Assembly (NCBI GenBank): GCA_021847575.1 | Contig: JAJZQO010000010.1 | Coordinates: forward strand, 1-57,075 | DNA: 57,075 bases | From: Bacillota bacterium | Lineage (GTDB): Bacteria; Bacillota; Sulfobacillia; JAJZYS01; JAJYTV01 | Reading direction: 5' to 3' | In this document: one piece after another, positions 1 to 57,075 of the stretch | Position numbering within the stretch: position 1 is the first letter of the stretch | Layout: every line of letters begins with the position of its first letter | Translations under genes and position numbers: made by a program | Notes under the pieces: generated by a model | Told to the model about the DNA's origin: nothing | The model's database searches: none | The model's input: only the letters and a program-made list of their open reading frames with translations

Positions 1-107
1 CTGCCATATTCATCCTGAGACAGGCGCCGAAACGCCGTCGGGAAGCGCCTTCGCGGCACTCGCCAACGGCGTCCGAGCCTCCGCCGGGGTCAGGTACTAC
101 GTAACTC

Positions 108-587
108 TTAAACTCCCGCTAGGACGAATTCCTGTTCCTCCTGAACGTCAGTGTCGCGGAAGCCGACCTTTCGAAATAGTTTTCCGGAAGCCGTGTTTCG
201 CTTGCGATACGACATCCAGATCTTCGTCGCGCCATGCGTGGCGCGGATGTGGTCTACAAGCATGCCCAGGGCCACAGTGCCGATGCCGCGCCGCTGAAAG
301 TGCCGATCGACCAGAAATCGTACAATCTCCGTGTACCGGCTGGCGGAATCCTTCAGTTGCTGGGGAATCTTGCCGGCCCTGTCCAAGGTCGTGAAGTATA
401 GCGCGTACCCGACGACCACCTCATCGGCCAGGATGGCGATTTGAAAGTGGTCGACCGATGCAGCGAGTTTGGCCGATTGCTCGATGGGGGCAATGAAGGC
501 CTTCTGGTCTTCAGAGACCTCTAACGCAAGGAGAGATTTCTCAATGGACCTGGTCACTTCATGGAGTTGTACTGTCGTGGCGACCAA
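108..587 (-). CDS. GNAT-family N-acetyltransferase
   Basis: Predicted acetyl-CoA-dependent N-acetyltransferase of 159 residues, a usual length for a single GNAT domain. The acetyl-CoA loop is visible as QRRGIGTVAL at about residues 99-108, preceded by the beta-4 strand EIVRFLVD and followed by the helix LGMLVDHIRA. The N-terminal QKAFIAPIEQS resembles the spermine/spermidine acetyltransferase (BltD-like) branch, so a polyamine or other amine substrate is possible but not shown. The TTG start has GGAG only about four bases upstream, so the exact start is uncertain. The gene stands alone beside a dead transposase. Confidence 0.75.
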   Translation of the reverse strand: MVATTVQLHEVTRSIEKSLLALEVSEDQKAFIAPIEQSAKLAASVDHFQIAILADEVVVGYALYFTTLDRAGKIPQQLKDSASRYTEIVRFLVDRHFQRRGIGTVALGMLVDHIRATHGATKIWMSYRKRNTASGKLFRKVGFRDTDVQEEQEFVLAGV

Positions 588-599
588 CTCTCCTGTCTC

Positions 600-1458
600 T
601 TACCCGATGCGAGCTAAGCGCATACACCGCCCATCGGCATAATGAGCTTGGCACCGCTGCACCAGGGCACGCTCAGCCAAGACCTGCGCCACCGAGGCCG
701 CGATCGCCTTCGAGCCGTCCACGACGAACAGCAGCCCTTGGCGCGCGTGCGGGCCGCGTGCCATCAGGTCCTCCAGCAGCGCCACCGTCACGGCGGCGTT
801 CTCGGTGGAGCCCTCGTGCATGCCCAAGACCTGCTTGCGACCTGCCCCGTCCACCCCGAGCGCCACGAGGATGGCGTGCGATCCCAGGAAGATGGCGTCA
901 ACGTACACTACGAGCAGCCGCGCGTCGATCGGCCGGTGTAGGAACTGCTGCAACAGCTCCCCGGTGGCGCGGGCGAACCGCGCGCTCACCGCGCTCTTGA
1001 GGCGCCATAGGCCTCAAGGTCTTCTGGCAGCCCGCCGTCTACCCCCCTGTAGTGCCGGCTGGTCACCCGTTGAGCATCCGCTCGGACGCTGCCTTATCCA
1101 ACATCTCGCCCTACTGCAGCACGCGATAGTTGCGCGGCTCCACTTCCTTGCCGTCCTGCGTCCGCACCTGGGGCCGCTGCAGCTTCACCTTGCGGCCAGC
1201 CAGCACGACCTGCCCGCCCTGGTGCCCGTGACGCGTGACCCGACGCTCTACCTGGTGCTTGCCCTTGGCTCCCGCGATGGCGTCAACCTCTGCTGCGAGC
1301 ATCTGCTGCGCGATCACCATCGCCGCCTTCAGGCCCACCGCCGTCAGCCCTTCTCGTAATGCCCCCGTCAGCTCTGCGACCTCGAGGCTGAACTCCCGCG
1401 GCAAGACCCACTCCTCGAACCCCTGCTTCTTCTGGTACCCTGAACCCAAGTGGCGCAT
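600..1458 (-). pseudogene. Degenerate IS256-family transposase
   Basis: Remnant of an IS256-group DDE transposase in two out-of-frame pieces. The N-terminal piece (about 1458-1111) carries the helical segment MLAAEVDAIAGA and the basic strand GRKVKLQRPQVRT, then hits a stop. The second piece (989-600) holds the catalytic-core segments LLVVYVDAIF, ALGVDGAGRKQVLGMHEG and LFVVDGSKAI...VQRCQAH. The frame is broken between 990 and 1110, and the C-terminal third with the last acidic residue is missing. A start at 1458 directly follows AAGGAG. The sequence just upstream (about 1470-1500, TCTGTCAGACTCGGG on the minus strand) may be the left terminal repeat; no matching right end is seen. Confidence 0.75.
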
Positions 1459-1634
1459 CTCCTTTCTGTCTACACCCCGAGTCTGACAGACCCGGGGAGG
1501 AGGGCGCCACCCGCATATTCCACTAGATTTCGGACCCGACCTGGAATTCTCGCCACAACCAAAGAACGAATAGGCGAGGAGGTGTCTGCCACCTGCCTCG
1601 CCGCTCGTCAGCCCCTCACCTGCGTCGGACATCA

Positions 1635-2051
1635 TCAGATGAACAGCGTGGTGTGCCCTTCCTTCGCCGTCTCGATGAACTCCCCCACCCCAGCCACCTT
1701 GTCAACGATATCCTCCAGATCATCAAGCTTCAGCCCGAAGAGGTCCATGGTCATCCCACAGGCAACGATCTCGACGTCGCCGAGTTCCTTCGCAATCCGC
1801 AGCTGTTCAATCACACTGGGAATATGTCTTTCCTTCAGCATGCCGGCGAGGTCCCCTACCATCCCCGCGAACGCCGGGCTGACAGGCATCTGGAAGAACG
1901 CGTCCTTCTTGAAAGCCATTAGGCCCCAGAATGTGAGGAAGATGCGCACCTCGTGGCCCATCGCCACCGCGCCCGACGCCAGGATACCCACTGGCAGCAG
2001 CTTGTCCATCTCGCCGGAGAACACGATCATGGAAACCCGTTCCTTGGACAC
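1635..2051 (-). CDS. DsrE/DsrF-like sulfur relay protein (DsrE2 type)
   Basis: A 138-residue protein of the DsrE/DsrF/DrsH fold, predicted to carry or transfer sulfane sulfur in the cytoplasm. Visible marks are the N-terminal strand VSMIVFSGEMDK, the small-residue turn GILASGAVAMGHEV, the FWGL motif at about residues 41-44, and the putative sulfur-carrying Cys98 in EIVACGMTMDLFGL. The start chosen is GTG at 2051, six bases after AAGGGA; an upstream TTG at 2057 sits too close to that site. It is the last gene of a leftward cluster with tusA, an SQR-like flavoprotein and a DUF1641 gene, as in sulfur-oxidising Firmicutes and archaea. Partner and direction of sulfur flow are inferred. Confidence 0.8.
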   Translation of the reverse strand: MSKERVSMIVFSGEMDKLLPVGILASGAVAMGHEVRIFLTFWGLMAFKKDAFFQMPVSPAFAGMVGDLAGMLKERHIPSVIEQLRIAKELGDVEIVACGMTMDLFGLKLDDLEDIVDKVAGVGEFIETAKEGHTTLFI

Positions 2052-2075
2052 GACCAATCCCTTCTTCCCGCTAAC

Positions 2076-2513
2076 CTACTGACCCTTGGTTGGGCTCCAC
2101 ATGCTCCGCACGAAGCCGAGAAAGAAGCGAAGAGCGATTGCCATTGCCGGGTCTCGCCGCAGAAGGCGAATCATCTCTCGGAGACTGATCGGCCTCGGCG
2201 GCTCACCTACCTCCGCCGCACCCGATTGCACCGCGCGAAGGATGCGATCGGCGAGTCCGTCCATGCCTGCTCCGGGACCGATCTCCGCAATCTGACCGAG
2301 CAGCGGTGTGAGTACCGGCGACGCCTTCTGCAGGGTATTGAGCAGGTTCACGATCTCCGGACTCGTCAGAAGGTCGAGGGCCGCGATCGTAGATTCAGCC
2401 ACGCCGCCAAGCCGGTTGACCATGCGGGGGGTGATCGACGCCAGGGCCGCTGAAGCGAGACTGTTGGCTTCTTCCCGAAAGGTGTCCGGAAGAGCCGGTT
2501 CCTGCATCGCCAC
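2076..2513 (-). CDS. DUF1641 domain protein
   Basis: About 145 residues, mostly helical, matching the DUF1641 pattern: an amphipathic N-terminal half with a run of small hydrophobic residues, then VNLLNTLQKASPVLTPLLGQ and the C-terminal Arg-rich FFLGFVRSMW segment. The family commonly sits beside sulfide:quinone oxidoreductase-like or formate dehydrogenase-like flavoproteins; its biochemical role is unknown. A GTG at 2513, eight bases after AAGGGGG, fits better than the ATG at 2507. It lies 13 bases downstream of the SQR-like gene and 24 bases upstream of the DsrE gene, so the three are surely co-transcribed. Confidence 0.75.
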   Translation of the reverse strand: MAMQEPALPDTFREEANSLASAALASITPRMVNRLGGVAESTIAALDLLTSPEIVNLLNTLQKASPVLTPLLGQIAEIGPGAGMDGLADRILRAVQSGAAEVGEPPRPISLREMIRLLRRDPAMAIALRFFLGFVRSMWSPTKGQ

Positions 2514-2526
2514 GGACTGCACCCCC

Positions 2527-3678
2527 TTACATGACCGCCTTGAGATTGGCCCAATGGATGCGATTGTAAGTCTGCTTGAACCAGTGCACCGCATTCGTGG
2601 CCCCGGGCACGGTCGGCGGGTGTTCGTAGTCGAAGGAGATGAAAGTTGCTCGGTCGAGACCCGTCTCGATGAAACAGAATGCCCGCCCATTGTAATGGTG
2701 GAGCGGCGGCGAGCCCTCGGTGAGCAGGCCAACAAGGTTGTCGGCGAGTACCTCCGCTTCAAAATGCGCCACCGATCCCGCCTTCGACACAGGCAGGTTG
2801 GTCGCATCGCCCAGCACGAAGATGTCCTCATGGCCTTGCAGACTTAGGGCATGGCGATCAGTGGGGTACCAGTTCCCGGCCTCGGTCAGGTGTGAAGTCG
2901 AGCCGAGTTCATCGCCCTGATGTGGCGGGATAGCGACGAGAAGGTCATATGGCAGGTCCGTACCCTCGAGCGAAGAGGCAACATGCTTGGCGGGGTCGAC
3001 CGACTCCAGGTTGAAGAATGTCTCGACACGGACACCGCGCGCCTCAAGTTCGGGACCCGCCCAATCCGCCACCGACTGAATCGAGTGCGCACGGCCGAGC
3101 GGATAGCTGTAGACGATCTCCGTCTTGTCGCGCACGCCACGCAAACGTGCCCATTCGTCGAACATCATCGTGAACTCGAGTGGCGCTACCGGGCACTTGT
3201 GCGGCACGCCTACGGTCAGGACCAGCTTCCCGCCCTGCCAGTTGCGCAACGCATCCCGCAGGCGAAGAGCCCCATCGAGCGTATAGAACCAGTGGCCGCC
3301 TTCAGCGAGCCCGGGTACCTCCTGCAGGTTCAGATTCGAGCCAGTGGCAATCACCAAAATGTCGTACTCGAGCGGATCGCCCTGTGCCCGCAGCACCTTG
3401 TGCGCCTGCGCATCAATGCGCAGTGCGCGATCGTGCACGAACGCAATGCCGGGCGCCAGCAGTTCCCTAACTGGACGAATCAGCTGGGCCGGACGCATCA
3501 GGTCGAAAACGACATAGAGAAAGCCTGGCTGGTACGTGTAGACTTCTTGCTCGCCCATCAAGGTGACGCTGATCTCGCCGCGCTCGATCTCGCCATGCAG
3601 ATCGCGGCCCACGAAGTTCGCCACCATGAGGCCGCCGGTACCAGCACCGATGATCAGGAGGCGCTTTCGCATTTCCAC
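2527..3678 (-). CDS. SQR-like NAD(P)/FAD-dependent oxidoreductase
   Basis: Flavoprotein of 383 residues related to sulfide:quinone oxidoreductase, which oxidises sulfide to sulfane sulfur or polysulfide and feeds quinone. The N-terminal FAD-binding GAGTGG is at 11-16, the second Rossmann ATGS at 111-114, and the FAD-ribityl site DIFVLGDATNLP at about 285-296. Only two cysteines are present: Cys162 in VPHKCPVAP and Cys335 in FCFIETG. They lie where SQR has its two core redox cysteines, while the third typical cysteine near residue 128 is absent. GTG start preceded by GAGGAG. The neighbours tusA, DUF1641 and dsrE argue for a sulfur substrate. A role on another sulfur compound cannot be excluded. 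Confidence 0.8.
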   Translation of the reverse strand: MEMRKRLLIIGAGTGGLMVANFVGRDLHGEIERGEISVTLMGEQEVYTYQPGFLYVVFDLMRPAQLIRPVRELLAPGIAFVHDRALRIDAQAHKVLRAQGDPLEYDILVIATGSNLNLQEVPGLAEGGHWFYTLDGALRLRDALRNWQGGKLVLTVGVPHKCPVAPLEFTMMFDEWARLRGVRDKTEIVYSYPLGRAHSIQSVADWAGPELEARGVRVETFFNLESVDPAKHVASSLEGTDLPYDLLVAIPPHQGDELGSTSHLTEAGNWYPTDRHALSLQGHEDIFVLGDATNLPVSKAGSVAHFEAEVLADNLVGLLTEGSPPLHHYNGRAFCFIETGLDRATFISFDYEHPPTVPGATNAVHWFKQTYNRIHWANLKAVM

Positions 3679-3693
3679 TTGCGCTCCTCTGGC

Positions 3694-3939
3694 TTAGTGT
3701 GACTTGCGCACGGAGATCTCGTCATAGTCGCCGTGCTCCTCCACGCCCAAGAACTCGTGTCCTGCCTTCTGAGACCACAGCGGTATGTCTCTCTTGGAAC
3801 CCGAATCGTTCGAGAGCACAACGACCACCTGACCAACGCTCGCTCCCTTGATCGCCCGAATCAACTCCATCATGGGACCCGGGCAGAAGCTGCCGCGTGC
3901 GTCGATGCGAATCGCGGAATCATCGGCCATCTGACTCAT
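3694..3939 (-). CDS. TusA-family sulfur carrier
   Basis: About 81 residues with the TusA/SirA signature: strand IRIDARG then CPGPMMEL with the sulfur-accepting Cys19, and the later RDIPLWSQKAGHE segment typical of the fold. It would accept a persulfide and pass it on. It is the first gene of the leftward cluster, 15 bases upstream of the SQR-like gene. Two in-frame ATGs (3939, 3930) follow GGAAGG and AGGAG; 3939 has the better spacing. An earlier in-frame ATG at 3975 lacks a ribosome site. Confidence 0.85.
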   Translation of the reverse strand: MSQMADDSAIRIDARGSFCPGPMMELIRAIKGASVGQVVVVLSNDSGSKRDIPLWSQKAGHEFLGVEEHGDYDEISVRKSH

Positions 3940-4299
3940 CTCCTGTCCTTCCAAACAGTCCAAAATGACTCCCACTTGGTATATGTTACTGGGACCTTGG
4001 GGCTTAGCTTTTCACATCCACATGCTTAGTACTATGGCCATACGGGTCAAGCCGGATCTGGCAAGAGAACTATCGCCGTCCACTGGCATAACGTAGCCGT
4101 CGCTACGCATGCCGCACTCAGGTTTCCTGTCACCTTTCCAAGCGCTGCGAACTGCCTGCCATACCCGTCGACAAAGCGCGGCCGAGGAGTGGGGTGAGGC
4201 ACAGCTGGCTGAGGGGGCAGGTACTTGCGGGCAGGGCGAAAGTAATTATGCGCATAGAGCACATGCCCAATACCGCATTTCATAGGCCGGCGTACCATA
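3940..4299. other. Intergenic stretch upstream of the tusA cluster
   Basis: No convincing gene. The leftward promoter of the sulfur cluster should lie at the left end, but I could not pick a -35/-10 pair with confidence. Open frames here have no recognisable composition. Confidence 0.4.
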
Positions 4300-4730
4300 A
4301 TGATCATGAAGGACACGTTCTCTCCTAAGGAGTTCGGTGCGTTGATCAGGCGCACCACTGGCACCCTGCGGTGGTGGGAATTCTCAAGGCCCATCGCACG
4401 CCGACCAACCGACGCTACTCTACCTGCGAGGACTGCCTGCAAGTGCGTGGCCTGCCGCCGAAGAGGCGCCTGATGGCCAGTTGCTTCTGCGTGGCCCGCG
4501 CCGGGCAGAAAGGCGATCTCGAACGCCAGCGGCAGGCGGTGGGGCAGTACTGTATTGCCTCCGGACTATATGCCGAGCTCAGACTGAAGCACGTAGGCAG
4601 TGGCCTGAACTATGAACGCAGGCACTGTGTCGAACAGATGGAGCCTGTCGAGAATGGCGAAATCGACGAGACCTCATTGCACACAAGGACCGTCTCGTGC
4701 GCATCGGCTTCGAGGCGTTTTGTCGAACGC
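4300..4730 (+). pseudogene. Broken IS607-type serine recombinase (TnpA)
   Basis: Frameshifted remnant of an IS607-family TnpA. The N-terminal MerR-like helix-turn-helix is readable as DTFSPKEFGALIRRTTGTLRWW. After a frameshift comes KAHRTPTNRRYST, the familiar wing. The resolvase part QKGDLERQRQAVGQYCIASG and HVGSGLNYERR follows. After a second shift comes LIAHKDRLVRIGFEAF, the conserved HKDR segment. No TnpB partner is present. At least two frame changes mean it cannot be functional. Confidence 0.75.
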
Positions 4731-4747
4731 GCGGCACGGTCGGAAAC

Positions 4748-4852
4748 CTAAGACAGCTCTCGTTCCGCGAACTTCCAAAGGCCAGGGCGAGCTGGCTCTT
4801 CGCGTGTGCGGCACACAACCTTATAAAGGTGTACAAGGTAGGCATCGCCTAG
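4748..4852 (+). pseudogene. C-terminal tail of an IS1182/IS5-type transposase
   Basis: A 34-residue segment, LRQLSFRELPKARASWLF then ACAAHNLIKVY, resembles the extreme C-terminus of IS1182-like transposases, where a W-x-L-x-C-x-A-H-N-L motif precedes the stop. It joins directly, and by chance in frame, to the preceding IS607 debris, so two different elements have been spliced by decay or deletion. The rest of the transposase is absent. Confidence 0.55.
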
Positions 4853-4950
4853 CCTGAGGGCCAGTCCTGGGCCACTCCCAGTTTTCCCGCCTCCATGCGC
4901 CTTGGCTATCCCGCCTTGCCTCCTTCGCACACCACCAACCACACCGCGGA

Positions 4951-5643
4951 TCACTCCCGCGAGGGGTTCGGCATCAGGCGTCCGCGGTAGCGCCAGCCCA
5001 GGTAGACGAGGATGAGGAAGAAGGCGAAGCCGCCGATGGCCACCGGCAGAGCGCCATAGCTCACACCGTAGTAGACGCCGCCCAGCGCGACCTGGAACGG
5101 CAGGGTGCCGACGGCCGTCGTCCAGACGAAGGGCCAGATGCGCACGCGCAGGATGCCCGCCACGTAGTTGACCACATGGTACGGCACGAGCGGAATGAAA
5201 CGCGCGACGAGCAGGCCGAACCAGCCGTGGCTCGTGAGCCACGGCTGCAACTGGTCGACGTAGCGACGCCCGAACCGTTCGGCGAACGGACGCGCCAGGA
5301 GTCGCGAGACGTAGAGGGCGAGAACCGCGCCGACGATGCCGCCTGTCCAAGAGAAGAACGTGCCCCAGAACACGCCGTAGAAGCGCAGCAGGAAGAGGCT
5401 CACGAACTCCGACGGCACCGGCAGCACGGACGCGAGGGCCATCAGGGCGATGCCCAGCAGCACCCCGAGCGGTCCGAGGTCGTGGACGGCGCGCATCACC
5501 TGATGGACGCGCCCCGTATGGAGGTAGTAAAAATAGACGGCCACCAGCGCGAGAACAGTGACGATGCCGATGGTTGCGCTGACCATGCTGCCCCGCGAGG
5601 GCATCCTGCGTCGGTGGCCGGCCTTATGGTGCCGTTCGGTCAT
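4951..5643 (-). CDS. TVP38/TMEM64 (VTT/DedA-like) membrane protein
   Basis: Integral membrane protein of 230 residues with about six hydrophobic segments. After a basic N-terminus comes a first helix (about 21-41), then the VTT core: VLPVPSEFVSLFLLRFYGVFWGT, GGIVGAVLALYVSRLLARPF, and the hallmark LVARFIPLVPYHVVNYVAG with the re-entrant proline loop, followed by F-x-x-x-T-x-x-G-x-L-P-F. The family belongs to the DedA superfamily linked to lipid scrambling or transport and envelope homeostasis; the substrate is unknown. It is not obviously in an operon. A 12-base palindrome (ATCAAGCTTGAT, near 5716) lies upstream. Confidence 0.8.
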   Translation of the reverse strand: MTERHHKAGHRRRMPSRGSMVSATIGIVTVLALVAVYFYYLHTGRVHQVMRAVHDLGPLGVLLGIALMALASVLPVPSEFVSLFLLRFYGVFWGTFFSWTGGIVGAVLALYVSRLLARPFAERFGRRYVDQLQPWLTSHGWFGLLVARFIPLVPYHVVNYVAGILRVRIWPFVWTTAVGTLPFQVALGGVYYGVSYGALPVAIGGFAFFLILVYLGWRYRGRLMPNPSRE

Positions 5644-5765
5644 GCTCGCCCGCCCTTCGCCCGAGTCGACGGCAGCCCTAGTCAGGCAGCCCGCGCTGAA
5701 GACCTTCAGGGCTGATCAAGCTTGATTGTACCAATTCTCCGGACAGGCTGCCGCAGTGTTGGCCA

Positions 5766-6143
5766 TCAGGACAGGTGCGTCACGCAGGCAGCCGCCAGCT
5801 CCAGCTCCCGCAGCAGTTCGGGGAGATCGAACGGCTTGCCCACCACGGCGCGAAAGCTGCCTGCCGGCGGCAGGTCGGCCTGTCCTGCCTCGTAGCCCGA
5901 TGCGAGCACGACGGCGATCCCCTTCGTCTCAGGCCGCTCCTGCAGCCGCAGGACGAGGTCGCGTCCACCCATGCGGGGCATGATGAGATCGATCAGGATG
6001 ACGTCGGGGCGCGGTCCGTGCGCAAGGCTCTCGAGCGCCGCAAAAGCGTCGGTCAAATGCTCGCACTGGTGGCCAGCCCGTTCGAAGTAGCGTCCGAGCA
6101 CGAGGCCGATCCCCGGCGCGTCGTCGACGACCAGGATCCTCAT
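5766..6143 (-). CDS. Single-domain response regulator (receiver only)
   Basis: CheY-like receiver domain of 125 residues without an output domain. The acidic pocket VVDDAP is at 5-10, the phosphoacceptor Asp52 is in VILIDLIMPRMGG, the Thr/Ser site is in VVLASGYE, and the conserved Lys is in VVGKPFD near residue 104. Its ATG overlaps the stop of the upstream histidine kinase (ATGA), so the two are translationally coupled and form a cognate pair. With no DNA-binding domain it must act by protein contact or as a phosphorelay intermediate. Confidence 0.85.
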   Translation of the reverse strand: MRILVVDDAPGIGLVLGRYFERAGHQCEHLTDAFAALESLAHGPRPDVILIDLIMPRMGGRDLVLRLQERPETKGIAVVLASGYEAGQADLPPAGSFRAVVGKPFDLPELLRELELAAACVTHLS

Positions 6144-7177
6144 GTTGCCGCCATCCCAAGGCGGCGCGGCAATTCGAAGGCGACGCGGGTGCCCAGGGGG
6201 ATGCGGGGCTCGGCCCAGATGCGGCCGCCGTGGCCCTCGATCACGCTGCGGCAGACGTAGAGGCCGATGCCCATGCCTCCCGGGTCGGCCAAGGGCTGCT
6301 GCCGCCCGCGGAAGTGGCGCTCGAAGATCCGCTCGGCGTCTGCCGGGTCGATGCCGGCGCCCTCGTCGATCACGCTGACCCGATAGACCGGACCCGCTTC
6401 CTCCACCACAAGCTCGATCGGCGTTCCGGCCGGCGAATACTTGATCGCGTTGGTCAAAAGATTGCGCAGCACCTGGCGCAACCGCGTCTGGTCGGCATAG
6501 ACGGGCAGGGGCCCGTCCGGCGCGGTGACGCGCACCCGTCCGCGCAGCAGCACGAGGGGGCGCAGCCCGGCGTCGACGATCTGCCTCAGGTCGCATGGCC
6601 CCGGCTGCAGGGTGATCTCCGGGGCGTGCATGCGCCACGATTCCAGCATGCCGCGCAGCAGCTCGTCCATCTGGCGCAATTCGTCGCGGGCGAGTCCGAG
6701 CATTTCCGGGGTCGATTCCGACACGCCGCCTTGCCACTCGAGGTCGAGCAGGGCAAGGGCGCCAAGCACGACGCTGAGCGGCGCGCGCAACTCATGGGCG
6801 GCCATCTTGATCAGGCGCTCCGCCTCCGCGTGGCCGAGCATGGGATCGGTTTGCCCGAGCGGCAGGTCGAACTCGGCGCATCCCCTGACCGCGCCACGCA
6901 GTTCCGCGAACGGCACCAGCCGCACCTGCATGGGCAGAAGCCTGCCATCGCGATGGCGCCGTTCCATGATCCCGTCGACGAAGCCCTGCTCGAGCGCGTC
7001 GGCGAGCACCCGGTCCGCAGTTCCCCACTGCGGGCCGCCGCAGAGCACATCGAGGTGCCGGCCGAGCACCTCGTCCTCGCCGTAGCCGTAATGCTTCTGC
7101 GCGATCGGACTCCATGTGGTGATGCGCCCTGTCGGGTCAAGCGTGAAATCAGCCGCCTCGAGCCAGCGTCCATGCAC
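6140..7177 (-). CDS. PAS-domain sensor histidine kinase
   Basis: Soluble histidine kinase of about 345 residues. A PAS domain (about 5-100, LEAADFTLDPTGRITTWS, HYGYGEDEVLGRHL) is followed by a HisKA dimerisation helix with the phosphorylated His128 in MAAHELRAPL. The HATPase domain follows with N box LRNLLTNAIKYS, G1 VIDEGAGID and G2 GGMGIGLYVCRSV. No transmembrane helix is seen, so the signal is cytoplasmic, sensed by PAS. The frame stays open upstream to a TTG at 7348, but those 57 residues are Arg/Gly/Ser-rich and look non-coding; the GTG at 7177 starts just before the PAS domain. It is coupled to the downstream receiver gene. Confidence 0.8.
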   Translation of the reverse strand: MHGRWLEAADFTLDPTGRITTWSPIAQKHYGYGEDEVLGRHLDVLCGGPQWGTADRVLADALEQGFVDGIMERRHRDGRLLPMQVRLVPFAELRGAVRGCAEFDLPLGQTDPMLGHAEAERLIKMAAHELRAPLSVVLGALALLDLEWQGGVSESTPEMLGLARDELRQMDELLRGMLESWRMHAPEITLQPGPCDLRQIVDAGLRPLVLLRGRVRVTAPDGPLPVYADQTRLRQVLRNLLTNAIKYSPAGTPIELVVEEAGPVYRVSVIDEGAGIDPADAERIFERHFRGRQQPLADPGGMGIGLYVCRSVIEGHGGRIWAEPRIPLGTRVAFELPRRLGMAAT

Positions 7178-7489
7178 GACCGTCCCGGCGCGCGACCGGC
7201 CGCCGAGCGTCCCCAGGCGTCGACTCCGGCGGGGAAATCCAGTCAGGTTGCCCTGGGCCGACAAGCTGACGCCGTACCGCCACGCGGGGCGAGTTGCGCC
7301 ATCTGCACCAGCCGAGGTGCTGTCGTCGCCAACCGATCGTCTGTGCAAGACCCTATCTTCTCCCAGACGGGCTCGACGCCCTCGCGTTTGACAATCCCCG
7401 TTGGAGAGACTTTATACCTATTGGGGAAAGAATCCTGTCGAACCGCGACATGTCAAATTTGCATGGTCCATGCTCGCGGCGTCGGACGC

Positions 7490-7939
7490 TCAGGAGATCT
7501 CGATCAGCACTTCGCCGCCGTCCACCGCGGCGCCCGCAGCCACACGCACCGCCGCAACCTGGCCGGAGCAGGGCGCGAGGATCTCGTTCTCCATCTTCAT
7601 GGCCTCGAGGATGGCGAGGACATCGCCTTCCTTGACCTGGTCGCCGACAGACACCTTGACGTCGAGCACGGCTCCCGGCAAGGGCGCCGTGACCGGTGTC
7701 GCACCCGCCACAGGCGGCTGCGCAGCGCTGCGCGCGGGCGCGGCGTGGCGCGCGGGCGCCTTCTGCCCCCCCGCCGCCTGCGCTGGCGCAGGCGGCGCAG
7801 GTGGCGCCGTTGGCGCAGCAGGGGCCCTCGGAGGCGCAGGCGCCGCCGCCTTCTGGGCTGAGACATCCTTCTCCCCGCCGATCTCCTCCACCTCGACCTC
7901 GTAGGAAAGCCCGTTCACCACAACGTGAAAGCGTCGCAT
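7490..7939 (-). CDS. Biotin carboxyl carrier protein of an acyl-CoA carboxylase/decarboxylase
   Basis: A 149-residue biotin carrier. A short N-terminal beta region is followed by a long Ala/Pro linker (about 30-80), a swinging arm typical of decarboxylase gamma or transcarboxylase carriers. The biotinyl domain then begins, with the biotinylated Lys115 in LEAMKMENEI and GVxxVxxGxxV-type turns before and after it. It lies at the 3' end of the leftward methylmalonyl-CoA operon, 75 bases after the small subunit gene, and would carry CO2 on biotin for the carboxyltransferase encoded upstream. No biotin carboxylase gene is in the window. Confidence 0.85.
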   Translation of the reverse strand: MRRFHVVVNGLSYEVEVEEIGGEKDVSAQKAAAPAPPRAPAAPTAPPAPPAPAQAAGGQKAPARHAAPARSAAQPPVAGATPVTAPLPGAVLDVKVSVGDQVKEGDVLAILEAMKMENEILAPCSGQVAAVRVAAGAAVDGGEVLIEIS

Positions 7940-8014
7940 CTGCCTGCCCGGCCCTGCCGCCGCTGCGGCAGGATCCTGGGCTCCGCCTCCTTCGCTAAGC
8001 TCGTCTAGGGTCGC

Positions 8015-8197
8015 CTACGGCCGATGGCGCCGCATCTGCTCGAGGCGCGCCGCGATCCCCCAGGCCCCGCGGTCGTCGTCCGTCGGCGCCGGGCTCCTGA
8101 GGCGGACGCGGATGCGCTCCGGAGGCGTCTCCAGCATGACCGCGACCGCGGCCGTGATGGCCGCGACCACCTGCTCGGGCACTTTGCGCGGCGTCAT
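8015..8197 (-). CDS. Small OadG/epsilon-like subunit of the acyl-CoA carboxylase complex
   Basis: Sixty residues: an N-terminal helix EQVVAAITAAVAVML and a C-terminal WGIAARLEQMRRHR. This matches the soluble C-terminal part of OadG-like subunits and the small proteins placed between carboxyltransferase and carrier genes in methylmalonyl-CoA decarboxylase/carboxylase operons. It has no transmembrane helix, unlike sodium-pump gamma subunits. Its ATG overlaps the stop of the carboxyltransferase gene (ATGA). Likely role: assembly of the carboxyltransferase with the biotin carrier (inference). Confidence 0.6.
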   Translation of the reverse strand: MTPRKVPEQVVAAITAAVAVMLETPPERIRVRLRSPAPTDDDRGAWGIAARLEQMRRHRP

Positions 8198-9735
8198 AGG
8201 GGCATGTTCCCGTGCTTCTTGGCGTGCCGGTCCTCGCGCTTCTCCTTGAGTGCCCACAGCGCGTGCGCGACCGCGCCACGCAGGTCGGCCGGATCGATCA
8301 CCTGGTCCACGTAGCCGTGGGCCGCGGCCACAAATGGGCTCGCGAACTCGGCGCGATAGGTCTCGACGAGCCGCTGCCGCTCCTGTGCGGGATCCGCGGC
8401 CGACTCGATCTCGCGTCGGAAGATGATGTTGGCCGCGCCATCGGGCCCCATCACCGCCACCTCGGCGGTGGGAAAGGCGAGTACGGTGTCGGCTCCCAGG
8501 GAACGCGAGCACATGGCGAGATAGGCGCCGCCGTAGGCCTTGCGCAGCACCACGGAGATCTTGGCCACGCTGGCCTCGGAGTAGGCGTAAAGCACCTTCG
8601 CCCCATGGCGGATGATGCCGCCGTACTCCTGCTTCGTGCCAGGCAGGTAGCCCGGCGTGTCGACGAACGTGACGAGCGGTATCGAGAAGGAGTCGGCGAA
8701 GCGCACGAAGCGCGCGAGCTTGTCGGATGCGTCGATGTCGAGACAGCCCGCGAGCACCCGCGGCTGGTTGCCGAGGATCGCGACCGCCCGCCCCTCGACG
8801 CGGCCGAAGCCTGTGACCATGTTCTTGGCGAACTCCGGCATGATCTCGAGGAAGTCCCCGCCGTCGCACATGTCCCGGATCACGTCGCGCACGTCGTACG
8901 GCTTGTTCGGGTCCTGCGGCACGCTGCGGCGCAGACGCTCCGCCGCGCCCTCCGGCGCGGGTCTGGGCTCGCTGCGCGGCGGCTCCGCGGCGTTGTTGGA
9001 CGGCAGGAACGCGAGCAGGTGCTTCAGCCCCGCGTAGAGCTCCTCCTCCGTCTTGTAGGTGAGGTGCGCGTTGCCGCTCCTGCGCGCATGGGTGCGCGCG
9101 CCGCCCAGCTCCTCGTGCGTCACCTTCTCGCCCGTAACCGACTCGATCACCTGCGGCCCGGTGATGTACATCTGGCCGATGCCCTCGGCCATGAGCACGA
9201 AATCGGTCAGGGCCGGCGAGTAGACGGCCCCGCCTGCCGCCGGTCCGACGATCACGGAGATCTGCGGGATGACACCGGAAGCCAGGGTGTTGCGGCGGAA
9301 GATGCCGCCATAGCCGTTCAGGGAGTCGATGCCCTCCTGGATGCGCGCGCCGCCCGAATCGATGATGCCGACGATCGGCGCGCCGCTCTTGAGAGCGAGG
9401 TCCTGCACCTTGTGGATCTTCCCCGCGTGCATCTCGCCGAGCGAACCGCCGAGCACGGTGAAGTCCTGCGCGAAGGCGTAGACCAGCCGTCCGCCCACGG
9501 CGCCGTAACCCGTGACGACGCCGTCGCCGGGCGCCTTGGCGTCCGCCATGCCGAAGAGGGTCGAGCGGTGGGTGACAAAGAGGTCGAGCTCGACGAAGGA
9601 GCCCGGGTCGAAGAGCGCGTCGAGCCGCTCGCGCGCCGTCCACTTGCCCGACTGGTGCTGGCGATCGATGCGGCCGGAGCCGCCGCCGGCCATCAGTTCC
9701 TGCCGGCGCTCCTCGACTTCCCGCCAGTCGCTCAT
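8194..9735 (-). CDS. Methylmalonyl-CoA/propionyl-CoA carboxyltransferase (MmdA/PccB type)
   Basis: Carboxyltransferase of 513 residues, the usual size. Two crotonase-like halves are visible. The N-terminal oxyanion region is SGGARIQEGIDSLNGYGGIF and GPAAGGAVYSPALTDF. The C-terminal half has VDTPGYLPGT, HGAKVLYAYSEA, RKAYGGAYLAM and PTAEVAVMGPDGA. It moves CO2 between biotin and propionyl-CoA/methylmalonyl-CoA. The ATG at 9735 overlaps the epimerase stop. Operon context (mutase, epimerase, carrier) fixes the substrate as methylmalonyl-CoA with good confidence. Whether it runs as carboxylase or decarboxylase is open, since neither a biotin carboxylase nor a sodium-pump beta subunit is nearby. 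Confidence 0.88.
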   Translation of the reverse strand: MSDWREVEERRQELMAGGGSGRIDRQHQSGKWTARERLDALFDPGSFVELDLFVTHRSTLFGMADAKAPGDGVVTGYGAVGGRLVYAFAQDFTVLGGSLGEMHAGKIHKVQDLALKSGAPIVGIIDSGGARIQEGIDSLNGYGGIFRRNTLASGVIPQISVIVGPAAGGAVYSPALTDFVLMAEGIGQMYITGPQVIESVTGEKVTHEELGGARTHARRSGNAHLTYKTEEELYAGLKHLLAFLPSNNAAEPPRSEPRPAPEGAAERLRRSVPQDPNKPYDVRDVIRDMCDGGDFLEIMPEFAKNMVTGFGRVEGRAVAILGNQPRVLAGCLDIDASDKLARFVRFADSFSIPLVTFVDTPGYLPGTKQEYGGIIRHGAKVLYAYSEASVAKISVVLRKAYGGAYLAMCSRSLGADTVLAFPTAEVAVMGPDGAANIIFRREIESAADPAQERQRLVETYRAEFASPFVAAAHGYVDQVIDPADLRGAVAHALWALKEKREDRHAKKHGNMPL

Positions 9736-10148
9736 GCCTTCACCTCGCAAAGCTCGATCAGGAGGCCACCGGTGTCGCGCGGGTGCAGGAAGGCCACCGT
9801 GCTGCCCTCGGCGCCGGGGCGGGCCCCGCCGCCGACCGGGGCGATCCTCAGGGCGCCGAGCCGCTCCAGGAGCCCGCCCATGTCGCCTGTCGCGAGGGCC
9901 ACGTGATGCACGCCTGGTCCCCGCTTGCGCAGGAAGCCGGCGACACCGCCCTCGCCGTCTGGGTCGAGTGGCCTCAGGAGCTCGATCCTCAGCTTGCCGA
10001 ACACGACGAACGACACCTCGACACCCTCGCCGGCGACGATCTCGCGCCCGCCGAGCGTGCCGCCAAGGGCGAGCAGGGCCGCCTCGGCCTGCGCGAGGTC
10101 GCTGACAGCGACACCGATGTGCGCCAGACCATCCACCTGTGCCGTCAC
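9732..10148 (-). CDS. mce: Methylmalonyl-CoA epimerase
   Basis: A 138-residue glyoxalase/VOC-fold protein that interconverts (R)- and (S)-methylmalonyl-CoA. Visible metal-site segments are LAHIGVAVSDL at the N-terminus, VSFVVFGKLRIELL, GVHHVALATGDM and the C-terminal GGLLIELCEV. The GTG start at 10148 follows AAGGGGG by about seven bases. It sits between the mutase (17 bases upstream) and the carboxyltransferase (overlapping), linking the two reactions. Confidence 0.9.
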   Translation of the reverse strand: MTAQVDGLAHIGVAVSDLAQAEAALLALGGTLGGREIVAGEGVEVSFVVFGKLRIELLRPLDPDGEGGVAGFLRKRGPGVHHVALATGDMGGLLERLGALRIAPVGGGARPGAEGSTVAFLHPRDTGGLLIELCEVKA

Positions 10149-10165
10149 GCGGGAGCCCCCTTCCC

Positions 10166-11815
10166 CTATATGGTCTGCTTGGGCCGGTAACGGCCGTAGA
10201 CCGCGACGAGCCGATCCACCATCTCGCCCAGGGTGGCCCGGGCAGCCACAGCGTCGCGCAGGGCTTCGAGCAGGTTGCCCTGCCCCCGCGCCATGGCCTC
10301 GAGCCTGTCGAGGGAGCGGGCGACGGGAGCATCGTCGCGCACCGCCTGCAGTTCTTGCAGCCGCTCGAGCTGCCGCGCCTCGACGTCGCCGCCCACGCGC
10401 AGCAGGGAAGGGCGTTCCCGCTCCTCGACCTGGAACGCGTTCACCCCGACGACCTTGCGCTCGCCCCGCTCGACCTGCTGCTGGTAGCGGTAGGCCGCGT
10501 CCTGGATCTTGCGCTGGATGAAGCCCCCTTCGATGGCGGCCACCGCGCCGCCCATCGCCTCGATCTCGTCGATCAGCGCCTGCGCCTCCTGCTCGATCAG
10601 GTCCGTCAGGCGCTCGACGTGGTAGCTGCCGCCGAGCGGATCCACCACGTCCGCGACGCCGGTCTCGCAGGCGATCACCTGCTGGCTGCGCAGGGCGAGC
10701 AGGGCCGAATGTTCCGTCGGCAGCGCCAGCGCCTCGTCGTAGGCGTTGGTGTGCAGGGACTGGGCGCCGCCCAGCACGGCCGCGAGCGCCTGCAAGGTCA
10801 CCCGCGACAGGTTCACCTCGGGCTGCTGCGCCGTCAGGGCGGACCCCGCCGTCTGCGCATGGAACCTGAGTTGCAGCGACCGCGGATCCTTGGCGCCGCG
10901 CGCGGCCATCAGCCTCGCCCAGAGGCGCCGCGCCGCGCGGAACTTCGCGGCCTCCTCGAAGAGGTCGCTCTGCGCATTGAAGAAGAAGGAGAGCCGCGGC
11001 GCGAAGGAGTCGATGGCCAGCCCTGCCGCCTGCGCCGCCTCGACGTAGGCGAGGGCGTTCGCAAGCGTGAAGGCCACCTCCTGCGGCGCCGTCGAGCCGG
11101 CCTCGCGAATGTGGTAGCCGGAGATGGAAATGGTGTGGAAGCGCGGCAGGTGCTCGCTGCAGTAGCGGAACGTGTCGGTGACAAGTCGCAGGGAGGCCGC
11201 TGGCGGCAGGATATAGGTGCCGCGCGCCGTGTACTCCTTGAGCACGTCGTTCTGGATGGTGCCGCCCAGCCTGTCGCCGGAAACGCCCTGGCCGAGGCCC
11301 ACCGCCTCGTACATCAGGAGCAGGATCGCGGCCGGGGCGTTGATCGTCATCGACGTCGTCACTTCGCCGAGCGGGATGCCTGCGAACAGGCGCCGCATGT
11401 CCTCCACCGAGTCGATCGCCACGCCGACCTTGCCCACTTCGCCGCGGGCCATCGGGTGGTCCGAGTCGTAACCCATCTGCGTCGGCAGGTCGAACGCCAC
11501 CGATAGGCCTGTCTGACCCTGCGCGAGCAGGAAGCGGAAGCGCCCGTTCGTCTCCTCGGCGGAGCCGAACCCGGCGTACTGCCGCATCGTCCAGAGCCGC
11601 CCGCGGTACATCGTCGGGAAGATCCCGCGCGTATAGGGGTACTCGCCAGGATAGCCGAGCGCTGCACTGTCCACGTCGCTCTGGTCGGCGAGCACGGGCA
11701 GGTCGATGCCGGAAAGCGTCGTGAACTCCGCCTCGCGCTCGGGTGAGCGCCGCAGCCATGGCGTCAGGGTTTCCTGCTGCCAGGTGGAGCGGTCATGCCT
11801 TCTCTCAGCGCCCAA
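10166..11815 (-). CDS. Methylmalonyl-CoA mutase, catalytic (large) subunit
   Basis: About 549 residues: the TIM-barrel substrate domain of B12-dependent acyl-CoA mutases. Segments seen are [77 protein letters not shown], and [15 protein letters not shown]. The cobalamin-binding domain (DxHxxG) is absent, so this is the split type that needs a separate small subunit, not found here. The best start is the third TTG codon, at 11815, eight bases after AAAGGGG; 11821 is too close. A close relative acting on isobutyryl- or ethylmalonyl-CoA is possible, but the adjacent epimerase favours methylmalonyl-CoA. Confidence 0.85.
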
Positions 11816-12112
11816 GGACAACGCCCCTTTTTCCCGGCCGGTGGAGCCGTGACACGCGGGCCCGCCGGACTTTGAGGCCCCTGCGTCCGGCCTGGCGCAG
11901 CCCGGTGCGGTCCGGATGCTACCAGTTTCGCACGGACCTGGGCTTCATGCCAGCAGAGGTTCGGCGCAGCGCAGAATGAAACCACGCGGGCGAGCCGCTC
12001 TCTCCGCCCAGGCGGGCGACATGGCAACGCCCGAGGGCAGCACGCACCAATGCGAGTATAGCGTGCTGACTCCCCGGGCGAAACAGCAGATAGCGAATCC
12101 TGATCAGGACGG

Positions 12113-12502
12113 CTACCGCTGCGTCTCGTCGCTCTGGGCGTCCTCAACCCCCGAAGGGTCGTCGACACCCGCAGCAGACTCCTTGGCGTCCTTGTCCTGG
12201 CGGGCCCTGGGACCGGCCACCTGCTTGTCGCGACTGGCCAGCACCGAGCCCACGGAGGTGCGCGAGACGGTGATGTCCACCTTGTCCGCGATGCGCAGGA
12301 TGGCGGTCTCGTCGTTCAGGTCGACGATGGTGCCGTGCATGCCGCCCATCGTCACCACGCGGTCGCCGCGGTGCAGGCTCTTGATCATCGCGTCCCGCTT
12401 CTTCTGTTCCTGACGCTGGGGCCGCAGCAGAAGGAACCAGAAGATCGCAATCAGCACAACAAACCAAAGGATCGTGATCACCGGGGAATTGAGGCTCGTC
12501 AA
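12113..12502 (-). CDS. yajC: Preprotein translocase accessory subunit YajC
   Basis: A 129-residue single-span membrane protein. The helix ITILWFVVLIAIFWFLLL (about 9-26) is followed directly by RPQRQEQKKR, then the conserved GDRVVTMGGMHGTIVDL and ILRIADKVDITVSRTSVGSVL. The acidic, low-complexity tail (about 95-129) is longer than usual. YajC associates with SecDF-SecYEG. TTG start with GAGGAGG seven bases upstream. The usual neighbours tgt/queA/secD are missing; here it follows rsgI. Confidence 0.9.
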   Translation of the reverse strand: MTSLNSPVITILWFVVLIAIFWFLLLRPQRQEQKKRDAMIKSLHRGDRVVTMGGMHGTIVDLNDETAILRIADKVDITVSRTSVGSVLASRDKQVAGPRARQDKDAKESAAGVDDPSGVEDAQSDETQR

Positions 12503-12575
12503 CGCACTGCCTCCTCAGACCAAGCATGCCACGCTTGCCCATTCGACAGTCGCGACGGGGCCACCTGCATCGCGT

Positions 12576-13913
12576 TCAATCGCCGCCGCCGTCGCCTTGG
12601 CTGCCCTGGCTGCCGGAGTCGCCTCCCTGGCTGCCGGACCCGCTGTCCTTGGCGCCCGTTGCCGCGCCGGTGCGGCCGTCACCGCCGGCGCCTGCGCGGT
12701 CGCCGTTCCCTTGTCCATGTCCGCGCCCCAGGCCCTTGCCAGGCTTGCCTGAGCCCGCCCCCGGCGACGTCTCGGATGTTCCCGGGCCCACGAGCCCGGT
12801 TCCTGAGCCGAGACCCTGTCCCTGACTGCCGCGCCCTTCGCCCTGGCCCGACTTTCCCTTGCCGTGCCCGTGCCCATGGCCCTCGCCCGGCGACAGAACG
12901 AGAGGCGTGGTGGCCGGCGCCGTCCCGTCGCCGCCCTCCTGGTTGTCGCCGCCCACAGGCAACTGGACCGTTCCGCCCGGCGTCACGACCTGTACCTGCA
13001 CCCCGGAACCCTTGCCGTGCACCGACGCGTGCGCACCGCCCTTGGCTGGGCCGCCGGGCGGTCCGGACAGGCTGCGGCCCAGCCCGTGGCTGTCGCCATG
13101 GCCGCGTCCGGCCGCGGCACCGCTCTTCGCGTGCGTGGCCGCCTTGCCGGTCAGGAGCGGCAGCACCGCCTTGCCGGGCGGAGTGCCTGCCACCTTCGCC
13201 ATCGCGGCCGCCAGGTGGCGCCCGCGCATCTGGTTCACCGCGACGCTCGAGCCGGCCCGATGCAGCGCCGACCAGACGGCGTAGACGCCTGCAGAGATGT
13301 GCGCGCGCCTTGCGGCCTGCACCAGCACCTGCGGCACGATCATCGCCGAGACGACGCCACGGATGCCATGCTTTTGCAGAAACACCGCCACCGCGCTGCG
13401 GGCAGACCTGAGCTGCCCCTGGAAGGCGATCGGCAGATTCCCGCTGCCGGCGCCATAGCCCGCGACGATCACCGCGGCCGGCGTCCCGGCTGGCAGGAAG
13501 CCGTGCGTGACGGCCGTGCGCAACAGGTCGCCGAGCGCGGCGTTCAGGGATTCGCCGCGCAGCTTGGTCGCCGCGAGCACCGCACGGCCGTCGCTGTCTA
13601 AGGGGCGGCTCGTCAGGACGGTGCCTGCAGGCGACAGCCCAAGCTCGACGCTTGGGTTGATGTCCACGGTGACGTAGGCCGCCACCTTGGCCTGCGCCAT
13701 AGGCAGCAGGGCCGGCAGCACGGCGAGCGCCAGCGCGAGCGCGCCGGCGCCGTAGGCGTAGCGTCGCACCGGCACGAAGGGCGCCGACGCCTGCGGCAGG
13801 AGGATCTCGTCGCCGGCGGCAGCCCCCTTGGCGGACACGCGCCGGACCTCGCCGCCCGGCAACAGCACGATCGCGTGCCGACCGCGCCGCTCGAGCACGA
13901 GCGCACGCATCAT
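12576..13913 (-). CDS. rsgI: RsgI-type anti-sigma-I factor with Gly-rich extracellular tail
   Basis: A 445-residue one-span anti-sigma factor. A short cytoplasmic RsgI N-domain (1-45) precedes a transmembrane helix (about 53-72) and the periplasmic RsgI segment AYVTVDINPSVELGLS, where the N-P bond is the reported self-cleavage site of this family. The globular part ends near 260. The last 180 residues are very rich in Gly, His, Ser and Lys (for example GEGHGHGHGKGKSGQG). It overlaps the sigI stop, confirming a sigma/anti-sigma pair. The tail may sense or bind cell-wall material, by analogy with RsgI proteins that carry carbohydrate-binding domains; this is inference. Confidence 0.85.
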   Translation of the reverse strand: MMRALVLERRGRHAIVLLPGGEVRRVSAKGAAAGDEILLPQASAPFVPVRRYAYGAGALALALAVLPALLPMAQAKVAAYVTVDINPSVELGLSPAGTVLTSRPLDSDGRAVLAATKLRGESLNAALGDLLRTAVTHGFLPAGTPAAVIVAGYGAGSGNLPIAFQGQLRSARSAVAVFLQKHGIRGVVSAMIVPQVLVQAARRAHISAGVYAVWSALHRAGSSVAVNQMRGRHLAAAMAKVAGTPPGKAVLPLLTGKAATHAKSGAAAGRGHGDSHGLGRSLSGPPGGPAKGGAHASVHGKGSGVQVQVVTPGGTVQLPVGGDNQEGGDGTAPATTPLVLSPGEGHGHGHGKGKSGQGEGRGSQGQGLGSGTGLVGPGTSETSPGAGSGKPGKGLGRGHGQGNGDRAGAGGDGRTGAATGAKDSGSGSQGGDSGSQGSQGDGGGD

Positions 13914-14641
13914 GCCTCACCTCCGCTGCGCAGATAGGTCTGCAGGTACGGGTAGTCACCCATCAAGGCGAGCGCCACGGCCACGATGTAGCGGCGATGT
14001 CGCTCCAAAGTCTTGCGAGAAAGGGCCACCTCGGCGTCGATGCGGCCGAGCGGCAGGGTGCCGCGCTCGCGCAGGAAGCTCGCGTACTCCGGCGTCCCGG
14101 CGACGAGTCTGGCCACATCCATCGCCGCCTGCCGCGCGTCGCGGTGGCGCGGCGCGTGCGACAGCATCTGCCTGAAGTCGATACCCACGGCGCCGAGCTC
14201 CCGACGGTAGCGCTCGATCTCCTCCCGCCTCTCCTCGCGCGCGACGTCCTGGAAATGGGTCTCCATGGCCGCCTGCTCCTCGCCGGGAAACGGAGCGTCG
14301 CGCTCCGGGTCGTCACCGGCGAAGGCACTCATGGGAATCTCGGCGTGCGCGTGCTCGCGCCGGTAGTGATCCACGAGGCGACGGCGGATCACCGTCTCCG
14401 CCAGGGCGAGAAAACTGCCGCCCCGGCCCGCGTCGAACCGGTCGATCGCCTCGTTGAAGGCGATCAGCGCGACCGACACCTCGTCGTCCTGCCCCATGCG
14501 CACGTAGTGCCCCACCGCACGCGTCGTCACCTTGAGGATGAACGGCGTGAAGCGCTCGATCAGCCGCTCGCGCTCCGCGGGATCCGCCTGGGCCCGCCGC
14601 ACGTCTGCGGCGCCCAGTCGCGGGCCGGGCAGGAAACTCAC
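13910..14641 (-). CDS. sigI: RNA polymerase sigma-I factor
   Basis: A 243-residue SigI-type sigma factor. Region 2 is recognisable in RFTPFILKVTTRAVGHYVRMGQD, then VALIAFNEAIDRFD and SFLALAETVIRRRLVDHYR. The C-terminal helix-turn-helix is LSRKTLERHRRYIVAVALAL, typical of SigI (no canonical region 3). The GTG start has AGGTG about six bases upstream. It overlaps rsgI by four bases. SigI regulons answer to heat or wall/polysaccharide signals in other Firmicutes; here its targets are unknown. Confidence 0.88.
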   Translation of the reverse strand: MSFLPGPRLGAADVRRAQADPAERERLIERFTPFILKVTTRAVGHYVRMGQDDEVSVALIAFNEAIDRFDAGRGGSFLALAETVIRRRLVDHYRREHAHAEIPMSAFAGDDPERDAPFPGEEQAAMETHFQDVAREERREEIERYRRELGAVGIDFRQMLSHAPRHRDARQAAMDVARLVAGTPEYASFLRERGTLPLGRIDAEVALSRKTLERHRRYIVAVALALMGDYPYLQTYLRSGGEA

Positions 14642-14705
14642 GCTTACACCTCGCTCGCCTCGGTAGATTCTTTCGAGCGTCCCGAGCGAATTGGGAGGGT
14701 CGACT

Positions 14706-14921
14706 TCAGCGCCGGAAGAACAGGTAGCCGACGAGCGAGAGCGCCAGGCTCAGCAGCAGGCTCGTGCCCAGCGGCAGATACAGGGCGAAGTTTCCCTTCT
14801 GCAGGTAGAAATCGCCCGGCATGCGGCCGAAGGGACCGATGCGGCCGATCAGCAGCACCAGGAGCCCGAAGAGGAAAAGCAGTCCGCCGAGAACCATGAG
14901 GATCCTGCCGATTTGGGCCAT
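14706..14921 (-). CDS. DUF2905 two-helix membrane protein
   Basis: Seventy-one residues with two transmembrane helices separated by the family hallmark GRIGPFGRMPGDF, then a second helix ending in YLFFRR. DUF2905 genes very often follow ruvB in Firmicutes, as here (two bases after the ruvB stop). Function unknown. Confidence 0.8.
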   Translation of the reverse strand: MAQIGRILMVLGGLLFLFGLLVLLIGRIGPFGRMPGDFYLQKGNFALYLPLGTSLLLSLALSLVGYLFFRR

Positions 14922-14923
14922 GG

Positions 14924-15940
14924 TCAGAAGAGCCCCTTCTGCTGCGACGGCGCGAGGCCGAGCATGCGCCGCCCGGCGGCCGTGAGTTGGCGGCCGCGCG
15001 GCGTGCGCTCGAGCAGGCCGATCTGGATGAGGTAGGGCTCCACGACATCCTCGAGCGTGTCCGTCTCCTGCCCAAGGGCCGCCGCCAACGTCTCTACGCC
15101 TGCCGGCCCACCCGCGTAGCTCTCCGCCAAGAGGCGCAGAAGGCCGCGGTCCAGCCGGTCGAGGCCGCGCTCGTCGACCTCCAGGAGGTCCATGCCCGCC
15201 TTGGCGACGGGCTCCGTCACAACGCCCTGGCCGCGCACCTGCGCGAAGTCCCGCAGGCGGCGCAGGAGACGGTTCGCGATGCGCGGCGTGCCACGGGCGC
15301 GCAGGGCGATCTCCCGGACGCCGCCGGGCTCGACCGTGACGCCGAGGATGCGGCTCGCGCGCCGCACCACGTCCGAGAGTTCGTCGACGGAGTAGAACTC
15401 GAGATGGCACTGCACGCCGAACCGGTCCCGCATCGGGGTCGAGACGAGCCCGCTGCGCGTCGTGGCGCCGATCAGCGTGAAGCGGGGCAGGTCGATGCGC
15501 AGGCTGCGCGCACCGGGACCCTTGCCGATGATGATGTCGAGGGCGCCATCCTCCATGGCGGGGTAGAGGATCTCCTCCACCTGGCGGGAGAGGCGGTGCA
15601 CCTCGTCGATGAACAGGACGTCGCCCTGGTCGAGCGAGGTCAGGATGGCCGCGAGATCGCCCGGCCGCTCGATGGCGGGACCGCTCGTGATCCGGATCTG
15701 GCTGCCCATCTCGTGGGCGATGACGTGCGCGAGCGTCGTCTTGCCGAGCCCCGGCGGACCTGACAGCAGCACGTGGTCGAGGCTCTCGCCCCGACCGCGC
15801 GCCGCCTCGATGAAAATGCGCAGCTGCTCGCGGACGCGGTCCTGGCCGATGCACTCCGCCAGTGTCTGGGGCCGCAGGCCCATGTCGGCGCGCACCTCGT
15901 CGTCGTCGCGCACCAGCCCCGTGACGATGCGGTCCTCCAC
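14924..15940 (-). CDS. ruvB: Holliday junction branch-migration ATPase RuvB
   Basis: A 338-residue AAA+ motor. Walker A is GPPGLGKTT (about 60-68), Walker B LFIDEVHR, sensor 1 GATTRSG, arginine-finger region STPMRDRFG, and the winged-helix DNA-binding end [14 protein letters not shown]. It drives branch migration with RuvA. GTG start at 15940, 12 bases after ruvA. Confidence 0.97.
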
Positions 15941-15952
15941 GCCGGCCCCCCC

Positions 15953-16534
15953 TTACTTCTGGCGTCCGCCGATCTTCTGCAGCGCCAGGCGCACCCGCTC
16001 CTCCACCGTGCCTTCGGTGCCTTCGAGCATCGTCTGCGCGGAGCGTTCGGGCAAGCCAAGCGCGAGCAGGGCCAGCATCGCCTCGTCGCCCTGCTGGCCG
16101 AGGGAATCCTCGCCTGCCGCCGCCTGTGGCTGCAGGCGATCGCGCAGCTCCAGAGCGATCCGCCCGGCGAGCTTCTTGCCGACGCCTGCCGCCTGGCTCA
16201 GGCGCCCCGTGTCGCCGCTCGCGATGGCGAGCGCGAGCTCCTGCGCCGGGAAGCGGCCGAGCAGGGCGAGGGCCACCTTCGGCCCGACGCCGGTGACCGT
16301 GAGGAGCCAGCCGAAGAGCTTCTCCTCCTCGGCGGAGGCGAAGCCGTAGAGGGCGACCTCGTCCTCGCGTACGATCATGCGCGTCACGACCTCGACCTGT
16401 CCACCCTGTGCCTGGGATTGCAGCTTCTGCCGCGTCTGCGGCGTGCAGCGCACCTGGTAGGCGACGCCGTGCACATCGAGCACGAGCGACTCCTCGTCGC
16501 TGCGCAGGATCGCGCCGCGCAGACCGGCGATCAC
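15953..16534 (-). CDS. ruvA: Holliday junction DNA-binding protein RuvA
   Basis: A 193-residue protein. OB-fold N-terminus (AGLRGAILRSDEESLVLDV...VALYGFASAEEEKLF), two helix-hairpin-helix motifs (LLTVTGVGPKVALALLG, LSQAAGVGKKLAGRIALEL), and the flexible linker plus domain III (DEAMLALLALGLPERSAQ) that contacts RuvB. GTG start overlapping the ruvC stop (GTGA). Confidence 0.95.
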   Translation of the reverse strand: MIAGLRGAILRSDEESLVLDVHGVAYQVRCTPQTRQKLQSQAQGGQVEVVTRMIVREDEVALYGFASAEEEKLFGWLLTVTGVGPKVALALLGRFPAQELALAIASGDTGRLSQAAGVGKKLAGRIALELRDRLQPQAAAGEDSLGQQGDEAMLALLALGLPERSAQTMLEGTEGTVEERVRLALQKIGGRQK

Positions 16535-17019
16535 TGCGCCTTCTCCTCCCAGGCGGCGCGGAACAGCCCGCACAGCGCGATGGCGAGGGCGTCGGCCGCG
16601 TCGTCGCGCATCGGCTCGGGACCGAGCGAGAGAATCGTGCGCACCATGCGCATGACCTGCTGCTTCTCCGCGCCGCCATAGCCCGACACCGCCTGCTTGA
16701 CCTCGGGCGGCGTGTACTCGCGCACCGGCAGACCGCACTGGGCCGCCGCCAGGAGGCCGACGCCGCGCGCCTGCCCCACCGCGATGGCCGAGCCGACGTT
16801 GCGGTTGAAATACAGGCGCTCGACGGCCACGCGGTCGGGTTCGAACTGCCGCATGATATCCGTGAGCGCCTCGTGGATGCGTTTCAGGCGCTCCGCTGTC
16901 GGTTCGTCACGCTGCGTGACGACGACGCCGAACGCGAGGGCCTCCGCACGCTGACCAAGGCCACGGATCACTCCGTAGCCGCAAGTCTCGATACCGGGGT
17001 CGATACCCAGCACTACCAA
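16531..17019 (-). CDS. ruvC: Holliday junction resolvase RuvC
   Basis: A 162-residue RNase H-fold endonuclease. Catalytic acids are visible: Asp7 in LGIDPG, Glu in AVERLYF, and the DDAADALAIAL pair near the C-terminus. VGSAIAVGQARG and the EYTPPEVKQAVSGYGGAEKQQV loop are typical. First gene of the ruvCAB block; the BofC-like gene lies 48 bases upstream. Confidence 0.97.
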   Translation of the reverse strand: MVVLGIDPGIETCGYGVIRGLGQRAEALAFGVVVTQRDEPTAERLKRIHEALTDIMRQFEPDRVAVERLYFNRNVGSAIAVGQARGVGLLAAAQCGLPVREYTPPEVKQAVSGYGGAEKQQVMRMVRTILSLGPEPMRDDAADALAIALCGLFRAAWEEKAQ

Positions 17020-17067
17020 TGCCCGCCCTCCCCCGGCTCACTTCGCCCGGAGGGCGGGCCGCTCCTC

Positions 17068-17580
17068 CTAGCCGCCCAGGCCCTCGAGCATCTGCCACGC
17101 CGCATCGACGCTGCGCACACCCACGCCCCGCTGCAGGCGCTGGCTGTCCTGGCTGCCCAGCGCGGACGCCTTGATGCCCGTCAGCTGATCGATCCAGCCG
17201 TAGCGCGGCGGTCCGAAGAAGATGGCCACTTGGCCGTGATCGAGCCCCACGTAGAGCGGGGAGCCGCTCTTGGCCGGTGCGAAGGTGACCCCTGACGCCT
17301 GGCTCGCCAAGGTCCAGCCGGGCAGCTGTCCCTGCAGCTGCGCCGGCGTCAGGCGCGCAACGCCGAGCGCCTGCGCGCTGAACGACGTGCTGTCCACCCT
17401 GCCGCCCGCCTCGCTCAGGCGGAACACGACGCGCCCCCGCGCGCCGAGAGGCTTGCCCGTGCCGCCGAGCGTCGCGCGCGAGCCGTTCTGGCTCATGATG
17501 CGCGAGGCGACGGCCGCACCGCCGAGCACGACGACGGCGACGAGCAGTCCCGTCAGAAGACGCCTCTGAGTCTCGTGCAA
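17068..17580 (-). CDS. BofC C-terminal-domain-like secreted/membrane-anchored protein
   Basis: About 170 residues. An N-terminal hydrophobic helix (LLTGLLVAVVVLGGAAV) acts as signal or anchor. The C-terminal 60 residues (LYVGLDHGQVAIFFGPP, then LTGIKASAL, RGVGVRSVDAAWQMLEGL) resemble the BofC C-terminal domain, a sporulation intercompartmental regulator that restrains SpoIVB. In Bacillus bofC also lies by ruvAB, which supports the call. The start is TTG at 17580, eight bases after GGGAGGT; the longer frame to 17628 lacks a ribosome site. Confidence 0.6.
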   Translation of the reverse strand: MHETQRRLLTGLLVAVVVLGGAAVASRIMSQNGSRATLGGTGKPLGARGRVVFRLSEAGGRVDSTSFSAQALGVARLTPAQLQGQLPGWTLASQASGVTFAPAKSGSPLYVGLDHGQVAIFFGPPRYGWIDQLTGIKASALGSQDSQRLQRGVGVRSVDAAWQMLEGLGG

Positions 17581-17631
17581 TCTCACCGACCTCCCGTGGC
17601 CTAGTCTGCCCACGGGAGGAAAATTCAACCG

Positions 17632-18375
17632 CTACTCCGAGAAATCGGCATTGGTGAACACGTCCTGGATGTCATCGTGGTCGTCGAGCGCCTCGAGCAG
17701 CGCCAGGACCTTCTCCTGTTCCGCCCCGCCGACTTCCGTCCGCATCGAGGGATCGTAGGTGAACTCGGCCGAGATCACCTCGACGCCGCGCTCGATGAGG
17801 CCCTGGCGCAGGCTCTGCAGGTCCTCCGGCTTGCCGTAGACCGAGAAGCTGCCGTCCTCCTCCGCCTCGACGTCGTCCGCGCCGATGTCCGCCGCCGTGA
17901 GCAGCAGCTCCTCCTCGTCCCTGGCCGTCACCGCGACGCGCGCGCGGCGCTTGAACATCCACGCTACGCAGCCCGTCTCGCCGAGGGCGCCGCCGTGCTT
18001 CGAGAACAGGTGGCGCAGTTCGGCCGCGGTGCGGTTGCGGTTGTTGGTCATGATGAGAGCCAGGATGGCGATGCCGCCCGCCCCGTAGCCTTCGTACTGC
18101 AGTTCCTCGTAGTCCGCCTCGTCGCCCCCGCCGGCGCCGCGCGCGATCGCGCGCTCGATGTTGCCCGACGGCAGGTTCTCCGCCCTGGCGCGCTCGATCG
18201 CAGTCGCGAGGCGGAAGTTGGCGTCCGGGTTCGGCCCGCCATGGCGGGCGGCTACCGTGATCTCACGCGCCAGCCGCGAGAACACCTTGCCCTTCTGCGC
18301 GTCGACGACGGCCTTGCGGCGCTTGATGTTTGCCCACTTCGAGTGTCCTGACAACGCTGCGGCCCCGGGGGCCAT
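17632..18375 (-). CDS. YebC/PmpR-family protein (probable translation or transcription regulator)
   Basis: About 247 residues with the family core GHSKWANIKRRKAVVDAQKG at the N-terminus, the middle GGIAILALIMTNNRNRTAAE and GGALGETGCVAWMF, and an acidic C-terminus. YebC proteins act on translation of difficult motifs or as transcription regulators. The ATG at 18375 has GAGGAGGG placed almost on top of it. A TTG at 18354 would give the usual M-SGHSKW start but lacks a ribosome site, so the start is uncertain. Conserved neighbourhood with ruvCAB. Confidence 0.93.
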   Translation of the reverse strand: MAPGAAALSGHSKWANIKRRKAVVDAQKGKVFSRLAREITVAARHGGPNPDANFRLATAIERARAENLPSGNIERAIARGAGGGDEADYEELQYEGYGAGGIAILALIMTNNRNRTAAELRHLFSKHGGALGETGCVAWMFKRRARVAVTARDEEELLLTAADIGADDVEAEEDGSFSVYGKPEDLQSLRQGLIERGVEVISAEFTYDPSMRTEVGGAEQEKVLALLEALDDHDDIQDVFTNADFSE

Positions 18376-18416
18376 CCCTCCTCATGCACCAGAATCCCCG
18401 ACCACCGCCGGCACCC

Positions 18417-19130
18417 TCAGCGCGGGAAGATGGGCGGCAGGCTGCGCTTGTGCTGGGACGCCTTGCGCATCGTCTCGACCAGTCCCGCGATCACCGGGCT
18501 GCCGTCGCCCGTCGCAAGATACGTGTCGAGTTCCTGATAGGTCATGCCCATCTCGCTCTCGTCGGTCTGCCCCTCCCACAGGCCCGCCGAGGGTTGCCGG
18601 TCGATGATGCGCGCCGGCACGCCGAGTTCCCTGGCGAGCGCGCGCACCTCGTGCTTCAAATAGCCGCCGATCGGCAGGAGATCCACGCCGCCGTCGCCAT
18701 ACTTCGTGAAGTAGCCGATCTCAAGCTCTGAGCGGTTGCCGGTGCCGAGCACGAGGGCGTTCTTCGCCGCCGCCTCGGCGTAGAGGGTGATCATGCGCAG
18801 GCGTGGTTTGAGATTCGCCACCGCGAGGCGGGGCAGGTTCGGCGGCAGGGCCAGCTGTTCGCGCAGCACCTGCAGCACCGGGCCGAGGTCCACGCTGCGG
18901 TAGCTCATGCCAAGCGTCTCCGCCACGTGCCGCGCGTCCTCCGCGTCGGCGGGATCGCTGTCGCACGGCATGATCACGCCGTACGCCTCGTCGCCGAGGG
19001 CGCGTTTTGCGAGTGCCGCGACCGTCGCGGAATCGATGCCGCCTGAGAGGCCCACCACCGCTGCGACGCGGCCCGCGTCCGCCACCTGGGCACGGATCCA
19101 GTCGGTCAGGCGCTCCACGTCCAAGGGCAA
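18417..19130 (-). CDS. nadE: NAD synthetase (ammonia-dependent)
   Basis: A 237-residue NadE without a glutaminase domain, making NAD from nicotinate adenine dinucleotide with ATP and ammonia. The P-loop VGLSGGIDSATVAALAKRA (about 30-48) is intact, followed by VANLKPRLRMITLY, LGTGNRSELEIGYFTKYGDGG, and the C-terminal PSAGLWEGQTDESEMGMTY and HKRSLPP. TTG at 19130 is the best-placed start after GAAGGGG; GTG at 19118 is possible. It heads the leftward run into yebC and ruvCAB and is divergent from the asparaginase gene. Confidence 0.93.
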   Translation of the reverse strand: MPLDVERLTDWIRAQVADAGRVAAVVGLSGGIDSATVAALAKRALGDEAYGVIMPCDSDPADAEDARHVAETLGMSYRSVDLGPVLQVLREQLALPPNLPRLAVANLKPRLRMITLYAEAAAKNALVLGTGNRSELEIGYFTKYGDGGVDLLPIGGYLKHEVRALARELGVPARIIDRQPSAGLWEGQTDESEMGMTYQELDTYLATGDGSPVIAGLVETMRKASQHKRSLPPIFPR

Positions 19131-19289
19131 GGAGCCCACTCCCCTTCGCTTTGCCGGGTTCGCTGCTGCGTGCGCCGGCAAGCCGGCACGCCCGCCTCGT
19201 ATTGTGCCATGTCCGCACGGAGTTTGGCGAGATCGCGCAGGGCCGGCAGGGAACGCGGCCCGCGGTCGCCAACTGCGCCGGGGAAGGAG

Positions 19290-20234
19290 ATGTTCCGTTT
19301 GCTCATCATTGGCAGTTCGAACGCCCGCGTGGGCCTGCCGCTCGGCATGGCGATCCTGAGGCGGGGCGGCACGGCGCTCGACGCGGTCGAAGCCGCGATC
19401 CGCGCGGTCGAGAGCAATCCGGACGATCACACGGTGGGCCTGGGCGGGCTGCCGAACGTGCTGGGCGTCGTGGAGCTCGACGCGAGCATCATGGACGGCG
19501 CGACGCGCTCCGCAGGGGCCGTCGCCGGCGTCAAAGGCATCGAACACCCGATCTCGCTCGCAAGGCGGGTCATGCAGGATCTGCCGCATGTCCTGCTGGT
19601 GGGCGAGGGCGCCGAGCGCTTCGCCGCCGAATGCGGCTTCGAGACGGCCGAACTCCTGACGGCCGAGGCAAGGGAGATCTACCTGCGGGGCCTGCGCGGC
19701 GAGGAGAACACGCCGTATGCCGGCGCGGCGGCGCGGGCCATGGTGCATCGGCTCGCGATGCAGCCCGAGCGCGCTTCCGGCAAGGACGCCGGAACCGTCA
19801 ACGTCCTGGCGCTCGACAGCCGCGGCGAGATCTGCGCCGGCGTCAGCACGAGCGGCTTCGCCTGGAAGTACCCGGGGCGCGTCGGCGACTCGGCCGTGAT
19901 CGGCGCCGGCAACTATTGCGACGGCCGCTACGGCGCCGCGGCCTGCACCGGGCGCGGTGAACTCGCGATCCGCGGCGCGACAGCCCGCACCGTGGTGCTG
20001 GGCCTCGCGCAGGGGCTCTCCCCCGAGGAGGCCGGCCGCGATGCCTTTGCCGATCTCGACCTGATTCCCGACGCCTACTTCAGCAACATGAACAGCGTCG
20101 TGCTGACGCCCGACGGCCGCCACGCCGGCTTCTCCACGGTCGAGAACCAGATCTACGTCGGCATGGACGAGACATCGAGCGAGGTGCAGTCCTGGCCGCG
20201 CATCTTCGTGCGGTTGAGCGCAAACGCGACCTGA
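19290..20234 (+). CDS. N4-(beta-N-acetylglucosaminyl)-L-asparaginase/isoaspartyl-type Ntn hydrolase
   Basis: A 314-residue Ntn hydrolase of the aspartylglucosaminidase family. The proenzyme would self-cleave before Thr169 in KDAGTVNVLALDSRGEICAG, the nucleophile. Family marks are ALDAVEAAIRAVESNPDD with HTVGLGGLPN, DASIMDGATRSAGAVAG, LVGEGAERFA, and TSGFAWKYPGRVGDSAVIGAGNY. No signal peptide, so cytoplasmic. It would hydrolyse Asn-linked sugar or beta-aspartyl bonds. AAGGAG lies directly against the ATG; a TTG three codons later has better spacing. It is divergent from nadE and convergent with the zinc-ribbon gene across a strong hairpin. Confidence 0.82.
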   Translation: MFRLLIIGSSNARVGLPLGMAILRRGGTALDAVEAAIRAVESNPDDHTVGLGGLPNVLGVVELDASIMDGATRSAGAVAGVKGIEHPISLARRVMQDLPHVLLVGEGAERFAAECGFETAELLTAEAREIYLRGLRGEENTPYAGAAARAMVHRLAMQPERASGKDAGTVNVLALDSRGEICAGVSTSGFAWKYPGRVGDSAVIGAGNYCDGRYGAAACTGRGELAIRGATARTVVLGLAQGLSPEEAGRDAFADLDLIPDAYFSNMNSVVLTPDGRHAGFSTVENQIYVGMDETSSEVQSWPRIFVRLSANAT

Positions 20235-20246
20235 TCCGGGTCGCGC

Positions 20247-20291
20247 GCAGCAGGCTGGGAGCCCGCGCCTCGCGGGCTCCCAGCCTGCTGC
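20247..20291. terminator. Perfect 21-bp inverted repeat, bidirectional terminator
   Basis: Arms 20247-20267 and 20271-20291 are exact complements with a three-base loop (CCT). It sits between the converging asparaginase (+) and zinc-ribbon (-) genes. There is no long T-tract on either side, so it is either a Rho-independent terminator of the GC-only kind or a barrier to read-through. Confidence 0.7.
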
Positions 20292-20301
20292 AGCTTGCAT
20301 C

Positions 20302-20475
20302 TTAGAGGTAGGCGTCGTCGCTCAGGACGAAGGCGTGCACCTGCGCCTCGGCGCCGTGCCTGCATGTGTGGTCACTCCGGCAGGCGTCGCACCAGACGCG
20401 GTGGCAGACCGCGCACTGGAATGCCTTGATCGCCGGATCGCCCGTGTCGTGCCTGCATGTCGGGCAGCGAGCCAT
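20302..20475 (-). CDS. Small zinc-ribbon-like protein (57 aa)
   Basis: A 57-residue protein with cysteine/histidine pairs: CPTCRH at 4-9, CAVCH at 21-25, CDACRSDHTCRH at 29-40. This suggests two zinc sites. The C-terminal VHAFVLSDDAYL is free of cysteines. The ribosome site GAGGAGGGG lies five bases before the ATG, one of the best in the window, which makes it a real gene. It lies 28 bases downstream of isocitrate lyase on the same strand and is probably the last gene of the aceB-aceA transcript. I do not recognise a named family; a small regulatory or adaptor role is a guess. Confidence 0.7.
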   Translation of the reverse strand: MARCPTCRHDTGDPAIKAFQCAVCHRVWCDACRSDHTCRHGAEAQVHAFVLSDDAYL

Positions 20476-20503
20476 GCAATCCCCTCCTCTTCGCGTGCAG
20501 GGA

Positions 20504-21781
20504 TCAGTCCGCGAACTGCGCCTCCTCCGTGGAGCCGCGCAGGGCCGTCGTAGCGGACCGGCCGCCGTTGACGATCAGGTTGACCTCGTCGAAGTAGCCC
20601 GCGCCCACCTCGCGCTGGTGCCTGACGGCGGTGTAACCCTGCGCCTCCGCCTTGAACTCCGCCTCCTGCAGTTGCGAGTAGGCGAGCATGCCGTGCCTGC
20701 GGTAGCCCTGGGCGAGGTCGAACATGCTGTAGTTCAAGGCGTGGAAGCCAGCCAGCGTAATGAACTGGAACTTGTAGCCCATGTCCGCGAGTTCGTCCTG
20801 GAAGCGCTCGAGTTGCTGCTCCGTGAGCTTGCGCCGCCAGTTGAAGGACGGCGAGCAGTTGTAGGCGAGCAGCTTGCCGGGATGAACGCGGTGGATGCCC
20901 GCCGCGAACGCCCGCGCCTCGTCGACGTCGGGCTCCGAGGTCTCGCACCAGATCATGTCGGCGTAGGGCGCGAAGGCGACGCCGCGCGCGATCGCCGCGT
21001 CGAGTCCGCCGGAGCTGACGTGGAAGCCCTCCTGCGTCCGCTCGCCCGTCAGGAAGGGCTGGTCCGCGGGGTCGAGATCCGAGGTTATGAGCGTCGCACC
21101 GAGGGCGTCGGTGCGCGCGACGATGATCGTCGGAACGCCCGCGACATCGGCGGCCAGCCGCGCCGAAACGAGATTGCGCACCGCCGTCGCCGTGGGCACG
21201 AGCACCTTGCCGCCCATATGGCCGCACTTCTTCTCGGACGACAGCTGGTCTTCGAGATGGATCGCCGCAGCGCCCGCCTCGATCAGGTTCCTGACGAGTT
21301 CGTAGACGTTCAGCAGGCCACCGAAGCCAGCCTCCGCGTCGGCCAGGATCGGCGCGAACCAGTGGGTGCCGGACCGTCCCTCGACGGCGTCGATCTGATC
21401 GGCGCGCTGGAGAGCGCGGTTCAGGCGGCGCACGAGCGACGGAACGCTGTTCACGGGGTAGAGCGACTGATCGGGGTAGGTCTCGCCGGCGGCGTTCGCG
21501 TCCGCCGCGACCTGCCAACCGCTGACGTAGATCGCTTCGAGACCCGCCTTGACCTGCTGCACCGCCTGGTTGCCCGTCAGGGCCCCAAGGGCCTGGACGT
21601 GGCGCCGCTCGCGCAACAGCTGCCAGAGCCGCTCGGCCCCGAGCTGCGCCAAGGTGTGCTCGAGGCGCAGCGAGCCGCGCAGCCGCAGCACGTCCTCCTC
21701 GGTGTACGGGCGCGTGACCCCTGCAAAGCGGTCGAGCGGCAGGGGGCGATGGAAGACCTGTGCCGTTCCCTTGTCCTTCAT
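20504..21781 (-). CDS. aceA: Isocitrate lyase
   Basis: A 425-residue enzyme cleaving isocitrate to glyoxylate and succinate. The catalytic loop KKCGHMGGK is intact with its active-site cysteine. [48 protein letters not shown] and YNCSPSFNW are typical. ATG preceded by AAGGAGG at seven bases. It follows aceB by about 90 bases on the same strand, giving a complete glyoxylate shunt. Confidence 0.96.
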
Positions 21782-21871
21782 CGTCGGGCCTCCTTCGCAT
21801 TCTCTTGGCGGTGCGTTCGGTGCGGTGCAGTCCCGATCGCCCGCCCGGCGGCGGGACGCGGGGCGGGTGGG

Positions 21872-23437
<1,566 letters not shown>

Positions 23438-23665
23438 CGCCACTCCCCCCTGCTCAGGGCCAGGTCGGCCCGGTTGCGAACAGCCTACCATCGTGGTCGG
23501 CGCGGGTCGCGCGGCGTGCGGCGAACGGTCGCACGCGGCCGGTGAACGGCAATGCTGCGGGGCTGGACTGCAGACCGGCTCCAGGTTCCCTTGCGCGGGA
23601 GGCGATGTACAGGTGGGCATGTCCGTTTCATAATGGTGTGGACAATGCGGCACGGAGCTGAAGCC

Positions 23666-24691
23666 ATGGCCAACGCCGCCCCGGCCAATCCCGGCTTCGT
23701 CTACGAGGGCTACCGCCTCTTCTGGCAGGTGGCCGACCTGCTCATGCAGGATGTCGAGCCTTCGCAGGCGGCCTGGCAGGGCCTTCTCGCCGCACCCGGA
23801 TACAGGGAACTCCTCGACCGGGAGTTCGCGCCCGACTTCTTCCCCGACCACTTCCGCGTGGCGTTCAAGCCATCCCTGGGCGGCAACCTGGCCCAGGTGC
23901 TGCGGGGCGGCTCCTACGCGGGCCTCATCCGGCACTACCTGCACGCGGCCGAGACCCGCGACCACATCGCAAGGGGGATGGCGGCCATCGCCTCGGCCCC
24001 CTTGGCCGATCAGGCGCGCGAGGCCGCGCTGGCCTGGCTGCCGCCGGGGTTCTCGCCGGACTTCCCCACCGTCGCCTTCGTCATCTTCGCTCCCGACGCG
24101 CGCGGCTTCTCGAGCGTCGTGCTGGACGCGGCATTCGCCTGCCAGCTGCCCACGCCCGTGCCGATGCTGGCGCACGAGTATCACCATGTCTTCCGCGAGG
24201 GGCTCAAGGCTCCGCGAACGCCGCCCGACCCGGACGAGGCGGACATGCTCTGGGTCCTCGACCAGCTCGAGACCGAGGGCATCGCGGACCAGATCGACAA
24301 GCGCGACTGGCCCCGTCGCGTGCCCGCAGGGCCTGGCAGGATGTCCGAATACGCCCGACGCTACCTTGAGCACTTCGCCGCGGCGCCCGCCCGTATCCGC
24401 CAGCTCGACGCCCTGCTCACGGCCTGGCGCGACACGCCTGGCGAGCGCAAAGCCATCGGCAGGCGCCTGCGCGCGGCGATCCCGCTCGCCGGTCATCCGA
24501 CAGGCAGCTTCATGGCGCGGCTGATCGAGGGCCGCCTCGGCCGCTTGGCCTGCGTCGGAGCGGTCGGCGATCCCTTCAGGTTCATGCGGCTCTACAGCGC
24601 GGCGGCCCGGGCCGGCGGCATGGGACCGGCGCTCAGCGACGCCGCCCTGGAGGCCGTGGCGGCGCTGGAGCGCAGCTGCCTCACGGCCTGA
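23666..24691 (+). CDS. Putative zinc metalloprotein with HEYHH motif (DUF2268/DUF5700-like)
   Basis: A 341-residue cytoplasmic protein with a gluzincin-type motif [10 protein letters not shown] near residues 170-179 and a possible third ligand in the downstream [13 protein letters not shown] helix (HExxH...E spacing). It is preceded by a strand-rich part ([23 protein letters not shown]). This matches the layout of DUF2268/DUF5700 predicted Zn-dependent proteases. No signal peptide. ATG at 23666, eight bases after GGAG. Monocistronic; divergent from aceB. Substrate unknown. Confidence 0.65.
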
Positions 24692-24700
24692 TAGCCGCAA

Positions 24701-24730
24701 GCGCCGCCCCGGGCGTGTCCGGAGCGGCGC
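24701..24730. terminator. GC-rich hairpin after the HEYHH gene
   Basis: Arms GCGCCGC and GCGGCGC with an inner CCGG/CCGG pairing, ten bases after the stop of the upstream gene. No T-tract, so a weak call. Confidence 0.35.
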
Positions 24731-24953
24731 CGCCTATGTATTGCAACTCCCAAGCGCAATACACTCTATTGACGCCCGCCTGGCACAATGCGCCAGAACC
24801 CGACCCACGTCGCCAACGTGCAGACCGCCACTGCGCAGCATGCGACGTCCTCGTTCACCTACGCCCGGCGTCACGCGCCCTGCCCGTTGGGTGAACCGAA
24901 GCGCCGCACTTTTGCGTCGGGACGCTCGTCTTCGTGGTACCCATAAAGGGATC

Positions 24954-25856
24954 CTAGCGCGCAGGCGCCATTGTACGGGCGTAGCGGACCGCATTGTAAC
25001 CGAGGGCCTGCACGGCGTAGCGGTCTTGCCCGATCGCGAACACCGCCTCGGACGGCGCATCCTGGCCAGCCGCGTAGACGGCGACCCCGTTCTGGCCGGG
25101 CAGCTGCCCGTCTAGGTAGCTCGCCGCCTCACGCACCGCGAGCGTCGTAGGGTTGCCCCATTCGGCCGGCGCCCACGGCCCCACCCAGAATGTCCAGCCG
25201 CCCTCGCGCCATGTGACGGCCTCCATCGCCCCCTGCCCCGCGCCGATGACGAAGGTCGTGGCAACGATGCCGTGGCCGAGGTCCACTGTTCCCTGCGCGG
25301 CGTTCTTCATCGTCTCGACCTTTGGTAGCGGGATCCACTGCGAGAGGCCGAGGTTCCCGCCGGGTGCGGCGCCGATCACGTTCATGAGCAGTTCCGCGTT
25401 TCCGAACCGGGCCTGCGGAGCATTGAACGGAATCGGCCGCTTCGGTCCGTAGCCGAGCGAGACGCGATACCCATGCTGCGTGATGCTGAAGTTCGCGTCG
25501 ATCGTCCCTTGCGGGGCAATCTGGCCCTCGAGCTTTGGCAGGTACACGAGTAGCGGAGCGCTCGCAAGCTGGCGGCCGAGTTCGCTGCGCGCCATGCCAT
25601 ACGTACGCCGCCATTCCGTATGGCGCGCGACATGGCTCGCCGGGTGCGGCCCACGCCCGTGCAGCTGCAGGTGTACGAGCGCGGCGACCAGGAATAGCGC
25701 GGCAACCGTCGCGACGCTCGCCAGAAGCCAGCGGCGGCCGCCACCGCGGGGCGCCGAGCCCAGGCGTGCGGCGAGCGCCGCGCGGTCCGGCTCGATGCCG
25801 GCTCGCTCCAAGGCACGCGGCAGGTCCCGCAGCGTCTCTTCGATCGTTCTCTTCAT
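24954..25856 (-). CDS. Membrane-anchored partner (putative anti-sigma) of the ECF sigma factor
   Basis: A 300-residue single-span protein: cytoplasmic N-terminus (1-40), helix WLLASVATVAALFLVAALVHL (about 43-63), and a large extracytoplasmic domain ending in RTMAPAR. No ZAS (HxxxCxxC) motif is present, so it is not a classic zinc anti-sigma factor. Its GTG/ATG region overlaps the upstream sigma gene stop by four bases, the usual arrangement for an ECF regulator. The outer domain is rich in beta strands and lacks recognisable family motifs. Confidence 0.65.
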   Translation of the reverse strand: MKRTIEETLRDLPRALERAGIEPDRAALAARLGSAPRGGGRRWLLASVATVAALFLVAALVHLQLHGRGPHPASHVARHTEWRRTYGMARSELGRQLASAPLLVYLPKLEGQIAPQGTIDANFSITQHGYRVSLGYGPKRPIPFNAPQARFGNAELLMNVIGAAPGGNLGLSQWIPLPKVETMKNAAQGTVDLGHGIVATTFVIGAGQGAMEAVTWREGGWTFWVGPWAPAEWGNPTTLAVREAASYLDGQLPGQNGVAVYAAGQDAPSEAVFAIGQDRYAVQALGYNAVRYARTMAPAR

Positions 25857-26332
25857 CCTTTACATGCCTCCTCGAGCAACTGGCGGAGCATGGCGCGCGC
25901 CCGAAAGAGCCGGCTGCGCACCGTGCCTTCCGGAATTCCGAGCATCGTCGCCGCCTCGTGCGCGCTCAGCCCCTGGTAGTAGACGAGCGCGATCACCTGA
26001 CGCAGAGCCGCAGGCAGTCCGAGGATCGCCTCGATGACCGCACGCTCCTCGTAACGCGTTGCGGGGTCGGGTCCCGAACCCGCAAGGTCGTCCGGCAATT
26101 CCTCCGCCGCGTGCCTTGTACGCGCGCGCTGCATGTTCCGTGCCGCGTTTAGGGTCACCTTGTTCAGCCAGGCCTTCGGATCGCGGATCGCGCCGAGGTG
26201 TCGGTATGCCTGAAGGAACACGTTCTGGGTGATGTCGTCAGCCATCGCGGCGTCGCCCGTGTAGAGGTAGGCCTGCTGGTAGACGCTCCGCGCGTAGGTC
26301 TGCATGAGAAGCTCGAGCGTCGTCGTCCCCAC
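25853..26332 (-). CDS. ECF-subfamily RNA polymerase sigma factor
   Basis: A 159-residue sigma-70 ECF factor. Region 2 reads AYLYTGDAAMADDITQNVFLQAYRHLGAI with the following DPKAWLNKVTLNAARNMQR. Region 4 reads LPAALRQVIALVYYQGLSAHEAATMLGIPEGTVRSRLFRARAML. It overlaps the downstream membrane protein gene and is probably held by it. Target promoters are not evident. Confidence 0.9.
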   Translation of the reverse strand: MGTTTLELLMQTYARSVYQQAYLYTGDAAMADDITQNVFLQAYRHLGAIRDPKAWLNKVTLNAARNMQRARTRHAAEELPDDLAGSGPDPATRYEERAVIEAILGLPAALRQVIALVYYQGLSAHEAATMLGIPEGTVRSRLFRARAMLRQLLEEACKG

Positions 26333-26817
26333 CCCCGCACCTATCTAGAACCCGGTGCGCGCTGAATCGTTCACGTCCCGTCGCGCGATCCGCGCACCCA
26401 CCACCCGCCCCCGCTTGTCCAGGCCATCCTGACACGGCCGCCGCCAACGCGCCATCCACCGACGGGGTGCAACTTATTTTCCCGACGTAGTCCCACCGGT
26501 CACGCCGCTTACGATCGGAATGGTGACCGGTGCCAGGTTGCCGAGACACTCGCACGAGTCAGGCAGGCCCGTTGCGTCGAGATCCGGGCCGGAGTGCTCA
26601 GCTTCTACACTACCCGGCGTATCACCGGGCAGAAGCCGATGTGCAGCATTTGTTGACAATTAGCAGGAGCGTCAACGGACCCGTTCAACACGTGTGGGGC
26701 GGTTGGAGATCGCACGCAATGATCCGCCAACGTTGAATGACCGCTTGCCAAATCCGCCTTGTCCTGCCTGCCCTCCCCGAACTCTTGCGCTGGTCGGGCG
26801 CAGGGTCAACTGGCTGC
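26333..26817. other. Gene-poor stretch upstream of the ECF sigma gene
   Basis: Nothing coding can be supported. G+C drops compared with the flanks. The leftward promoter of the sigma gene should be near 26340-26500, but no clear element was found. Confidence 0.4.
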
Positions 26818-27006
26818 GGCTCACTTGGTACCCGTCTTGACCACCGTGCCCGAGCTGCCACCCGCTCCGCCGATCGGAATCGTGATCGGCGTCGGGCCGC
26901 CGCCCTGGACCACCGTCGACGGCACCTTGCCCGCGATCCACTCCTGCGCCACCGGCACCTGCACCTTGAGATGCACCTCGTCGCTCACCAAGGGGACAAT
27001 GATTTG
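26818..27006 (-). pseudogene. Duplicated 3' end of yunB
   Basis: The last 60 codons of the yunB gene at 28539-29270 recur here without the rest. From 26867 to 27006 I count one difference in 140 bases against 28588-28727 (G versus A, giving Pro instead of Leu). From the stop codon (26821) to 26866 the copies differ at several places. Similarity ends abruptly at 27006. A readable frame continues to 27069 but lacks the N-terminal membrane anchor and body, so this is a fragment. Confidence 0.85.
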
Positions 27007-27014
27007 AAGTATCG

Positions 27015-27356
27015 TCACGACATGGAGTACGTTGAGACATACTCGTAGGAACCTGCGATGGTTTCCCAAGGGCCAGCGAGATCTGCGCTTTGCGCGTCAG
27101 CTTTGAGCGTGAGGCGCCGAACGGATGCCAGACTCCCGATGCGTAGATGGACCTTCAACGCCGGAGGAAAGGGGAAGTCTGGACTGGACCACAACTCCAT
27201 GTAGTCGATGAACTCCCTCACGACTCGATTCTTCTGTTCCACGGAAAGCTGAGCAGCGGGAACCGGACGCTCTACGCAAGCGTCTTGCTCGCAAAGCAGA
27301 CGGAACCCGGATCGCCCGCGCAGATCGGGGGACACGTCGACCTGGTGATATCGCAT
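27015..27356 (-). other. Unassigned open frame next to the yunB fragment
   Basis: A 113-codon frame with a plausible amino-acid mix (for example SVEQKNRVVREFIDYMEL and LKVHLRIGSLASVRRLTLKA), but no family I recognise and no good ribosome site. It may be debris of an inserted gene. Kept only because it is less shadow-like than other frames nearby. Confidence 0.2.
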
Positions 27357-27369
27357 GACATTGGGTGTT

Positions 27370-27577
27370 CGCGCTGCAGGGCATCATTCGCAGCGCAGAC
27401 GGCGGCCGGACCTTCGATGAGATCGCTCTCCCGACGCAAGAGTTGCCTGAGAGCCTCTCCCCTCCCGAGAGCCTGTCGTTCGGCGACCCCGTCCATGGCT
27501 GGCTGCTCGCCGATGGCGTACTCTACTCCACCTCGGATGGCGGGAGCGTCTGGCGTCAAGTCACATACCGGCAGTGA
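27370..27577 (+). pseudogene. C-terminal fragment of a BNR/Asp-box (YCF48-like) repeat protein
   Basis: About 70 codons: IIRSADGGRTFDEI, then DPVHGWLLADGVLYSTSDGG and VWRQVT. This is the S-x-D-G-G-x-T-W and hGW pattern of beta-propeller repeats at the end of a larger secreted protein. No start signal and no N-terminal repeats, so a remnant. Confidence 0.5.
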
Positions 27578-27725
27578 GACTCGCTCGCTCTCCACCTGTC
27601 GGCGAGTCCCCGGTGTTGCGTTGTCCATGGCCCTCCCGCGACGAGCCGGCAAGATCATGCAATAACATGGCGTTCTCTCAAGCCTGCCTCGGGCGACGTT
27701 CAGTTTCCCCGCGCTGTTCGAGCAT

Positions 27726-27754
27726 TTCACAATCCTGCGTCTCTGTGGTATGAT
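27726..27754 (+). promoter_or_regulatory. SigA-type promoter of the toxin-antitoxin pair
   Basis: TTCACA (27726-27731), a 17-base spacer, and TATGAT (27749-27754), each five of six to consensus, about 35 bases before the antitoxin ATG. Confidence 0.65.
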
Positions 27755-27789
27755 CTTTCGTAAGCGCTTCAGTATGCGGAGTGGTGAGT

Positions 27790-28026
27790 ATGTCCGTAGC
27801 CAGAGTCACTCTCAGTCTGCCGGAGTCCGACGTTAGGGAACTGAAACATCTCGCTACGAAGTGGGGCACCACATCAAGCGGGGCTGTGGCTCGGTTGGTT
27901 GAAGACTATCGCGCAAGACAGCTTGACCTCGCGATGGCGGAGGGATATGCCGCTCTCGCCAGTGTACAGGCTCAAGAGACTGAAGTAGCTCTCCGCGCCC
28001 AGGCCGAGGTTGTGCTGCGTGATTAG
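27790..28026 (+). CDS. Ribbon-helix-helix antitoxin of a MazEF-type module
   Basis: A 78-residue protein with an N-terminal RHH DNA-binding motif (ARVTLSLPESDVRELKHLATKWGTTSS) and a C-terminal helical part likely to wrap the toxin. It starts at ATG 27790, eight bases after CGGAG; two GTGs just upstream are poorer. It overlaps the toxin gene by eight bases, the usual coupling. It would repress its own promoter with the toxin (family knowledge). Confidence 0.75.
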   Translation: MSVARVTLSLPESDVRELKHLATKWGTTSSGAVARLVEDYRARQLDLAMAEGYAALASVQAQETEVALRAQAEVVLRD

Positions 28027-28366
28027 GCGCGGTGAAATCTATTGGGTCGATTGGTCGCCCGGCCGCGGAAGCGAGCAGGGTGGTCTTAGACCTGCGCTCG
28101 TCATTCAAAACGACATTGGGAATCAGTACAGCTCAACAACGATCGTTGTTGCAGTCAGTACCAAGGTGCCTCCAAAGGCGTATCCATTTCAGGTGCTAAT
28201 ATCGTCTTCCGAGAGCGGTTTGCCGGAAAACAGCGTCGTTAAGTGTGAGCAGATCATGACGATTGATTCCACACGCCTTAGAGAACGCCTTGGCCAGTTG
28301 CCCTTTGCAAAAATCGTTGAGGTGGATAGTGCCATATGCCGAAGTCTCGGACTGAGTTGCAGATGA
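28019..28366 (+). CDS. MazF/PemK-family endoribonuclease toxin
   Basis: A 115-residue toxin. It opens IRRGEIYWVDWSPGRGSEQGGLRPALVIQNDIGN, the MazF N-terminal strand-loop with conserved RP-x-L-V-x-x-N. The central TTIVVAVST and the C-terminal SVVKCEQIMTIDSTRL (the Q-x-x-T-I-D catalytic neighbourhood) follow. GTG start at 28019 preceded by GAGGT at eight bases. It cleaves mRNA at short sequences in characterised homologues. Lower G+C than the flanks and insertion between two yunB copies suggest acquisition. Confidence 0.88.
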   Translation: MIRRGEIYWVDWSPGRGSEQGGLRPALVIQNDIGNQYSSTTIVVAVSTKVPPKAYPFQVLISSSESGLPENSVVKCEQIMTIDSTRLRERLGQLPFAKIVEVDSAICRSLGLSCR

Positions 28367-28538
28367 CTCTGATTTGGCCCAAGCGCGCTCCCCTAGCTTA
28401 CGGTGACCGCTGCAACTGAACCAACTACGTTTGCGTGCTGCACGCAAGGCCTGGACCGGTGGCATGGTCAACGCCCTTGCCGGCCTCTCCGGCGTTGCGG
28501 CCGCCATACTCGGTGGATCGCTCACGGATCCGAACGGC

Positions 28539-29270
28539 TCACTTGGTGCCTGTCTTAACCACGCTACCGGTACTGCCGCTTGTGCCGCCGCCGATCGGAA
28601 TCGTGATCGGCGTCAGGCCGCCGCCCTGGACCACCGTCGACGGCACCTTGCCCGCGATCCACTCCTGCGCCACCGGCACCTGCACCTTGAGATGCACCTC
28701 GTCGCTCACCAAGGGGACAATGATTTGCACCATGGTGTCCGTGTCGAGGTAGACGGTCAGCATCGTCTGGTTCACTCCCGCCTGCTGGAACGCCTCATGG
28801 AAGTTGATCGTGAGCGCGCCGTAGGGAATGAGCGTCACCGGGATCATCGGGCCATAGGCCGAGAACAGCTTCGATCCGAGCGCCTGGCCGAGCGGGATCG
28901 TGATCGGATCGCGCGGAAGATGGTGAAGCGCCGCCTGGATGGCGACGGCCGCCTTCCCCACCTCGTCGTTGATGCGCGGCAGGTCGGGCTGGATGAATGC
29001 GATGCCGCTCTGGACGTTCACCTGGAAGAGGTTCGTGTTGTCCTGGCCGAGATCGCGCTCGAGCGCGGTCGACAGCACCCGAATGGCGAGTTGCTGCGCT
29101 TCGATGCGCGACAGGTCCAGGACGGTCTGGTCGAGGTTGAGCTCGAGCAGCACCACGCTGCCCACCGCGAGCAACATCAGCGCCCCCACGAGCCACGAGC
29201 CGAAATGGACCGGCGGCATGACGTACCTGCGCAGAAGCCGATCGATCTGGCGCCGAATAGATCCCGGCAT
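28539..29270 (-). CDS. yunB: Sporulation protein YunB
   Basis: A 243-residue protein with one N-terminal transmembrane helix (FGSWLVGALMLLAVGSVVLL, about 23-42) and the YunB domain (ALERDLGQDNTNLFQVNVQS; ALGSKLFSAYGPMIPVTLIPYGALTINFHEAFQQAGVNQT; IIVPLVSDEVHLKVQVPVAQ). The C-terminal Gly/Ser/Thr tail is a low-complexity extension. YunB is under mother-cell SigE control in Bacillus and is needed for full sporulation. ATG at 29270 preceded by GGAAGGTGGAG. Its 3' end exists as a second copy at 26818-27006. Confidence 0.85.
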   Translation of the reverse strand: MPGSIRRQIDRLLRRYVMPPVHFGSWLVGALMLLAVGSVVLLELNLDQTVLDLSRIEAQQLAIRVLSTALERDLGQDNTNLFQVNVQSGIAFIQPDLPRINDEVGKAAVAIQAALHHLPRDPITIPLGQALGSKLFSAYGPMIPVTLIPYGALTINFHEAFQQAGVNQTMLTVYLDTDTMVQIIVPLVSDEVHLKVQVPVAQEWIAGKVPSTVVQGGGLTPITIPIGGGTSGSTGSVVKTGTK

Positions 29271-29448
29271 ACTGCTCCACCTTCCCATCGAACCTATGCC
29301 GCAGGCTTTGTACGTCTTGCCGCTTTGGCCACAGAAGTCGCGTCTGGGCGTGACATCCGGCGGCACATCCCGCAAAAGGCAGCTTTGGCCTTGTCTGCGC
29401 AGGTGCTCGCCGAGGCGGAGTCGAAGATTTGTGGTTAATCCGGGCGAG

Positions 29449-30024
29449 ATGGGCTTGGGGAGCGATGGAAGGCGTGAACGTGTCTTGAGCGGCGGCTTTC
29501 TGCCCGGTCGCGGCAGCGACCTCAGGGAACTCAACGAAGCCCTGAGCAATCTTTTCGGAGTGCCGGTGCGCACGCACGAACTGCGCCGCGGCATCTCCGC
29601 CATCGATGAGGCATCGAGCCTGGCCGAAAGCCCCGAGGAACCGGAAGTCGGTGTGCACATCGCAGTGCAGGGCCAGTTCACCGGGCGCCTGCTATTGCTG
29701 ATGCACCCGGCCGACGCGCGCCGCATCGGCCGTCTCCTCGGCGAGGGTGACGCACCGTCCGAGGAGGTTCTCGATGCGTGCAGGGAAGTCGGCATGATCA
29801 TCGCCGGCCACTACCTCTGGGCAGTCGAGCAGTTTGCCGGCGAAATGGGCGTCCCCACTCCGCCTGCCTCGGCGGTGGACATGCTGGCGGCCATCGTGCA
29901 GTCGGTGCTGGCCAACGCCGGCGATGGCGCCGTCGCGAGCCTTTACCGCATCGACATCGACGACCCCCTTGGCGCAGTGCAGATGAAGCTGCTCGTTTTG
30001 CGCGACGCCCCGGCGCACGTGTGA
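29449..30024 (+). CDS. CheC-like protein with degenerate phosphatase motifs
   Basis: About 190 residues with the CheC/CheX/FliY fold: LRELNEALSNLFGVPVRTH at the start, GRLLLLMHPADARRIGRLLG in the centre, then EVLDACREVGMIIAGHYLWAV and the Pro turn GVPTPPASAVDML. In active CheC the two helices read E-x-x-N; here the second has E-V-G-M, so Asn is replaced by Met, and the first lacks a clear E-x-x-N. It may bind but not dephosphorylate CheY-P. No other chemotaxis gene is in the window. The start is uncertain: ATG 29449 or GTG 29431 after GGCGGAG. Confidence 0.65.
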   Translation: MGLGSDGRRERVLSGGFLPGRGSDLRELNEALSNLFGVPVRTHELRRGISAIDEASSLAESPEEPEVGVHIAVQGQFTGRLLLLMHPADARRIGRLLGEGDAPSEEVLDACREVGMIIAGHYLWAVEQFAGEMGVPTPPASAVDMLAAIVQSVLANAGDGAVASLYRIDIDDPLGAVQMKLLVLRDAPAHV

Positions 30025-30040
30025 CGGCCCTTCAGATGCG

Positions 30041-30075
30041 GCGAGGGGACGGAGGCTCGGCCTCCGTCCCCTCGC
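30041..30075. terminator. 16-bp perfect hairpin between the CheC-like and PadR genes
   Basis: Arms 30041-30056 and 30060-30075 pair fully with a three-base loop. It lies between converging genes and so probably terminates both; no strong T-tract. Confidence 0.65.
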
Positions 30076-30090
30076 TCTCCGTTTCCGGGC

Positions 30091-30570
30091 TCACTCCCGG
30101 CCGAGCTTGATCAGCCTGCCGAGCCGTTCGTACTGCGTCTCGAGCTGCGCAAGCCAACCCTCGAGCATCTCGTCTCCGAGCGGTGTGAGTTCGTAGACCC
30201 TGCGCCCCCCACCCTCGCCGGCCTCCCAGTGCGAGGTCACCGCGCCTTCCTCCGCGAGGTCGGCAAGGGTCCGGTAGACGCTCGAGACGTCAGGCATGGC
30301 GCCTGAGTGCGGCAGGGTCTCCTCCAGCTTCCCGAGCAAGGCGTAGCCGTGCTGCGGGCCCTTGCGCAGGAGCACGAGCAGCGTCGGAACCAGGTGATTG
30401 CGCTGGCGCGCGCCGCCTGGGCCGCCCCGCCCGTGCGGTCCATGTCCACCGCCCATGCCGTGCGGTCCATGTCCGCCGCCCATGCCGTGCGGGCCTCGCC
30501 AGAGACCGGAATCCGCGAAATCTTCGGGCCAGGGAACACCGTGCTCACGTCGCATGCCGCAACCGCGCAT
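30091..30570 (-). CDS. PadR-family transcriptional regulator
   Basis: A 159-residue protein. The first 50 residues are a Gly/His-rich extension with a repeated PHGMGGGHG unit. The winged helix follows: LVPTLLVLLRKGPQHGYALLGKLEETLPHSGAMPDVSSVYRTLADLAEEG with the wing VTSHWEAGEGGGRRVYELTPLG. The C-terminal dimer helix is EGWLAQLETQYERLGRLI. ATG at 30570 with GGAGG seven bases upstream. A promoter/operator palindrome precedes it, so autoregulation is very likely. The His-rich arm could bind metal (inference). Confidence 0.88.
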   Translation of the reverse strand: MRGCGMRREHGVPWPEDFADSGLWRGPHGMGGGHGPHGMGGGHGPHGRGGPGGARQRNHLVPTLLVLLRKGPQHGYALLGKLEETLPHSGAMPDVSSVYRTLADLAEEGAVTSHWEAGEGGGRRVYELTPLGDEMLEGWLAQLETQYERLGRLIKLGRE

Positions 30571-30585
30571 GGGATCGCCTCCAAC

Positions 30586-30618
30586 GACGAGTATATGCCG
30601 TTTGCATATACTCGTCAA
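30586..30618 (-). promoter_or_regulatory. PadR promoter buried in a palindromic operator
   Basis: Exact 13-base inverted repeats (30586-30598 and 30604-30616) around a five-base centre. Read leftward, TTGACG (30618-30613) and TATACT (30595-30590) are 17 bases apart, and each box lies in or overlaps one arm. A bound PadR dimer would therefore exclude RNA polymerase. Confidence 0.75.
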
Positions 30619-30631
30619 CCGCGACCTTCTT

Positions 30632-31834
30632 TCAGGCCTGGATGCGCAGGAAGCGGTGCTTGCCGACGCGCAAGGTGTCGCCCACGTGGCTGCGCAGGTC
30701 CTGATCCCAGCTGAGCCTCGCATCACCGGCGCGCACGCCCCCCTGATCGGCGAGGCGCCTCGCCTCACCGATCGAAGCGACGAGGCCCGCCCGCACCAGA
30801 ACCGCCGCAAGGTCGCTGCGCTCCGCGTCGCCCAGGCGGATCGACGGCGCGTCCGCGGGCACCTCGTGCCGCGAGAACGTCGCGAAGAAGCGCTCGCGCG
30901 CCGAATCGGCCGCCGCGAGGCCATGGTAAAGCGCCACGGTGCGCTCGGCCATCTCCGCCTTGAGGTCGCGCGGGTTGCGCGAACCCGCCGCTAGTTGTCG
31001 ACGCCGCTCAGCGACGTCGGCAGGCGCCATGTCGCCCGCGAGCAGCAGGTACTCGGGAATGAGGTGGTCCGGGATCGACATGAGCTTGCCGAACATCTCG
31101 TCCGGGGCCTCGTTGATCGCGACGAAGTTGCCAAGGGACTTCGACATCTTGTGGCTGCCGTCGAGCCCTGTGAGTATCGGCATCATCACGAGGACCTGAG
31201 GCTCCATGCCGTGGTCGCGCTGCAGCTGGCGCCCCATCAGCAGGTTGAACTTCTGCTCCGTCGCACCGAGTTCCACGTCGGCCTCGAGCGCGACCGAGTC
31301 GTAGCCCTGCATCAACGGGTAGATGAGCTCGTGCAGATAGATCGGCTGGTTTTCCCGGAACCGCTTGAGGAAGTCCTCGCGTTCCAGCATGCGGGCGACC
31401 GTCGAACGGCTCGCGAGCTGCAGGGCGCCGCTGAAACCGAGCGCGCGCAGCCACTCGGAGTTGCGCCGCACCTCCACCTGCGAGAGGTCCAGGATGGCGC
31501 CGACCTGCGCCAGGAAGGCGTTCGCCGCCTCCTCCACCGCGGCCTCGTCCAGGGCCGCGCGCGTGTCGGAGCGTCCGCTCGGGTCGCCCACACGGGCCGT
31601 CTCGTCGCCGATCAGGAAGACGGCGCGGTGACCCAGCTTCTGGAACGCCGAGAGGCGCCGCAGCACGACCGCATGGCCCAAGGTGATGACCGGGGCCGTG
31701 GTGTCGATGCCGAGCTTGGCGACGAGGGGCTTGCCGCGTGCGAGCTTGCGCCTCAGTTCCTCCGTCTCGATGATCTCCGCTGCGCCTTGCGTCAGAATGG
31801 CGATCTGCTCATCAAAGGATGTTATCGGGCCCAC
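30632..31834 (-). CDS. tyrS: Tyrosyl-tRNA synthetase
   Basis: A 400-residue class I synthetase of the TyrRS-2 (TyrZ-like) type. Signature regions are AKLGIDTTAPVITLGHAVVL (HIGH-like), IGDETARVGDPSGRSDTR, LMQGYDSVALEADVELGATEQKFN, and SHKMSKSLGNF (KMSKS). The C-terminal S4 domain ends VGDTLRVGKHRFLRIQA. The in-frame GTG at 31834 overlaps the GGAGG ribosome site; an ATA codon nine bases further fits the family start better (see findings). No T-box is present in the short leader. Confidence 0.95.
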   Translation of the reverse strand: MGPITSFDEQIAILTQGAAEIIETEELRRKLARGKPLVAKLGIDTTAPVITLGHAVVLRRLSAFQKLGHRAVFLIGDETARVGDPSGRSDTRAALDEAAVEEAANAFLAQVGAILDLSQVEVRRNSEWLRALGFSGALQLASRSTVARMLEREDFLKRFRENQPIYLHELIYPLMQGYDSVALEADVELGATEQKFNLLMGRQLQRDHGMEPQVLVMMPILTGLDGSHKMSKSLGNFVAINEAPDEMFGKLMSIPDHLIPEYLLLAGDMAPADVAERRRQLAAGSRNPRDLKAEMAERTVALYHGLAAADSARERFFATFSRHEVPADAPSIRLGDAERSDLAAVLVRAGLVASIGEARRLADQGGVRAGDARLSWDQDLRSHVGDTLRVGKHRFLRIQA

Positions 31835-31851
31835 CTCCGACTTGAAAAGGT

Positions 31852-31860
31852 ATTATACCA
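31852..31860 (-). promoter_or_regulatory. Extended -10 promoter of tyrS
   Basis: TGGTATAAT read leftward: a perfect TATAAT preceded by TGn. The leader would be only about ten bases. No good -35 box. A candidate -10 (TATACT, 31906-31911) for the divergent PBP gene lies 50 bases away. Confidence 0.6.
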
Positions 31861-31945
31861 TGCATGCCGTGACCTGGCTCCTTTCCCGGTATACGCTGCG
31901 CAAGGTATACTCACGGGGAAACGCCCCGATCTAAGGGGGTTAACG

Positions 31946-34636
31946 ATGTCCCGACCTAAGACCCCGACACGACCCAAGCGTCGCGTGATCTGGTGGCGTC
32001 TAGCGCTCGTGACCGTACTCGCGATCGTCATAGTTGGCGTGCTTGCGGTGGCCGGCCTCCTATTCTACGAGGCCAGGAGCCTGCCAAGCGTGGCGGACTT
32101 CACGAAGACGCCCGCGATGTCTTCGCGCATCTACGACCGCAACGGGCACTACATCACGTCCATCGGCCTGCACAACTCCCTGCCGATCACCATGAGGCAG
32201 GTGCCGCACGACTTCCTGCGCGCCCTGATCGACACCGAGGACCGCACCTTCTACTCCAACTGGGGCATTTCACTGCGCGGCATCGCACGCTCGCTGATGG
32301 TGGATGTCCTGCACCACAGCTTCGTCGAGGGCGCATCCACGATCACGCAGCAGGTGGCACGCGACCGCTACCTGACCGACACGAAGTCGATCAGCCGCAA
32401 GATCAAGGAAGCACTGCTCGCGCTCGAGCTCACCCGCGACTACACGAAGAACGAGATCATGACGGTCTACCTGAACGAGGTCTACATGGGCAACGGCGCC
32501 TACGGCCTCGGCCAGGCGGCCCGCGTCTACTTCGGCGTCTCCGCGAAGAGGCTGGACCTGGCGCAGGCGGCCATGCTCGCCGGCCTGCCGCAGGCCCCCA
32601 GCTACTACGACCCGTACTACAACTTCAAGGCGGCCAAGGACCGTCAGCGCGTCGTGCTGGACAACATGGTCGCGGCAGGGGACATCACGCAGAAGCAGGC
32701 GGACGCCGCCTACGCCGAGCCCCTGCACCTGCAGTCCAACCTGGGCAGCGGGAGCTATCCCGACCCCTGGTTCGTCGAGGCCGTCATCAACACCCTGCAG
32801 GGGCGCATCCCCCTGCAGACCATCCTGAACGGCGGCCTGAACATTTACACCACCCTCGATCCGAAGATCGAGGCAATCGCGGTGCAGTCCGTGCAGAGCG
32901 TGATGCAAAACGCCTTCCCGTCGAGCGCCGAGACGCCGGAGCCGGAAGCGGCCGCCGTCGTCATGGACCCGCGCAGCGGCGACGTCCTCGCGATCGTCGG
33001 CGGCCGCACCCACCCGGTCGCCTTCGCGCTCGACCGCGCGTTCGTCAACCGCCAGACGGGCTCCTCGATCAAGCCGCTCGCCGAGTATCCCGCCGCCTTG
33101 GAGCAAGGCCTGACGGAGGCGACGGTGATCGACGACGGGCCGTTCATGAAGGTCGGCGGCAAGTTCTGGCCGAACAACGACACCCTGGAGTACTACGGCC
33201 GCATCACGATGCGGCACTCGCTCGCGATCTCCGACAACAACAACTCGGTGCACCTGCTCAGCATGGTCGGGGTGCCAGCCGGCTTCGACATGGCGACCAA
33301 GCGCTTCGGGTTGCCGCTCGTGCGCTACGGCGCCGCGAACGACTTCAACCTCGCGATGGCCATCGGCGGCCTCACGAAGGGCGTGACGCCCCTGCAGATG
33401 GCTGACGCCTACGCCACCTACGCGAACGAGGGCCTGCGCCCGACGCCGATCATCGTGCGCAAGGTGGTGGCGCCGAGCGGCGAAGTGCTCTACAGCCGGA
33501 AGCCGCACCTCATGTACGAGCTCTCGCCGCAGATCAGCTACATCATGATCAACATGATGGAGGCCGTCTTCAGCGAGCCGGGCGCCACCGCGTACGGCGC
33601 CTCGATCGGCCGTCCGGTCGCGGGCAAGACAGGCACGTCGAACCAGGGCCGCGACGGCTGGTTCCTCGGCTTCACGCCGCAGCTCGTGACCGCGGTCTGG
33701 GAAGGCTACGACAACGAGCAGCCGCAACCCAACACCTATGGCGCCACCTATGCCCTGCCGATCTGGGAGAAGATCATGTCGCAGGCTTCCCTGGGCCTGC
33801 CCGTCGAGAACTTCCCGCGCCCGGGCGGCATCGTCAGCCTCAAGGTGGACTCCAAGAGCGGTCTTCTGCCATCGCCGCTGACGCCGGCGCAGTACATCAA
33901 CTCGTACCTCTTCATCCAGGGGACGCAGCCGACCCAGATCTCGAACGTCTGGACCCAGCAGGCGGTCGACGCCCTGCATCCCAAGCTGCTCTGGTCCCCG
34001 GCCTGCCAGCCCGATCCTCCCCTTTCGAAGGTCTTCCTGACGGTGCCGACCGACATCCAGATCGGCCCCAACATCCCAAAGCCCCTCGACAGCTACCTCT
34101 GGGTCCCGACCAACTACTGCAGCCCGACGCCCGGCGGCGGCAAGGGCAGTGGCAAGGGCAGCGGCAAGGGCAGCGGCAACGGCAGTGGCAACGGCGGGGG
34201 CACTGGCGCCGGCAACGGCGGGGGCACTGGCGGGGGCACTGGCGGGGGCACTGGCGGCGGCAGCCCTGGCACGGGCCAGGAAAGCCTCAGCCTCGCCATC
34301 CAGCAGAACCAGTTCAGCACGTCGCAGCTCGCGGCCACCGTCGGAACGGCCTTCACGCTCAATGTGCAGAACCTCGACACGACGCCGCACGAATTCCAGT
34401 TGCAGACCTTCATGGCCAACCCCGAGGTCATTCCGCCCGGTGGCAGCATCTCGCTCAGCTTCACACCGACACAACCCGGGAACTTCACGTACAGCCTGAT
34501 CGATCAGCCCACGGCGACCGGCACCTTGCAGGTGTCCGCCCCGACCCAGCCGACGACCAGCCCCACATCGCCGACGGGTACCGGGACCACGACGACCTCG
34601 CCCACGGGGCCCGCCCCCTCGAGCCCGACGCCCTGA
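31946..34636 (+). CDS. Class A penicillin-binding protein 1A with a C-terminal cupredoxin-like domain
   Basis: An 896-residue bifunctional PBP. A short basic cytoplasmic tail precedes a transmembrane helix (about 16-40). The GT51 glycosyltransferase domain has ALIDTEDRTFYSNWG (Glu98) and EGASTITQQVARD. The transpeptidase domain has TGSSIKPL (Ser373, Lys376), SDN near 420, and GKTGTSNQ near 555. After a Gly/Ser/Lys/Asn/Thr repeat linker (about 735-775) comes a beta-sandwich domain, SLAIQQNQFSTSQLAATVGT through TPHEFQLQTFM and PGNFTYSLIDQP, resembling cupredoxin-like domains but lacking the Cys/Met copper ligands. The tail is Pro/Thr-rich. ATG after AAGGGGGT. Confidence 0.9.
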   Translation: MSRPKTPTRPKRRVIWWRLALVTVLAIVIVGVLAVAGLLFYEARSLPSVADFTKTPAMSSRIYDRNGHYITSIGLHNSLPITMRQVPHDFLRALIDTEDRTFYSNWGISLRGIARSLMVDVLHHSFVEGASTITQQVARDRYLTDTKSISRKIKEALLALELTRDYTKNEIMTVYLNEVYMGNGAYGLGQAARVYFGVSAKRLDLAQAAMLAGLPQAPSYYDPYYNFKAAKDRQRVVLDNMVAAGDITQKQADAAYAEPLHLQSNLGSGSYPDPWFVEAVINTLQGRIPLQTILNGGLNIYTTLDPKIEAIAVQSVQSVMQNAFPSSAETPEPEAAAVVMDPRSGDVLAIVGGRTHPVAFALDRAFVNRQTGSSIKPLAEYPAALEQGLTEATVIDDGPFMKVGGKFWPNNDTLEYYGRITMRHSLAISDNNNSVHLLSMVGVPAGFDMATKRFGLPLVRYGAANDFNLAMAIGGLTKGVTPLQMADAYATYANEGLRPTPIIVRKVVAPSGEVLYSRKPHLMYELSPQISYIMINMMEAVFSEPGATAYGASIGRPVAGKTGTSNQGRDGWFLGFTPQLVTAVWEGYDNEQPQPNTYGATYALPIWEKIMSQASLGLPVENFPRPGGIVSLKVDSKSGLLPSPLTPAQYINSYLFIQGTQPTQISNVWTQQAVDALHPKLLWSPACQPDPPLSKVFLTVPTDIQIGPNIPKPLDSYLWVPTNYCSPTPGGGKGSGKGSGKGSGNGSGNGGGTGAGNGGGTGGGTGGGTGGGSPGTGQESLSLAIQQNQFSTSQLAATVGTAFTLNVQNLDTTPHEFQLQTFMANPEVIPPGGSISLSFTPTQPGNFTYSLIDQPTATGTLQVSAPTQPTTSPTSPTGTGTTTTSPTGPAPSSPTP

Positions 34637-34642
34637 ACCGGC

Positions 34643-34684
34643 GCAGCGAAGTCCCCGCCGCTCAAGCGGCGGGGACTTCGCTGC
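34643..34684. terminator. 19-bp perfect hairpin between the PBP and exporter genes
   Basis: Arms 34643-34661 and 34666-34684 pair exactly around TCAA, seven bases after the PBP stop and facing the convergent exporter gene. Likely bidirectional terminator; no T-tract. Confidence 0.7.
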
Positions 34685-34739
34685 GGGGACATCTGGCTGA
34701 TGGCCCGCGTCGGGCCACCCGCATTGCGTGCAGGGCCGG

Positions 34740-36476
34740 CTACTCCCCGCCCATCCGCATCAAGCCGCCACCGCCCTGCGTCTTGCGCAGGAACATCACC
34801 GGGATGAACGCCACGATCAGGATCAGGGTCGTCAACAGGAAGACGTCGTCGATGCCGCTGACGAAGGACTGCTGCGAAACCATGCCCGACAGGAAGAGGC
34901 TGCCGAGCACGTTCGGCTGCAGGCCCGGAAACCAGGCGCCGAACTGGTGACCGATCGCTCCGAGCAGCGATACGACGGCGGGATGGCTCGGCGAGATCGC
35001 GGCTGAGAGGTCGTTGGTGTGCGATGCCATGCGGCCGTCGAGGTACGACGTGAGGTACGCGATCCCGAACGAGCCCGCGACGCGCTGGATGATGTTCGAG
35101 AAGGCCGAAGCCTGACCCACAAGGCGCGTGGGAATGGCGTTCAGCCCCGCCGCCTGCACCGGCATCATCATGAGCCCCATGCCGAGACCGCGGATCACGA
35201 GCCACCAGACGATCGTCGCCGTCGGCGTGTAGACGTTGAGGTTGTGCATGAGGTAGGTCGCGAACGCCACGACGATGAGCCCCGCGAAGGCCAGCGGCCG
35301 CGGACCGACGCGGTCGAAGAGTCTGCCGGAGATCGGCATCATGACGCCGCTCATCAGGGCGGACGGCATCAGGATGAGGCCGGTCTCGAGCGCCCCCATA
35401 CCGGCGATGTTCTGCAGGAACAGCGGGATGTAGAAGATCCCCGAGAAGAGGGCCACCGTCGTCGCGATGACGAGCATGTTGGACCAGACGAACGCGCCGA
35501 AGCGGAAGACGCGCACGTCGAGCAGCGGGTGCTCGACGAGCATTTCCCACCAGATGAAGAAGATGAGCAGGGCGCCAGACCCGATCAGCATCAGGACGAT
35601 CGTCTCGCTGGTCCAGCCGAGCGACTGCCCCTGCGACAGGGCGTAGAGCAAGGTGAACAGGCCCCCCGCGGAAGCCAGGAAGCCCACGGTATCGAACGGA
35701 CCGACCGGGTGGCGTTTGAACACGGGCAGGATGCGCTCCGCGGCCAGGATGCCGAACACGCCGATCGGTACATTGATGTAGAAGATCAGGCGCCAGTCGA
35801 CATACTGCACCAGGTAGCCGCCGATGGTGGGTCCTAGCGCCGGTGCCACGATGATCGCGACGCCCAGGATGCCCATGGCGCTGCCGATCTGGTTGCGCGG
35901 CACCATGCGGTAGACCATCGACGTCATCACAGGCATGATCATGCCGCCGCCGATCGCCTGCAACACGCGGAAGCCGATCAAGGCGCCGCCGCTCCAGGCG
36001 AGGCCGCTCAGGGCGGAACCGATCGTGAAGACCGCGAGCGACAGCACGTAGAGGCGCTTGTAGCCGATGCGGTCCCCGATCCACGCGCTCGTCGGCACCA
36101 CGATGCCCAGCGTCAGCATGTAGATCGTGACGATCCACTGCACCTGGCTCGTGCTCATGCCGAAGACCGACATGATCTTCGGGATGGCCACGTTGACGAT
36201 CGAGGAGTCCAGGATCGCCATGAAGCCGCCGATCACCGTCACGAGCAGGGCAATGTGCCAGTTGCGCACATCGACCTCTGGGCCGTGGTCGCCGCCCACC
36301 TCGAAGGAGGATCCCGCCACGGTCGCCTCGGCTGCCGCGACAGGCTCCGCCGGACCCATCGCGGGCTGGTCGGACGCCGCGAGATGCTTCGGGGCGTGGG
36401 CCGAGCGCTGCTCTTGCTCCTCGGCGGGCTCCTTCTCGTCCTGCGGCTTTGCGCCCTTGTCCAACTCGTCGCTCAA
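34740..36476 (-). CDS. DHA2-family MFS multidrug exporter (EmrB/QacA-like)
   Basis: A 578-residue transporter with about 14 hydrophobic helices after an unusually long (about 75 residues) charged cytoplasmic N-terminus. Motif C-like GILGVAIIVAPALGPTIGGYL, motif A-like WIGDRIGYKR, and the DHA2 motif LDSSIVNVAIPKI are present. TTG start at 36476, eight bases after GGAGGT, overlapping the stop of the upstream adaptor gene. It is in a MarR-adaptor-adaptor-exporter operon, so it likely expels hydrophobic toxic compounds. Confidence 0.88.
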   Translation of the reverse strand: MSDELDKGAKPQDEKEPAEEQEQRSAHAPKHLAASDQPAMGPAEPVAAAEATVAGSSFEVGGDHGPEVDVRNWHIALLVTVIGGFMAILDSSIVNVAIPKIMSVFGMSTSQVQWIVTIYMLTLGIVVPTSAWIGDRIGYKRLYVLSLAVFTIGSALSGLAWSGGALIGFRVLQAIGGGMIMPVMTSMVYRMVPRNQIGSAMGILGVAIIVAPALGPTIGGYLVQYVDWRLIFYINVPIGVFGILAAERILPVFKRHPVGPFDTVGFLASAGGLFTLLYALSQGQSLGWTSETIVLMLIGSGALLIFFIWWEMLVEHPLLDVRVFRFGAFVWSNMLVIATTVALFSGIFYIPLFLQNIAGMGALETGLILMPSALMSGVMMPISGRLFDRVGPRPLAFAGLIVVAFATYLMHNLNVYTPTATIVWWLVIRGLGMGLMMMPVQAAGLNAIPTRLVGQASAFSNIIQRVAGSFGIAYLTSYLDGRMASHTNDLSAAISPSHPAVVSLLGAIGHQFGAWFPGLQPNVLGSLFLSGMVSQQSFVSGIDDVFLLTTLILIVAFIPVMFLRKTQGGGGLMRMGGE

Positions 36477-37123
36477 GACCCGCCACCTCCGATCGCGATG
36501 CGCACCGAAGCCGACATGCCAAGGTAGCGGCGCAGGCTGTAGCCACTGGGCAGGGAGATGCTCACGGGCACCCACTGCGCCTGCTTCGAGTAGGCCTGGC
36601 TCAGCGCCAGGCTCGGCACCGGCCAGACGACGGAAGCGACGGCAGGGTAGACGTGGCGGACGGTACCCACGACCAAGGTGCCCGGCTCGTCGGCGAAGTG
36701 CAGGTCCGCCGTCTGGCCCGCCCTGATCTTGCCGGCGCTGGTCTCGGTCACGTAGGCGAGGACGTAGGCCCGGCGAAGATCCGCGATCAGGGCCACCTCC
36801 TGGCCCTGCGCCACGATGTCGCCGCTGTAGGCGTAGTCGCCCACCAGGCGCCCGCTATGCGGCACCGTCAGCACGATCGTCCCCTGCTGGGTCGCCAGCG
36901 TGCCGAGACGCTCGCCCGTCCCCAGGCGGCTGCCTGGCATGCGGGACGTCCATGCGGTCACGCGGCCCGATGCGGGTGCCATCACGGCATAGGTCGGAGC
37001 CATGAGCTCAGCGTTGTCCGAACTCGCCCAGTCCTGGTGGTTCACATTGAAGTCGACCGTGATCGCCACCATGGCGAGAGCGGCCAGAACCAGGAAGGCG
37101 ACGGGCATCCACAGCCGCCTCAT
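36473..37123 (-). CDS. Second HlyD/EmrA-like membrane-fusion adaptor
   Basis: A 216-residue protein: an N-terminal anchor (LWMPVAFLVLAALAMVAITV) and a biotinyl-lipoyl-like barrel (VMAPASGRVTAWTSRMPGSRLGTGERLGTLATQQGTIVLTVPHSGRL). It lacks a long coiled hairpin. It overlaps both the first adaptor (upstream) and the exporter (downstream) by four bases. Two adaptors for one DHA2 pump is unusual; they may form a hetero-oligomer. Confidence 0.75.
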   Translation of the reverse strand: MRRLWMPVAFLVLAALAMVAITVDFNVNHQDWASSDNAELMAPTYAVMAPASGRVTAWTSRMPGSRLGTGERLGTLATQQGTIVLTVPHSGRLVGDYAYSGDIVAQGQEVALIADLRRAYVLAYVTETSAGKIRAGQTADLHFADEPGTLVVGTVRHVYPAVASVVWPVPSLALSQAYSKQAQWVPVSISLPSGYSLRRYLGMSASVRIAIGGGGS

Positions 37124-37809
37124 GACCCTGTGTGGATCCGCACTTCGACCGACAGGCCCATGTAGAGATCGGCGCCGTCGGGGTTCTCGAAGCTGACGTA
37201 GACCGGAACGCGCTGCGTCACCTTGGTGAACGTGCCGCTGCTCTGGGTGGTCGGCAGAATGGAGAGCGCCGCCTGCGTCGCCGGCACGATCGCCTGGACG
37301 TGGCCTGGGAAGGTGTCGTTGGGGTACGCGTCAATCGTGACGTCCACCGTCTGGCCCTTCTTCACCGAGCCGATCTGCGTCTCGGGCACGTAGGCGACGA
37401 CCAGGTTGCCCTCCCAGCCCACCATCTGCGCGAGCGGGGTGCCCGCCTGCACGTACTGGCCCGGCACCACGTCGACCGAGGCGACTCTTCCCGCGGCCGG
37501 CGCCTTGACGTCCACCGTCGCCGTGGCGGCAAGGGCCTTCGCCGCGGGGCCAGCCCCCGTCGCGGCAGCCGTCACCTTCTCCTGCAGCAGCGTCTCGCCG
37601 GACTTGTACTGGCTGCCCAGGGCCGGTAGCCCGCCGACGATCTGGCCGGGTGCGGTCGCCGGCACAGTGATGAGCCCCGCGCTGAGCTGCGCGTCGTCGG
37701 TCGAGACGTAGTGCTGTCCCTGGTAGTAGAAGTAGTAGCCGCCTGCGGCCAGGAGCGCCACGATGACCACGATGATAAACTCGATCAGGATCAGCCTTCC
37801 GAGTTTCAT
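37120..37809 (-). CDS. HlyD/EmrA-like membrane-fusion adaptor
   Basis: A 229-residue adaptor with N-terminal helix LILIEFIIVVIVALLAAGGYYFYY and the EmrA hallmark YVSTDDAQLSAGLITVPATAPGQI. A lipoyl-like half (VKAPAAGRVASVDVVPGQYVQAGTPLAQMV) and a beta barrel (VVAYVPETQIGSVKKGQTVDVTIDAYP) follow. The coiled hairpin is very short, as expected in a Gram-positive cell without an outer membrane. It lies 38 bases after the MarR gene. Confidence 0.85.
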   Translation of the reverse strand: MKLGRLILIEFIIVVIVALLAAGGYYFYYQGQHYVSTDDAQLSAGLITVPATAPGQIVGGLPALGSQYKSGETLLQEKVTAAATGAGPAAKALAATATVDVKAPAAGRVASVDVVPGQYVQAGTPLAQMVGWEGNLVVAYVPETQIGSVKKGQTVDVTIDAYPNDTFPGHVQAIVPATQAALSILPTTQSSGTFTKVTQRVPVYVSFENPDGADLYMGLSVEVRIHTGS

Positions 37810-37846
37810 GCTTTGCGCCGGATGACGGCGCGTCCCCCCCTGTGTC

Positions 37847-38251
37847 CTATCCTTCCGAATCCACGAGCTTCGCGATGAGCCGCGTGATGGTCTCAAGGTC
37901 CCCATCGTGCAAAGGCGCGAACAGGCGCTCCACCTCCGCGACGATTGCCGCGTTGGCCACTTCGAGCATGTGCCGGGCCGCGTCCGTGAGCACCACCGTG
38001 ACCTCGCGGCGATCCTCCTGGCTGCGGCGGCGCTCGATGTGGCCCTCCGCCTCGAGCCGGTCGATCAGGCCTGTGACGCTGCTGGCGCTCAGCCCGATCT
38101 CCCGGGCGAGGTCCGTGACACGCATGGGCCCCATCTCCGCCAGCAGGCGCAGCACGGTGATCTGTGCCATGGATAGGTCCAGGTGCACCGGCTTGACGCG
38201 GCCATGCATGATGCGGTTCAGGCGGCGCACCTGGCTCATCAGATGGCGCAC
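37847..38251 (-). CDS. MarR-family transcriptional regulator
   Basis: About 134 residues with the MarR winged helix: LSMAQITVLRLLAEMGPMRVTDLAREIGLSASSVTGLIDRLEAEGHIERRRSQEDRREVTVVLTDAAR, with the DRR wing. First gene of the exporter operon, so probably its repressor, relieved by a small ligand. A short palindrome CGAATATTTCG at about 38304-38314 upstream may be its operator. GTG at 38251 or ATG at 38239 could be the start. Confidence 0.85.
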   Translation of the reverse strand: MRHLMSQVRRLNRIMHGRVKPVHLDLSMAQITVLRLLAEMGPMRVTDLAREIGLSASSVTGLIDRLEAEGHIERRRSQEDRREVTVVLTDAARHMLEVANAAIVAEVERLFAPLHDGDLETITRLIAKLVDSEG

Positions 38252-38445
38252 CTGCTGTTGCCGGTCTACGGCTGGTCACTCCTTCGCAGCCAAGCTATAC
38301 TGGTGCGAATATTTCGGCGACGAACGATATCCTAGCACCGCCACGCCCAGTCGGCAACCCCACCCAGGCACAGCCCGAACATCGGCGGGCCGGGGCATTC
38401 CGCCCCGGCCCGCCGCAGTCTCCGCCCAGCCGATGTGGCCGCCCC

Positions 38446-39651
38446 TCAATGGCACTGCGTCAGATCGCCCTCTAGCACAGGCGGACCATACGGGCCTGTA
38501 GCGGAGCCCGTCGGCGTCGGCAGCACCTGCACGGTGCCCTTGGCGATGTCGTAGACGCCGGGCGAGTAGCTGCCGGCCCAGTCGCCGGTCGCGGCAGCCG
38601 TCGGCAGGGCGGACATCAGGATCTGCGCCGCCGGGGTGCCGGTCGGGCTGAGCAGCTGGAACGCGTAGGCCCCGTACTGCGACCCGAACGTGGACGGGTC
38701 CGGCAGGAAGTTGCCGACGACGTCGACGCTCTCGAATCCCTCCGCCTGGTTGATGACCAGCGCCGCCGCACCGTAGGGGTGCAGGTCGCCGGTCTGGCTC
38801 GTCAGCCCGATCGAGCAGACGCTGACCTGCGCCACCGGCGCCGTGGGCCAGGCGAGGCCGAGCGGCTGCGGCGCCGCAAACGGGTTGAGGATGCCGAGCT
38901 GGTGGAAGGTGACCGGACCCACCTGGCCGTCCACGGTGATGCCGCGCGCGGCCTGGAAGGCCCTTACCGCGGCGATCGTCGCCGCGTCGTAGTAGCCCGT
39001 GATGGGACCGCTGTAGTAGCCGAGCCGCGTCAGCAGCACCTGCAGGAACACGACGTCGAAACCGTTGCGGCCGGGCAGGATGCCGCGCCCGCCGGCCCCC
39101 GTATAGAGCCAGAGCGCATCGAACGTCCCATCGCCGACGACGCCGTTCGGGGTGAGTCCCGTCTGCCCGTTGGCGATGGCATCCTGCTTGAAGGCGAAGG
39201 CGGCGCCACCCGTGCGGCTGTCGAAGCTGCCGGTGGCCGGGCCGCCCAGGATGGCGGCGTAGCGGTAGAGGTTCAGCCTGTTCTGCAGCACCGTGACGTC
39301 CCCGCCCGACATGCCTGGCTCCAGGGTGCGGCTGCCGAACGTGGGACCGCCGTAGGCGCCCGCGTACTGGCCGAACACGGCAAACGTGTTCGGGCCGACG
39401 ATACCGTCCGGGTTCAAGCCAAAGTAGGACTGGATGTTGATCGCCGCCTGGCGGGATGTGGACCCGAAGATGCCGTCCACGGCGATGGGACTGCCCATCG
39501 GTCCGAGGGGCGGGTTCATCGTCCGCAGCATCAGGTTGTAGACCGCCTGGAACACGGCCACGTCCGTTCCCGTCACCGGCGGGCTCGTCAAGCTCAGGTT
39601 GCGCGAGCCGAACGGCACGTACGGCGGAAAGGTCGTTTCGAAGAGCGCCAT
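38446..39651 (-). CDS. Triple peptidoglycan-binding-domain protein
   Basis: A 401-residue protein with three PG_binding_1 repeats: about 25-95 (VAVFQAVYNLML...VDGIFGSTSRQAAINIQSYF), 110-185 (VTVLQNRLNLYRYAA...GVVGDGTFDALWLY) and 200-262 (VVFLQVLLTRLGYYSGPITGYYDAATIAAVRAFQAARG). The C-terminal 130 residues are an unrecognised beta-rich domain. No signal peptide or transmembrane helix is visible, which is odd for a wall-binding protein; it may be a spore or mother-cell protein or use another route. ATG after GGAGGG at six bases. Confidence 0.8.
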   Translation of the reverse strand: MALFETTFPPYVPFGSRNLSLTSPPVTGTDVAVFQAVYNLMLRTMNPPLGPMGSPIAVDGIFGSTSRQAAINIQSYFGLNPDGIVGPNTFAVFGQYAGAYGGPTFGSRTLEPGMSGGDVTVLQNRLNLYRYAAILGGPATGSFDSRTGGAAFAFKQDAIANGQTGLTPNGVVGDGTFDALWLYTGAGGRGILPGRNGFDVVFLQVLLTRLGYYSGPITGYYDAATIAAVRAFQAARGITVDGQVGPVTFHQLGILNPFAAPQPLGLAWPTAPVAQVSVCSIGLTSQTGDLHPYGAAALVINQAEGFESVDVVGNFLPDPSTFGSQYGAYAFQLLSPTGTPAAQILMSALPTAAATGDWAGSYSPGVYDIAKGTVQVLPTPTGSATGPYGPPVLEGDLTQCH

Positions 39652-39732
39652 AGCCCACCCTCCTCGCCGCAGGCTATGCGTCGGGGCGGCGGCTTGCGCA
39701 AGGCGGCGGCGAAACGCCCGCCCGCCCATCAC

Positions 39733-40380
39733 TCACTCGCTCGCGCGATCCAGCGGGGCCAGTTCCTCCACCTTCTCGAGGATGTCGCCCTGGCGCCACA
39801 CCTCGATCTCCAGAAAGCCGGGAGCCGTCGGCGGATCAAGCGAGCGCGGCAACTCGCTGCCGCGCAGGGCGACGATCACGAGGCGGCCGGCGCCTGCCAG
39901 CACAGACCGCCCCACGGCCCTCGCGAGTTCCTCGGCGTCGAGGGGGTCCTGGCGCAGGATGCGCACCACCAGCCGCCGGCCGTCCGGTGTCGCGCCGGTG
40001 AGGCCGAAGAAGGCGTCCTCCGCCTCGAACGGTGTGGGCAGCCAGTCCACGCGCACGCGCTGGGGCCGCATCAGCATGGCGATCGCGTCGCAGACCTCCC
40101 AGGCGGAAAGGCGCTGCCACGTCTCGCGCCAGCGCAGCTGCGCGATCTGGCCTGCCCGCAGGTGCAGGGCCTGGCGCTGGAGTCGGCCCTCGACGACGGC
40201 CAGCGCCGCAAAGGGCAATGCCACCGCGGCAGCCAGGCCGATCGCCACCGGAATGCCCGCAGGGCCATGTCCCTCCGCCAGGGCGGCGAGACCGACGCCT
40301 GCCGTGAGCAGGGCCGCGGGCCATGCGGTTCTGCGAGCGCCGGGTACGGACGTCCAGGCAAGCGGTGGCCGCAGCGGCAC
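39733..40380 (-). CDS. Two-helix membrane protein with a possible restriction-endonuclease-like C-domain
   Basis: A 215-residue protein. Two hydrophobic segments (about 15-55: AAVALPFAALAVVEG region) are followed by a soluble part. That part has LRWRETWQRLSAWEVCDAIAMLM, then FFGLTGATPDGRRLVVRILRQDPLDAEELARAVGRSVLAGAGRLVIVALRG and LEIEVWRQGDILEKVEEL. The order strand-helix-strand-ending-in-'W-x-x-x-x-L' resembles membrane-bound Mrr-like nuclease-fold proteins, but the D-ExK motif is not clear. GTG start at 40380, six bases after GGAGGG. Function unknown; it follows tpl by about 100 bases. Confidence 0.5.
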   Translation of the reverse strand: MPLRPPLAWTSVPGARRTAWPAALLTAGVGLAALAEGHGPAGIPVAIGLAAAVALPFAALAVVEGRLQRQALHLRAGQIAQLRWRETWQRLSAWEVCDAIAMLMRPQRVRVDWLPTPFEAEDAFFGLTGATPDGRRLVVRILRQDPLDAEELARAVGRSVLAGAGRLVIVALRGSELPRSLDPPTAPGFLEIEVWRQGDILEKVEELAPLDRASE

Positions 40381-40481
40381 GAAAATCCCTCCGGCCCTAG
40401 CATGCGCCGGAGGGACAGGGCGATGCAGGCAGGGCCGCGCGGCGCGACCCGACCTGCACCATTGGGCGGTCCCCGCAGGGA

Positions 40482-44310
<3,829 letters not shown>

Positions 44311-44331
44311 TGGCTCCAACACCTCCGGGCA

Positions 44332-44898
44332 TCATCCGCTGCCGTTCTTCATCTCCGCGAACTTGCGATCGAGGTAAGCGATCAGCGTCTCGCCCCCCGG
44401 CAAGCCGATCTGGCCGGCCGTAACCGGCAGCATCGCCTTCTTGGGCAGCACCGAGACCTTGCCCGTCGGCTCGAGGCGCGCGATGTCCACATCCTTGATG
44501 TCCTCGATCCCCTGCTCGCGCATGGAGATCATCAGGTCCGACTGGGAGAGGTGCTCCCTCTGCATGTTCTGGTGGTGGATCTTGCCCTTTTCGACGAGCA
44601 CCCTGGCTACCCCCTGCGAGACCTGCTCCGCCGTCCGCCACTTGATGTTGATCCAGGTCAGCGAGAACTGGAGCAGGCCCAGCGTGACGATCGACACGAT
44701 CGGCAGGAAGATCGACTTCGTGGTCTCCTCGATGCCGATCGCGACCGCCTCGCCGATGATAATTACTACGGCTATGTCAAATGGTGCCATGTGGCTCACA
44801 GAGCGCTTGCCCATTAAGCGGAAGACGACGAAGGCGAGCACGTAGAGCAGTCCCGTGCGCCAGAGCTCGGCCAAGATGTCGTGCCACTGAAATTCCAT
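44332..44898 (-). CDS. DUF421/YetF-family membrane protein
   Basis: A 188-residue protein with three N-terminal helices (LYVLAFVVFRLMGKRSVSHMAPFDIAVVIIIGEAVAIG; IFLPIVSIVTLGLLQFSL) and a cytoplasmic DUF421 domain (VLVEKGKIHHQNMQREHLSQSDLMISMREQGIEDIKDVDIARLEPTGKVSVLPK). The family occurs with spore and membrane-stress genes in Bacilli; function unknown. ATG after GGGGGG at eight bases. Ten bases upstream of mutS2. Confidence 0.85.
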   Translation of the reverse strand: MEFQWHDILAELWRTGLLYVLAFVVFRLMGKRSVSHMAPFDIAVVIIIGEAVAIGIEETTKSIFLPIVSIVTLGLLQFSLTWINIKWRTAEQVSQGVARVLVEKGKIHHQNMQREHLSQSDLMISMREQGIEDIKDVDIARLEPTGKVSVLPKKAMLPVTAGQIGLPGGETLIAYLDRKFAEMKNGSG

Positions 44899-45427
44899 GC
44901 GTCATGCCCCCCGGGGCCAGTTTTCCCCGAGTGGCAAATCGCCTCGCGTCAGCATTGGTATACATAAGTACTCAGCAGATGTGCACAACAGCTTCTGCTG
45001 CTTTATCAGAAGTTATGTAACCCTACAAGGAGTCGACTCCTTTTCGCTTTGCTCCGTTTCCCGGTTGTTTGTTCTGCCCCACCAAGGTGCCACGCCTTCG
45101 TGATGCCGATCATGATCGGCCCCGACCAAATGGGCGCTGCCGGCCATTTGGTGCTGGTCTGGAACTGCTTCTTGCCTACCTTGGCTTGCTGCCGGTCATA
45201 CGAACCAAGTCTTGCCCAGCAGCGTCTATCGAAGGTTAGCTTGGCTCCGCCACCGCAGTCTGGCGGCAAGATTGATGCCGGGCCCAGATACAACAATGGT
45301 GCATGGCACCCGTTTACTCCCACAACCTGTCTCTTGACTACACACTGCAGATCTTGATTCGTAGTCAACGCTACCGACTAGCAAGCGCCATCGGACACGC
45401 CAACGTTATCGCCGCCGCTCGACCGGA
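44899..45427. other. Non-coding stretch with strong palindromes at the edge of the accessory island
   Basis: No supported gene. It holds a perfect 16-base palindrome at 45105-45120 (GCCGATCATGATCGGC). Just after it is an inverted repeat CCAAATGG (45126-45133) / CCATTTGG (45144-45151). G+C drops here relative to the left. Confidence 0.5.
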
Positions 45428-45790
45428 TCAGAAGTTTCGGAGCTCGATCAGCAGTCGTTCCGCTTGCGTCACCCACCGTTCAGCGTTCATCCTGTCCATT
45501 CCGGTTCTGTCCGCTTTGTAGTCTGCACGTATCCGGGCCCAGTACACATCCTGAGCATCTGTTGCCCACACCCGTACCGCAGGGTCTGGCCTACCCTGGA
45601 GCCACAGCCACAGTTGATCGTGAGTGCTCCTTTCGACTCCAGGGTAGTGCTGGCCAACCGCATAGGCCATGCCAGCATGGTAAAGCGCATAGTAGGCGCG
45701 ACTCACCGCGGAGCGCCTCTCTGCCTCCGTGGTTCCGGGGACCCATTGTTTTGCCACGGTGAGAAAGTTGCTCCAGTCAAACGTCCTCAA
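45428..45790 (-). CDS. HEPN-domain-like protein
   Basis: A 120-residue helical protein. RRSAVSRAYYALYHAGMAYA (about 27-46) is the core of HEPN-like domains, and WARIRADYKADRTGMDRMNAERWVTQAERLLIEL is the C-terminal helix pair with the R-x-x-A-D-Y signature. The R-x4-6-H RNase motif is not obvious, so it may be a non-catalytic or divergent HEPN. TTG start inside the preceding gene (14-base overlap). Third gene of an overlapping trio. Confidence 0.65.
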   Translation of the reverse strand: MRTFDWSNFLTVAKQWVPGTTEAERRSAVSRAYYALYHAGMAYAVGQHYPGVERSTHDQLWLWLQGRPDPAVRVWATDAQDVYWARIRADYKADRTGMDRMNAERWVTQAERLLIELRNF

Positions 45791-46346
45791 TCACCCTAAA
45801 ATCAAACGTAACATAGGGGTTAAGGTGCCGCCGTCGAAGCTCGCTCAGCACCTCTAGGTTCTTCTCCAGGGAATCGGCAGCCTTAAACTCGATGAGCAGG
45901 CAGGACGCTCCACTCTCTGGATCCGTCAGGGCATCAAGCCAAACCGGCTGAGGCTGAGGAAGGTCATGCCTAACAGCCAAGTCGCGTAGGTCATCCGGAA
46001 TCGCCCGGATGATGTCGAGCACCTCTGGGTGCTTGGAAGCATAACGCTCCAGAGCCTCCTCGTTCTCGACCCAGAAGGCGCCAGAGCGCAGCGTCTTGGC
46101 CAGTTCCGTTTCGTCCCACATACGGGCAAGGATATGCACAATTGCCCAGTTGGTAGACCCCACGCCCGAGGAGGACGAAGGCAGGTCGAGCCAAACCCGC
46201 ATGGCGCGTACGTCCTGCTTTGTCGCCGGTGACGAGAGTGCCACTTTCCCCGGGGAGACGGTCTCGGCTGGCACGACACCGAAAACCGCAGACCCGGCGG
46301 CCCGTTCCGACTGAGGCCACAGACCTCTCACGGCAACCTGTGTCAT
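45777..46346 (-). CDS. Unknown protein, middle gene of the HEPN trio
   Basis: A 189-residue protein without a recognised domain. The first half is Ser/Ala-rich (VRAMRVWLDLPSSSSGVGSTNWAIVHILARMWDE). The second half has ALERYASKHPEVLDIIRAIPDDLRDLAV and ends with a strand-helix-strand unit (SCLLIEFKAADSLEKNLEVLSELRRRHLNPYVTFDFRVIEDV). No nucleotidyltransferase GS-x-D motif, so it is not the MNT partner usually paired with HEPN. ATG preceded by GGGGAG. It overlaps both neighbours (ATGA upstream, 14 bases downstream). Confidence 0.6.
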   Translation of the reverse strand: MTQVAVRGLWPQSERAAGSAVFGVVPAETVSPGKVALSSPATKQDVRAMRVWLDLPSSSSGVGSTNWAIVHILARMWDETELAKTLRSGAFWVENEEALERYASKHPEVLDIIRAIPDDLRDLAVRHDLPQPQPVWLDALTDPESGASCLLIEFKAADSLEKNLEVLSELRRRHLNPYVTFDFRVIEDV

Positions 46347-46753
46347 GCTTCTCCCCGCTCCTTAACGAGAATGTCCAAATGTCCAAGCTCACTATCGCCG
46401 ACACGCGCGGTAACAGTGTACCGTCCAGCACTAGCCATGTCGATATTAGTCGCTATGATACTGAAGACAAGTCCGATGCTCTTCTCACCAGATGGATCCT
46501 CTGGTGGAGGCATAGGTGGACCACTTGATATGACTGCGCCGTTAGGGTCGCTAATTGAGAGTGACACGCCCTCACTTATATCATTCACGTGGTCATACCT
46601 AACGCCACCGGTGATGGCAAACGAGAACTGTCCAGGTATATACTTGGGCTGGATCATCGTCAGGGGGTTGACGATCACAGGTTGTGCTTGTCCCCCAGAA
46701 CCCGTTCGTGATTCCACCGTCTCCGAGAGCACCAGGAACGCCAGTTCGACCAT
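46343..46753 (-). CDS. Small beta-rich protein (DUF6941-like), first gene of the HEPN trio
   Basis: A 136-residue protein, mainly beta strands. MVELAFLVLSE opens it, FSFAITGGVRYDHVNDISEGVSLSISDPNGAVI is the centre, and ASAGRYTVTARVGDSELGHLDILVKE the end. The order resembles DUF6941, a small beta-sandwich family, by eye only. ATG at 46753 has GGAAGG six bases upstream; the frame is open 30 codons further but with no ribosome site. The stop overlaps the next gene's start. Confidence 0.6.
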   Translation of the reverse strand: MVELAFLVLSETVESRTGSGGQAQPVIVNPLTMIQPKYIPGQFSFAITGGVRYDHVNDISEGVSLSISDPNGAVISSGPPMPPPEDPSGEKSIGLVFSIIATNIDMASAGRYTVTARVGDSELGHLDILVKERGEA

Positions 46754-47403
46754 CCCGTCGTCCCTTCCGGCGCCGCACCGTCTCATGTAAGCGGGCTCGC
46801 CGCACATTGTGGCGATCACCATTGAACCCTTCGCAGTACCCATCCTAGAATAGTTGTCTGCTCATGGGAAGGGCATTCCCCCGCTCGTCACCCGAGCTTG
46901 GGTGCAACGGATCCATGTTCTGCTCAATCCAAACCCTGGCGAGCTCGAGAAACTTCTCTCGCGAGGCTACTTCTCAGTGCTGGCAGCGACCCGGGAAAAC
47001 GCCCCAAAGCCATGGCCCTCAAGGACTCGATGCAGTTGCCAAAGCCTGATGCTTCGCGGCCCAGTCACAGCGACCTCATGAGGGAAGAACGTCCATGGGC
47101 CCACTTTGGATTTGGTGGTCATCGGCTGGTACCGCGCGCATGCTCGCGTCTTCCTCCTGGGTACAACACTTTCTTCCTGCGACACCCGACTCCTCCTGGG
47201 CAGACGGAACGTGCCTTCGCCCTCCGTTGTAGGTGGACGGGGCGGTGTGTCTGACCGCGTCGGCACTGTTCCGCACGCTCCGCTGCGTATTGTGACGAAG
47301 TCGAACGCTGAGCGAGTATTGTCAGAATGCGATGAACCCGGGCCAGGGGCGGGTTTGATGGCTGGTAGGTAGAGGCAACACCAAGGGAATTGGTACAGCT
47401 TCG
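46754..47403. other. Gene-poor stretch in the accessory island
   Basis: I see no coding region with a family match or ribosome site. The promoter of the HEPN trio should lie near 46780-46900 on the minus strand; no box pair stands out. Confidence 0.4.
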
Positions 47404-47718
47404 GTGAACCCCGTTCAGCTTTGGTGCTGGACTCTCGACTGGGTCCCAGTTCGGGATGAGACGATCGCCGACGTCATCGCGAGATTCGGGGCAACGAAAA
47501 CCGACCAAATTGCGAGGGCCTTCTTCCAAGGGCCAAGCGCGAAGCGGGCGGCTCAGGCCCGGTTGCATGCGTTGGAGATCCACGGCTGGCTGAATCGGCA
47601 ATATCAAGTTCGCGGCGGTACTATCTGGATGGCTCCTGGGCTTCGCGGAGCCGACCTTGAACGCAAGGTAGCGGTATCCGAAGTGTGGGTTGCGCCCAGA
47701 GTACTTTTAAACGACTGA
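47404..47718 (+). CDS. Truncated winged-helix protein (replication-relaxation-like N-domain)
   Basis: A 104-residue protein: DETIADVIARFGATKTDQIARAFFQGPSAKRAAQARLHALEIHGWLNRQ followed by a wing (GGTIWMAPG). This matches the N-terminal winged helix of plasmid/ICE replication-relaxation proteins, whose larger C-terminal domain is missing here. The GTG start has no clear ribosome site. Suggests remains of an integrated plasmid or conjugative element. Confidence 0.45.
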   Translation: MNPVQLWCWTLDWVPVRDETIADVIARFGATKTDQIARAFFQGPSAKRAAQARLHALEIHGWLNRQYQVRGGTIWMAPGLRGADLERKVAVSEVWVAPRVLLND

Positions 47719-47723
47719 ATGCA

Positions 47724-48644
47724 CTATTTGATCAGAGGGAAGTAGACTGTGCCACCCGGGTCCCAGAACTGAAGCATCAACCGTCCATCCAGTTCACTGG
47801 CCGGTCCGGTGAAGCAGAGACCGAGCGGACCGGACTTGGCTCCCTTCGGAACAGGAGATGCCGGGACCACTGCGGGCCACAAGCCACAGTTGACCTGCAC
47901 GCCGCTAGAGAGCTTCACCGGGCTGTCGCCTGTAGGCCAGCCGCTCAGCTTGCCGTCGGCGAACTTGAGGGCGAAGTCGAGGGAGTTCGGCTGGAACGAA
48001 AACGAGGCGCTCTTGTTGTTGAACTTGAGGCGAAGGTAGACTTCCTGCTGGCCTTTGGGGCCGACCGCATGCGGGTCCACAGCGGTAACGTAGGCGACCA
48101 CCCCTGCGTTGTTGCTGCACGGCCCTGGCGAGCACTTGCCGCCTGCTGAAGTGACCTGAGCCCCACTTGCCGGGTTGACACCCGTTGGGGCCTTACCGCC
48201 GGCTTTGGCGGTCCAGGCAACGACGCCGGTGTAGCACGGCCCAGTTTCTTCCCAAGTCCCGTGGGCAGTCGCGGAGCTTGTGAACGTGCCCTTGAAGCGG
48301 ACCTCGCCGCCGTCGAGCTCAAGTTTGCCAGAGAAGGAGTCACCGTGCAGTCTGACACTTGGGTACATGAACAGTGCTGAGCACGAGGAGTCACCGGCGA
48401 CACTTGCAAACACGCCGCCAGCCAGAGGAGCATTAGCGCCGCCGAAGTGCTGGATCTTGCCGTTTGCCACCCAGAAGTTGACGACCGTGTGGACCTTGGC
48501 GTTGGGACCGTCAATAGCGGGCGCTGTGGCCGACCAGATGCCTGACTTCGGCAGGACACCAGCTGCGACGGACGGTGCCGCCATGATTCCTGCACTGATT
48601 ATGCCGGTCAACGCAACAAGAAACGAAAGAGTGCGGCGCGTCAT
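47724..48644 (-). CDS. Secreted two-domain protein of unknown function
   Basis: A 306-residue protein with a signal peptide (MTRRTLSFLVALTGIISAGIMAAPSVAAG). The first beta domain (about 35-150) has the layout G-x-W, VNFWVANGKIQHF, FSGKLELDGGEVRFKGTFTSSATAHGTW and a final C-x-x-x-x-x-WTAKA. A Cys-containing linker and a second Ig-like beta domain (about 180-306) follow. Six or more cysteines suggest disulfides. Such pairs occur in exported proteins of Gram-positives and Chloroflexi; the role is unknown. It stands alone in the island, convergent with the winged-helix gene. Confidence 0.65.
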   Translation of the reverse strand: MTRRTLSFLVALTGIISAGIMAAPSVAAGVLPKSGIWSATAPAIDGPNAKVHTVVNFWVANGKIQHFGGANAPLAGGVFASVAGDSSCSALFMYPSVRLHGDSFSGKLELDGGEVRFKGTFTSSATAHGTWEETGPCYTGVVAWTAKAGGKAPTGVNPASGAQVTSAGGKCSPGPCSNNAGVVAYVTAVDPHAVGPKGQQEVYLRLKFNNKSASFSFQPNSLDFALKFADGKLSGWPTGDSPVKLSSGVQVNCGLWPAVVPASPVPKGAKSGPLGLCFTGPASELDGRLMLQFWDPGGTVYFPLIK

Positions 48645-48740
48645 CGGACTGTCCTCCTAATCGACTCAGGCAAGAAACCCGGGCCTTCCAGCAGCGCATT
48701 CGCCCAGTTGCCGTAGCGGAGCCGGTCGCTGTTTGTGGTG

Positions 48741-48960
48741 TCAGCCCTTGACGTGCAGACACCTGGGGCTCGGGACCGGGGCTGACCAGCTGGCAGGCGG
48801 TAGCGCAACGGCGACCGTCCGCTGGCCCTGCTTGGGAAAGCCGGCCTCTTCGAAGATCAGGTGGCGATCCTGCGCAAACACCGCCAGAGCCTGTTCGACC
48901 GGCCGTCTGCGCACGTCCAGGCCATGCAACGGGCTGTCGCTGACAAGCTACTGCAACGCC
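48741..48960 (-). pseudogene. IS701-type transposase fragment
   Basis: The reading DRHLIFEEAGFPKQGQRTVAVA resembles the 'DETGFPKQGxxSVGVA' core of IS701 transposases. The flanks fall into other frames and a stop soon follows. Only the core is left. Confidence 0.55.
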
Positions 48961-49204
48961 CTGCTCATCGCACTCTGGGACATACAGGGCCATCGCGCCT
49001 GCCAACTTCCGTGCCCCGTCCATCATCTGGACGGGCACTTACCTGCTGTCCCACTGCCGGTTCTTCAGGTGTTGCTCCCGCCGAACGCCTCGACCAGATG
49101 AGACTCCATCTCCGCCCCGTACACATGCTCAGCACTTCGAATGCCGTGCCTTTCGCCAGCGACCCTCCATTACCTCTTAGTGGACTTTCGCACATTCGGA
49201 TGAC

Positions 49205-49557
49205 AGCGTGAAACGGCTAGGCTGCGGTGGCAAGGACCTCGAGCAGGACATCTTGGAGTTCCGGGGAGACAGGCGGCTGAGTTGACCCTGCGAAAATTCT
49301 CTGGCGCCGAGGCGTCTACTTCGTCCGGGCCCAGCATCTCCTGGAGGATCTGCGCGTGGCGCAGGCGGAGCTCGCCTCGACCGACGGATACGCATCCACC
49401 TCGCTCCCAAGGTGCCGATCGTCGACGCGTTCGGTGTCTGGCCCTATGACCGGATGGCGGCCACGGCTCTGTTCAGCCTGGTCTCTGCCCGCTGCGAGCG
49501 CGGCAGCATTGTCCTTAGCTTGAACAAGGACTTCGCCGAGTGGGGCGACGTCCTTGG
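49205..49557 (+). pseudogene. IS21-type IstB ATPase remnant
   Basis: Two frames hold pieces of IstB: YFVRAQHLLEDLRVAQAEL, then after a shift LDRRIRIHLAPKVPIVDAFG and VWPYDRMAATALFSLVSARCERGSIVLSLNKDFAEWGDVLG. The Walker A part is missing and the usual Walker B 'VDEFG' is VDAFG. Dead element. Confidence 0.7.
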
Positions 49558-49562
49558 CAAAA

Positions 49563-49597
49563 CGTGCCCCCCAGGGATCAACTCCCCGGGGGGCACG
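49563..49597 (-). terminator. Intrinsic terminator of the glutamate dehydrogenase gene
   Basis: Read leftward: arms at 49597-49588 and 49572-49563 (ten pairs, CGTGCCCCCC type), followed by a TTTT run, 18 bases after the stop. Confidence 0.75.
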
Positions 49598-49614
49598 GCG
49601 GCACTCGGCCCTGT

Positions 49615-50916
49615 TCAGTCGCCCGCGCCGCGCAGGATGGCCGGCGGCACCTGGTGCTGGAAATCCAGACTGAGCCAGCCGCGGGCGGTCGCCGCCTCGG
49701 CGACGCGGTGCACCGCGACGAGGTAGGCCGCTTCGCGCATCGTCACCTTGTGCTCGTTGCGCATCTTGTAGATCGTGTCGAAGGCGTCGTTCATCATGCG
49801 CAGCAGCTTGTCGTTGACCTCGTCCTCGGGCCAATAGTAGCCCATGGTGTTCTGCACCCACTCGAAGTAGGACACCGTCACGCCGCCCGCGTTGCAGAGG
49901 ATGTCCGGGATGACGAAGATGCCGCGCTCCGCCAGGAGCTCGTCGCCTTCCGGCGTCGTCGGGCCGTTCGCCGCCTCGGCCACGATGCGGGCCTTGACCA
50001 GTTCGGCACGCTTGCCGTCGATCTGGTTCTCGAGCGCGGCGGGGACGATGACGTCCACGTCCAGGGAGAACAGGTCGTCGTTCGAGATCTCGCGGCTGCC
50101 GGGGAAGCCCTTCGTCGTCCTGTGCTCCTGCGCGTAGCGCAGCAAGGCCGGGATGTCCAGGCCGTCAGGATTGTACGCGCTGCCGCGGACGTCCGAGACC
50201 GCCACGATCTTGACGCCCGCCTCGGCGAGCAGGCGCGCGCTGTGCGTGCCCACGTTGCCAAAGCCCTGGACAGCCGCTGTCGCCTTCTTCGGGTCGATGC
50301 CCAGCCTGTCCATGGCGCGCAGCACGACGAAGAGGACGCCGCGTCCCGTCGCCGCGTCGCGGCCGAGGGAGCCCCCCAGGACGAGCGGCTTGCCGGTGAT
50401 GAAACCCGGCGTGTGGTGGCCGCGCACCTTGTCGAACTCGTCGAGCATCCAGCCCATGATCTTCGGATTCGTGTTGACGTCCGGCGCGGGGATGTCGATC
50501 TCGGGTCCCATCACCGGCGCGAGCTGGCGGATGTAGCCGCGCGACAGCTCCTCGAGCTCGCGCTCCGTGAGCGTGCCCGGATCACAAATGACGCCGCCCT
50601 TGGCGCCACCATATGGCAGACCCATGACGGCTGTCTTGAACGTCATCCACATCGAGAGGCCCTTGACTTCGTCTTCGCTGACGTCCTGGTGGAAGCGGAT
50701 GCCGCCCTTGGTCGGGCCGGTGACGTCGGTGTGCTGCGCACGGAAGCCGATGAAGGTTTGGATCGAGCCGTTTTCCATGTGCACCGGCACAGCGACCCGC
50801 GTGATGCGGAACGGCTCCTTGAAGACCTCGTAGACATCCTCGGGGAACCCGAGATTCTCCACGGCGCGATGAAGCTGCCCTTGCACAATTAGGAAGGGGT
50901 TCGTCAAGTCCGACAA
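49615..50916 (-). CDS. Glutamate dehydrogenase (NAD(P)-dependent)
   Basis: A 433-residue Glu/Leu/Phe/Val dehydrogenase of the RocG/GudB type. Substrate site GPTKGGIRFH, MTFKTAVMGLPYGGAKGGV (catalytic Lys), PAPDVNTN, and Rossmann VQGFGNVGTHSARLLAEAGVKIVAVSD are present. It deaminates glutamate to 2-oxoglutarate or the reverse. TTG start with AGGAGGAG five bases upstream. Monocistronic with its own terminator. Confidence 0.93.
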   Translation of the reverse strand: MSDLTNPFLIVQGQLHRAVENLGFPEDVYEVFKEPFRITRVAVPVHMENGSIQTFIGFRAQHTDVTGPTKGGIRFHQDVSEDEVKGLSMWMTFKTAVMGLPYGGAKGGVICDPGTLTERELEELSRGYIRQLAPVMGPEIDIPAPDVNTNPKIMGWMLDEFDKVRGHHTPGFITGKPLVLGGSLGRDAATGRGVLFVVLRAMDRLGIDPKKATAAVQGFGNVGTHSARLLAEAGVKIVAVSDVRGSAYNPDGLDIPALLRYAQEHRTTKGFPGSREISNDDLFSLDVDVIVPAALENQIDGKRAELVKARIVAEAANGPTTPEGDELLAERGIFVIPDILCNAGGVTVSYFEWVQNTMGYYWPEDEVNDKLLRMMNDAFDTIYKMRNEHKVTMREAAYLVAVHRVAEAATARGWLSLDFQHQVPPAILRGAGD

Positions 50917-50965
50917 GGTATCTCCTCCTGGTCACGGCATATCCGCCGGCCAACTTTTTGACGAC

Positions 50966-53314
50966 CTAGCGCCGCTGCGCACCACACTGTTCCCCGAGGG
51001 CCCGGAGCGCCCGTGCGAGCGCCGCCTCGGCATCCGCCTCGGTCAGCGTACGTTCGGCGCTCTGCAGGGTCAGCCGCAGGGCCAGACTCTTCTTTCCGTC
51101 CGGCACCGGCGGTCCCGTGAACACATCGAACAGCGTTTCGGCGATCAGCCACTCACCGAGCGCCGCGCGCAACACCTGCCGCAACCGCCCATAGGGTACT
51201 GCTTGATCGACAACAACTGCAAGATCCCTGATCAAAGCCGGAAAGCGCGGCAAGGCAGTGGCCTGCGGGGTCGTGCGGACCTCCAACAGCGCTGCGCTAC
51301 TCAATTCGGCGAGCCAGACCCGCTGTCCGATGTCGAGTCGCGCCGCGACGGCCGGATGAAGTTCGCCGAGCACGCCGAGCTTCACGTCGCCGCTCAGGAC
51401 CTCCGCCTGCCGGCCGGGGTGCAGGGCTGGATCAGCGCTCGGGACGAAACTCAGCCCGCCGATGCGCAGACGGCCGAGCGCCGCCTCCACATCCCCCTTG
51501 AGCGAGAAGAAGTCGACGCTCTCGGCATCGAAACGTCCGAACGGCACTCGCGTGCCCGAGAGCACCAGAGCGATCCTCTCCTCCTCCGCCACCTCGTCGC
51601 CCTTGCGGTGGAAGACCCGGCCCGCCTCGCAGAGCGCGATCTCCTGCCGGCCGCGCGCGAGGTTGTGCCGCACTGCCTGCAGGAGGCCCTGCCAGAGCGT
51701 GGTGCGCAGTGCCTGCATGTCGCCCGAGAGCGGATTCGCGATCTCCACCTCCGCCGGCCTGCCGAGCAGCAGGAGCTCCCCGGGATCGCAGAGCGAGTAG
51801 CTCAAGGCGTCGCGGTAGCCGCCCGCCTCGAACGCCGCGAGGGCCTCGACGCCGAACGCGTAGAGCGGCGGTTCCGCCACCCTGGGCGCGAGGGGAGGCA
51901 AGGTCTCGGGCAGTCGGTCGATGCCGACCGAGCGCAGCACCTCCTCGGCGACGTCCCAGGGTTCGGCCACGTCGATGCGCCAGTACGGCGGGGTGACGGC
52001 CAGCCTCGCGCCCTTGCGCTCGGCCGTGAAGCCGAGCATCGCCAGGGCATGAACCTGTTCCTCTGGGCCGAGGTCGATACCGAGCAGGCCCTGCACGTAC
52101 AGCGGGTCGACGTCGATCGGGCCCGGCGGCTGCGGCTCCTGCCCCGCCTGGACCGCACCCGGCGCCATCTGCCAGCCGATTTCCGGCAATAGCTCCGCCA
52201 TGCGGCGCATGGCCCGCGCCGGCAGGCTGCCGGGCAGGCCGTGGGCGAAGCGCTGCGCCGCCTCGCTGCGCAGGCCGAGCCGCCGCATCGCGGACGCGAT
52301 CGCGCCTGGCCTGAACAGCGCAGCCTCCAGGAAGACCTCTGCGGTGTCGGCCGAGACCTCAGCGCGCGCCGAGCCCATCATCCCCGCGAGCGCGACAGGA
52401 CCCTCCCGGTCGGCGATGACGATGTCCCCTTCTGCCAGGACCCGCACCACGCCGTCGAGCGTCTCGATCTCCTCGCCGGGCCTCGCCGAGCGCACGGCGA
52501 TGCCGCCCGCAAGGCGCCCCAGGGCGAAGGGATGCAGGGGCTGTCCCATCTCGAGCATCACGTAGTTCGTCAGGTCCACGACAGGGATGAGCGGGCGCAT
52601 GCCCGCCGCCCAGAGCATGCGCTGCACGTAAAGCGGCGTCGGCCGCTCGTCGCCGCGCACGAGTCGCGCGCCAAGGTAGAGCGGACAAAGCGACGGATCG
52701 GCCGTCACGGTGGGCACCTGCCCAGTGGTGGCAGGCTGCCAGGGCTTGGCGCCGCTGGGCAGGGGCAGCCCGAGTGCCGCCGCCAGTTCGCGCGCGACGC
52801 CCAGGATGTTCTGGCAATGCTGCGCGAAGCTGGGCGTCAGCGCAACGTCGAAGACGACTTCCGGCAGCCCGAGATATTCCGTCAGATCCTGGCCGAGCGG
52901 GGCGTCTTGGGGCAGCAGCAGGATGCCGTCGTGATCCGGGCCGATGCCGATCTCGTCCGCCGACAAGAGCATGCCCTGCGAAACCTGGCCGTGGAACTCG
53001 GCGAGGCCGAGCGTGCGGCCGTCGGGCAGTACGCTGCCCGGCGGCGCGTACGGGACGATCGCGCCAGGATGCACGTTCGGCGCCCCGGTGACGCAGATCG
53101 CTTCGCCGCGGCCCGTGCTGAGGACAACGCGCCACAGGCGCGGCGTCAGCTGCGACACCTCCTCCGCCCGCGCGACCATGGCCCCTGCGAGTCCTTGGCC
53201 GAGGCGGGACACCTCCTCCACCTCGAGACCCTGCGCGGTGAGCAGCTGCGCCACCGCCTCGGGCCCGGGCAGGCTGCGAAGGATCTGCTGAAGCCAGCTG
53301 TAAGGCACCTTCAC
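50966..53314 (-). CDS. pheT: Phenylalanyl-tRNA synthetase beta subunit
   Basis: A 782-residue subunit. N-terminal tRNA-binding EMAP-like domain (ARAEEVSQLTPRLWRVVLSTG...VTGAPNVHPGAIVPYAPPG), B3/4 editing domain, B5 domain, the catalytic-like core (FGRFDAESVDFFSLKGDVEA), and the C-terminal ferredoxin-like anticodon-binding domain (FPALIRDLAVVVDQAVPYGRLRQVLR...LRLTLQSAERTLTEADAE). GTG start, GGAGG eight bases upstream, immediately after pheS. Confidence 0.96.
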   Translation of the reverse strand: MKVPYSWLQQILRSLPGPEAVAQLLTAQGLEVEEVSRLGQGLAGAMVARAEEVSQLTPRLWRVVLSTGRGEAICVTGAPNVHPGAIVPYAPPGSVLPDGRTLGLAEFHGQVSQGMLLSADEIGIGPDHDGILLLPQDAPLGQDLTEYLGLPEVVFDVALTPSFAQHCQNILGVARELAAALGLPLPSGAKPWQPATTGQVPTVTADPSLCPLYLGARLVRGDERPTPLYVQRMLWAAGMRPLIPVVDLTNYVMLEMGQPLHPFALGRLAGGIAVRSARPGEEIETLDGVVRVLAEGDIVIADREGPVALAGMMGSARAEVSADTAEVFLEAALFRPGAIASAMRRLGLRSEAAQRFAHGLPGSLPARAMRRMAELLPEIGWQMAPGAVQAGQEPQPPGPIDVDPLYVQGLLGIDLGPEEQVHALAMLGFTAERKGARLAVTPPYWRIDVAEPWDVAEEVLRSVGIDRLPETLPPLAPRVAEPPLYAFGVEALAAFEAGGYRDALSYSLCDPGELLLLGRPAEVEIANPLSGDMQALRTTLWQGLLQAVRHNLARGRQEIALCEAGRVFHRKGDEVAEEERIALVLSGTRVPFGRFDAESVDFFSLKGDVEAALGRLRIGGLSFVPSADPALHPGRQAEVLSGDVKLGVLGELHPAVAARLDIGQRVWLAELSSAALLEVRTTPQATALPRFPALIRDLAVVVDQAVPYGRLRQVLRAALGEWLIAETLFDVFTGPPVPDGKKSLALRLTLQSAERTLTEADAEAALARALRALGEQCGAQRR

Positions 53315-53317
53315 ATC

Positions 53318-54361
53318 TCAGGCCTCCGATCCCTGGAACTGGCTCAGAAAACGCAAGTCGCTCGTGTAGAGGAGGCGCACGTCGTCGATGCCGTAGTGCA
53401 GCATCGCCGTGCGCTCGATGCCGAGGCCGAAGGCGAAGCCCGTGCAGCGCGCGGGGTCGTAGCCGCCCTCGCGCAGCACGTGCGGGTGGACCATGCCGCT
53501 GCCCAGCACCTCGATGAAGCCGGTGCCCTTGCAGACGCGGCAACCCTTGCCGCCGCAGAACGGACAGCCGACGTCGAGCTCCGCCGACGGCTCGGTGAAG
53601 GGGAAGTAGCTTGGGCGCAGCCGCAGGCGCACGTCGGCGCCGAACAGGCGCCGGGCGAACTCGTACAAGGTCGCCTTGAGATGGTGCATGCCGATCCCCT
53701 CGCCGACCGCCAGCCCCTCGATCTGATGGAAGACGGGCGAATGGGTGACGTCGTCGTCGCGCCTGTAGACGCGGCCCGGGCAGATGACGCGCAGCGGGTT
53801 CGGCGCATGCTCCCGCATGGCCCGCACCTGGACGGGCGACGTGTGCGTGCGCAGGAGCAGCCCCGGCAGATCGCTCAGGTAGAAGGTGTCCTGCATCTCG
53901 CGCGCCGGGTGGTCCGCCGGAATGTTGAGCGCCTCGAAGTTGAGGTGCTCGCTCTCCACCTCGGGCCCCTGGGCAACACTGAAGCCGATCTCGCGCAACA
54001 CGTGCACGAGCTCCGCCTCCGCCATGCGCAAAGGGTGCGGCCCTCCGACCGCCCGCGGCCGCCCGGGCAGGGTGACATCCAGCCGCTCCTGCGCGAGGCG
54101 CAGGCTCATGGCCTCCTCCTCGAGCCTGCGCTCGCGCTCGCCAAGCGTGGCCTCGATCTCGTCGCGCAGCTGGTTCAACGCGAGCCCCAAGCTCCGCCGC
54201 TCCTCGGGCGCCACGTCCTTGATCGAGCGCAGGGCGTCGACGATCGGCCCCTTGCGACCAAGCCACGCGGTGCGCGCCGCCTGGATGCCCTCAAGGTCCG
54301 TCGCCGCCGCGAGCGCGGCAAGGGCACTCTCCCGAAGTTCCTCGACACTGCTGCCCGCCAA
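53318..54361 (-). CDS. pheS: Phenylalanyl-tRNA synthetase alpha subunit
   Basis: A 347-residue class II catalytic subunit: N-terminal coiled coil, motif 1 region HPLRMAEAELVHVLREIGFSVAQGPEVE, motif 2 FRAREMQDTFYL-type ADHPAREMQDTFYL, CPGRVYRRDDDVTHSPVFHQIEG, the CPFCGGKGCRVCKGTGF cysteine cluster common in this subtype, and motif 3 GFAFGLGIERTAML. TTG start at 54361, eight bases after GGGAGG and just past the T-box terminator; the longer open frame runs into the leader RNA and is not coding. Confidence 0.95.
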   Translation of the reverse strand: MAGSSVEELRESALAALAAATDLEGIQAARTAWLGRKGPIVDALRSIKDVAPEERRSLGLALNQLRDEIEATLGERERRLEEEAMSLRLAQERLDVTLPGRPRAVGGPHPLRMAEAELVHVLREIGFSVAQGPEVESEHLNFEALNIPADHPAREMQDTFYLSDLPGLLLRTHTSPVQVRAMREHAPNPLRVICPGRVYRRDDDVTHSPVFHQIEGLAVGEGIGMHHLKATLYEFARRLFGADVRLRLRPSYFPFTEPSAELDVGCPFCGGKGCRVCKGTGFIEVLGSGMVHPHVLREGGYDPARCTGFAFGLGIERTAMLHYGIDDVRLLYTSDLRFLSQFQGSEA

Positions 54362-54394
54362 TGGCGCCGCCTCCCTGCCCCACTCAAGCAAAAC

Positions 54395-54655
54395 GGACCT
54401 CGTCCCCATCTGGGACGAAGTCCAAAGACTCCGCGGTACCACCCGCATTGGGCCCGCAGGCCCCGCTCCGCCAGGCCGACACCCGGCCGTCCCTCTCACG
54501 GGGGACATGCGCCGCCCCTACTGCTGCTTCAAGGCGGAACTCGGGAGTGAACTTCACGGCGCCGTCGCGCAGGACGCTTTCAATCGCGTCGTCCTTCCCT
54601 GTCGCGCGCCGCCCACGCCGCTACTCTCTCCGTCATCGCTGCTCGACGCAAGTAT
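54395..54655 (-). ncRNA. T-box riboswitch leader of pheST (Phe specifier UUC)
   Basis: Read leftward, the T-box consensus GGGTGGTACCGCGG (54444-54431) is followed by a terminator whose arms are 54423-54412 and 54406-54395, then GTTTT. Upstream, the specifier context is GAAG-TTC-ACTCCCGAG with TTC (Phe) at 54551-54549. Uncharged tRNA-Phe would pair with both sites and open the terminator. The 5' boundary is approximate. Confidence 0.9.
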
Positions 54656-54675
54656 ATTGGCGGCCGCGCACGCTG

Positions 54676-55422
54676 TCAAAGCATCCCTGCGTACGTCCGG
54701 CTCAACAGGATCGCGGCGGCCTGCGCGACATTGAGCGACTCGCTGCCCTGCCGCATCGGGATCGCGATCCGCCTGCCGAGGCCGATCGCCGTGCCCTGCC
54801 CCTCGTTGCCGAGCACCAGGACGCCGGCCCCGGGCGGCGGCCAGTCCCGGGCGATCGGCTGCCCGTCTGCGGCCGCCACGAAAATGGGCCTTGACTGCCG
54901 CCCGAGCTCCGCCTCCAGATCCTCGACCGCGGCGACGGGCAGGTCCAGCAAGGCGCCGGCCGCCGCACGGTACGCGCGCGTCGAGCAGGGTGCGGCCCCC
55001 CCTCGCCGGTACCAGATGCCGCTCGCGGCAAACGCCCGCGCCGAGCGGGCGATCGCGCCGAAATTCCAAGGATCCTGCACGCCGTCCAGCACCACGAGCC
55101 AGCCCTCGCCCTGCAGGCAGTCCTCCGGCGTATGCTCCGGCAGCCGCACGACAGCCAGCACGCCCTGATGTGACGGTCCCTGCGCGAGCCGCTCCATCTC
55201 GCCGTCCGCGATGCCCTGCGCCTTGGGGTGGCCCTGCACGCGCATGAGGTCTTCCCGCGGCAAGGGGCGCGACACGAGGTGCGGCGACCAGAGCAGCAGC
55301 TCGATCGACGCCGAGCGAGACACCGCCTCCGCGACGAGGCGTGCCCCCTCGACGACAACGCGGCCGGTCACCCGGCCGCGCCTCACGTCGCGCAGGTATG
55401 TGCGGCTTGCCGCGCTGAGCAC
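54676..55422 (-). CDS. SpoU/TrmH-family RNA 2'-O-methyltransferase
   Basis: About 248 residues with the SPOUT knot motifs: LDGVQDPWNFGAIARSARAF (motif 1), GVLVLGNEGQG (motif 2) and IPMRQGSESLNVAQAAAILL (motif 3), after an N-terminal substrate-binding domain (RVVVEGARLVAEAVSR). Methylates a ribose in rRNA or tRNA using SAM. GTG start four bases after the rplT stop; the same order (rplT then an rRNA methylase) is common in Firmicutes before pheST. Confidence 0.88.
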   Translation of the reverse strand: MLSAASRTYLRDVRRGRVTGRVVVEGARLVAEAVSRSASIELLLWSPHLVSRPLPREDLMRVQGHPKAQGIADGEMERLAQGPSHQGVLAVVRLPEHTPEDCLQGEGWLVVLDGVQDPWNFGAIARSARAFAASGIWYRRGGAAPCSTRAYRAAAGALLDLPVAAVEDLEAELGRQSRPIFVAAADGQPIARDWPPPGAGVLVLGNEGQGTAIGLGRRIAIPMRQGSESLNVAQAAAILLSRTYAGML

Positions 55423-55426
55423 GGCC

Positions 55427-55786
55427 CTAGCGGACGAGGCTCGACTTGGCGGTCTCGACGAGCGCGGTGAACGCCTGCTGGTCCCGCACCGCGAGATCCG
55501 CGAGCAGCTTGCGGTTGATCTCGACGCCGGCACGCCTCAGGCCGTTCATGAAGCGGCTGTAGCTGAGGCCCTGCGCCCGCGAGGCCGCGTTGATGCGCGC
55601 GATCCAGAGGCGGCGGAAGTCGCCCTTGCGCTCACGCCGGTGCTGGTAGGAGTACCAGAGGGCGTGCATGACGGCTTCGTTGGCCGGGCGGAACAGGCGG
55701 TGACGGGAACCCCAGTACCCGCGCGCCAGCTTGAGGATCTTCTTGTGGCGGCGGTGCGCCGTCACACCCTTCTTGATGCGTGCCAT
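55427..55786 (-). CDS. rplT: Ribosomal protein bL20
   Basis: A 119-residue basic protein: [20 protein letters not shown] with [58 protein letters not shown]. Full length. In Bacillus L20 represses its own operon through the infC leader, so the terminator-like structure upstream may be its target. Confidence 0.97.
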
Positions 55787-55801
55787 GGCGGCAAAACCCC
55801 C

Positions 55802-55999
55802 TTAGTTGTACGGAAGCAGACGCTCGACCCGCTTCTGGTCGGACTTCGAGACGTAGGCGTAGCGGTGCAGGTCGGACATGCGCTTCGACGCCTTCTTCGT
55901 CAGGATGTGGCGCGCATGGCTCTTCGAGCGCTTGAACAGGCCGCTCCCGGTGCGGCGGAACCGCTTGGCCGCCGCCCGGTTCGTCTTCATCTTCGGCAT
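55802..55999 (-). CDS. rpmI: Ribosomal protein bL35
   Basis: A 65-residue protein: [40 protein letters not shown]. The ATG at 55999, seven bases after AAGGGTG, gives the standard N-terminus; the GTG two codons upstream is less likely. Second gene of infC-rpmI-rplT. Confidence 0.96.
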
Positions 56000-56001
56000 C
56001 C

Positions 56002-56529
56002 TCACGCACCCTTTGTGTGATCCGTCTTGGGAACGAAGAACATGATCATGTTGCGCCCTTCGACGCGGGGCGGCCGCTCCACGGTTGCGATATCCTGCAG
56101 GAAGGTCACCAGGCGGTCCAGCACCTCGCGGCCAAGGTCCGTATGGACGATCTCGCGTCCCCGGAACATGATCGTGGCCTTGACGCGGTCGCCGTCCTTG
56201 AGGAAGCGCTCGGCGTTGCGCGCCTTGACCTCAAAGTCGTGGTCGTCGATGCGAGGCCTCAGCTTGACCTCTTTGATCGTCACCTGGTGCTGCCGCTTGC
56301 GCGCTTCACGATCTTTCTTGGCCTGCTCGTAGCGGTAACGGCCGTAGTCCATGATGCGGCAGACCGGCGGCTTCGCGGACGGGGCCACTTCGACGAGATC
56401 GAGATTCCTCTCGGCGGCGAGGCGCAGCGCGTCACGGATGGGAAACACCCCTAGCTGCTCGCCCTCCTGCGTGACGACACGCACTTCGCGCACACGAATC
56501 TCCTCGTTGACCCTCAAGTCCTTGCTGAT
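56002..56529 (-). CDS. infC: Translation initiation factor IF-3 with a probable ATC start codon
   Basis: A 175-residue IF-3: the N-domain [46 protein letters not shown], linker, and C-domain [25 protein letters not shown]...[14 protein letters not shown]. The frame starts at ATC (56529), seven bases after a strong GGAGGTG, giving the family start [12 protein letters not shown] at 56517 is the nearest ordinary start but has no ribosome site. Rare infC start codons allow IF-3 to autoregulate in other bacteria. Confidence 0.93.
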
Positions 56530-56555
56530 TCGACGTCACCTCCGAAAAAGAGTGC

Positions 56556-56584
56556 AAAAAACGGGACGGGCTTATGCCCCTCCC
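56556..56584 (-). terminator. Terminator-like hairpin in the infC leader (attenuator)
   Basis: Read leftward, arms 56584-56576 and 56571-56563 (eight of nine pairs, loop of four) are followed by six T residues, about 15 bases before the infC ribosome site. Consistent with leader-controlled attenuation of the infC operon. Confidence 0.7.
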
Positions 56585-56666
56585 GGTTCGGGATCTCTCC
56601 CTGCAACCCGGGTAGCTGCCGTGTGGCGCGCCGGGTGAGAAGCGGCGGGGCTTCTGCTTGCTTGGT

Positions 56667-56695
56667 AGCGTAACACAGGGCGTCAGGGCGGTCAA
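56667..56695 (-). promoter_or_regulatory. Promoter of infC-rpmI-rplT
   Basis: Read leftward: TTGACC (56695-56690), 17 bases, TACGCT (56672-56667), preceded by TGT (extended -10). The leader to infC would be about 130 bases. Confidence 0.6.
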
Positions 56696-56862
56696 CGAAA
56701 CCTCGTCCAGAGGCACCGTTTCTACGGACGCAACGGGCTCGCGATGGCCAGAGCCGAGGCGCAAGCACATGCAACGAGGATTGCCATTGTGGAGACGTCG
56801 CCACCTGTGCCTGGCAGCCATGCGCTGACACATTGGCCCGAGTTGCTCGGACTCGGACAGGC

Positions 56863-57066
56863 CTATTCGGGAGCACGTCGCACGACGCTTTGCGCCAAGT
56901 CGCGACACTCGGACAGGGCCTCGGCGAAAGCCGGCTGCTCGCCCGTTGCCAGTTCATCCAGGTAGGCCCAGTCAACGTGCTCCCATTGTGCCGCCATCAT
57001 CTGCACGGCCCACTCCCTCGATGCACTGTCAGACCAGTAGACAGCGGTGCGCAGCCTATCCGCCAT
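56863..57066 (-). CDS. Hypothetical small protein at the window edge
   Basis: Sixty-seven codons: RTAVYWSDSASREWAVQMMAAQWEHVDWAYLDELATGEQPAFAEALSEC and more. Composition is protein-like (Trp, Glu, Ala-rich helices) and unlike a shadow frame. The upstream part lies outside the window, so it may be the C-terminal end of a longer protein. No family recognised. Confidence 0.35.
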   Translation of the reverse strand: MADRLRTAVYWSDSASREWAVQMMAAQWEHVDWAYLDELATGEQPAFAEALSECRDLAQSVVRRAPE

Positions 57067-57075
57067 GATGTCTTC

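Follow-up and report, generated by a model that had tools for sequence, protein, structure and literature searches.

A gene trio on an inserted island

The locus lies in the window, a 57,075-nucleotide stretch of a Bacillota genome, and holds three leftward genes, here called A, B and C, of which A and B overlap by 4 bases and B and C by 14. The features at the locus are the following.

46343..46753, minus strand: gene A, 136 aa, DUF6941-like; Ig-like beta-sandwich by prediction, proposed as a sensor or regulator
45777..46346, minus strand: gene B, 189 aa, without family match; proposed HEPN adaptor or inhibitor
45428..45790, minus strand: gene C, 120 aa, HEPN-T protein with a TTG start; proposed RNase effector
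44942..49601, no strand: inserted island of about 4.66 kb that carries the trio, between DUF421 (YetF-like) and glutamate-dehydrogenase-like genes
47404..47718, plus strand: truncated Replic_Relax-like fragment, island cargo
47724..48644, minus strand: island cargo, a protein of 306 aa that begins like a signal peptide and matches no family significantly

The three overlapping leftward genes described in an earlier note on this DNA are confirmed by their coordinates, and homologues in the same order in genomes G046 and G048 and in family f37 show that they are real genes. Between the G101 and G091 copies, dN/dS is 0.32 for A, 0.43 for B and 0.14 for C, values that show purifying selection and are lowest for the HEPN gene. 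The C gene of the window starts with TTG, while that of G046 starts with an ATG placed 11 bases inside B. A frameshift was considered as the reason why B is shorter than in G046 and was dropped, as no other frame matched (by eye only).

The lower-GC island of the earlier note is also real: its GC content is 57-60% against about 70% around it, and its borders could be drawn from sister genomes, eight of which lack it at the same site. Between the DUF421 and dehydrogenase genes lie 70-130 bp in G045, G046, G047, G050, G051 and G052 and 4.7 kb in the window, and alignments to six of the eight sister genomes stop at 44900-44941 and start again at 49602-49628. In G048 and G049 the spacing is about 850 bp and filled with other sequence; these different inserts at the same intergenic site (L138 and L137, respectively) suggest an insertion hot spot. 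The genes that flank the island are 80-89% identical to those of G048, which belongs to the same genus, whereas A and B of the trio are only about 41% and 32% identical between the two genomes. Moreover, the trios of G046 and G048 lie on other contigs than the flank-gene site. The combination of a diverged trio, conserved flanks and a different location in these two genomes points to a gain of the trio by transfer.

No Rfam family or tRNA gene was found at the island, nor convincing repeats at its borders. The truncated replication-type gene reported earlier corresponds to the Replic_Relax-like fragment, whose match covers 46 of 191 model positions (E=1.2e-4, 22.7 bits, curated cut-off 25.3) and gives this label weak support; the reported IS debris could not be confirmed, as ten further open reading frames of the island have no Pfam match. 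Mobile surroundings are found at other loci as well, since the trio of G105 lies on an element with a conjugative T4SS coupling protein and that of G091 adjoins a phage integrase.

Conservation and genomic company of the trio

A survey of 154 genomes of the class, in which A-subfamily loci were taken at E <= 4.1e-7, returned nine such loci in eight genomes. B lies directly downstream of A at all nine, and an intact C follows B at six of them; in G048 (where its start can be read) and G105:C77 the contig end truncates C, and in G100:C331 C is decayed. The order A-B-C, whether intact, cut by a contig end or decayed, recurs in eight other genomes of the class. Trio loci, with genes mostly overlapping or nearly so, are those of G000, G046, G048, G101, G091, G105, G116 and G100, and in G084 there are two additional copies, whose DUF6941 gene is closer to the canonical form and one of which has a shortened HEPN.

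This order is kept between proteins of low identity, mostly 20-53%; the window trio and that of G046 share 46% (A), 36% (B) and 53% (C). Computed over eight loci, the distance matrices of the three proteins are closely correlated (r 0.89-0.93, Mantel p <= 0.0003), a correlation to which shared host ancestry may contribute. Outside the class, where the sampling was thinner, the trio is also found, beside an integrase, in the Enterococcus faecium temperate phage 4995_1 (L104) and in four E. faecium phage-like plasmid records. There it consists of a DUF6941-like gene, a small B with a hydrophobic segment and a HEPN gene. Scans of viral contigs with the A and B profiles and plasmid searches with A and B of the window gave no matches, and at L093, L098 and L091 a HEPN gene and a B-type partner occur without A. 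The earlier note had proposed that the three genes form a single functional unit, and to look for their co-occurrence; given its outcome within the class and in the E. faecium phage, we consider it very probable that they do.

A search of gene neighbourhoods, likewise proposed there, placed the trio with mobile and defence DNA at several loci. In G046 it lies directly behind a cassette of DUF499, DUF3780, DUF1156-methylase and PLD-helicase genes, which score 1243, 243, 1420 and 1336 bits, respectively, with PADLOC models. This cassette is the Type-2 BR system of PMC12839542, and HEPN proteins are described there as auxiliary effectors of BREX/BR loci (PMC12839542). At G100:C213 a B C-terminus and a HEPN gene lie behind hsdM. 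In the window, no recognised defence gene was found beside the trio.

HEPN genes of the C type are also found with a TPR-like partner, as overlapping or adjacent pairs in prophage and phage tail regions. Four such pairs (L067:4229-5381, L077:4237-5372, L076:4054-5318 and L102:2198-3387), mostly with a 4- or 14-base overlap, belong to phrog_17809 and phrog_5176 and are flanked by structural genes in phages of enterobacteria and Pseudomonas; they look like moron-type defence pairs. On Thermus brockianus plasmid pTB1 (L100:3693-5387), TIGR04255, B-type and HEPN genes, the last one unannotated, follow one another at a distance of a few kb from cas6. The G086 equivalent of the TIGR04255 gene shows no more than a hint of this family (12.7 bits, cut-off 30).

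Sequence and predicted structure of the three proteins

The labels "DUF6941-like" and "HEPN-like" of the earlier note are both right, although each is reached more clearly through relatives than through the window proteins. A scores 17.4 bits against DUF6941 (PF22091), below the curated cut-off of 27, while two relatives that take the place of A in their operons reach 28.2 and 30.6 bits and A itself matches phrog_5881 (E=7e-11). Its structure model is all-beta with a mean pLDDT of 61.8, a low confidence for a model that rests on two sequences. The fold neighbours of this model are Ig-like and RhoGDI-like at E values of 0.0015 or worse, with none in the PDB at E <= 0.001, and a profile search against PDB sequences returned mostly Ig-type domains with weak E-values. 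A is probably an Ig-like beta-sandwich, and by analogy alone such a fold suggests recognition of a protein. A search of open-access full text found no literature on DUF6941 or TIGR04255.

Genes of the A type also occur without HEPN, which indicates that A does not serve this effector alone. In other Bacillota (L029:1378-3032, L031:1378-3080, L109:1438-2509), A-like DUF6941 genes without HEPN are followed by overlapping or close variable genes whose products resemble membrane or linker proteins. A third conserved protein ('W...P..QGDI...') is encoded downstream at two of these loci; this arrangement is possibly a sister module. In Lactococcus phage 38502 (L101:2471-3510) and Leuconostoc phage phiMH1 (L106:2995-3911), an A-like DUF6941 gene and a membrane/coiled-coil-like gene lie directly after the lysis genes, again without HEPN. 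One related A gene, a DUF6941-like gene in G469 (L112:350-2238), lies directly upstream of a gene for an AbiLi-like AAA ATPase.

B has no family match among Pfam, NCBIfam and PADLOC profiles; its sole NCBIfam match, ANT, is at chance level (E=0.043). The two-sequence model of B has a mean pLDDT of 61.5. Its first 79 residues are unreliable; helices follow, and then a beta-beta-alpha-beta unit at about residues 135-186 (pLDDT 71-90), and the model has no PDB match at E <= 0.001. The C-terminus carries the conserved pattern LxDPExG...VTFD. Profile comparison of this region links the window group by a chain to f37, G084/G086, Thermus/Gloeothece/G041 and G120, with single-link probabilities of 55% to 92% against 1% or less for reversed controls. 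As judged from these profiles, the C-terminal domain of B has relatives among other proteins encoded next to HEPN genes. The E. faecium B gave no profile link in this comparison. A resemblance of the B C-terminus to the TPR-type partners of HEPN in enterobacterial prophages, first seen by eye, found no support in the profiles (probabilities below 1%). A hidden MNT was rejected for B, which has no Pfam match and no conserved DxD after its GS, and the absence of an MNT motif from the trio, asserted in the earlier note, was borne out by the lack of MNT signatures.

For C, the window protein is sub-threshold against HEPN (PF05168; 15.5 bits), while its relative at L085 scores 30.0 bits (cut-off 22) and C matches phrog_5176 (E=1.8e-10). 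These profiles, together with the motifs below, place C in the HEPN family, the identity that the earlier note had proposed to check. With the components of PADLOC-DB 2.0, C gives only PDC-M22A (E=0.01 over 36 residues) and its relatives a weak HEPN_IX (E 7e-4 to 3e-3).

All 22 HEPN relatives compared, which have diverse partners, share E22, R26, Y33, Y34, H57, R86, D90 and Y91 without exception. The canonical Rx4-6H is absent from C, and all 22 have R86xxxD90Y91 in its place. The main elements are the following.

45725..45727, minus strand: E22 codon, first residue of the invariant E22xxxR26, the Ex3[KR] HEPN element
45620..45622, minus strand: H57 codon, for the alternative conserved histidine that precedes the third helix, invariant in 22/22
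45518..45535, minus strand: R86-x-x-A89-D90-Y91 motif, in which D takes the position of the canonical Rx4-6H histidine; R86, D90 and Y91 invariant

This pattern corresponds to what Anantharaman et al. 2013 (PMC3710099) describe, in their passages on HEPN domains and on the AF0298-like HEPN-T group (PF05168). HEPN domains carry an Ex3[KR] element, and in AF0298-like proteins the H of Rx4-6H is lost, with D there in several cases, and another conserved H, situated between helices 2 and 3, was proposed in 2013 to belong to an alternative active site. C shares with this group the retained R, the D for the catalytic H, the second H and Ex3[KR]; the position of H57 between helices 2 and 3 is placed by sequence alignment and not by structure. 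By its sequence C is therefore an AF0298-like HEPN-T protein. According to the same paper, HEPN proteins without Rx4-6H can be non-catalytic, so that catalysis by C is not assured, but the fit to the alternative-site description makes RNase activity plausible.

A candidate anti-invader operon and the alternatives

From the above we infer that the trio is a defence or toxin module. The reading that we favour, with moderate confidence, is that of a mobile operon of sensor, adaptor and HEPN RNase for abortive-infection-like defence against invaders. A would be the sensor, recognising a component made by the invader, most likely a protein. B would be translated just before C by translational coupling, bind C via its C-terminal domain and restrain it. 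On recognition of the invader, A would act through B to release C, a HEPN-T endoRNase, probably dimeric, with the alternative site E22xxxR26 / H57 / R86xxxD90, and the released C would cut RNA and arrest growth before the invader can spread. What we infer for this operon is thus its RNase activity, the A-B-C complex, the direction of inhibition, the trigger and the abortive outcome. The B/C overlap favours co-translation, so that the toxin would be made in the presence of an inhibitor; either B or A could be this inhibitor.

The three genes could also form a plain toxin-antitoxin module for addiction or stress, with B as antitoxin, C as toxin and A as a second regulatory or chaperone-like subunit, kept for the stabilisation of mobile DNA and not for sensing invaders. 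We regard this as rather unlikely, although the mobile context of the trio agrees with it, as do the HEPN and B-type pairs that lack A and the placement of the putative antitoxin gene upstream of and overlapping the toxin gene, as in the MNT-HEPN dyads described in passages of PMC3710099. Against it, A is retained and diverges together with B and C, the G046 copy lies behind a defence cassette, and HEPN genes with TPR-type partners occur as moron-like pairs in phage tail regions.

Two further explanations concern single members of the trio. It is improbable that C is a non-catalytic RNA-binding HEPN in an operon that regulates translation or a host pathway: the missing Rx4-6H would allow it, but E22, R26, H57, R86, D90 and Y91 do not vary among 22 divergent proteins, and the pattern that they form is the published alternative active site. 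We likewise give little credence to a module of B and C alone, with A an independent cargo gene that came to lie upstream by chance. A-type genes do have other downstream genes (L029, L031, L101, L106, L109), and B-C occurs with TIGR04255 (L100) or without A (L093, L098); however, B follows A directly at every A-subfamily locus of the class, the E. faecium phage retains all three genes, and the A-B and A-C distances correlate.

Under the sensor-adaptor-RNase reading, the trio can be compared with several described systems. As in HEPN-MNT (HepT-MntA, type VII), the small HEPN gene comes last, behind an overlapping partner gene. The trio differs in having three genes and not two, an alternative HEPN active site and no nucleotidyltransferase, as B lacks both a family match and a conserved GS...DxD. 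For the AF0298-like group, PMC3710099 describes MNT partners, and its passages on the group do not mention partners like B and a DUF6941-like protein. Tha-1/Tha-2 (PMC11087260) is a HEPN abortive defence carried by S. aureus prophages and triggered by tail proteins of the incoming phage; Tha is, however, one protein of 301 aa with a canonical RNSIMH and an ith inhibitor, whereas the trio has three proteins and no Rx4-6H. Finally, the Type-2 BR system (BREX-related, DUF499/DUF3780; PMC12839542) directly precedes the trio of G046, and HEPNs are described as auxiliary in such loci, but the trio is an operon of its own, and in the window, as in the other genomes examined, it occurs in the absence of the cassette. 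The component models of PADLOC-DB 2.0 matched no known anti-phage system to the trio. It is most likely a three-gene anti-invader system undescribed so far.

On a broader scale, we propose, tentatively and with more doubt than belief, that such operons form an undescribed class of modular three-component immune systems, with an exchangeable first protein, a shared adaptor domain and an AF0298-type HEPN RNase, and that DUF6941 is a general invader-sensing domain. If so, the first protein, either an Ig-like DUF6941 or TIGR04255 (as on Thermus plasmid pTB1), would sense invaders, a small shared adaptor domain of helices and beta-beta-alpha-beta would control the AF0298-type HEPN RNase, and DUF6941 would be coupled to different partners in phages of lactic acid bacteria and in other Bacillota. 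The trio as found already offers a testable role for the uncharacterised DUF6941 and shows AF0298-type HEPN proteins with organised partners besides MNT. The E. faecium phages carry a compact natural copy of the trio that can be tested in laboratory hosts.
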